From positions 1 through 30,198 of IMG/VR virus record IMGVR_UViG_3300005581_000082: a stretch of DNA of 30,198 bases. One strand, 5' to 3'. A program made the position numbers and the translations under genes. The notes beneath the pieces were generated by a model that was not told where the DNA came from, ran no database searches, and saw only the letters and a list, made by a program, of their open reading frames with translations. How positions within the stretch are numbered: position 1 is the first letter of the stretch; the number at the start of each line of letters is the position of its first letter. Source of the DNA: a virus. Positions 1 through 30,198 of this stretch are shown here, in pieces.

Positions 1-100
1 TTTGACTTGTTACAGAACCCGAAGCTAAGATTGCACCAGACGCTAACAGTGCAGTTTGACTTGTTACAGAACCCGAAGCTAAGATTGCACCAGACGCTAA
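1..100. repeat. 54-bp tandem repeat, two copies at window edge
   Basis: Two adjacent copies start at 1 and 55. The first 46 bases of each are identical, and the last 8 differ. The period of 54 bp is 18 codons, so the array stays in frame in the minus-strand fibre-like gene and encodes a repeat close to ALLASGAILASGSVTSQT. The window begins exactly at a repeat boundary, so more copies may lie outside it, or an assembly may have broken here. Confidence 0.9.
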
Positions 101-469
101 AATAGCCGTATCGGCTGTGTTAGCCGTGGTTGCAGTTGTTGCAGAAGTTGCAGTATCTGCAAAACCAGCACCAACTTTTTGCCAAGTGGAACCAGTCCAC
201 ACTTGTAAATAGTATGGGCTTGAGGAAGTAGTCCAAGTTTCTCCGATTGAATTCCCAGGTAAGCCAAACGGAGTAGAGTTGGGAGCTGTGCTTCCATAAA
301 AATTCGAACCTACTTTACGAATATCTCCGGCGCTATCCTCAAAGTACAAGCCGGGATCGGCGCCACCAAAGGAAAGAGCCATCTCTCCTGCTTGAATAGT
401 GACGCCACTTGGCCTATCGGAAGCGTTTCCTGTCCTTTTTAAAAGAAGAATAAAAGGAGTGCTTGTCAT
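1..469 (-). CDS. Fibre-like virion protein with 18-residue repeats, partial
   Basis: This reading frame starts at the ATG at 467-469, directly after the stop codon of the upstream 508-residue gene, and runs off the window, so only about 156 N-terminal residues are seen. Residues 1 to about 55 contain an 'LLLKRTGNASDRPSG...GEMALSF' segment followed by GLYFEDSAGDIRKVG. This pattern is common at the N-terminus of phage fibre and tail-adaptor proteins, where it forms a small attachment domain. From about residue 105 the sequence becomes Ala/Thr/Ser-rich, then turns into a perfect 18-residue repeat (ALLASGAILASGSVTSQT), the kind of spacer that builds a trimeric shaft. The likely role is a receptor-binding or decorating fibre. 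The receptor end lies outside the window. It could also be a head fibre. Confidence 0.65.
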   Translation of the reverse strand, partial: MTSTPFILLLKRTGNASDRPSGVTIQAGEMALSFGGADPGLYFEDSAGDIRKVGSNFYGSTAPNSTPFGLPGNSIGETWTTSSSPYYLQVWTGSTWQKVGAGFADTATSATTATTANTADTAILASGAILASGSVTSQTALLASGAILASGSVTSQ

Positions 470-1996
470 TTAATAAGTACCACCGTTGATTGTGCCACTT
501 GGAATAAAAGTGGGAGATACGATACCGGAAGCATAGAGACCTCCAATAATAATATTAACTGGTTGGGTGACTAAAACGCCACTGCTATAAGTGCCTCCGT
601 CTATAGTAACGCGCTGATAAGCGTCTGGATCAAAAGGATTAAATTCAGGAACAGTAAACATTTCAAAGTTATTGACACTTAAAGGTCCCCCTGTTCCTGA
701 ACCGCCCGCATTCATAATTTTGACCATGAGATTTTGCATATCCGCATACATCATGTGTACGGGCATATTATCTTTTGCTGGTGACTGTCGTTGCCACCAA
801 CTAAGATTTCGTTCGCGGTTTAAAAAGTCCGTCTCTTTCTTTAAATTTCTGTCAAACATTTCTCGATAATGTTCATTTAACGGTTCGTCCGTTGGTTGTA
901 CAAGCCACGGTTTAGTAAAATCCCCTTGATTGTACTTAAGTTGCATATCCCACATAGCCGCATAAATATGTTTGCACCACTTGGGCTGATGGTAGTACAA
1001 ATTGGGATCTGAAAAAGAAGCTTCTGAAGAAGAAGGTATGTCATAAATTTGATTTAAATAGATAACACCAAAATCTCGAACAGCTCCGGGATTGTCTTTA
1101 GACCCTAAATTGGTAGGACTATTACTACCGTTGTAATAAACTCCTGGAGTAACATTCAATGCTTGAGTTACGGGGTACTGACCTTTTTGTGTGCGTTTGT
1201 ATAAGTTAAAACCTTCCCTTGCTAAGAAATCAGGGCACGTACAGCCATAACGCATCTCTGTTTGCAAGTACTCTCCCACTAAAGGAGGTCCTGAAGCAGG
1301 AATTGTTAATGTAGTCGCATCAACAACACTCCAACTATTTTCTGCAGAAGTAGAAAGAAAAAGAGTGTCAAAAATAGGGGCAAAAGTGGGAGTAAGAGGA
1401 ACGTTATTAAAACCAACTGCGACAACTGTATAGTTATTAAAGCCGTACGTTTTTTGTGTACCGTTCGCATTATAAATATTAGAAACAACCTCTCCTGTAA
1501 AAAAAGAAATAGGTGCTCCAAATCTTGAATTTAATTTAACCGCAAGTGTTGTCGCATCATATTGAGTAACAGCAGAAATCGCATACCCAAAATCAAGAAA
1601 GTTAAAACTACCGCGTGGACGTATACCCACCATGTACATACGCATATCCGTTTGTGAAGACGGATACATAAAAGCTATTCCCGGTACAAAAATGCCATTA
1701 TTTATTCTATTAATAAAATATTTAAAAGAGTAAGCCAGACCTTCGTAAGCCTGATTGGCGTACATAGATAATTCATATCCACGTCGCCAACGAGTCCAGA
1801 GAGAAGCGTAGTTGTACTCGGCTTCAGGTGAGTAATTCTTAGTATTTAAAGTCGGACGAAAGCGACGTTCAAAAGGTAGTGGGCGTAAGAGTTGTTGAGA
1901 ATTATCCGCACCCGTAACATTCTTAAAAGTTTTAAAATCGTCTAATTTCTTTAAATTACGAAACCCGAAATCATCGGAGCCCTTGTGTCGGGCCAT
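470..1996 (-). CDS. Large virion protein with SWIM-like zinc ligand set
   Basis: A 508-residue protein, rich in aromatic residues and Asn/Gly, with no recognised whole-protein family. Residues 252-254 read CTC followed by PDF, and residues 341-343 read CKH. The pattern CxC...CxH is that of a SWIM-type zinc site, although the roughly 86-residue gap between the halves is longer than in cellular SWIM domains. The region between them is Gly/Asn/Ser-rich and could be a loop. The C-terminal third (from about residue 440) is Gly/Thr/Val-rich and beta-like, as in fibre or tail-knob proteins. It lies between a 185-residue gene (3 nt gap) and the fibre-like gene (no gap), so it is probably expressed with the virion genes. 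A structural role is inferred from context. The zinc site is inferred from motif only. Confidence 0.6.
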   Translation of the reverse strand: MARHKGSDDFGFRNLKKLDDFKTFKNVTGADNSQQLLRPLPFERRFRPTLNTKNYSPEAEYNYASLWTRWRRGYELSMYANQAYEGLAYSFKYFINRINNGIFVPGIAFMYPSSQTDMRMYMVGIRPRGSFNFLDFGYAISAVTQYDATTLAVKLNSRFGAPISFFTGEVVSNIYNANGTQKTYGFNNYTVVAVGFNNVPLTPTFAPIFDTLFLSTSAENSWSVVDATTLTIPASGPPLVGEYLQTEMRYGCTCPDFLAREGFNLYKRTQKGQYPVTQALNVTPGVYYNGSNSPTNLGSKDNPGAVRDFGVIYLNQIYDIPSSSEASFSDPNLYYHQPKWCKHIYAAMWDMQLKYNQGDFTKPWLVQPTDEPLNEHYREMFDRNLKKETDFLNRERNLSWWQRQSPAKDNMPVHMMYADMQNLMVKIMNAGGSGTGGPLSVNNFEMFTVPEFNPFDPDAYQRVTIDGGTYSSGVLVTQPVNIIIGGLYASGIVSPTFIPSGTINGGTY

Positions 1997-1999
1997 GGC

Positions 2000-2557
2000 T
2001 CAATAGAATCCGCCTTGCGCGAATAGAGAAAGACCTGATGGACTTAAACCACCCGATACCGCTGTTCTTCCTGCTCCAATGTACCCAGCACAGAGAATGT
2101 AACCTTTTTCTAAGTAAAGTCCTTCTCCTTTACCAATCTCAATTGGTCGGGTTAAACCAGTAGCATCTCCTACTGCAGGAACAGGAGCATTAACTGCGGG
2201 CAGTTCAAAGTGCTGAATTAAACCAGCAGTACCACTTTCTAAAACAAATTCTGCGCGGGTAATTACCAATGGAGCTGAGGTGGCAGGCGCAGATTGGTTG
2301 GGGGCGTAAATATAGAGACCGAGTTCAGCGGTCCTTCGACCAGCATTAGTAGGATAAAATTCATTACTTACTAAAAAAATATCTTCAACAAAAGCCCCAT
2401 CCTCACTTGGTAAATCTCCGACTCGTACAAGTTGCACTAAATCAGAAAAATTAGGATTGGAGGGGTCGACTGTTGTAGTGGCGCTATTAATCCTACCACC
2501 ACGCAAAAACGGGCGGTCAATCAGACAGGGTTGTTTGTTGGTACTGGTGCTGCTCAT
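2000..2557 (-). CDS. Putative virion protein, unknown family (185 aa)
   Basis: The protein is acidic and beta-rich in appearance, with no transmembrane segment and no motif I recognise. The central segment (ELGLYIYAPN, then VITRAEFVLES) and the closing Gly-rich tail look like a compact jelly-roll or small tail/fibre-associated domain, but this is only impression. The start is well supported: an AAAGGAG ribosome binding site lies a few bases before the ATG at 2557. It sits 3 nt before the SWIM-like gene and 14 nt after the 167-residue gene, inside a continuous minus-strand run of virion genes. The role is inferred from this position only. Confidence 0.55.
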   Translation of the reverse strand: MSSTSTNKQPCLIDRPFLRGGRINSATTTVDPSNPNFSDLVQLVRVGDLPSEDGAFVEDIFLVSNEFYPTNAGRRTAELGLYIYAPNQSAPATSAPLVITRAEFVLESGTAGLIQHFELPAVNAPVPAVGDATGLTRPIEIGKGEGLYLEKGYILCAGYIGAGRTAVSGGLSPSGLSLFAQGGFY

Positions 2558-2571
2558 AAAAACTCCTTTGG

Positions 2572-3075
2572 TTAACCTAGTTTAGTTCTAGCAGAAGGTT
2601 TGAAGGCCTCCAAGCCAGTCATAGATCCGTAAGCAATATTCGATCCAAGATTTTTACTAAGTCCGCCAAATAACATTCCCATTAAATCTGCGGTCTTGTC
2701 TGCTGGGTTGCTTTCACGATAACGTCCCATTTCTTCCCCTGCCATTCGTTCTCTTTTAGAAGCCAGTCCGCGTTTTTCAAGTTCTCTTTGAAGCTGCCCG
2801 GTGGCTCCTTCAAACAATCCCCTTAAAAGTGCGTCCCCTATACCTTCAGTTTTTCCTCCAGTAGCGGCTTGAGTAAATTTGGTAGGACCTGCTATAGAAG
2901 GATCTACACCAAATTGAGGATTCTTACCAAAGACTTCAGCGTCCTTGATAACCTCTTGATATTCTGGATAATTTTCTATTGTAAAATCTTTAAACTCTCT
3001 TACAGGGAATTCTGCGCGATACATATCTCCACTAATGCCGCCCTGAAAATAAGGATTAAACTTAAAACTATCCAT
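2572..3075 (-). CDS. Hypothetical protein in virion operon (167 aa)
   Basis: No family is recognised. The N-terminus begins with MDSFKFNPYFQGGISGDMYR. The middle (about residues 85-125) is strongly charged and helical, with many Arg/Glu residues (LQRELEKRGLASKRERMAG). The C-terminus is Gly/Ser-rich and mildly hydrophobic. This arrangement fits a small internal or connector protein. The ATG at 3075 is preceded by GAGGTGA at good ribosome-binding distance, and that site overlaps the end of the preceding 562-residue gene, which suggests translational coupling. Confidence 0.5.
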   Translation of the reverse strand: MDSFKFNPYFQGGISGDMYRAEFPVREFKDFTIENYPEYQEVIKDAEVFGKNPQFGVDPSIAGPTKFTQAATGGKTEGIGDALLRGLFEGATGQLQRELEKRGLASKRERMAGEEMGRYRESNPADKTADLMGMLFGGLSKNLGSNIAYGSMTGLEAFKPSARTKLG

Positions 3076-3079
3076 TAGT

Positions 3080-4768
3080 TCACCTCGAAGAATAACCGGT
3101 TGGTTCTAGTGTAGCGCTGACATTCCTGTTAAGGAAAGCTCTAGCTAAATCTCGACTTCGTGCGCCTGCCTCTTTCTCGTAATTATTTTGATTAATCAGG
3201 GTAGGTTGTACAAGGGGATTGTAGACATCCCTTAAATCAAAGTTACCTTCTTCTGGATTAAAAGCAGCCTCAGCGGCAGCTCGTGGTTGTATGTTCATGT
3301 TTTCTTGTAAATTTGAGCCCGCTGCAGTATTAACCATCTCACCCATAACATTTTCTGGGCTTTGCTGAGAAGCTCCCACGGGCTGAATTTCCTGCGGAGC
3401 CGGGAAAGAAGAACGAGCATTTAAATTAGTACGGGCTGCTTGTTCCTGTTGTTTAACAACTTCTCTAAACGCTAATCCTTGATTAGCTCGTGCCCACTGC
3501 TCTAAGTTAGTGCCACGAACACCAAGTTGATCAATGACTCCCTCAATATTTGCTTTTCCTACTTGTTGCTGTTTCCCGTAGAAATCAGACAACTTCATTG
3601 AGCCGGGAGCGGCATATTGTTGGATCTGTTCAGTCAATGCTGATCGACCTCCGTCCCCAGGCGTAACAATACGAGTCTGAGAAACAGGATCAGTGTATCG
3701 AGATACAGCTGCCGCAAAAAAAGCTGGATTGGTAAAAGCTGTTGCGACTGCAGGGTCTATTACACCAGGATCACTTACGGTATTTTCTACGGAAGGAGTT
3801 TCAGTTCCTCCTTGTTCTCCCGCACCTGGCATTGCTATTGCTGATGTATTCTTCCCAGGCTCATTAAATGCACGAGTTATTAGTCCTCCGCCAAGACCAC
3901 CAAGACCCGCAGCAAGTAAAGCTTTTAAATTTACACCGCCACCAGCAGGCATAGCCTCTAAAGTACGCCCTACAGCGTTCGCCATTTCCTGCGGCAATAC
4001 CTTTACATCCACGGATTGAACGTCATCTGCCATACCGGGTCGACGCATAACATCCCCTCCTCTAGGAGGCATCTCTAAATCAATCCGAGGAGAACCTTCG
4101 GGAGTGTAATAACGTCTACCTGCTTCTCCTACTTGTTCATAAGCGTTTACAGGACGACCAAGAGGTCCTCCTCGAAGAGCAGGTTCGGGCCTTGGATCTA
4201 AAATACCTGGTCGCCCTATAATTTGCGGTTCTTGCGAACGTCTTAAGAAAGCGGGAGATACTGCAGTACCGGGAACCTGAGGCGCACCCAAATCTGGCGC
4301 ACCCATTCCAGGAGAAGTGACTGTTCCACGGTAACCTTCTAAAGGTTCCCCGGCCCGCATACGCTCATAAAAGTTTGGAGCTACTCCTTGTACTTGAGGG
4401 CGTCCAGTTAAGGGAAGAGCTCCTCCTGTTTCGCGAAATTGGGGTACTAAAGCACCCCCCATTCTAGGAATTTCTAGTTGTCCGGGAGAAGCACCTACAT
4501 TTGGTGAACGAAGAATATCTACAGCGCGAGGATCAAACATAGCCCGATTTTCAGGCAATGCTTGAACTTTTGGAGACACAGTAGGTGATACAAGTCGACC
4601 CCGGTCACCACGGAAAGTTAAAGGTACTTTTAATTGACTTCCTAGCCTATCTGCAAAAGGTTCGGCTCTACGGACAGCTCTGGCAGCGGGTTTAACCCCC
4701 GCCATATCCATAATGCCCATTAGAACTGTACCTAAATTCTCTGCTGCCTTTGTATACCGATCTGGCAT
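3080..4768 (-). CDS. Pro/Gly-rich putative virion protein (562 aa)
   Basis: A long, low-complexity protein. Residues 1-50 are basic and helical. Residues about 60-260 are rich in Pro, Gly, Arg and Gln (a disordered-looking stretch with repeated PRPE/GAP/PG motifs). Residues about 275-300 form a Gly/Ala/Leu-rich apolar patch (LKALLAAGLGGLGGGLI) that could insert into a membrane or bury in a helix bundle. The C-terminal part is Gln/Asn-rich. It is the longest protein in the left block and no tape-measure signature is seen: no long heptad array and a length far below usual tape-measure sizes. It may be an internal virion or tail-tube-associated protein. The function is unknown and structural membership is inferred from its operon. 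Confidence 0.5.
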   Translation of the reverse strand: MPDRYTKAAENLGTVLMGIMDMAGVKPAARAVRRAEPFADRLGSQLKVPLTFRGDRGRLVSPTVSPKVQALPENRAMFDPRAVDILRSPNVGASPGQLEIPRMGGALVPQFRETGGALPLTGRPQVQGVAPNFYERMRAGEPLEGYRGTVTSPGMGAPDLGAPQVPGTAVSPAFLRRSQEPQIIGRPGILDPRPEPALRGGPLGRPVNAYEQVGEAGRRYYTPEGSPRIDLEMPPRGGDVMRRPGMADDVQSVDVKVLPQEMANAVGRTLEAMPAGGGVNLKALLAAGLGGLGGGLITRAFNEPGKNTSAIAMPGAGEQGGTETPSVENTVSDPGVIDPAVATAFTNPAFFAAAVSRYTDPVSQTRIVTPGDGGRSALTEQIQQYAAPGSMKLSDFYGKQQQVGKANIEGVIDQLGVRGTNLEQWARANQGLAFREVVKQQEQAARTNLNARSSFPAPQEIQPVGASQQSPENVMGEMVNTAAGSNLQENMNIQPRAAAEAAFNPEEGNFDLRDVYNPLVQPTLINQNNYEKEAGARSRDLARAFLNRNVSATLEPTGYSSR

Positions 4769-4813
4769 GTTCCTAGCCCTTAAAAACTTGCTTTATCATC
4801 TTAACTATAACGC

Positions 4814-5434
4814 TTACCGCCATTTTGTGTAAAAGTAGATTCTATCTGCTCTAGCCGTGTCAGGAGGACCTGGAATTGCTTGTATAAACTCACCTCCACT
4901 ACGCTCATATCTGTATCTTGCTGTTACAGGATCTTTATAGTTGGGAACGTAAAGCATGTGAGCTAAACGATCGCATTCGAACATGTAGTTTTCTCGCCAG
5001 ACACGAGTAACTTCTCTTTTATCTTGTACGTTAATAGACCTGCTAACATCACCAAGAATTGTCTCTTGCCTGTTTGTAGCTCGTCCCGTTGCCAACTCCG
5101 TTAAACGTTCAGCTTCTTCACATCTCTCAACTTGTTGAACAATTTTATCAAAATAAAACTCACTTGGAATACTATTACAAGCTTCTAGTAATCTAGCGTA
5201 GTCTCCTGCAGGTACAGTAGCAATATTGTATCCTAAGTGATACGATACTCTACTAAAGTTAAAATCATCTAATTTATACCCAAAAACCTGAGCAGGATTT
5301 CGACTAAATTGATTTATTGCAGCATAAATTATTTCTCGTTTAGTCGCATCTGTTGTTGTCGCATTAAAGACAACACCTTGTTGACTTAAATATGACTGGA
5401 TCTGTTCTAGTTCTTGTTGGGTAAGTTGAGCCAC
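4814..5434 (-). CDS. Hypothetical protein, possible head-tail connector (206 aa)
   Basis: A soluble, mainly alpha-helical protein with charged and Tyr-rich stretches and no clear motif. The first residues (MAQLTQQELEQIQSYLSQQG) form an amphipathic helix. The length and the gene order downstream of the capsid genes are compatible with a head-completion or tail-adaptor protein, but I cannot name a family. The start is GTG at 5434 and has no evident ribosome binding site; no better start is visible upstream. Confidence 0.45.
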   Translation of the reverse strand: MAQLTQQELEQIQSYLSQQGVVFNATTTDATKREIIYAAINQFSRNPAQVFGYKLDDFNFSRVSYHLGYNIATVPAGDYARLLEACNSIPSEFYFDKIVQQVERCEEAERLTELATGRATNRQETILGDVSRSINVQDKREVTRVWRENYMFECDRLAHMLYVPNYKDPVTARYRYERSGGEFIQAIPGPPDTARADRIYFYTKWR

Positions 5435-5466
5435 AGAATTAGATAACTACGTCACCCTATTCTAGG

Positions 5467-5910
5467 TCATTCGACGTAACAAACCCCATCTTCCAAAACT
5501 GTATCCCAATCCACTCGTGAAATTGATTTTAATTGCTCAAGTTTTGTAAATCGCTCTCCAGGCAGCGACTGTTGCAGCTCTTTAATCTCAATTGCCGTTT
5601 TCATTCCCACGCCTTTAAGAATTTGAGTCAGTCGTTGAGGCGTGGCACTGTTGATGTTGACTCGAAGCTCCGTGGGGACCTCAGGTTTTACAATCTGGCG
5701 TCCTCCTCGACGTTTTAGTGCGGGTTTTTCACTTATTTCTGAAATTGTACCTTCTCCTGCTTCCCTTATCTGCCCTTTATGAGCGAAAAACACTTTACCG
5801 GTAGTGTTAGAGCGCACCATGTAGTACTCTCCCTCGTCGTGGAGACTTAAAATCTCGACATCTACGCCGCTGGGTAAATAAACCGCTTTACTTGCTGTGG
5901 AAACAGTCAT
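5467..5910 (-). CDS. Helix-hairpin-helix protein with SH3-like N-terminus
   Basis: Residues about 9-50 (YLPSGVDVEIL, then EGEYYMVRSNTTGKVFFAH) look like a small SH3-like beta barrel. Residues about 84-135 match the ComEA-type helix-hairpin-helix: VNINSATPQRL, then LKGVGMKTAIEI, then FTKLEQLKSI. In cellular proteins this fold binds the DNA backbone non-specifically. The two parts are joined by a basic linker (residues 64-76, KRRGG). It lies in the virion block, 32 nt before the 206-residue gene, which suggests a DNA-contacting virion or packaging-associated protein rather than a repair enzyme. The domain call is good. The role is inference. Confidence 0.65.
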   Translation of the reverse strand: MTVSTASKAVYLPSGVDVEILSLHDEGEYYMVRSNTTGKVFFAHKGQIREAGEGTISEISEKPALKRRGGRQIVKPEVPTELRVNINSATPQRLTQILKGVGMKTAIEIKELQQSLPGERFTKLEQLKSISRVDWDTVLEDGVCYVE

Positions 5911-5976
5911 TATGCTGCCTTAAGACCTCCCTATTTTATAGCAAATTACTAGAATGAGAGGAGCATTTCTTAAAAA

Positions 5977-6705
5977 ATGGATTTTCTTCAAGCGTTGCGT
6001 AACGTAGGAGCAAGCATACCTCGTCCTGTCCAAAAAGTAGTAAAAGCGGTTCCTTTCTTAGGCGATGTAATAAATGTAGGTGGAGCTTTTTTAGATCCTA
6101 AAGAAAAGTTAGAGAAAAACGCTCTTGATGCACTGCTTGTAGGGGGCGGAGGAGCTTTAACTTCTGCTGCTACTGCAGGTATTGATGCTGTACCCGCCAT
6201 AGCAAACCTTGTTGTTAGTAATCTACCTAGAAAAAACTACCCCACAGATATTAGAAAAGCCTTAAACGATGCAGAGTATGCGTTACATCACGCGGACGTT
6301 GCAAACTGGTTACAGTCAGGGGCGGATCAGCTCTATTACAAAAAAACATTTGGGGTGAGCCCTGATGCTCGCGAAAAAAACCTAGCGGCTTATTTAAATC
6401 CAGCAAGACTCAGGGATGCTCAAAAGACACAGCAAGTAGCACAACCAGCGCCCACGGAAACCAACACGGGCAGCGACGCTCCAAAACAACCTAATACAGG
6501 GACTGTTGGAGGAAACTATACTACTAATGAATCAGCACCCTTAAAGGGAGACACTAGCCAAAAACTACCAGGGTCCTATCCCCAAATAAGGTTTGCAGTA
6601 ACACCAGATAATGTCGATCAAATAACGGAAGTAACAGAACTTCTTCGAGTTATAAAAAGTATGGAAGCCTTTAACAAGAACTACGCGGCTCCTGCTTTAA
6701 ATTAA
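5977..6705 (+). CDS. Orphan plus-strand protein inside minus-strand virion block
   Basis: A 242-residue protein with no recognised family. Residues about 15-75 are Gly/Ala/Val-rich and moderately hydrophobic (VPFLGDVINVGGAFL, then LVGGGGALTSAATAG) and could form two short membrane-active helices. Residues about 80-150 are helical and charged, and about 150-205 are a Pro/Thr/Gln/Asn-rich linker. The C-terminus is a helix ending KNYAAPALN. GAGAGGAG at 5956-5963 could serve as ribosome binding site, though it is rather far from the ATG. It is the only plus-strand gene between 1 and 17,500, and its 3' end abuts the terminator of the opposing capsid operon. Such placement is typical of an acquired single-gene insertion. 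The Ala/Gly N-terminus resembles that of the proteins at 20362-22228, so an internal virion role is possible. Confidence 0.6.
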   Translation: MDFLQALRNVGASIPRPVQKVVKAVPFLGDVINVGGAFLDPKEKLEKNALDALLVGGGGALTSAATAGIDAVPAIANLVVSNLPRKNYPTDIRKALNDAEYALHHADVANWLQSGADQLYYKKTFGVSPDAREKNLAAYLNPARLRDAQKTQQVAQPAPTETNTGSDAPKQPNTGTVGGNYTTNESAPLKGDTSQKLPGSYPQIRFAVTPDNVDQITEVTELLRVIKSMEAFNKNYAAPALN

Positions 6706-6728
6706 AAAGCCTCCCCCGAAGGAGAGGC
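6701..6728 (-). terminator. Rho-independent terminator of capsid operon
   Basis: Read on the minus strand, GCCTC-T-CC is followed by a TTCG loop, then GG-G-GAGGC and a run of five T. The cUUCGg tetraloop is exceptionally stable. It ends transcription coming from the major capsid and 290-residue genes. It overlaps the stop codon of the opposing plus-strand gene. Confidence 0.85.
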
Positions 6729-6757
6729 TAAGTCCACCACAGACCCGCTTGATTCTA

Positions 6758-7630
6758 TCAGGCAGGAACAGTGCTGGTGTAAATGCTGGATTCCACAACA
6801 CCAGCAGGCTGGAGAACGACGTCATCCCGTTGAGGAGCTTCATCGGCCACCATCCAACACACTTCACAGATACCAAGAGCTTTGTTCTTACCGCTTAAAC
6901 GGTTAGAACCAGCACGAGGATCGTAAATACCTGAACCTTGAGCCAAACCAGAAGCAACATTGCCTCCAAGGTTGACTACAGTGGACAGTTTGTATGTGGT
7001 ATCAGAACCTACCCTTGCAAGAAGGTTAGAATTCCATGCATTGTTGGTGTTAAACGTGCCGTTAGTAATACGGCTGCTGCTACCAGCCAGGGTTACAAAG
7101 AACCCGGAGGGACCAGGGGTTGTGCTAACACCAACACCTAGAGCAGGTCCAAGACCCAAAGTAGGAGTAGCGCTTCCACCAGCCACGCCGCTGCTCACTA
7201 GGTCACCGCCGTCAACACGGAGGGCCAAACGATAGATATATGCGCCAGAAGGCACAATAATACCGTCAGTGATGTCAGCACGAATGTCCTTGTGATAATC
7301 CGGTGAAGGAATAATAACGTTGGCATTCAAGAAAGGCTGGTTAGTGCCGTTTTGACCTGACCCATAAGGGTTGGTGTAGTACTCCAACTGATTGGTAGTA
7401 CCACCAGCCTGATAAGAGAGGTCTACATAACCGATAGCCTGTTGCGCAACCCAACCAGGCTTGAACACAACTCCAACAGGACCACCAACAGGTTGGTTAG
7501 TAAGAGTAGTGCTTGTCTCGTTAGCGTTGTTGTAAACAACAGACGTGGGCTTATGCCAGTAACGAAGAACGTTAGTGTAGTTTCCAGGATAGATTTTGGA
7601 AACTTGAATCTGAAGGGGATTAATTGCCAT
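6758..7630 (-). CDS. Probable capsid-associated or decoration protein (290 aa)
   Basis: A beta-rich, Gly/Ser/Thr/Asn-rich protein with few charges, one Cys pair near the C-terminus (GICEVCWM) and no membrane segment. It follows the major capsid gene by 13 nt and has the strongest ribosome binding site in the window, AAGGAGG about 8 bases before the ATG at 7630. A strong terminator follows at once. High, coupled expression with the capsid gene indicates an abundant virion component such as a cement/decoration protein, or less likely a major tail or fibre component. No family recognised; the assignment rests on position and expression signals. Confidence 0.6.
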   Translation of the reverse strand: MAINPLQIQVSKIYPGNYTNVLRYWHKPTSVVYNNANETSTTLTNQPVGGPVGVVFKPGWVAQQAIGYVDLSYQAGGTTNQLEYYTNPYGSGQNGTNQPFLNANVIIPSPDYHKDIRADITDGIIVPSGAYIYRLALRVDGGDLVSSGVAGGSATPTLGLGPALGVGVSTTPGPSGFFVTLAGSSSRITNGTFNTNNAWNSNLLARVGSDTTYKLSTVVNLGGNVASGLAQGSGIYDPRAGSNRLSGKNKALGICEVCWMVADEAPQRDDVVLQPAGVVESSIYTSTVPA

Positions 7631-7643
7631 GATTTATTCCTCC

Positions 7644-8759
7644 TTAAACGTTAAAGGAATAAGCAATAGTGGCGAAGTCAGCGTTCAGAAGTTCAAAACC
7701 TGCGTACAGGCTCCAAATCATCATGATAAAACGGCTGAAATCGTCATTATTGTTTAACAACACCTGAGCGTTGTTACCGCCAATACCCACGCCTACGGAT
7801 TGAGGTCCGAAGAACATACCGATAGCCGAATCATAGGTGGTAGAAGTACCAGCGATGGTGGCTGAAGCGGATTGTGTAGGCATGTTCGTGGACTCGAAGA
7901 AGCGGACTCCTTCAAACACGAAACCAGTAGGCATGATGGGTTCGCCAGCCACAAAAGTAGCTTGGCCAAAACCTTGGCCCATGTAGATAGCAGCATTAGG
8001 CTGCATAGCTGACATGAGTGGGTTGATCTGACCGTTACCGGGGTAGCGAGCCACCTCACGGAAGTCAGAGTTCTGACGCAAGTGCATCAGGAAAGTAGGA
8101 TCGCAAACGCAGCGATAGAAACCATCCTGATAAGTAGGAACGTTACGCTTACGTAGGCTCTTAACCACACGAAGCAAATCGTCCTTAACGTCAAACTTAG
8201 CTTGCTCAGCATTGGTGTAGGTAAGGCCACCAACAGTAAGATTACCGGGGTAGTAATAACCGCCCTGGGTATCAGAAGACTGGCCTTTGGACACAGCTTT
8301 CAGGAGTTCATTGATGAACACCCGATCACGCCAACGACGATAGTCGTCGAGAAGTGTCAAAGAACCAATGGATTGGTGGAAACCGGTGAGATTACCTGTA
8401 TCCAGCAGCAAACGCTGGGCAGTAATCAGAGTTTCGCGAGCAATCTTGAAAGTGCTGGCTTGAGTCGGATCGCTAGGGTCCGCAGGGCCGGTGTACTCCT
8501 TGAGAGTAACCAACACTTTGTCCTTCACAATGTTACGACTTGAAGCCGTACCGATTGTCTGCTCAGCGGTGCGCTCCCTTGACTCCTTAGAGCCGGGATT
8601 GCCCCAGAATCTGTAACGATCAAGCTGCACAGTCTGGCCTGGTTGCTTACTGAAGTCATGAACGACTACAGGTTCAGCAGCCATCTCTACAACATAGGCC
8701 GGGTGGGGCCTGTAGAGTTCAGCGCCGAGCAGCTTGGGAAAATCATTATCGACAAACAT
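7644..8759 (-). CDS. Major capsid protein, HK97-fold type
   Basis: A 371-residue protein of usual length for an HK97-fold capsid subunit without a large prohead domain. The N-terminus carries an extended arm (residues about 20-80, with KQPGQTVQLDRYRFWG). A helix-rich core follows (SLTLLDDYRRWRDRVFINEL). Then comes the pattern FYRCVCDPTFLMHLRQN with FREVARYPG, and later GEPIMPTGFVFEGVRFFES, the layout seen in N4-gp56-like and related capsid proteins (peripheral domain followed by the central beta-sheet). A GGAG lies about 10 bases before the ATG. It stands downstream of portal and scaffold candidates and just before the decoration candidate, the expected order of a head module. The family is inferred from fold-like patterns and context. 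Confidence 0.8.
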   Translation of the reverse strand: MFVDNDFPKLLGAELYRPHPAYVVEMAAEPVVVHDFSKQPGQTVQLDRYRFWGNPGSKESRERTAEQTIGTASSRNIVKDKVLVTLKEYTGPADPSDPTQASTFKIARETLITAQRLLLDTGNLTGFHQSIGSLTLLDDYRRWRDRVFINELLKAVSKGQSSDTQGGYYYPGNLTVGGLTYTNAEQAKFDVKDDLLRVVKSLRKRNVPTYQDGFYRCVCDPTFLMHLRQNSDFREVARYPGNGQINPLMSAMQPNAAIYMGQGFGQATFVAGEPIMPTGFVFEGVRFFESTNMPTQSASATIAGTSTTYDSAIGMFFGPQSVGVGIGGNNAQVLLNNNDDFSRFIMMIWSLYAGFELLNADFATIAYSFNV

Positions 8760-8799
8760 TGTCGATGATCTCCAAAAGCAACTACATTATTAGTTTAAC

Positions 8800-8827
8800 C
8801 CTATAAAGTTAGAATAAGCACAAACAA
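8800..8827 (-). promoter_or_regulatory. Candidate promoter before major capsid gene
   Basis: On the minus strand, TTGTTT (8827-8822) and TATAGG (8805-8800) are separated by 16 bp and lie 41 bases before the capsid start. Both hexamers match the sigma-70 consensus only partly. The 83-base gap here is one of the few sizeable gaps in the operon and precedes its most expressed genes. Confidence 0.3.
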
Positions 8828-8842
8828 GTCGCATTCATAGCG

Positions 8843-9667
8843 TTAAACATTTTTTTGATTACTCGAATTTACCGTCGGTGAATAATGACGAATAAGGCCA
8901 CGCACTCCTTCAGGTGCAAAACCATAGATAGACGCATAGTTAGACACATAAGTACTTGCATGACCTCGATAGATATAACGAGTCACTGTACTCATGTTTC
9001 CAGCAGGAGACGTGGCTCTAATGGATTCCGTAAATGTTTGGCAGTACACAGGAGGGTTATAAACCCAGTCTGCTCTTGTCGAAGTCCCAGAGCCAATAGA
9101 TGTGCTGAATGGGTTAGTTAAAATCCCTCCTTCAGATCTACCGTGGGTTACACCTCCACCGGTTAATCCCAACGCTGGTGAACTGTCGCCAGGAGTGTTA
9201 TAAGGATCGTAACCTTGATTAGAAGGAGCAAAACCTCCAAAATACGTGTATTTACCTGTAGTTCTTAAACCAGGTTGAGGGAAAGCCGCTGTAGAAACTT
9301 TTGCATTTGCGATTGTAACAACGGAGAGTCCTCTATATCCGTCATAACTACTAAGTAAACCACTGGGGGCAAAATCTACGTTTTGGTAATCTGTCCAAAA
9401 CCCCTCCATAGCTGGAGGCACAGTTCTCCAAGCATTAGTTAGATAGATACCCGAATTAGGGGGACCAGCAGTAACAAAACCAAAGTCTCCTCCTGTATTA
9501 TTAACTCCATAAAAAGCTACTGTGTTACCTAGTGGATCTACATAGCCACTTGAAACAACTAAATATTTTTCTACAAGGTTTAAATCGTCGGATGTGTGAC
9601 TAGGCCCAGATTGCAGTCGATGAGGACCTCTGTCGTGTTTATAGTTGGAAAGAGGAGTGTAAACCAC
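8843..9667 (-). CDS. Putative virion protein, unknown family (274 aa)
   Basis: A Gly/Tyr/Ser/Thr-rich, beta-looking protein without membrane segments or known motif. The composition (many Tyr, Asn and Gly, few Lys) is like that of the 290-residue capsid-associated protein, and it lies immediately upstream of the capsid gene in the same direction. The frame opens with GTG at 9667, and no in-frame ATG follows for a long way, so GTG is the likely start despite a poor ribosome binding site. It is probably another head-surface or head-fibre component. The function is not known. Confidence 0.5.
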   Translation of the reverse strand: MVYTPLSNYKHDRGPHRLQSGPSHTSDDLNLVEKYLVVSSGYVDPLGNTVAFYGVNNTGGDFGFVTAGPPNSGIYLTNAWRTVPPAMEGFWTDYQNVDFAPSGLLSSYDGYRGLSVVTIANAKVSTAAFPQPGLRTTGKYTYFGGFAPSNQGYDPYNTPGDSSPALGLTGGGVTHGRSEGGILTNPFSTSIGSGTSTRADWVYNPPVYCQTFTESIRATSPAGNMSTVTRYIYRGHASTYVSNYASIYGFAPEGVRGLIRHYSPTVNSSNQKNV

Positions 9668-9691
9668 GAGGGGCAGTCAACTACTCTAAGT

Positions 9692-9895
9692 CTACTCCGC
9701 AGTTTCAGTACTTTTAGCTTCTTGAATTTTAGTATTTAAGTGAACCAAATCTAACGAAACCCTGACCATATCGTCAGCATAAGAAGCCCGAAGCTTTTCA
9801 AGACTATCTTCGAGTGTTGCAATCTGATTGTGAAGCTCTTGTATAGCTTCGTTGTCCAAGTTCGTCTGTTTTAGACGTGAACTGATGTTTCCCAT
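9692..9895 (-). CDS. Small coiled-coil protein (67 aa)
   Basis: Residues about 12-60 form one continuous amphipathic helix with Leu/Ile at heptad spacing (NQIATLEDSLEKLRASY, then VRVSLDLVHLNTKIQ), so a short coiled coil is likely. AAAGGTAAG upstream provides a plausible ribosome binding site. It lies 24 nt before the 274-residue gene and 2 nt after a 56-residue gene. It could be a small head-assembly factor. No family recognised. Confidence 0.55.
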   Translation of the reverse strand: MGNISSRLKQTNLDNEAIQELHNQIATLEDSLEKLRASYADDMVRVSLDLVHLNTKIQEAKSTETAE

Positions 9896-9897
9896 GA

Positions 9898-10068
9898 TTA
9901 CTTACCTTTTTTAGCTAGTTGTTTTTGAGCTTTTTCCTTGGCAGATACTCTCTCTGGAAGATTCCCCTTGGTTTTACTTTCGTACTCTTTAACTGTACTC
10001 TTCGGAATCTCCCCACGCTCGGCCATTGCGTAAAATTTACGTCTTTGAGCTTCGCTAGTAAAAGGCAT
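9898..10068 (-). CDS. Small basic phage protein of the SEAQRRKFYA type
   Basis: A 56-residue protein read from the ATG at 10068 to TAA at 9898. It begins MPFTSEAQRRKFYAMAERGE and continues with TVKEYESKTKG and LPERV. This short pattern (SEAQRRKFYA, a basic helix, then a LPERV-like motif) occurs widely in phage genomes as a tiny conserved protein of unknown function, often near head genes. The C-terminus is a Lys/Ala-rich helix (SAKEKAQKQLAKKGK), compatible with nucleic-acid binding. It is the first gene after the terminator at 10099, so its transcription needs read-through or a nearby promoter. Confidence 0.65.
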   Translation of the reverse strand: MPFTSEAQRRKFYAMAERGEIPKSTVKEYESKTKGNLPERVSAKEKAQKQLAKKGK

Positions 10069-10098
10069 CGTGGAAAATTAGCGTGGGCTACTAGATAC

Positions 10099-10129
10099 TA
10101 AAAACCCCCCGTCTCCAGGGGGTCTTTTT
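10099..10129. terminator. Bidirectional terminator-like hairpin
   Basis: ACCCCC (10104-10109) pairs with GGGGGT (10118-10123) around an 8-base loop, with AAAAA on the left and CTTTTT on the right. On the minus strand it ends with five T, placing it behind the scaffold candidate. It may separate packaging genes from capsid genes and set their relative expression. Confidence 0.7.
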
Positions 10130-10141
10130 GTAAACCTTAGA

Positions 10142-11056
10142 TCAGGCTGCGTCTAAGAACAGGAGCTTCTGACGGAAAGCATCAGGGCTCATTTGGCTCA
10201 AATAACGCCAAGCTTGGTCAGGATTGCGATCCATAGCGGTCTTAAATCCTTCCCACTGCCCTTCAACGTTGTTACGAGGAGCTGAACTAGCGTTAGCAGG
10301 AACAGCAGGCATGTCGTAGCTAGGGCGATAAGCGCGGGAATCACCATACTCAGGCTCATCCACGGGATACACTTCGGTGAAGAAGCGATTTGTGTAATCA
10401 GCCAGTTGATCAGGATCAGTAAGAATATGCTCCATAGCGGCACCACGAACAGAAACCTGTTCTAAGCGCTCGTTTTGAGCAATCAGAGCATCTTCAAGAG
10501 TAACTGAGTACTGATTGAGAATGCCAGGAGCTTCAATACCGAAGTGATTAACTACTTGAGCGGTTACGTCGCTTAGTTCCACCTCTGGGGAGCTGACCGT
10601 AGAAGTCGGAGAGGAAGTTTGGGTCGTAAATCCGTTGTTGTAGGAGGTCGGCGCTGCCTGGGGTGCCTGATAAGCCCAGGGTTGGGCCTGTAAAGGCTGA
10701 CTGTACTGTTGAGTATCCTGTGCCGTTTGGTACTGCGGATACTGTGGTGCCTGGCTGGGGGACGGAGACATCCGTGATACCACCCGCTCCAGGCTGCCCA
10801 TCGCGGCTTCCCAAGGGTTGCTCGGGGAGGACGCTGACGGAAACTGGTTGTACTGGTTGCTGGTAGAAGGGGCCGTACCCTGTGTTGCCGGCGACTGCTG
10901 TTGGTGCGTAGGCGCCGAATACCCCTGGGGGGTACTGGTTTGGGCTACCCATTGGGGGTAGGCCGTAGAGCCCTGGTCCGCTGTTGGCGCCGCCGAAGGG
11001 GCCGCTACCGCCGGGGAGACCGGGCTCGGGATCGAAGCTTGGATCTGCTGGCTCAT
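10142..11056 (-). CDS. Probable scaffold protein, N-terminal half overlapping portal
   Basis: 304 residues if started at the ATG at 11056. Residues 1-168 are extremely rich in Pro, Gln, Ser, Thr and Tyr. Residues 169-304 are acidic and helical (TLEDALIAQNERLEQV, then DQLADYTNRFFTEVYPV) and end in a short helix (SPDAFRQKLLFLDAA). Position between portal and major capsid, disorder and acidity fit an assembly scaffold. The first 509 nt lie inside the portal gene in another frame. The ribosome binding site at 11056 is weak. An internal ATG at 10801 (GGGAAG just upstream) would give 219 residues and still overlap by 254 nt. The C-terminal half has no competing frame and is well supported. Scaffold function is inferred. 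Confidence 0.6.
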   Translation of the reverse strand: MSQQIQASIPSPVSPAVAAPSAAPTADQGSTAYPQWVAQTSTPQGYSAPTHQQQSPATQGTAPSTSNQYNQFPSASSPSNPWEAAMGSLERVVSRMSPSPSQAPQYPQYQTAQDTQQYSQPLQAQPWAYQAPQAAPTSYNNGFTTQTSSPTSTVSSPEVELSDVTAQVVNHFGIEAPGILNQYSVTLEDALIAQNERLEQVSVRGAAMEHILTDPDQLADYTNRFFTEVYPVDEPEYGDSRAYRPSYDMPAVPANASSAPRNNVEGQWEGFKTAMDRNPDQAWRYLSQMSPDAFRQKLLFLDAA

Positions 11057-12785
11057 AGCTGCCCGAGTAGGTTAGTTCTTGTGCGAGGTGGTCAAACGTC
11101 CTGTACAACAGGGGCGTTAGATTCAAACGAGGATCAGCACCCAAAGGCTGATTAGGCGCAAGTGGATGTGGCGTTTGCAACATCTGTGATAATAATACTA
11201 AAAATTGTTGAAACGCGCTTTGAGTTTGTTGAATCATTCTGAAAGGAAATCCTTTCAACATTTCTGAACGCTCAGAATCCGTCTTATCGGGGAACAAATA
11301 TTTCAACGCTTCGACGCTATCCACGCCGAGTTCTTGTAAGTTTCGTACAACAATTGACTTCTGATTTAAGTCGTACGCTGTGTCTTCATAGACATCACCT
11401 TGGAAACGATAGGTAACTTCTCGATCCCCATCCGCAGGCAGGCCGTAAACTCCAGGCGGAACAGTGTTGGTTTCTAAAGCCGTCTTAATCGCAATCTCAA
11501 CTTTTAATTTAAATTTCTTAACATCTACATCATATTTCTCAATCGATTCAGGCGTGGGCTTCTCCGGTATTTTTGGAGTTTTCATTCCTGTAACAGCTAC
11601 AAAGCTCTCACGGAAAATCTGCTCTTGATGATAAATAATCATTTCAAGCAACTTACAGAATCCGTAAGTTAAGAAACTTTTATTTTTACGAAGAGCCGTG
11701 GCTTGCGCTCGACCCATCAATCCTTTAATTTCTGTCGCGGTAGCGCCAGCAGAAACAGAAATTTCATCCACGCCGCCAAGAGCTGTTCTAATTTCCTCGC
11801 GTAAAAGCAACGCATACCTATTCATGTCCCCATTAACAGGGTCGGGGGTCATGTACCCCATACGATCTGAGGGCTCTACGTTTGCAATAATTCGAGGAAC
11901 TCGCAAACCTCCCATCAAAGAGCTGCCGCCAAAAGGTTCGCTAACTCGGGTAGAGGGAGTATCCCTACCAGCAAAACCACTCTGACTACTAATAGTGGGA
12001 CGGAACGTACGTTCAGCGTCGGAAGCTTCGATAAGGTCGCTACGTGGACGAGAGCTAATTAAGGTTGGGTTACCAAAGAATTCAATATTTTTTGCAATAT
12101 TCTGAATAAGAGAATCGTGTAAAACGATTTGTTCCGAGAAGGGACCGAACTCTCCTTCTCCTTCTGTACCACTAGAGTTCGGTTTGTTTAAAACTTCGAC
12201 AGCAGGAATAAACCCAAGCGTATTTTCTCTACTATTACTTGGCGTTAAAAGACCGGCTGGGTCTAGATCAAAGCTAAGCTCAGTATCCGTTTCTACTTCA
12301 GAAATTAGTTTGTCAGTAATGGATATGCGGACATACCTTTTATTTAATCCGGGTACATCTCCGGGCAGCCCTAAAGTAGAATTCCTTACTTTATAACTAT
12401 AAATAATTATAACTTCTTGAATACTTCCATTTACGTCGTGATAAACGCGATATTGATGTTTGTCAAAAAAGTAAATTTGATACTTTAACTTAGGATCGGG
12501 TCGAAAATAAAATAAGCCGCAACCGTCTATTAAAAAATTCCGAATAATCGACGGAAAGCGAATGTCTAATCTATTTAGAGCTATTAGATCTTGTAGAAAT
12601 TTGCCTCGACTGTTGTACGTGTCTTGTTCGCAATAAAAAAACAATCCTTTTTTTATCATCAACAGCACCATCTGCTGTAGATGACCGAGCACGACCAAAG
12701 TAGCCGACTGCTTCGATTGATCCTGGCTTCGGGCAGCCTCTAGGATTTCACTATATCTGCTTCTAATGCTGATTGGATCGGCCAT
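10548..12785 (-). CDS. Portal protein
   Basis: A 745-residue protein with the features of a phage portal. An N-terminal helical and beta region (residues about 1-200) includes RNFLIDGCGLFYFRPDPKL. A central part with LLLREEIRTALGGVDEI is followed by ATATEIKGLMGRAQATAL and a long helix (SFLTYGFCKLLEMIIYHQE, residues about 370-390), the portal clip/stem. Residues about 575-745 are a Pro/Gly/Gln-rich tail ending in a basic KRRNRSS segment, unusual for portals. This tail coincides almost exactly with the stretch where a second frame is open. It forms the dodecameric vertex through which DNA is packaged. The terminase lies about 3 kb upstream, with small genes and two glycosyltransferases between. 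Confidence 0.8.
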   Translation of the reverse strand: MADPISIRSRYSEILEAARSQDQSKQSATLVVLGHLQQMVLLMIKKGLFFYCEQDTYNSRGKFLQDLIALNRLDIRFPSIIRNFLIDGCGLFYFRPDPKLKYQIYFFDKHQYRVYHDVNGSIQEVIIIYSYKVRNSTLGLPGDVPGLNKRYVRISITDKLISEVETDTELSFDLDPAGLLTPSNSRENTLGFIPAVEVLNKPNSSGTEGEGEFGPFSEQIVLHDSLIQNIAKNIEFFGNPTLISSRPRSDLIEASDAERTFRPTISSQSGFAGRDTPSTRVSEPFGGSSLMGGLRVPRIIANVEPSDRMGYMTPDPVNGDMNRYALLLREEIRTALGGVDEISVSAGATATEIKGLMGRAQATALRKNKSFLTYGFCKLLEMIIYHQEQIFRESFVAVTGMKTPKIPEKPTPESIEKYDVDVKKFKLKVEIAIKTALETNTVPPGVYGLPADGDREVTYRFQGDVYEDTAYDLNQKSIVVRNLQELGVDSVEALKYLFPDKTDSERSEMLKGFPFRMIQQTQSAFQQFLVLLSQMLQTPHPLAPNQPLGADPRLNLTPLLYRTFDHLAQELTYSGSYEPADPSFDPEPGLPGGSGPFGGANSGPGLYGLPPMGSPNQYPPGVFGAYAPTAVAGNTGYGPFYQQPVQPVSVSVLPEQPLGSRDGQPGAGGITDVSVPQPGTTVSAVPNGTGYSTVQSAFTGPTLGLSGTPGSADLLQQRIYDPNFLSDFYGQLPRGGTKRRNRSSS

Positions 12786-12857
12786 TGTTTCTCAAAGACG
12801 GGAGGCAAACGACACACAGCGAACTATGTGCCGTTATATACGAGGTTAATTAAAGCA

Positions 12858-13010
12858 TCAAGCGCCAGTTTTTTTCTGCTTTGCCTTTTTAGCTTTAGCT
12901 AAAGCGGCTTGACGAGCTTGTTTTTTTTCTTCGGCAGTCATTTCCTTAGGGTCTTTTTTATCTTTTTTCTGGAAGCGAGCTAAGAGCTCAGGAGGCATTT
13001 TGTCAGCCAT
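12858..13010 (-). CDS. Tiny Lys-rich protein (50 aa)
   Basis: Begins MADKMPPELLARFQKK and continues as a Lys/Ala/Glu helix (AALAKAKKAKQKK), a highly basic tail likely to bind nucleic acid or acidic protein surfaces. It overlaps the end of the GT17 gene by 8 nt and precedes the portal gene by 72 nt. Short proteins with a MPPELL...FKKK opening are frequent beside portal genes in phages of this kind, as I recall, but no function is known. Confidence 0.5.
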   Translation of the reverse strand: MADKMPPELLARFQKKDKKDPKEMTAEEKKQARQAALAKAKKAKQKKTGA

Positions 13011-13872
13011 GGGAAGGAAGCAAGAAACTGCGTACTCTTTCTAGTTTAAAGAGTTCTTGAGGCAACAGCTCATGTGGATAGGAAATAAGTATATGATCTT
13101 TGCGGCCCAAAGGGTCGACCCCGCCAGGTTCTGGCTTATACGTGTCTAAATAATCCAGCATTTCTTGACTATAAGCGGGAGCGTGAGCATTAGGTATGTC
13201 ATCATAACAATGTGAAAAAGAGGTAAGTTTTTTCTTTAACCTCTCGGCATCCCCCATCCAAGAAAAGTGCCAACCGCAATCGCAGTCGCCTACTACTAGA
13301 CCGTTGTCTTTGTTCCGTATACGAGAAAGCGTATCTTCAAGGTGGTTAAATAAAACCACGGTGCCGCAAGTCCAGTTTGTAGGAGGTTTACTTGTGTCTT
13401 GTTCGGGATCAACTACACGGAGATCTGCTCTTCCGTAAAGCATGGGCATTGACAATCGAACACAACGGTCTGGGTTTTCGTTGGCAATAGCAACAGCTTC
13501 TAGTAATCGAGAAGGTTTGGGTATTTCGTCAATATCACTAAAGAAAAATACCGAATCCGGTGGGGTCATACGCATACCCACTGCTAAAGCGTCTCTTTGA
13601 GCGTACTCTCGTATCCAAGGATTGGGGTAAACCTCCGCATCTGGAAGTTCTACATGTAAAACTTGAATTTTTTCTTCAGGTAAACCAAGTTCTCGAATAT
13701 TTTCCAGACATGTAAAAGGTTTAGGATCCCCTTTAAAAGTTAAATTTCCTTCTGTAATAATAAAACCATCAACGACATCCTTGAGCATCTCCACACGGAG
13801 CTCAAGCAATTCCTTCTCGTTGAAATAAGTAAAGCAGTCAAACAGCATGAGAGGGTCTGAGACTGCCATCAT
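13003..13872 (-). CDS. GT17-family glycosyltransferase
   Basis: The protein matches the GT17 pattern (the family of beta-1,4-N-acetylglucosaminyltransferase III): LFDCFTYFNEKELLELRVEML (residues 10-30), VVDGFIITEGNLTFKGDPKPF (33-53), then REYAQRDAL (88-96) and FFFSDIDEIPKPS (109-121). The last contains the DxD-type metal and nucleotide-sugar motif DID. Length (289) is normal for the bacterial and viral members, which lack the eukaryotic membrane anchor, so it should act in the cytoplasm. It probably transfers a sugar (acceptor unknown) to a phage or host glycan. It is embedded in the packaging operon: the tiny Lys-rich gene overlaps its end and a 48-residue gene stops 8 nt before its start. 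ATG at 13872 is followed at once by a second ATG. Confidence 0.85.
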   Translation of the reverse strand: MMAVSDPLMLFDCFTYFNEKELLELRVEMLKDVVDGFIITEGNLTFKGDPKPFTCLENIRELGLPEEKIQVLHVELPDAEVYPNPWIREYAQRDALAVGMRMTPPDSVFFFSDIDEIPKPSRLLEAVAIANENPDRCVRLSMPMLYGRADLRVVDPEQDTSKPPTNWTCGTVVLFNHLEDTLSRIRNKDNGLVVGDCDCGWHFSWMGDAERLKKKLTSFSHCYDDIPNAHAPAYSQEMLDYLDTYKPEPGGVDPLGRKDHILISYPHELLPQELFKLERVRSFLLPSHG

Positions 13873-13880
13873 AGTAGCAG

Positions 13881-14027
13881 TTAATAATCGACTGGCTGCC
13901 CCCCTGAAGATCTAAATTGAACTTTCATATCTTCAGTTTCTTGCCGGCGCTTTTCCCTAGCGCGATTTAAGATCTCTTGTTTCTGCTCCTCTAAGAGTTC
14001 TTTTTGAAGCTGGTCGCGGAGGTCCAT
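13881..14027 (-). CDS. Tiny charged helical protein (48 aa)
   Basis: Begins MDLRDQLQKELLEEQKQEIL and is one charged helix (Gln/Glu/Arg-rich) up to about residue 35, followed by a short polar tail. It starts 2 nt after the end of the 72-residue gene and ends 8 nt before the GT17 gene, so it fits the tightly packed operon. No family recognised. Its support comes from packing and composition only. Confidence 0.45.
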   Translation of the reverse strand: MDLRDQLQKELLEEQKQEILNRAREKRRQETEDMKVQFRSSGGQPVDY

Positions 14028-14029
14028 GG

Positions 14030-14248
14030 TTACGTGGAAAACTTACGTTTAATATACTCAGAAGCTTTACGCCTTGCTTCTTTAGCTCGCTCTGTATTCG
14101 GGACTTGAGTATTTACAGGGCGGTCTCCTGCCGTGGCCTGTTTTTTCTTCTCGTCCGTAGCTCGACGTTCTTCTGGGCTTAGAGCTGCCCACGCAGAACG
14201 AGGGAGATACCGCTCAGTTCTTCCTTTTTCTCGTGCTAAATCCGTCAT
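14030..14248 (-). CDS. Small basic hypothetical protein (72 aa)
   Basis: The N-terminal half (RTERYLPRSAWAALSPEERRA) contains a SPEERRAT-type helix cap. The C-terminal half is a Lys/Arg-rich helix (ERAKEARRKASEYIKRKFST). It resembles small head-associated or DNA-binding phage proteins in composition, but no family is recognised. Its ATG overlaps the preceding gene's stop by 4 nt, which implies translational coupling. Confidence 0.5.
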   Translation of the reverse strand: MTDLAREKGRTERYLPRSAWAALSPEERRATDEKKKQATAGDRPVNTQVPNTERAKEARRKASEYIKRKFST

Positions 14249-14472
14249 TTTTTGCTTTTTTCGTATTCTTCTTTAGTCTGCCAGTCCTCTTTACCCCAGC
14301 GAGTTAACCGATTTGAAGAAGATTTTGAACCTTCGTAACGCCCGCCCGATTCTTTGTAGTACTTTGTAGCTAACTGCATAGCTCTGGCGCTATGCCCTCC
14401 GAGTTTTTTACGAGCTTTTGCTTTCGCAGCAGCCCATTTGGCGGGATCCTTTTTTTTAGCAATTTCAGCCAT
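14245..14472 (-). CDS. DUF5872-like small protein
   Basis: A 75-residue protein with the run KKDPAKWAAAKAKARKKLGG, HSARAMQLATKYYKESGG and LTRWGKEDWQTKEE. These match what I recall of the DUF5872 pattern (DP.lW...K..A, a GGkhSARAMQlA helix with YKE.GG, then a W.kEdWg end), seen in cyanophages and some large algal viruses. Function is unknown. The basic helices and conserved Trp residues suggest a compact nucleic-acid or protein-binding fold. It overlaps both neighbours by a few bases (4 nt at its end, 1 nt at its start), so it is translated with them. Confidence 0.65.
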   Translation of the reverse strand: MAEIAKKKDPAKWAAAKAKARKKLGGHSARAMQLATKYYKESGGRYEGSKSSSNRLTRWGKEDWQTKEEYEKSKK

Positions 14473-14753
14473 TAGAACAAAACGATAACGTTTGGTACGT
14501 TGCTAATCCCGCTTATAGATGTAACTGAAATTGGCAGCAGAGTGCTGTCAGAAAAACCACTAAACGTTACAGGTGTTCCCTGCCCATCCGACATTATAAC
14601 GACCAACCTAGTTCCGGTAGTACCTCCGGTATTTACATAAACACCGCGAGAAGTCGTAAAATTAGCGTGTTGTCCTGCATTAAGAGTCAGCCCACTTGTG
14701 TAAGGCAAACTTGCAGACTGTCCGTAGATAGAGCCGTAAGCGCGAACGTCCAT
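14472..14753 (-). CDS. Small beta-rich protein, possible virion component (93 aa)
   Basis: Gly/Ser/Thr/Val-rich with no Lys, and with alternating polar and apolar residues throughout (SASLPYTSGLTLNAGQHANF, then RLVVIMSDGQGTPVTFSGF), as in a small beta-sandwich. No transmembrane helix or signal peptide. It shares one base with the genes on each side. Composition resembles the structural proteins of the capsid block, so a head or neck decoration role is possible, but this is inference. Confidence 0.5.
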   Translation of the reverse strand: MDVRAYGSIYGQSASLPYTSGLTLNAGQHANFTTSRGVYVNTGGTTGTRLVVIMSDGQGTPVTFSGFSDSTLLPISVTSISGISNVPNVIVLF

Positions 14754-14962
14754 TAATCTTCAAGCGTTTCTATAAGTTTAGCCAGATAAACCGAAGCTTT
14801 CTTCAAATCTTCCACGCCGTTTTTTTCCTCCCATCTCCACAAATACTTAAAAACACAGTTTTCTAAATAACCCTGAAACTTCACTAACCCTGTGGAAGCT
14901 AGCTGCGCATCAAAGCACTCCATGCCCTGTCTCTTATAATACGTAGGAGACGTGTTATCCAT
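14753..14962 (-). CDS. DUF3310-like protein
   Basis: Read from the ATG at 14962 this gives 69 residues (MDNTSPTYYKRQGMECFD...). YYKRQGMECFDAQL, then FQGYLENCVFKYLWRWEEKN and GVEDLKKASVYLAKLIE, follow the DUF3310 pattern (YY..gie..d......F..gNv.KYl.R...KnG..DL.KA..Yl..li). In other phages this family is a small helical protein of uncertain function, sometimes called nucleotide kinase-like. The open frame extends to a GTG at 14992, adding ten residues, but neither start has a good ribosome binding site. ATG is preferred because the domain begins there. It is the first gene of the packed small-gene run after a 120-base gap. Confidence 0.7.
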   Translation of the reverse strand: MDNTSPTYYKRQGMECFDAQLASTGLVKFQGYLENCVFKYLWRWEEKNGVEDLKKASVYLAKLIETLED

Positions 14963-15112
14963 TAGCGGGATTAAACCAGTAGATAGTAGCACCTAACGAC
15001 GTTACATATTTTTTTAATAAGTAGGCTTGTTTTCTTGGTAATACTTCACATTTATGCCTCCCATCAAGAAAGTAACAAATCGATACAAAAGTGGCTCCGC
15101 CTTCTCTTGAAA

Positions 15113-15988
15113 TCACGGGAGCGACAGCATTTTATCACAGGTTATCAAAGGTATTTTTCTTTGCACAAACTCAAAAGAATATTTGTTGTCATCGTGACAT
15201 AATAGAGCACAACCATGCGGAGTGTACTCCCCGCCCTGTTTATGCACAGGAACACATCTACGATGCTCGTAACCGACAGGGACATTCTCAAAACAAAGTC
15301 CCATAGAACTACGATCTGCTATAGGCCAATTTTGTTTTAAGACTTTAAGATAACTTTTTTCAGGATCATAACTATCTGATTTAATATATGCCCTACCCTC
15401 AATTTCGTCTAAAATCATTGCTCCATAATAGGGGTTTGGAAACTGAACAAAAAAGTCAATTTCAAAATCCATAACCAATAGCGTGGGCACCTTAAAGCCT
15501 ATGGAACTCCACACGTTAGGTGTTTCTTTAGTTAACGAATGAACTTTATGATTGTCAAAAGGAATCTTCTGTCCCAAGTAATTTTCATATCGAACAAAAC
15601 CAGGTTCAAAGCCACGTTGGGCTAACACCGGTTTCCATTTAATAAAATAGTTAAAGTTTTCTAAAGTTAGTAACATGTCATTTTCTTGATAAATATAGTA
15701 ATCCGCTTTGTGATTTAATATGGCCAGGGCAAGGTCTAACTTGTGCGCCCAGGTAAGATACCAATTCTCGTACGCAGGCTCAGCTACTTTTACAGTCACC
15801 TTTATCTTTTTAAATAATTCAAGAACTTTTTCTAAAGTCTCAACTTGATCCTGAGCATCATAATTAATGTATATATTTACAGACACCTCGTGAGGGTATT
15901 TTTCGTATTCAGCTAAAACATTAACCAACGGGTTTAGCCGCTCTAAAGGGTTATGGGCGGTGATCGCAACCCACAATTTTTTAGACAT
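15113..15988 (-). CDS. Putative GT-A glycosyltransferase
   Basis: A 291-residue protein opening with KKLWVAITAHNPLERLNPLV and SVNIYINYDAQDQVETLEKV, the beginning of a GT-A nucleotide-sugar-binding fold. Then comes YYIYQENDMLLT (residues 98-107). Its END, between a beta-strand and a hydrophobic strand, sits where the DxD motif belongs. Later regions hold several Tyr/Trp and a Cys/His-rich end (EHRRCVPVH, HGCALLCHDD). No membrane segment, so it should be cytoplasmic. The sugar and acceptor are unknown. It starts 18 nt after the large terminase stop and in the same direction, so it is probably co-transcribed with it. The family (GT2-like) is less certain than the fold. Confidence 0.6.
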   Translation of the reverse strand: MSKKLWVAITAHNPLERLNPLVNVLAEYEKYPHEVSVNIYINYDAQDQVETLEKVLELFKKIKVTVKVAEPAYENWYLTWAHKLDLALAILNHKADYYIYQENDMLLTLENFNYFIKWKPVLAQRGFEPGFVRYENYLGQKIPFDNHKVHSLTKETPNVWSSIGFKVPTLLVMDFEIDFFVQFPNPYYGAMILDEIEGRAYIKSDSYDPEKSYLKVLKQNWPIADRSSMGLCFENVPVGYEHRRCVPVHKQGGEYTPHGCALLCHDDNKYSFEFVQRKIPLITCDKMLSLP

Positions 15989-16006
15989 TTCAACAAAAGG
16001 TGAAAA

Positions 16007-17527
16007 TTAGAATTCGACTGAAAACTGTCCTCGACGCTGTAAATACGTGATCAGCCACGTATACGCATCAAGGAGATCGTCGTGAGCCGTCGCTCCTACG
16101 TTAATGAGTTGTTCGAATAAAGCATCAAATTTACGATACTTATTAAAAATCACTTTTTTATTTTCAAGTAACCCTAAAGTACCACGGAACCTGGCAATTT
16201 TGTCCCCTCTAAATCCGTTAATTTCATGAATATGTATATTGCTCAATCCGCGTTCATTAAGCAACACCCTTCTAAGGTCGGCAGCCAAACTCGCTTGATA
16301 CGCAACTGCTTCAACTACCAAGGTAATCGTAGAATATGTCGGAAAATACACTTCATTCTCCAAAGTTAAAATTCCCCATTCAAGTAACAAATCACAGAGC
16401 AAATCTATCTTCTCTAAGTTTCCAATTGAACGACATTGATGACTGTCGATAATGTAATATTTATCTTTTAGTCTTCCTCCTAAAACAAAAGCTGTGTAAT
16501 CTGAAGTTTCATTACGACTAGCAGATAAGTCAATTCCAACGGCCAGACTATCGAACTCAGTTACAACTTCTCCTTTAACTAAAAGATCTGGCGAAACAAC
16601 CAAGTCTGAAGTCATAACTGGTTGTTGTTGATACTGGTAAGCAAACGCCACGGGGTCTAACTCTTTCTGCTCTAATAAATAAGTAGCGGACCACTGCTCG
16701 GGCCAGTAACTTACAGGATTTCCTTTATCGTCATAGGTAACCGCTTCTTGGGTTACTTGTCGCCAACCTTTCTTAGGTACAAAAGTGGTTTTGTGAATAT
16801 CTAAAGGATGGAATCTAGTTCCGAGACATATCGCTCGCCCTCCTTCAAAAATAATGGGAGCGATAACTGATGACCAGTTAGTCTGCATCTCCTCGCGGAT
16901 TGTGGGGTTTTTAATGTCCGCACTACTTTTGATCGGGTCATCAATTATAACTAGGTGAGCTCTTTTAGAAGTAATAGAACCACGCAGTCCTGCTGCACGA
17001 AGTGTAAATTCTTCATCACCTAACCGAGGAATTCCGGCATACTCATAATCTATAGACCAACCAATATCCGATTGCATACCGGATTTCAAAAGGACTTTTG
17101 GAAAAATCCGTTTAAACTCCGCTGAGTCAATAATATTTTTTATAATCCTGCTTTTTGGAATAGCCGTGGCGATGTTGTACGAACAATAAATAATTTGAAA
17201 TGGTCTCTTAGCTGTGGTGTGTGTTCCAATAATCCAAGCTGTAAACAAGTTCAACACAGTGCTTTTAGCTGATCCCCTGGGCGCCAAAATATCTGTATTA
17301 GCTCCTGCTATGTTTAATAGATACTTATTACTCTCACCCGTAATTAACTCACGATGCCACTCCAACATGTGTCTTGCTGGGGGTTTATCAAGTAACGTAC
17401 AGAACACATGAAAATCCCCTGCCGCTTTTGCGTAAATAGAGTCTGCGGGAGAAATCGTTTGTTCTGCAGCACGTAGCGCTTTCAGTTGAGCGCCTCGTCG
17501 ATATGCAAAAGTTTCTCGACTTGGCAT
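16007..17527 (-). CDS. terL: Terminase large subunit
   Basis: A 506-residue ATPase-nuclease that powers DNA packaging at the portal. Residues 82-90 (APRGSAKST) form the Walker A-like motif, and residues 192-198 (LVIIDDP) the Walker B with its following acidic residue. The C-terminal RNase H-like nuclease has the first Asp in GIDLSA (residue 333), a second acidic residue in VVEAVAYQ (about 406), and the third Asp in HDDLLDAY (482-489). Length is ordinary. GGAGAAG lies just before the ATG. Unusually, the glycosyltransferase gene at 15113 follows directly and divergent glycan genes start 54 nt upstream on the other strand. No small-subunit gene is adjacent; the 176-residue gene at 19835 is the nearest candidate. 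Confidence 0.95.
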   Translation of the reverse strand: MPSRETFAYRRGAQLKALRAAEQTISPADSIYAKAAGDFHVFCTLLDKPPARHMLEWHRELITGESNKYLLNIAGANTDILAPRGSAKSTVLNLFTAWIIGTHTTAKRPFQIIYCSYNIATAIPKSRIIKNIIDSAEFKRIFPKVLLKSGMQSDIGWSIDYEYAGIPRLGDEEFTLRAAGLRGSITSKRAHLVIIDDPIKSSADIKNPTIREEMQTNWSSVIAPIIFEGGRAICLGTRFHPLDIHKTTFVPKKGWRQVTQEAVTYDDKGNPVSYWPEQWSATYLLEQKELDPVAFAYQYQQQPVMTSDLVVSPDLLVKGEVVTEFDSLAVGIDLSASRNETSDYTAFVLGGRLKDKYYIIDSHQCRSIGNLEKIDLLCDLLLEWGILTLENEVYFPTYSTITLVVEAVAYQASLAADLRRVLLNERGLSNIHIHEINGFRGDKIARFRGTLGLLENKKVIFNKYRKFDALFEQLINVGATAHDDLLDAYTWLITYLQRRGQFSVEF

Positions 17528-17549
17528 TTCAATCTTCTCCGAATGCTGC

Positions 17550-17555
17550 TATGCT
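17550..17555 (+). promoter_or_regulatory. TATGCT promoter-like element before GT4 gene
   Basis: TATGCT, preceded by GC, lies 26 bases before the GT4 start in the 54-bp gap between divergent genes. It resembles a -10 hexamer, but no good -35 is seen. The same hexamer stands before three other cargo genes. Confidence 0.4.
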
Positions 17556-17581
17556 GACACTAACTAAATCCTAGTCGGGAA

Positions 17582-18754
17582 ATGGCAAAAATTCTTTGGT
17601 ACGGAGACGCTTGCTCTAATACCGGATTTGGACGAGTCACTCACAGTGTACTAGATCAATTAGTAAAAGACCATGAAGTTAGTGTAATAGGTATTAATTA
17701 TAGCGGAGATCCGCACTCACATCCTTATAAAATATACCCCGCTGCAAACGTAAATTGTGGAGATCGTTTTGGTATCCCACGCATCCCCGAAATAATCGAT
17801 AAGGAAAAACCCGATTTTTTCATCTGTCTGAACGACATTTGGGTGGTGAACAGTGTTTGGGAACGTTGTCAATTCTTAAAAGATTCTCATAAATTTAAAT
17901 TTTTAAGTTATTTTCCAATCGACAGCGAAGATTATTTTCCCGAGATGTTTAGGCATCTCCCTCATTGGGATCTGGGGTTGACTTTTACTCTTCCGTGCGC
18001 TCGCCGTATTTCAAAGTATGTGCCAAACACAAGTCATCTAGGAGTTTTACCCCACGGAGTTGACACAGACAAATTTAAGCCAATGTCCAAGACAGAAGCC
18101 CGTAATCATCTAGGACTTCCCCAAGATAAATTTATAGTATTTAACGGTAATCGGAATCAGCCTAGAAAAAGAATTGATTTAACAATCAGCGCTTTTGCAG
18201 AATTTGCTAAAGATAAACCAGACACCATGTTGTACTTACACATGGGGGCCAAAGATTTGGGATGGGATGTTAAATCTTTGTTTAAGAGTGAGATGACAAA
18301 GCGTGGGTTAGACGACACAAAACGTTTAATCATGACTACGACTGAGATTAATTACACCGCCGCACCCGATGATTCTTTACTCAACATTATTTACAATGCG
18401 TGTGATGTTGGATTAAATACAGCTGATGGTGAGGGATGGGGTCTCGTCAGTTTCGAACACGGTAGTTGTCGAAAACCTCAAGTTGTACCGAATCACACAG
18501 CTTGTGCCGACATTTGGCGAGGCTCGGGTTTATTAGCAGACATTGCCACCTGGGTAATAGATAAAGATCTAGGTGTACAACGAGGTCTTGTAGACACTAA
18601 TTCTGTAGCGAATCTACTAACGGATCTTTATGCAGATTCAGATCTTTACGAACAAGTAGCCGACGCTTGTTACGAAGTGACGCAACGCCCCGAATATCGT
18701 TGGGAATCTGTAGCCGCCGGATTCTCTCAAGCCATCAAAGAAATGAGCAACTGA
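17582..18754 (+). CDS. GT4-family glycosyltransferase (GT-B fold)
   Basis: A 390-residue GT-B enzyme. The N-terminal Rossmann domain begins ILWYGDACSNTGFGRVTHSV, a glycine-rich acceptor-side loop. The hinge and start of the donor domain are at LPHGVDTDKFKP (156-167). IVFNGNRNQPRKRIDL (185-200) is the usual strand with the Arg-Lys sugar-phosphate contact. The donor-binding motif GEGWGLVSFEHGSC (283-296) holds the E-x7-E-like acidic residues. These features match GT4 retaining transferases. No membrane segment, so it acts in the cytoplasm. Its stop is 1 nt before the next gene, so the two act as an operon. It lies on the strand opposite the packaging genes, between the large terminase and its probable partner genes. 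Confidence 0.85.
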   Translation: MAKILWYGDACSNTGFGRVTHSVLDQLVKDHEVSVIGINYSGDPHSHPYKIYPAANVNCGDRFGIPRIPEIIDKEKPDFFICLNDIWVVNSVWERCQFLKDSHKFKFLSYFPIDSEDYFPEMFRHLPHWDLGLTFTLPCARRISKYVPNTSHLGVLPHGVDTDKFKPMSKTEARNHLGLPQDKFIVFNGNRNQPRKRIDLTISAFAEFAKDKPDTMLYLHMGAKDLGWDVKSLFKSEMTKRGLDDTKRLIMTTTEINYTAAPDDSLLNIIYNACDVGLNTADGEGWGLVSFEHGSCRKPQVVPNHTACADIWRGSGLLADIATWVIDKDLGVQRGLVDTNSVANLLTDLYADSDLYEQVADACYEVTQRPEYRWESVAAGFSQAIKEMSN

Positions 18755-18755
18755 C

Positions 18756-19838
18756 ATGAACCAAACAACACACCGTTTCAACCACGTCAACTCTGACGTT
18801 TTGTTTCCTCTCAAAGGTGTGCCCCAAAAAGGGGTGCCTTCTGTTTACAGACAAGCCGGCGCGCTGGGAGGTACTTTTACACGAATCCTTCATGGATTGC
18901 CCGAATACTCTGTGGCTAACTTTAGCCCTTCTATTATTCAGCATAAAAACAAAACGCTAATAGCTTGGCGTTCACAACCCGAACCTTTTGGGTTTCGTTA
19001 CGATATGAAATATTTTTATTTAAACGGTAGTCCTACAGAAGTTTACATTGGAGAATTGGTAGACGATACAACAATTTTAGGTGCCAAAAAACTGCGGTCA
19101 AAAAAACATAGGCTTAGTTACGAAGATCCTCGTTTATTTAAAGGAAATAACGATGACTTGTACGTACAATTTGTAGGGTCAACTTACGCAAGTAAGTACG
19201 ATTCAAATAAAGAAAATTTGTTTCACCAACCAAAAATAGTTGTTTGTTATGTAAACGACCAATTCGAAGCTGTTGGCGCAACTATACCTCCGATTGGTAA
19301 AAACAGAGAAAAGGATCAGTGTGAAAAAAACTGGTGTTTTTATTGTGAGGACGACGAACTTCGCTGTCTCTACTCAACGCGCCCATTAATAATCGAACGT
19401 GAGTGCGGTCCAAAAATTGAAATAGATAGCTCTGTATTAACAAAGACCACTGGAGATTTACCTACATTTAACTCAACTGCACCCTTAAAACTGGCAGATA
19501 AATATCTAGTGTTTTACCACTGGAAACACTTACAAAATGACGATAACGGATCTTCATACTTGTTGTATCATCTAAGCGCTTATTTGATGGATATAAAAAC
19601 TTCTAAAATTACACACAGCATCCCACGGCCTATTTTTAGTGGCTCGTTGCACGACGATTTGATTCGATGGACAGACGCCGTAGGTAATGCTGTGTCTAAA
19701 CAACCTGCTCTAATTCTTCCTTTTGGGTGCTACCTGGAAGGAGATGACCTTGTTATGTCTGCAGGAGTAAACGATGCTTTTATGGGTATCTTTAGATGTC
19801 CAATAAATAATATACTGGGCCTACTAGAACCTGTTTAA
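18756..19838 (+). CDS. GH130/GT108-like beta-propeller enzyme
   Basis: A 360-residue protein with blade-like repeats and motifs found in the GH130 phosphorylase/GT108 mannosyltransferase superfamily: FSPSIIQHKNKTLIAWR (residues 56-72), YEDPRLF (122-128), EKNWCFY (190-196) and TFNSTAPLKLADKYLVFYH (237-255). The Asp of EDPRL is at the position of the catalytic acid in GH130 enzymes. Such proteins either phosphorolyse beta-mannosides or, in GT108, transfer mannose from GDP-mannose. Coupled directly to the GT4 gene (1 nt gap), it more likely makes or edits a mannose-containing glycan than degrades one. No signal peptide. Its 3' end overlaps the convergent 176-residue gene by 4 nt. Fold is probable. 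The reaction is open. Confidence 0.6.
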   Translation: MNQTTHRFNHVNSDVLFPLKGVPQKGVPSVYRQAGALGGTFTRILHGLPEYSVANFSPSIIQHKNKTLIAWRSQPEPFGFRYDMKYFYLNGSPTEVYIGELVDDTTILGAKKLRSKKHRLSYEDPRLFKGNNDDLYVQFVGSTYASKYDSNKENLFHQPKIVVCYVNDQFEAVGATIPPIGKNREKDQCEKNWCFYCEDDELRCLYSTRPLIIERECGPKIEIDSSVLTKTTGDLPTFNSTAPLKLADKYLVFYHWKHLQNDDNGSSYLLYHLSAYLMDIKTSKITHSIPRPIFSGSLHDDLIRWTDAVGNAVSKQPALILPFGCYLEGDDLVMSAGVNDAFMGIFRCPINNILGLLEPV

Positions 19839-20365
19839 GTCCGTTCTTCGCGCTCCATAGTAGACCAGACCAATAGGGAAGAATCTTCTAGAAGCGCCAA
19901 AATTGTTGGCTGGTCCTCAAACGTATTCACAAGTTCTCGTAAGCAGCGATCCGCTCCGGCAAGTAGTAGTCCGCGTCGATCTAAGCCATCCGTAATTGTA
20001 CGAACCGCTTGAATGTGAGATCTTAACTCTTTTTGTAATGACGCAATCTTGGTCGCTGCTGTCGCAGGATCTAACATAGACTGCGTAGTCATGTCCCGAA
20101 CACTTTTAATATCGTTCCTCAGTTCATCAATCTCTATCAAAAGAATTTTTCTAAGGTCCTCTTTAGGGTATTTTTCTTGTATCCACGCGGTAATATCAGA
20201 GATACTGCCTGTGTAACTCGGGGTAAGGAATCTGGCATATAGATAAGCTTCAATATCGCTTGTCGCATTTTTAGCGTAATGTACAAAAGCATCCCGCTGT
20301 GATTTTTCCAGCGTGGCCAACCAACTACCTACAGTACTAGAAACCCCAATTGTAGATTGCATCAA
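19835..20365 (-). CDS. Helical protein, possible terminase small subunit
   Basis: A 176-residue helical protein with regular charged heptads (LLIEIDELRNDIKSVRDMTT, then ASLQKELRSHIQAVRTI) that could oligomerise into a ring. The N-terminal half (residues about 15-75) has short helices, including FVHYAKNATSDIEAYLYARF. The length and coiled-coil fit a small terminase, and it is the last gene of the minus-strand run before the large terminase, though separated from it by two opposite-strand glycan genes. No DNA-binding motif is obvious. The identification is a guess from position and architecture. Its start overlaps the preceding gene by 4 nt (ATGA-type). Confidence 0.4.
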   Translation of the reverse strand: MMQSTIGVSSTVGSWLATLEKSQRDAFVHYAKNATSDIEAYLYARFLTPSYTGSISDITAWIQEKYPKEDLRKILLIEIDELRNDIKSVRDMTTQSMLDPATAATKIASLQKELRSHIQAVRTITDGLDRRGLLLAGADRCLRELVNTFEDQPTILALLEDSSLLVWSTMEREERT

Positions 20366-21003
20366 GCAAACGCAGCTCTGCCACCCAAAGCCATACTTTG
20401 TCCCATACGCCTCAAGGCCATTTGACCCTCAATTGCTCCTCTTTGTTCTGCCAAGCGAAGTCTAGTTTTTTCTTGTGCTCCTGCAATATCTAAGTTTGTA
20501 GCAGCAATTTGACGAGCTAATAAGTTTTGACCGGCTAAAGCTTCCTCGCCGACTTTAGAAGCTGCGGTTACACCAGCAACTTCAGTGGCCAATTTAGATT
20601 GAGCTAACTGTTTCTTAGTTTCAACTCCTGCTTGAGCTAAACCTAAAGCTTCAGCAGCTTGTGACTGTACAGCTGTGTCGGCTTGTTTTTTAGCTTGTTC
20701 AAAAATACTTAGCTGATTTTGAGCTGCAGTCTGTGCTTCTAGTCCTAATGCACCTGCGGCTGCACCTTGTGCCACACCAGTTCCTTGTGCCGCAATAGTT
20801 AAGGGGACATTTCCCGCAGCCATTTGACCAGCATATAACGACAAATAATCAGCAGGAGAAGAAGTAGCGGAAGATTGTGCGGGTTTAGAACCTCCTCCAA
20901 AAATACTACCAAATAATTGACTAACACCATAAGAACCCGCTGCTCCAGCAGCTCCAGTTGCAAAGGAAGAAGCAAGTGCTCCAAGAGTAAATGGTTCTGC
21001 CAT
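20362..21003 (-). CDS. Ala-rich putative internal virion protein A (213 aa)
   Basis: An Ala/Gly/Gln-rich protein. Residues 5-45 (ASSFATGAAGAAGSYGVSQL) look apolar and possibly membrane-active. Residues about 85-205 form a very long Ala/Gln/Glu/Lys helix (AAQNQLSIFEQAKKQADTAV, then EKTRLRLAEQRGAIE). Such an arrangement, small apolar head followed by a long amphipathic rod, is typical of the internal ejection proteins of short-tailed phages (T7 gp14 is the usual comparison), but the sequence shows no diagnostic motif. It stands in a row with two similar proteins. Confidence 0.5.
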   Translation of the reverse strand: MAEPFTLGALASSFATGAAGAAGSYGVSQLFGSIFGGGSKPAQSSATSSPADYLSLYAGQMAAGNVPLTIAAQGTGVAQGAAAGALGLEAQTAAQNQLSIFEQAKKQADTAVQSQAAEALGLAQAGVETKKQLAQSKLATEVAGVTAASKVGEEALAGQNLLARQIAATNLDIAGAQEKTRLRLAEQRGAIEGQMALRRMGQSMALGGRAAFA

Positions 21004-21005
21004 GA

Positions 21006-21659
21006 TTAAGACGCCTTCACGGTAATTGATTGGAAAGGAGCAGCCCCAGCTTTAGTGGCGGCATTCAACGCTTCCATTACACTTACATTAGGTGTAGCAG
21101 CTAGATAAGCTGTTTGCGCCATAGCCATAGCTAGCGTAGCGTCCCGGTTATATTGCGCTGTGGTTATATCTCTCCACGCTTTTACATTTTCCTGCTCAAC
21201 CCGTCCGGCATTTACTATTGCTTGTTTACGAAGGTAGTTTTCAGTCGTTTCTTCTCCTAGAGTTCGTTGAGCTGCAAGGTTCTGCCTTATAATTTCCGCA
21301 CGATAAGCTGGGTCTGATTGTTTCTTTAATTCAGCAAATAAATCTTGAATACCTTTATCTCTTCCCGCTCTTTCTAGCTCGCCACGATCTTGCTGTTTAG
21401 CTGGGGCAGTTGTTTCACCAACGGTAGGAGTCTTAGGTTCCTTGGCGTACGTTGGATTAATCTCAGTTGAAGCTTGTGTCGGAGGCGCTGCTCGTTGTCC
21501 TTCGCGATCCATATCTTCGGGTGTAACCACACCTTGACGTATTTTTTCAGCCAACGCTCCTAAACCGACACCACCCACAGCGGTTGCACCGTAGAGAGCT
21601 GCAGGATTCTTTATGAGATTTTGAAGAGCAGGGGAAAAACCAGCAAGACGAATACTCAT
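21006..21659 (-). CDS. Ala-rich putative internal virion protein B (217 aa)
   Basis: Residues about 17-42 are apolar and Gly/Ala-rich (NPAALYGATAVGGVGLGALA). Residues about 50-90 are a Pro/Thr/Glu-rich linker. Residues about 90-200 form a charged helical rod (IQDLFAELKKQSDPAYRAEI and ATLAMAMAQTAYLAA). It has the same plan as the genes on both sides. Its start shares one base with the previous stop and its end lies 2 nt before the next gene, so the three proteins are translated together and probably form one complex. Function inferred. Confidence 0.5.
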   Translation of the reverse strand: MSIRLAGFSPALQNLIKNPAALYGATAVGGVGLGALAEKIRQGVVTPEDMDREGQRAAPPTQASTEINPTYAKEPKTPTVGETTAPAKQQDRGELERAGRDKGIQDLFAELKKQSDPAYRAEIIRQNLAAQRTLGEETTENYLRKQAIVNAGRVEQENVKAWRDITTAQYNRDATLAMAMAQTAYLAATPNVSVMEALNAATKAGAAPFQSITVKAS

Positions 21660-22228
21660 CAGACGACCCTCGCAAGTTCAGCTAATACAGGACTACTAGA
21701 AAAATTCGGAACTGAAGAAATATTTTTAATCACAGAGTCTAGAAGAGCCTGAGCAGTATCATATCCTGACTTTACACGTTCTTGTTGGATTCTACCTAAA
21801 GCCTCGCTCTCTGCTTTTTCAACACCGTATTGTCCGGTAAGTCCTGTGCTGGCTAAATCATACGATTTTTCTAATCCAGTTTTTGCTCGTTCACGACGAC
21901 CTAAGCTTTCCGCCTGTTGTTCGGACCGCTCAACCTGTCCTTGTAAAACATCTTCGACATCAATAAGAGGAAGATTCAGTCCACCAAATTTATTTAAAAT
22001 TGTGCGACGATAATTCTCTTGATCTGCATACTGTTGAGCATTTAATAAATCAGCAGGACTTACAAAATAACCTCCTTTACCACGAGAAGCAGTAGGTGCA
22101 GCAGCTGTTTCAGGTAAAGCTGCAGCAGCGCCTCCTTTAACTGCCCCGAAACCGGTCGCAATCCCTCCGGCAATTAAATTACCTAGGACTTCTTTAAATA
22201 ATGATTGCGTTGCTGCGGGTGCCGACAT
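21659..22228 (-). CDS. Ala-rich putative internal virion protein C (189 aa)
   Basis: Residues about 8-45 are apolar, Gly/Ala-rich and contain LIAGGIATGFGAVKGGAAAA. The rest is an acidic/basic helical rod (EDVLQGQVERSEQQAESLGR, then ALGRIQQERVKSGYDTAQ) and a short C-terminal tail. Same layout as genes A and B: an apolar head and helical rod. Overlaps B by one base and follows a 78-residue gene with a 5 nt gap. No family recognised; assigned with its neighbours as probable virion/ejection proteins. Confidence 0.5.
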   Translation of the reverse strand: MSAPAATQSLFKEVLGNLIAGGIATGFGAVKGGAAAALPETAAAPTASRGKGGYFVSPADLLNAQQYADQENYRRTILNKFGGLNLPLIDVEDVLQGQVERSEQQAESLGRRERAKTGLEKSYDLASTGLTGQYGVEKAESEALGRIQQERVKSGYDTAQALLDSVIKNISSVPNFSSSPVLAELARVV

Positions 22229-22233
22229 TTGTT

Positions 22234-22470
22234 TTACCGTCCTTTCGGGTTATCGAAAGAAGTTCCCTGTAAGGGTTTCTTGTTATATTCTATCTCCTTT
22301 CCAGGAGTTTGAGGAATGATCTGCATCTCCTTCTGATCTAAGTTTGGCATTGCTGCTGTTTGAGGAAAATTAGATTTCATATACAAATTTAAGAAGTCAC
22401 CGGGGTTTAGCTCAGGGCTACCCCGACGAACATCCCGCTCTAACAATTGTTTTTCGCGTGTATTCATCAA
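22234..22470 (-). CDS. Small hypothetical protein (78 aa)
   Basis: Starts MMNTREKQLLERDVRRG and is hydrophilic, with a Pro/Gln/Lys-rich second half. It overlaps the upstream gene by 4 nt. No motif. Its tight packing within the operon is the only support for it as a real gene. Confidence 0.45.
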   Translation of the reverse strand: MMNTREKQLLERDVRRGSPELNPGDFLNLYMKSNFPQTAAMPNLDQKEMQIIPQTPGKEIEYNKKPLQGTSFDNPKGR

Positions 22471-22976
22471 CCCAACCCCTGATACGCAATGGAAGGAGGA
22501 ATCATGCTAGATCCAGGGGCATTTAGCATCGAGTAATTGCCTCCATAATTAGGCAAATCAAATTCAGGAGGCCGTTGAGCACTTAAAAAGTTACCATACT
22601 CGTCTTGCTGTTGTTGCATACCACGCAAGAAATCCATGACTACGCGCACAAGACTGGGGTTTTGCGAAAGAACCATCATTAATTCTTCTACTTCTGACTG
22701 CGAAGTGTCCGTTGTGGCACCAGCCATCATCCTGTGACCCAGTTGGTCGCGAACACGAGGGTTAGCTGTGTCTGGGTAAGCGTTTAAACTGCTAGTTGCT
22801 GAGGTATTTAACCCATCAGAACCGTACCCGTGACCGGCCATCGGTGCGTCGGCCTTCATGAAGTTCCGCATGACAACCGCAGTCATGGGAGCTGCCGCAG
22901 CTTTTTCAGCAGCGGTCATAGGCACTGGGAGCCCGAGCAAACGGGCGGCTAATTCATAATCCTGAGGCGAGAACAC
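22467..22976 (-). CDS. Hypothetical protein, Met/Ala/Gln-rich (169 aa)
   Basis: An N-terminal helix (YELAARLLGLPVPMTAAEKA) is followed by a Gly/Ser/Asn-rich loop and a helix with paired Met residues (VEELMMVLSQNPSLVRVVMD). The end is Pro/Gly/Asn-rich and disordered-looking. No family recognised. Its start lies inside the XRE-type gene (23 nt overlap), so translation is probably coupled. Confidence 0.45.
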   Translation of the reverse strand: MFSPQDYELAARLLGLPVPMTAAEKAAAAPMTAVVMRNFMKADAPMAGHGYGSDGLNTSATSSLNAYPDTANPRVRDQLGHRMMAGATTDTSQSEVEELMMVLSQNPSLVRVVMDFLRGMQQQQDEYGNFLSAQRPPEFDLPNYGGNYSMLNAPGSSMIPPSIAYQGLG

Positions 22977-23238
22977 CAGAGCACACCGCTATTGATTCTT
23001 CTATTGTAGGCAAAATTTGAAGTAAATCCCCAGGTGTGACGTCTAAAACAATACAAAGTCTCTCTAAAACGTCAGGAGAAGGGATATAACGGGCATCTGC
23101 ACAAATTTTACGAGTAGTTGTAGGGGATAACTCAGCCAATTTGCTCAGTTTAAACGACGATAATTTCTTTTCAGCACAAATTGAGCGAAGAGAGTTAATC
23201 AGTCGCCCATAAGTTGTGTGTGAGGAATAAAAAGGCAT
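22954..23238 (-). CDS. XRE-type helix-turn-helix regulator
   Basis: A 94-residue protein. Residues about 12-70 contain the Cro/C1-like helix-turn-helix: INSLRSICAEKKLSSFKLSK, LAELSPTTTRKICADARYIP, then VLERLCIVLDVTPGDLLQIL. The last part (LD(v)TPgdLL) is the typical end of the fold. It has no C-terminal protease or oligomerisation domain, so it is closer to a Cro-like or antitoxin-like protein than to a full CI repressor. It begins the minus-strand Ala-rich gene run, and a TATAGT box lies just upstream. It may control that operon, or its own. Domain secure, target unknown. Confidence 0.8.
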   Translation of the reverse strand: MPFYSSHTTYGRLINSLRSICAEKKLSSFKLSKLAELSPTTTRKICADARYIPSPDVLERLCIVLDVTPGDLLQILPTIEESIAVCSGVLASGL

Positions 23239-23259
23239 TTCTACCGACGGAATAATCCT

Positions 23260-23265
23260 ACTATA
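23260..23265 (-). promoter_or_regulatory. Candidate -10 before XRE-type gene
   Basis: On the minus strand TATAGT lies about 20 bases before the XRE-type start, within the 38-base gap after the GT2 stop. It matches the -10 consensus at five of six positions. No good -35 is seen upstream, which would lie inside the end of the GT2 gene. Confidence 0.3.
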
Positions 23266-23276
23266 AATATTAACTC

Positions 23277-24044
23277 TTAAAATCCTAGATATTTCTTGCG
23301 AACAAACTCTAAATCATACGTTGTAAAATCTAAAGGAAGCTCTTTCATGTCAAACGGTGTTTTGTATACATCACCTTCTACATGAGATTGCCACGCTGGC
23401 GACCATTTGGCGTGTAGATAATGTTTGTTCAGCTCGTGAGCGAGGTGGATTCCGTTAGCTAAGGCTGGTTCACTACGCCAAGTTTGACTACCGTCCTCGT
23501 AACCTTCGCTTTCTCCGTGGTAGTAAGGCACTTCCACATTCATGTCCCGTTTTAACTCAACGTGTTTGAACCTCATGCCGTAATCCATATCCTCGCAGTA
23601 GGCCGGATACAGATTCTCATCAAATAACCCAAAGTTTTGAACAACCCAATCCTTAAGTAAAAACAAATCCCAGCTTCCGTTCTTACCATGAACAATACCT
23701 GTTTCCGCATCCTGTGCTTTTGCGACCATATTTTTAAGTAACCCAGGGGTGTACATAAGATCGTGGTTAGTTATGATCCAGTAAGGCGCATTAATAAACG
23801 ATTTTATTATTAAGTTCCATGCCCCAGAACAACCTAAGTTTGCAGGTAAATGACAAATTTTCACATTCTTAACATATTTGTGAGGCACCTTAGTTAAAAG
23901 ATCTAGTTCATGAGTTATCTGGTCTCTACCGTTGTTATCGAATACTACAAAAGTATCTACAGGGTAATCAATACTATAAAATAACCTGTAAACCCAGTGA
24001 GGCGCGTTAACAACAGCAGTGCCCAAAACTGGAATAGATTCCAT
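23277..24044 (-). CDS. GT2-type glycosyltransferase
   Basis: A 255-residue GT-A fold enzyme. VLGTAVVNAPHWVYRLFYSI and VDTFVVFDNNGRDQITHEL (residues 29-47) are the first strands and uridine-binding Asp region. NLGCSGAWNLII (69-80) is the characteristic NxG-x-xxA-N loop of GT2. NHDLMYTPG (93-101) takes the DxD place. YCEDMDYGMRF (149-159) is the usual ED-containing motif with the catalytic base. Length fits soluble GT2 members without membrane anchors. It lies just upstream of a divergent methyltransferase, from which it is separated by a 44-base shared promoter region. Donor and acceptor cannot be told from sequence. Confidence 0.8.
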   Translation of the reverse strand: MESIPVLGTAVVNAPHWVYRLFYSIDYPVDTFVVFDNNGRDQITHELDLLTKVPHKYVKNVKICHLPANLGCSGAWNLIIKSFINAPYWIITNHDLMYTPGLLKNMVAKAQDAETGIVHGKNGSWDLFLLKDWVVQNFGLFDENLYPAYCEDMDYGMRFKHVELKRDMNVEVPYYHGESEGYEDGSQTWRSEPALANGIHLAHELNKHYLHAKWSPAWQSHVEGDVYKTPFDMKELPLDFTTYDLEFVRKKYLGF

Positions 24045-24060
24045 AACCAGTAAAAAACTG

Positions 24061-24075
24061 TTAGTATGCTAGCAG
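24061..24075. promoter_or_regulatory. Divergent promoter-like TTAGTATGCTAGCAG element
   Basis: TATGCT at 24065-24070 lies 18 bases before the FkbM start (plus). Read on the minus strand the same bases give GCATACTAA, about 20 bases before the GT2 start. No consensus -35 on either strand. The gap is 44 bp, so both genes must be started from here if they are not read through. Confidence 0.4.
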
Positions 24076-24088
24076 TTAACCTTGTTGT

Positions 24089-24805
24089 ATGGGCACATAT
24101 CTTTGGGGACCTGAAAACTCCTTAATTGTTCCCACGCCGAAAATTGCTTTTTTGATGCACGATGATGACTCAGGTCGCTGTCAGATGCACCAAGTAGGAA
24201 TACCTGAGCTGAGTTTAATAAACTTTGCAAAGAAGTTTGAAGATACAAGTAAGATTTTTCTTGATTGCGGCGCCCACATGGGTGTGTACTCTCTTTTGCT
24301 AGCCGACCACTTTTATGAGGTACATGCTTTTGAAGCTCAGCGACGTACATATCATCAACTATGCGGCAACATCTTTGTACAAGAAAAAACAAATATTACT
24401 CCGCATCACATGGGTTTAACAAACAGTGCAATAACTCCAGGCGCAAAAGCAAAACTAACTATTGTATCTGAGGATGGCGGCGGCTCTACATTAGAACCTG
24501 TAGAGAATCAAACTATTATCAGCTCAGAAGAAGTGCCTTTGGGTTACATAGATTTTTTTGAATTTCCAAAAAACAAAATAGGCTTAATAAAAATCGATGT
24601 CGAAGGTCACGAACTTCAAGTTATATCAGGAGCTTTAAAAACTTTACAAGAAAGTGGATACCCTCCAATTATTTTTGAATCTAACGCAGGGCGAGAAAAC
24701 TACAGTAAACGAGCTGAACTTTTTACGTTTATTAAAAATCTAGGATATACAATAATTGGACTGCAGCCTTATGAAAATATGTTTTTGGCTGAATACGTAA
24801 ATTAA
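24089..24805 (+). CDS. FkbM-family SAM methyltransferase
   Basis: A 238-residue class I methyltransferase. Motif I is IFLDCGAHMGVYSLLLAD (residues 56-73), with the next strand VHAFEAQ (78-84). The family signature is IKIDVEGHELQVISGA (167-182). IIFESN (194-199) is the last core strand. FkbM enzymes O-methylate sugars, polyketides and other hydroxyls. It is shorter at the N-terminus than some members, but the whole core is present. In this setting it most likely methylates a sugar hydroxyl in the glycan made by the surrounding glycosyltransferases. No signal peptide. Its short leader lacks a clear ribosome binding site. Confidence 0.9.
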   Translation: MGTYLWGPENSLIVPTPKIAFLMHDDDSGRCQMHQVGIPELSLINFAKKFEDTSKIFLDCGAHMGVYSLLLADHFYEVHAFEAQRRTYHQLCGNIFVQEKTNITPHHMGLTNSAITPGAKAKLTIVSEDGGGSTLEPVENQTIISSEEVPLGYIDFFEFPKNKIGLIKIDVEGHELQVISGALKTLQESGYPPIIFESNAGRENYSKRAELFTFIKNLGYTIIGLQPYENMFLAEYVN

Positions 24806-24819
24806 CTATACTTACGTAA

Positions 24820-25356
24820 TTAATATATACGAGAAAGAATCAAAAATCCGTTGTTATGCGTGTACTCTTCGTACACAATCCAATTTGGATGAGTTTCTAA
24901 AAATTCTCGAATTGCTGGAACTAATTCATGTGCGTAACTAACAGTATCATGAAAAGCAAGGAACTTAAGTGGTTTATCTCCATGCAACCTTAATTCTGTA
25001 GAAAGACACTTGTAAGTATGATCTGAGTCTATAAACAAAAAATCCACGGGGGGTATTTCAACTTCATGAGTATTTTTTTCCTGTAACGTACAGTTAACAC
25101 CATTCTCTTTACCTATTTTAAATATTTCTAAAGCTTCTTCAGTTAACGCTATGTCATAACTGATTAAACTTTTTGGACGAGCAGCAATTAAAGCGGTGCT
25201 GCTTACTCCAAAACGTACACCAAACTCAATAATAGACTCACACTTACTTGCAATACGCAAAATTGTAGGCAGATGCTCGTTAATATCAGAAGGGACGCTA
25301 CACGCATTGATAAACTTTGTAGTGAGTTCAGACAAAGCAAACGAAACGGCTAGCAC
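24820..25356 (-). CDS. SAM methyltransferase, Methyltransf_24-like
   Basis: A 178-residue class I methyltransferase: IIEFGVRFGVSSTAL (residues 42-56) is motif I, LISYDIAL (64-71) the next strand, PPVDFLFIDSDHTYKCLSTE (102-121) the acidic Asp/His core, and FLAFHDT (132-138) the following strand. The pair DSDHTY and HDT is typical of Methyltransf_24, whose members act on small molecules and sugars. The only start is GTG at 25356, and no in-frame ATG follows. A TATGCT element ends 7 bases before it, so the transcript would be nearly leaderless. It ends 15 nt from the convergent FkbM gene. Confidence 0.8.
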   Translation of the reverse strand: MLAVSFALSELTTKFINACSVPSDINEHLPTILRIASKCESIIEFGVRFGVSSTALIAARPKSLISYDIALTEEALEIFKIGKENGVNCTLQEKNTHEVEIPPVDFLFIDSDHTYKCLSTELRLHGDKPLKFLAFHDTVSYAHELVPAIREFLETHPNWIVYEEYTHNNGFLILSRIY

Positions 25357-25362
25357 TATATT

Positions 25363-25368
25363 AGCATA
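25363..25368 (-). promoter_or_regulatory. TATGCT promoter-like element before 178-residue methyltransferase
   Basis: Minus-strand TATGCT, preceded by GC, ends 7 bases before the GTG start. If it acts as a -10, transcription would begin at or near the start codon, giving a leaderless message. Confidence 0.35.
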
Positions 25369-25423
25369 GCTGTCTACGCTTAAATGGGACTTACGTCAGG
25401 TTGGCGCTGACAGCCCAGATTTT

Positions 25424-25612
25424 TTAAACTTTTACCTTTTCTTTACGTTTCATTTTTCCACTCCATATTCTAGAACATTTATAGTTACAGAACGGGCCTT
25501 TACGGTCTGGTTTAATTTTTTTAGAATGTACCCATTGTCGTAGTTTGCCGCCACGCAATTCAAAGTTAACGTTGCATTCAGGACAGACGCATGATAAAAC
25601 AAATAAGTTCAC
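25424..25612 (-). CDS. Small zinc-ribbon-like protein (62 aa)
   Basis: Cys-x2-Cys near residues 10-13 (CPEC) and FCNYKC at 41-46 give the four ligands of a small zinc ribbon, and C8 may help. A basic stretch follows (KMKRKEKVKV). Very short Cys4 phage proteins of the form CxxC ... FCxxxC are common and are usually treated as DNA-binding or HNH-related remnants; no HNH catalytic histidine pattern is seen here. The start is GTG at 25612, with AGGG a few bases upstream. Confidence 0.55.
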   Translation of the reverse strand: MNLFVLSCVCPECNVNFELRGGKLRQWVHSKKIKPDRKGPFCNYKCSRIWSGKMKRKEKVKV

Positions 25613-25671
25613 GTAACCCTGTGTTTTGTAACTGACGTTATTGTACTGAATACAAAAGTAAAAACAAGGGC

Positions 25672-25827
25672 TTACTTAATTCGTTTTTTCAAAAGATCAG
25701 CTTCCCAAAACATTTGGTAAAAACCTAAATTTATAAGAAACCAAAACTCTTTTTGTGTTCTGTGTTGATAAAAAGAAGGTGGTCCAAAGACCAGCCTTCG
25801 CCATTCGCGAATAGCGGATAAAATCAT
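25672..25827 (-). CDS. Tiny basic/aromatic protein (51 aa)
   Basis: Begins MILSAIREWRRLVFG and is rich in Phe, Trp, Arg and Lys (EFWFLINLGFYQMFWEADLL). It overlaps the membrane-protein stop (TAATG) and so is probably translated with it. The aromatic stretch may be a short amphipathic membrane-associated helix. No family recognised. Confidence 0.45.
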   Translation of the reverse strand: MILSAIREWRRLVFGPPSFYQHRTQKEFWFLINLGFYQMFWEADLLKKRIK

Positions 25828-26189
25828 TATTGCGGGGCAGAGGAAGAACCGTATTGTTCAGAAAGAGTATTCCAGGCGTAGCTACGGCAATGTCTTTTTA
25901 TGTGCCGCTCTTCTCGGGGACTGCTTGGATTAGATTGGACAGCCATGCACTGATTGTAAAGCGTAAAGTTTCGTCTCTCTACGACTTTGTTTTTTTCAAT
26001 GCTTTGCGCTATATAGGAACCCATACTAGATAAAACAACTATAAAAAATACAAACCAGACACCTTTAAAGATTTCAGTTCCTACGGAAGTAATTACTTTG
26101 TGTTTTTGCCACGCGGAGGCTGTGGCTGGAAAATCCTTTGAATTCAAGTTGAGAGTGATTGTCATGTAAGATGATGGTAGACCATGCAC
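25827..26189 (-). CDS. Single-pass membrane protein (120 aa)
   Basis: Residues about 41-66 (GVWFVFFIVVLSSMGSYIAQ) form one clear transmembrane helix. About 40 residues precede it and about 55 follow, the latter charged with two Cys residues. A second ATG at 26165 would give a 112-residue protein. Neither start has a strong ribosome binding site. A membrane protein of this size next to a small membrane-active gene could be a spanin- or holin-like lysis helper, but there is no lipobox and no typical gene pair, so this stays open. Confidence 0.5.
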   Translation of the reverse strand: MHGLPSSYMTITLNLNSKDFPATASAWQKHKVITSVGTEIFKGVWFVFFIVVLSSMGSYIAQSIEKNKVVERRNFTLYNQCMAVQSNPSSPREERHIKRHCRSYAWNTLSEQYGSSSAPQ

Positions 26190-26257
26190 ACTGTACTCAC
26201 TCTAACCTCTTTTGTCAAGTCCCCAAAAACTTGCCCCTTCCCTTAAGCGGCTGCTAG

Positions 26258-26263
26258 TATGCT
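26258..26263 (+). promoter_or_regulatory. TATGCT promoter-like element before 219-residue methyltransferase
   Basis: GCTAGTATGCTGCC at 26253-26266 holds the TATGCT core 18 bases before the ATG at 26282, exactly the distance seen for the FkbM gene. No ribosome binding site lies between, so the transcript would have a very short leader. Confidence 0.4.
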
Positions 26264-26281
26264 GCCATACACCAATCCCTC

Positions 26282-26941
26282 ATGACCTCTACAGAACAAC
26301 AGCTTAAAGAGCTTGATGAAAAAATTAAATCTGTAGATTCTACAAAATACACCATACACCACGAGTGGTGGAAAAATATTGCCAGGTCTGACTACGGTAT
26401 GCGCCAAGACCCGCGTACGCAAGAAATGTGGTTAGCGCAAACAGAAAAGAAAACAATTTTAGAAATTGGAGTATACGAAGGTGGTTCGGTTTGTTGGTTC
26501 TCCGATCATTTTATGGATCACCCAGAAAGCCGACTTATTGCAATAGACCCTTTTACTGGATCTGCAGAACACTCTGAGCATCCAGAACAATATCCAGAAT
26601 TAATTTCTTTAGAGCAAACCGCCCGTGGCAATATCTATAAGTCAAAAAACGCATCAAAAATTGACGTAACCCGTGCTAAAAGCCAAGAAGTTTACTCTGA
26701 TATTCTTAAGGAATACAATAAAAAGATAGATGTCCTTTATATAGATGGAGATCACTCAGGATTAGGAGTAATGATCGACACCTGTCTTTACGCACCTTTA
26801 GTCAAATCCGGGGGATTGATTATTTGGGACGATTATGGAGATACCACTTGCGGAAAAGCTATTGACTCTTGTTTAGCTCACATAGATTTTATTAAAAATG
26901 CGGTCCGTACCCACTGGCAACTGTGGGCTCGCGTAAAATAG
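26282..26941 (+). CDS. SAM methyltransferase, Methyltransf_24-like
   Basis: A 219-residue class I methyltransferase. Motif I is ILEIGVYEGGSVCWFS (residues 59-74), with RLIAIDPF (84-91) next. IDVLYIDGDHSGLGVMID (149-166) is the core Asp-Gly-Asp-His region, and GGLIIWDDYGD (177-187) the following strand. This pattern fits Methyltransf_24 and the O-methyltransferases of cell-surface sugars. It is longer than the convergent 178-residue relative because of an N-terminal helical part (residues 1-45). The next gene starts 7 nt after its stop, so it is co-expressed with the exostosin-like glycosyltransferase, an arrangement that suggests methylation of the sugar that enzyme adds. Confidence 0.85.
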   Translation: MTSTEQQLKELDEKIKSVDSTKYTIHHEWWKNIARSDYGMRQDPRTQEMWLAQTEKKTILEIGVYEGGSVCWFSDHFMDHPESRLIAIDPFTGSAEHSEHPEQYPELISLEQTARGNIYKSKNASKIDVTRAKSQEVYSDILKEYNKKIDVLYIDGDHSGLGVMIDTCLYAPLVKSGGLIIWDDYGDTTCGKAIDSCLAHIDFIKNAVRTHWQLWARVK

Positions 26942-26948
26942 CGTTGTT

Positions 26949-27824
26949 ATGACTGGTTGTACAGTTGTTTGGTTTGGAAACCCTGAGCTTCGTTGGAGTT
27001 ACGAGTGGATAAAAGAATTATTAGAGGATATTACAACAGTACATGTTTGCTACCCAGACACAAAAAACGTAAAGTACCACGAGTGTTCAATTATTGTTTC
27101 TGACACAAGCACCGCCGAAGAGTACATAAAAAACGTAGACGCAAAAAACAAACCTTTTGGAGTAATTTTATTATCCGACGAAACGTTATCAACAAAGTTG
27201 AGTTATTTAAATAGTGCAAATTGTAAATTTGTAGCAAGAAATTATTTTCATCCTGCTTTTTATGGGCACCCAAAGGTGTTTGTGTTTGGTTTAGGTTATA
27301 AAACAGGGTTTATTCGTAATCAAAGAAAAAACTCTGATAAAAATTTTATGTGGAGTTTTGCAGGAAGCCTTAAATCCGATAGAACTTCGATGATTGCAGC
27401 CTGTTCTTCTTTAATGCCTTTTCAATTAAATATTTTTAAAAATTTTAACGACCCTTTAAATCTTACAGCTGCGGAATATGCGGATCTATTATCGAAAAGT
27501 ATCTTTGTACCCGCTCCTCAAGGAGGTGCAAATATAGACTCTTTTAGAATTTACGAAGCGCTAGAAGCCGGAAGTATTCCTGTTGTTACAAACAACGGGA
27601 GAACTACAGAGATGTACCCAAGTTATTGGCATTTTGTTTTTCAAGGAGAGTCCACGCTGCCTTTTATTTCTGAAAATTCTTGGGAAGAAGCTGCTACTAA
27701 GATGAACGTTGCATGTGAGTTAAACAAAATTGATGAGATGCAACAAAACTGTGCCACTTTTTGGCAAAAATGGAAAAATAATTGGAAAACTACGTTTAAA
27801 AACAAAATTTTGAGCAGTTTTTAA
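26949..27824 (+). CDS. Exostosin/GT47-like glycosyltransferase
   Basis: A 291-residue GT-B type protein. The N-terminal part (VVWFGNPELRWSYEW, then FGVILLSDE) looks like a Rossmann start, and FMWSFAGSLKSDRTSMIAA (133-151) marks the entry to the C-terminal domain. The C-terminal donor-binding motif is at 185-213: IFVPAPQGGANIDSFR, then IYEALEAGSIPVV. This is the exostosin/GT47 and RXYLT1-like signature (P.G...DsfR.yEal.aGciPVi). No signal anchor, unlike the eukaryotic relatives. The sugar and acceptor are unknown. It is coupled to the 219-residue methyltransferase. Confidence 0.7.
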   Translation: MTGCTVVWFGNPELRWSYEWIKELLEDITTVHVCYPDTKNVKYHECSIIVSDTSTAEEYIKNVDAKNKPFGVILLSDETLSTKLSYLNSANCKFVARNYFHPAFYGHPKVFVFGLGYKTGFIRNQRKNSDKNFMWSFAGSLKSDRTSMIAACSSLMPFQLNIFKNFNDPLNLTAAEYADLLSKSIFVPAPQGGANIDSFRIYEALEAGSIPVVTNNGRTTEMYPSYWHFVFQGESTLPFISENSWEEAATKMNVACELNKIDEMQQNCATFWQKWKNNWKTTFKNKILSSF

Positions 27825-27853
27825 AAAAAAGAGAATTAAATATTCTCATTTTT
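27823..27853. terminator. Bidirectional terminator between convergent genes
   Basis: GAGAAT (27831-27836) pairs with ATTCTC (27842-27847) around a TAAAT loop. Eight A lie on the left (T on the minus strand) and ATTTTTAATT on the right. It lies exactly between the stops of the converging GT47-like gene and the 211-residue gene and could end both, although the stem is AT-rich. Confidence 0.5.
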
Positions 27854-28471
27854 AATTACTTCATAAAAATAATCATCTGATGTTTCCCACGTACGATTGT
27901 TTTCAACTGAATAAACAGTAGTATCAATTTGGTAGCCAGGGTTTTTTGAAATTCTATTAAAAGTCCAAGCCGAATCGTACCAGATACAACGATTATTTGG
28001 ATAAGCGTAGTAGTTTCCTGTTTCTACTTTAAACAAATGGGCGCATTTATGCTCAGGTGTTTCTGAATAGTTAAAATCCGTCATCGCGTGGTTCTCAAAA
28101 GCCCAGTCCAAAGTAAACATGTATTGTCCACGGGTTCGAGTATTGTCTGGTCTTACAAGTTCAGCAGATAGTCCCGCAAGACGATTACGCCGTTGCACAT
28201 CAATATAAGAGGAAAAACAATCCCAGTACATTGTTTGTTCAAGTGGTTCTATTTCTGCATCAGGTTTCCAACAGAAAGAATGTAAAGGTCTTCGAGTCCA
28301 ATTTACTCCGTTCTCAAGAAAACATTCAAACAAGGGCACTCTTTTTTCCATTGATGCAACTGAATGCACATCACATTTACTTACCTCTCCGTGACCTTGC
28401 TTACCATTAAATAAAAATTCATTGCGAATGTAACAACTCCAGTCTGGTAACGGATGATTTAAAAACGCCAT
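27836..28471 (-). CDS. Conserved-looking phage protein of unknown function (211 aa)
   Basis: An aromatic-rich, soluble protein with Cys/Trp/His-rich blocks: DWSCYIRNEFLFNGKQGHGE (residues 10-29), then VPLFECFLENGVNWTRRPLH (45-64) and SFCWKP. The middle (MYWDCFSSYIDVQRRNRL) and QYMFTLDWAFENHA carry further spaced aromatic residues. Such dense conserved-looking aromatic and His motifs suggest an enzyme or tight binding fold; I recall related proteins of unknown function in marine phages but cannot name a family. It borders the gene-poor region and faces the glycan cargo genes. Start ATG at 28471 has no clear ribosome binding site. Confidence 0.5.
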   Translation of the reverse strand: MAFLNHPLPDWSCYIRNEFLFNGKQGHGEVSKCDVHSVASMEKRVPLFECFLENGVNWTRRPLHSFCWKPDAEIEPLEQTMYWDCFSSYIDVQRRNRLAGLSAELVRPDNTRTRGQYMFTLDWAFENHAMTDFNYSETPEHKCAHLFKVETGNYYAYPNNRCIWYDSAWTFNRISKNPGYQIDTTVYSVENNRTWETSDDYFYEVIKNENI

Positions 28472-28719
28472 AGTTCAGCTGAATCTAAAAAGGACTTTCG
28501 TCGACTCAATTCTACTGATAACTCAACCCACGCTGGCATTTTGCAAAAAATATTTGTGGCAATATAGTAACCCGAAAAATTTTTTTCTCAGTTTCCCTCG
28601 CGGATTGCTTTACTGTTCTCGCCCCACCCCCCGGAAAGGGCCTGTATATAAAAAAAAGGGACTATTTAGCATTGCGGGGAGTTGTACATTGCGATCACTG
28701 TCACGCGCGGGCGCCGCAC

Positions 28720-28754
28720 TAAATGTTATTTAACAATTCATTAAGTAACATTTA
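28720..28754. repeat. Inverted repeat next to DnaA-like boxes
   Basis: TAAATGTTA (28720-28728) and TAACATTTA (28746-28754) are exact inverted copies of 9 bp around a 17-base AT-rich centre. CATTAA at 28739-28744 and TTAATG at 28752-28757 form a second, overlapping inverted pair. Confidence 0.7.
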
Positions 28755-28770
28755 ATGTTTTCCCCAGGGG

Positions 28771-28804
28771 TGTGGATAACTTTTTCAACAAAGCCTGTGG
28801 AAAA
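28771..28804 (-). promoter_or_regulatory. Two DnaA-box-like sites
   Basis: On the minus strand, TTATCCACA (28779-28771) is the exact E. coli DnaA-box consensus, and TTTTCCACA (28804-28796) is the form reported for cyanobacteria. They are 25 bp apart, in the same direction, and follow an inverted repeat and AT-rich DNA. This is the core of the origin candidate. Two boxes alone do not prove an origin. Confidence 0.6.
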
Positions 28805-28807
28805 CGC

Positions 28808-28862
28808 GAGCCTCAGAAGATTTGAACCTTTGTTACAATAGCTTGACAAGCCAACCGCCCCA
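28808..28862 (-). other. tRNA-like segment (3' half), possible attachment site
   Basis: On the minus strand this stretch can fold as an anticodon arm with loop TTGTCAA (anticodon GTC; 4 of 5 stem pairs) and a T-arm with GGTTCAAATC (4 of 5 pairs). A tRNA-like 3' tail follows, but no matching 5' acceptor strand or D-arm is present. It may be a decayed tRNA, or an attP-like copy of the 3' part of a host tRNA. No integrase is seen in the window. The -35 of a promoter candidate overlaps the anticodon loop, so the resemblance may also be chance. Confidence 0.25.
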
Positions 28863-28871
28863 TGGTATTTA
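28843..28871 (+). promoter_or_regulatory. Candidate promoter with perfect -35
   Basis: TTGACA (28843-28848) and TATTTA (28866-28871) are separated by 17 bp. The -35 is exact, but the -10 is weak. No gene follows within several hundred bases, so it could drive an RNA across the gene-poor region or be a chance match. Confidence 0.3.
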
Positions 28872-28890
28872 CGCGCGTGTGTGTGCGCGT
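28871..28890. repeat. Hairpin ACGCGC / GCGCGT
   Basis: Two perfectly complementary 6-base arms (28871-28876 and 28885-28890) enclose an alternating GT loop. The alternating purine-pyrimidine tract could also favour Z-form DNA. Confidence 0.6.
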
Positions 28891-28916
28891 TCATATATCT
28901 AGCTAAACGAACGGCA

Positions 28917-28961
28917 AACCTTAAGAGAATCCGTAGAGTAGAAACCTTAACCTAACCTTAA
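28917..28961. repeat. Three AACCTTAA direct repeats
   Basis: The octamer AACCTTAA occurs at 28917, 28943 and 28954. Spacing is uneven (26 and 11 bp). They may be short iteron-like protein-binding sites in the origin candidate. Confidence 0.45.
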
Positions 28962-29016
28962 CGACATGGGATCCGTTTGGCTTTACCTTTAGCTCATCGA
29001 ACCGAAAGGGCTCGAT

Positions 29017-29208
29017 CGAACCTAGACAATCGAATAGATCCAAGCCAAGCCGCGAACCGTTCGCGTTGCCTTGCCACGGGAGTTCCCGCCTTGCCGCAGC
29101 TATATGCTGTGAGATAAGGCCGAACCCTAGGACAGGCTTAGTGTAACTCTGCGAGAGCAGCTTGGATCCATTTGATTCTATGGTTTGCGAACCTAGACAA
29201 TCTAATAG
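29017..29208. repeat. Pair of 21-bp direct repeats
   Basis: CGAACCTAGACAATCGAATAG at 29017-29037 recurs at 29188-29208 with a single change (CGA to CTA). The copies are 171 bp apart and contain no coding sequence. Either a duplicated binding site or a remnant of larger duplication. Confidence 0.75.
29051..29065. repeat. Palindrome CGCGAACcGTTCGCG
   Basis: A perfect 7-bp inverted repeat around a single central base. It looks like an operator for a dimeric regulator or a small cruciform. CGGGA/TCCCG at 29077-29088 is a second small palindrome close by. Confidence 0.6.
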
Positions 29209-29289
29209 TTCTCCCGTTCTTAGATAGCTTGAACGGAAAGCCTACGGCTCGGGAGTTCTATTTACATAGCGTGGGCCTTTTAACTAAGC

Positions 29290-29307
29290 CAAACTGTGAA
29301 CAGTTTG
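29290..29307. repeat. Hairpin CAAACTGT-GA-ACAGTTTG
   Basis: Perfect 8-bp arms with a 2-base centre, within the gene-poor region. Symmetry of this kind usually marks a dimer-binding operator. No gene start is adjacent. Confidence 0.65.
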
Positions 29308-29406
29308 TATAGTTAACTCGGCGAATGGATGTTAACAGTAAGCAAGCTGAACTTAAGTAAGCCTGTGGAGATTGCCGCTGTTAACATTTAGGCTCACACC
29401 TTTTAA

Positions 29407-29433
29407 CTAACTAAGCTTAGCAACCTTAGTTAG
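29407..29433. repeat. Hairpin CTAACTAAG / CTTAGTTAG
   Basis: 9-bp perfect arms (29407-29415 and 29425-29433) around a 9-base loop. A shorter hairpin of the same sequence type (ACTAACT/AGTTAGT) lies at 29527-29543, so CTAACT-like words recur through this region. Confidence 0.6.
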
Positions 29434-29557
29434 GGTTCTTCATAACGAAACCTACAGTTCGTAACTGTAAATAGCCCACACCTTTAAGTTTACTTATCGC
29501 TAGTGTGGCAATTAAATACTTAAGACACTAACTTCTAGTTAGTTATAGTCTAGAGTA

Positions 29558-29588
29558 TTGAGTACCTGTCTATGCAGCAGGTACTCAA
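29558..29588. repeat. 11-bp hairpin TTGAGTACCTG / CAGGTACTCAA
   Basis: The longest perfect stem in the window: arms at 29558-29568 and 29578-29588 and a 9-base loop. No T-run follows, so it is not a terminator. It covers the start of the small gene remnant at 29572. Confidence 0.75.
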
Positions 29589-29685
29589 CCTGTTCACGTT
29601 CAGTCTCTCACTACATTGTTACATGCTAGATGGCGAGATTGGACACAGTGTGGACAGACTAACTCTAGGATCTATAACTAACTAG
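29572..29685 (+). pseudogene. Gene remnant sharing the C-terminus of the next gene
   Basis: An open frame of 37 codons from ATG at 29572 to TAG at 29685. Its last 14 residues (GHSVDRLTLGSITN) are nearly identical to the end of the 29721 gene (GHNVDRLTLGSITN), in the same frame, with the identical stop. The N-terminal part is unrelated. It looks like the 3' end of a duplicated gene whose 5' part was lost, or a duplicated C-terminal module. No ribosome binding site is seen. Confidence 0.5.
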
Positions 29686-29994
29686 GGTCATTGCCTACAG
29701 CGGAGATAGGCACCGCACACATGGAGAACACCGTGACCAACGCTACTAGGGCACAGTCGGCCACCAAGGCTTTTGACGCTATCCGGTTCTGGATGGATTC
29801 GGGCCACTCGCAGCTACTAAGCCGCAGGCAGGCCCTTAAAATCGCAGCATGGGGCCTGCAAATTGCTGGCTATAGCGAGCTGCAAACCCAAGTTCTCGTG
29901 GAGCTTATAAAGCTTCCTGATAACTTAGGCCGCACAACAGGAGATTCCGGACACAATGTGGACAGACTAACTCTAGGATCTATAACTAACTAGG
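29641..29994 (+). repeat. 46-bp direct repeats flanking a small gene
   Basis: 29641-29686 and 29949-29994 are the same sequence, with a single difference (G versus A at the eighth base). GAGATT also lies shortly before each copy. They are 308 bp apart start to start and enclose the small gene at 29721, whose final codons are in the second copy. Recombination between them would delete the gene. Confidence 0.9.
29721..29993 (+). CDS. Small protein of unknown function (90 aa)
   Basis: Read from the ATG at 29721; the open frame extends to a TTG at 29691, but ATG is more likely. The middle (RFWMDSGHSQLLSRRQALKI and AAWGLQIAGYSELQTQVLVE) forms two or three amphipathic helices with a basic patch, so a small helical DNA- or protein-binding protein is possible. 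Residues 76-90 are encoded by the 46-bp repeat. GC is higher than in the surrounding non-coding DNA, which supports coding. GGAG is upstream but at an unusually long distance. Confidence 0.5.
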   Translation: MENTVTNATRAQSATKAFDAIRFWMDSGHSQLLSRRQALKIAAWGLQIAGYSELQTQVLVELIKLPDNLGRTTGDSGHNVDRLTLGSITN

Positions 29995-30080
29995 TGATCT
30001 ATTAAACTTTCTGGCCTTATCTGTGGAGTAATCTATGGGTGGGGTCAGATTGTTTATACTTAACACTACCTTAGTTTAAG

Positions 30081-30110
30081 TTATGATCACTTTAGATCAT
30101 TATAGATCAT
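30081..30110 (+). promoter_or_regulatory. Three GATCA sites at 10-bp spacing with -10-like box
   Basis: GATCA occurs at 30085, 30095 and 30105, exactly 10 bp apart, so all face the same side of the helix; the flanks (TTA/TAGATCAT) are also similar. TATGAT at 30083-30088 is -10-like and overlaps the first site. The array sits about 85 bases before the gene that starts at 30194 and looks like a cooperative operator that could block the promoter. Confidence 0.5.
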
Positions 30111-30148
30111 CGGGCTTAAACGTTCTCCTCCTGTGTATTACATAGGAT

Positions 30149-30166
30149 GAGAACCTTTTGGTTCTC
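30149..30166 (+). other. Leader hairpin GAGAACC-TTTT-GGTTCTC
   Basis: A perfect 7-bp stem with a TTTT loop lies between the operator-like array and the start codon at 30194. It has no T-run, so a terminator is unlikely. It may stabilise the leader or control translation. Confidence 0.55.
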
Positions 30167-30193
30167 TCACTATCATCAAACCAGGTGTAAATC

Positions 30194-30198
30194 ATGAC
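30194..30198 (+). CDS. Start of a further gene, cut by window end
   Basis: ATG at 30194-30196 is preceded by AGGTG (30183-30187) at normal ribosome-binding distance and by an organised leader. Only the first codon and two bases are present, so nothing can be said of the product. Confidence 0.4.

Follow-up and report, generated by a model that had tools for sequence, protein, structure and literature searches.

The window analysed here is the whole of a virus record of 30,198 bases (IMGVR_UViG_3300005581_000082) with an overall GC content of 43%. The nearest isolate-phage match of its terminase large subunit (TerL) is that of Synechococcus phage S-EIV1 (52% identity), and because of this the hosts of the window phage and its relatives are probably cyanobacteria. 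TerL relatives are encoded by 411 viral_contigs stretches, 80 of which were kept for further work. Among S-EIV1-like phages, one group has a large structured RNA that is flanked by a mostly minus-strand block containing the structural genes and, on its 3' side, by small plus-strand genes that are presumably early. Elsewhere in the window, a minus-strand open reading frame (ORF) of 304 codons (10142-11056) overlaps the 3' part of a portal-like gene (10548-12785) in another frame over about 500 bases. The protein encoded at 27836-28471 matches PHROG 3704, labelled 'ferredoxin'; its Pfam matches all lie below threshold, and the label is doubtful. The features near the right-hand end of the window are as follows.

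28650-28659, plus strand: A8GG tract upstream of the RNA, kept in relatives
28843-28871, plus strand: candidate sigma70-like promoter of the RNA, TTGACA-17-TATTTA, read from the sequence
28875-29686, plus strand: body of a large structured RNA, about 0.8 kb long, its start placed by the promoter
29018-29037, plus strand: boxA-like motif 1, 16/20 to the picocyanobacterial rrn boxA, the highest score in the window with both strands considered
29189-29208, plus strand: boxA-like motif 2, 15/20, joint second on the plus strand
29533-29687, plus strand: 3' domain of the RNA, with P1 (29535-29548 paired with 29672-29685) as its closing helix
29572-29685, plus strand: 37-codon ORF, taken as incidental inside the RNA domain
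29641-29686, plus strand: repeat copy 1, the 3' strand of P1 plus neighbouring helices
29687-29994, plus strand: 308-bp insertion, 262 unique nt plus repeat copy 2
29721-29993, plus strand: 90-codon ORF in the insertion, with an alternative GTG start at 29733 and GGAG 6 nt before it
29949-29994, plus strand: repeat copy 2, continuous with conserved downstream sequence
30010-30049, plus strand: terminator-like hairpin from a computed scan, 18 pairs followed by TTGTTTAT
30060-30108, plus strand: candidate promoter for early genes, TTAACA-16-TATGAT; three GATC sites (30085, 30095, 30105) overlap it

The 46-nt repeat noted in a preliminary description of this DNA is real. Its copies are identical at 45 of 46 positions with a start-to-start distance of 308, and allowing a 2-nt gap the likeness extends upstream to GAGATT(CC)GGACACA..., giving 52 aligned nt. 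The two ORFs are also as described there (37 codons, and 90 codons from ATG), both ending in SITN and a stop codon; the downstream one is alternatively listed with 100 codons from a TTG at 29691. Their shared frame adds little, since the chance of it is about one in three. Neither the frame of the 37-codon ORF nor its tail is kept in relatives. In three-frame translations of 22 other loci VDRLTLGSITN occurs only in the sister contig L002, with a stop codon directly before it, and the longest ATG ORF of L002 at the repeat site uses another frame (...GEIGQLSGQTNSRIYN). As judged from this comparison, the 37-codon ORF is incidental to the structured RNA in which it lies. The view of the repeat as a duplicated C-terminal module of a protein does not hold, because copy 1 is, on the comparative evidence given below, the 3' strand of the 14-bp closing helix in the 3' domain of the large RNA. 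Further copies of the repeat, for which the preliminary description had proposed a search, came to little: a 35-nt core is present at exactly two places in the window (100 shuffles gave no such core, even with up to 3 mismatches), and exact viral_contigs scans with the repeat and with the downstream flank added only L002, which is without the insert, records very near the window being possibly omitted.

The segment 29520-29700 folds at -72.5 kcal/mol (z -6.8), and none of 200 shuffled sequences did as well. Homologues of the 3' domain were found in 23 other viral contigs. A two-arm pattern gave 21 viral_contigs loci, all of them homologues on inspection. A looser pattern gave 39 loci, 24 of them previously unseen, and on inspection L128 proved to be a homologue and the other 23 resembled chance matches; a covariance model added G008. 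Alignment A2 holds the 18 distinct among 22 sequences, L111, L112, L116 and L123 being omitted as identical to others in the 3' domain. Over these 18 sequences and 38 pairs, 94.7% of the cells are paired, and both sides have changed in 21 of the 38 pairs. The covariation score is 0.383, as compared to 0.168 +/- 0.013 in 500 shuffles, which related sequences may beat even without a structure, and to at most 0.087 when the partners were slid. Four of five structure measures lie above all 500 shuffles; for the fifth (further pair types), nine shuffles attained the same value. All five lie above the slid controls, a comparison that favours the structure, which was taken from the same alignment on which it is tested. 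In the closing helix 10 of the 14 pairs are invariant, which is uninformative on pairing and marks constrained sequence. G-U pairs are frequent (14 of 18 sequences at columns 57/65, 6 of 18 at columns 97/123), and this points to an RNA rather than a DNA cruciform. The 3' domain thereby displays what characterises the class of large structured phage RNAs, namely compensatory changes over many relatives.

Model R1 scores 113.3 bits on the window, which is itself among the sequences from which R1 was built, and it matches 9 of 49 records (47 TerL records, L002 and S-EIV1). Since it found no match in two long contigs (82 and 75 kb) or in the complete S-EIV1 genome, not every member of the group has the RNA; most of the other records missed are fragments. 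Weaker R1 matches on the opposite strand at the same places are due to the near-palindromic closing helix. In G020 a second, weak R1 match (23.9 bits; 12308-12455, L160) lies away from the main one. A DNA search of 50 of the 80 TerL records gave a match in eight. A blastn comparison of the RNA region with isolate phages gave no match, nor did one pattern scan of genome_contigs.

The RNA body as a whole has a minimum free energy of -272.8 kcal/mol (z -7.35, 20 shuffles), and the ORFs listed in 28875-29570 reach at most 46 codons. From about 28820 to its end the window is colinear with L002, apart from the 308 bp, absent there, and an indel of about 43 nt. The extra nucleotides of L002 (about 482-525, against about 29298 of the window) lie inside the RNA. 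Together with leader lengths that vary from 541 to 992 nt, they suggest that parts of the RNA come and go. TTGACA followed by TATTT, TATCT or TAATT before GCG, at similar spacing, is found in at least seven relatives (L002, L107, L118, L119, L120, L125 and L126); the TTGACA-17-TATTTA of the window was not listed by a consensus scan, the rule of which wants T as the last base of the second hexamer. Further upstream, A8G is present in 18 of 23 loci (the window and 22 relatives), 541-992 nt before the closing helix, and the five loci without it (L002, L107, L108, L111, L116) hold just 369-762 nt upstream. The A8GG tract is mostly trailed by a TTGCG-like stretch in relatives. In the domain between the two boxA-like motifs, 19 of 44 pairs have compensatory changes among 14 sequences, a count made with no control.

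The boxA-like motifs were scored against the 20-mer GAACCTTGACAACTGCATAG, the reverse complement of which is listed in PMC9769826 as a primer for the picocyanobacterial antitermination boxA. For the cyanobacterial rRNA spacer, a passage of PMC8461337 gives GAACCTTGAAAA as boxA. Two copies of the motif GAACCTAGACAATCNAATAG were found among the direct repeats of the window. The score of motif 2 is equalled at an unrelated plus-strand place (1414), and the best minus-strand score is 14. Relatives reach 18/20 (L119, L121). The match was unequalled by 100 randomised sequences in 14 of 21 leaders and equalled by one or two of 100 in three more, L111 and L116 being too short for this test and near-identical pairs being retained in the boxA and distance counts. 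The RNA thus bears the likeness to the rrn boxA of the host group that marks a boxA- or Nus-dependent leader, with a weak match or none in four of the 21 leaders, where randomised sequences were as good in 89 (L108), 13 (L114), 9 (L124) and 7 (L110) of 100. ACCTnGAnAA, expected at most 0.02 times per leader, is present in 20 of 23 loci and twice in 15, the two lying 148-179 nt apart in 14 of the 15 and 100 nt apart in L121. A boxA-like motif is likewise part of bacterial rrn leaders and spacers, and the closing helix recalls the leader-trailer helices described in a passage of PMC10250234; the present RNA differs in that no rRNA follows, as judged from the absence of Rfam matches, and in its frequently doubled ACCTnGAnAA.

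Motif 1 could also pair. Its predicted pairing with a segment just upstream of motif 2 covers the core, with covarying letters, in 11 of the 14 leaders examined; the longest pairing detected falls beside the core in the other three, namely the window, L002 and L110. Part of the boxA-like motif could therefore be conserved for its own pairing. Complementary segments adjoining motif 2 were seen by eye. In L115, L119 and L123 the segment before motif 2 could, again by eye, pair with either motif, only the pairing with motif 1 having been computed. Such either/or use of one segment would make the two pairings exclusive, a possible switch in these three loci.

Because conserved flanking sequence lies to the left of copy 1 and to the right of copy 2, the unit between them is an insertion. 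From the closing helix to the first GATC of a downstream run the distance amounts to 84-105 nt in 20 loci, to 95 nt in G008 and to 400 nt in the window, that is 92 + 308. The 308-bp unit is therefore absent from the corresponding site in all 21 checkable relatives (L119 and L128, which end before the GATC run, were left out), as the preliminary description had suggested looking for, and the insertion is confined to one contig among the loci that could be checked. That description had also named, as evidence against its own proposals, a single copy in all relatives together with absence of the second copy from reads; the first half of this, a single copy, is what the relatives show. An insert of this kind, with copy 1 left where it is, would not hide a relative from the two-arm pattern; an insert that displaced the 3' strand would. 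With P1 enforced, copy 2 is favoured over copy 1 as the pairing strand by 5.2 kcal/mol, a difference too small to decide.

The insert has 55% GC, the RNA 44%. The ORF in the insert has a GC3 of 0.605 versus 0.33 in phage genes; its frame is the best of six by phage codon usage, yet its score does not reach the 5th percentile for pieces of phage genes. This fits a candidate gene that was recently acquired and has another codon habit. Shuffles are open in that frame in 4.2% of cases, and because 70 of 831 such open shuffles score as high, coding is unproven. The ORF has no match in Pfam or PHROGs, and tblastn against phages gave a single match (E = 8). Peptide patterns matched 19 viral_contigs stretches and 60 in genome_contigs, none of which was confirmed as a homologue; a degenerate WGLQIAGY pattern gave one locus with likeness limited to those 8 residues. 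The ORF was found in none of 42 related records (40 TerL records, L002 and S-EIV1) in a search run without a positive control. With blastn against phages, the 262 unique nt gave one chance match of 24 nt (E = 0.9). An AlphaFold model made without an alignment has three helices and a pLDDT of 65, too weak for a fold search.

Downstream of the insert, the terminator scan by itself is no evidence, because such sites are no commoner in the region than in shuffles (2 versus 1.6 +/- 1.3). The hairpin and its T-rich tail are kept in L002, and the other relatives fold hairpins there mostly without a T-run. With the scan at shuffle level and most relatives without the T-run, placing the end of the RNA near 30010-30049 is a guess. 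Promoter-like sites number 6, versus 2.4 +/- 1.8 in shuffles. The GATC sites are 10-11 bp apart in general and 10 bp apart in the window, where there are three (30085-30108). The run stays at an almost constant distance from the RNA in all 21 relatives that could be checked; just two of the sites are in step in two of these relatives. Its position over a promoter-like site makes it a candidate operator or methylation-sensitive switch.

At gathering score Rfam has no match in the window, and with E values up to 10 there are 7, all far below gathering scores; in the loci of 8 relatives nothing was found except two tRNAs in L104. GOLLD and ROOL, large ornate RNAs of phages and prophages, often lie beside tRNA genes, and each forms a homo-oligomeric RNA cage. 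The window is without a tRNA, and in L104 the two tRNAs (715-874) stand about 2 kb before its RNA. In size and setting our RNA is similar to GOLLD and ROOL as they are presented in a part of PMC12286853, which ascribes no known function to these large phage RNAs; it differs from them in having boxA-like motifs and in the absence of an Rfam match, so that it does not belong to either family at the Rfam thresholds. CFrI, PhotoRC-II and wcaG, referred to in a section of PMC9602691 as antisense RNAs or cis-elements, are likewise noncoding RNAs of cyanophages, in their case T4-like ones, and Rfam gave no match for our RNA. We found no description of it in the literature searched on S-EIV1 and cyanophages, GOLLD and ROOL, cyanophage antitermination and cyanophage structured RNAs. 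The function suggested for it here is inferred.

With moderate confidence we explain the locus as a large phage RNA in the style of host rRNA that carries one lineage-specific insert at its 3' end. Very probably, as judged from the alignments, copy 1 is the resident RNA strand, copy 2 came with the insertion, the 37-codon ORF is incidental and the 90-codon ORF is a candidate foreign gene. The 308-bp insert would then have been placed directly after the RNA domain and before the terminator-like hairpin and the promoter-like site. It may have entered by recombination at the 3' end of the RNA with the closing strand kept intact, a step to which we give somewhat less than an even chance; recombination would have restored the closing strand, as with elements in the 3' ends of tRNAs. 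We are similarly tentative about the nascent transcript, which may be bound by host NusB/S10 (NusE) and be transcribed and folded in the manner of rRNA. Binding at the two boxA-like motifs is suggested by their match to the rrn boxA of the host group. Motif 1 would also close a domain by pairing with the segment just before motif 2. In E. coli, Nus factors at the rRNA boxA act mainly in folding, as stated in a passage of PMC5725501, and a part of PMC13289151 describes cyanobacteria as being without Rho. Taken together, a structured phage RNA with a host-like boxA could be made in the rRNA way, and the resulting RNA would be large and stable, with its end near the terminator-like hairpin.

A different use of the same motifs would be that the RNA is the leader of an early operon, with boxA loading host Nus factors, perhaps together with a phage protein, for read-through of the hairpin at 30010-30049. 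In its favour, the RNA lies directly upstream of the plus-strand small genes in relatives, it has two boxA-like motifs, and the hairpin stands between RNA and genes; we nevertheless regard it as rather unlikely, as a separate promoter-like site follows the hairpin. HK022 put is an antitermination site, and in a lambda-type nut site a boxB hairpin is bound by a phage N-like protein. A boxA in a phage transcript is shared with lambda nut as treated in part of PMC10250234, and the RNA is much longer and more structured than nut or put. The reported lack of Rho in cyanobacteria (PMC13289151, in part) and the chiefly folding role of the Nus complex at E. coli rRNA (PMC5725501, in part) also speak against a leader.

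The insert could instead be a site-specific integration unit with an att-like core of 46-52 nt at the 3' end of the RNA, perhaps the remnant of a larger element; this, too, appears doubtful to us. Elements integrated in tRNA 3' ends have a copy of the RNA 3' end at both borders and leave the RNA whole. The same border copies and intact RNA are seen here, with an empty site in relatives as expected of an integrative element, and the composition is foreign; the unit differs in being 308 bp long, in its target, which is not a tRNA, and in having no integrase. The cassette enclosing a gene that had been proposed earlier stands in so far as the unit is missing in relatives; against it, the 308 bp contain no recombinase-sized gene, and no second occupied site was found among the 21 checkable relatives. 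Moreover, homologous or illegitimate recombination would be expected to leave the same trace.

An assembly chimera in the metagenome is improbable: the insert is seen in a single contig, and exact scans found only L002, which is without it, but the copies differ by one base and a 2-nt gap, and a repeat of 46 nt is shorter than the usual sequencing read. We think it equally improbable that the region acts as DNA, untranscribed, in the form of a replication origin, cruciform or operator cluster. The conserved A8GG tract, the GATC sites and the perfect inverted repeat would suit such a role; the frequent G-U pairs, the covariation of the inner helices and the orientation of the boxA motifs along the plus strand argue against it. 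The other earlier proposal, in which a gene was duplicated in tandem and one copy then decayed, is hardly credible despite the identical final codons, since only 46-52 nt are common, the rest of the unit shows no likeness to what precedes copy 1 (a local score of 19.0 against a mean of 18.8 for randomised sequences, 90 of 200 of which did as well), and copy 1 belongs to a conserved structured RNA whose relatives are without the unit.

The reading we prefer, a large phage RNA made in the host-rRNA style with an insert at its 3' end, may extend to the phage group. In a widespread group, a giant RNA with two host-type rrn boxA motifs could form a unit that mimics rRNA, from which the rRNA transcription and folding complex of the cell would build a viral RNA machine, and the 3' end could serve as a landing site for cargo genes that leave the RNA unharmed, an extension that we put forward as speculative and less probable than the steps above. 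The insertion is a small example of cargo entering at the 3' end of an RNA with the RNA kept. A family of large phage RNAs with a host-like rRNA boxA would give a handle on these RNAs, namely NusB/S10 binding and dependence on the rRNA transcription complex, and it would also bear on the role of boxA in hosts without Rho.
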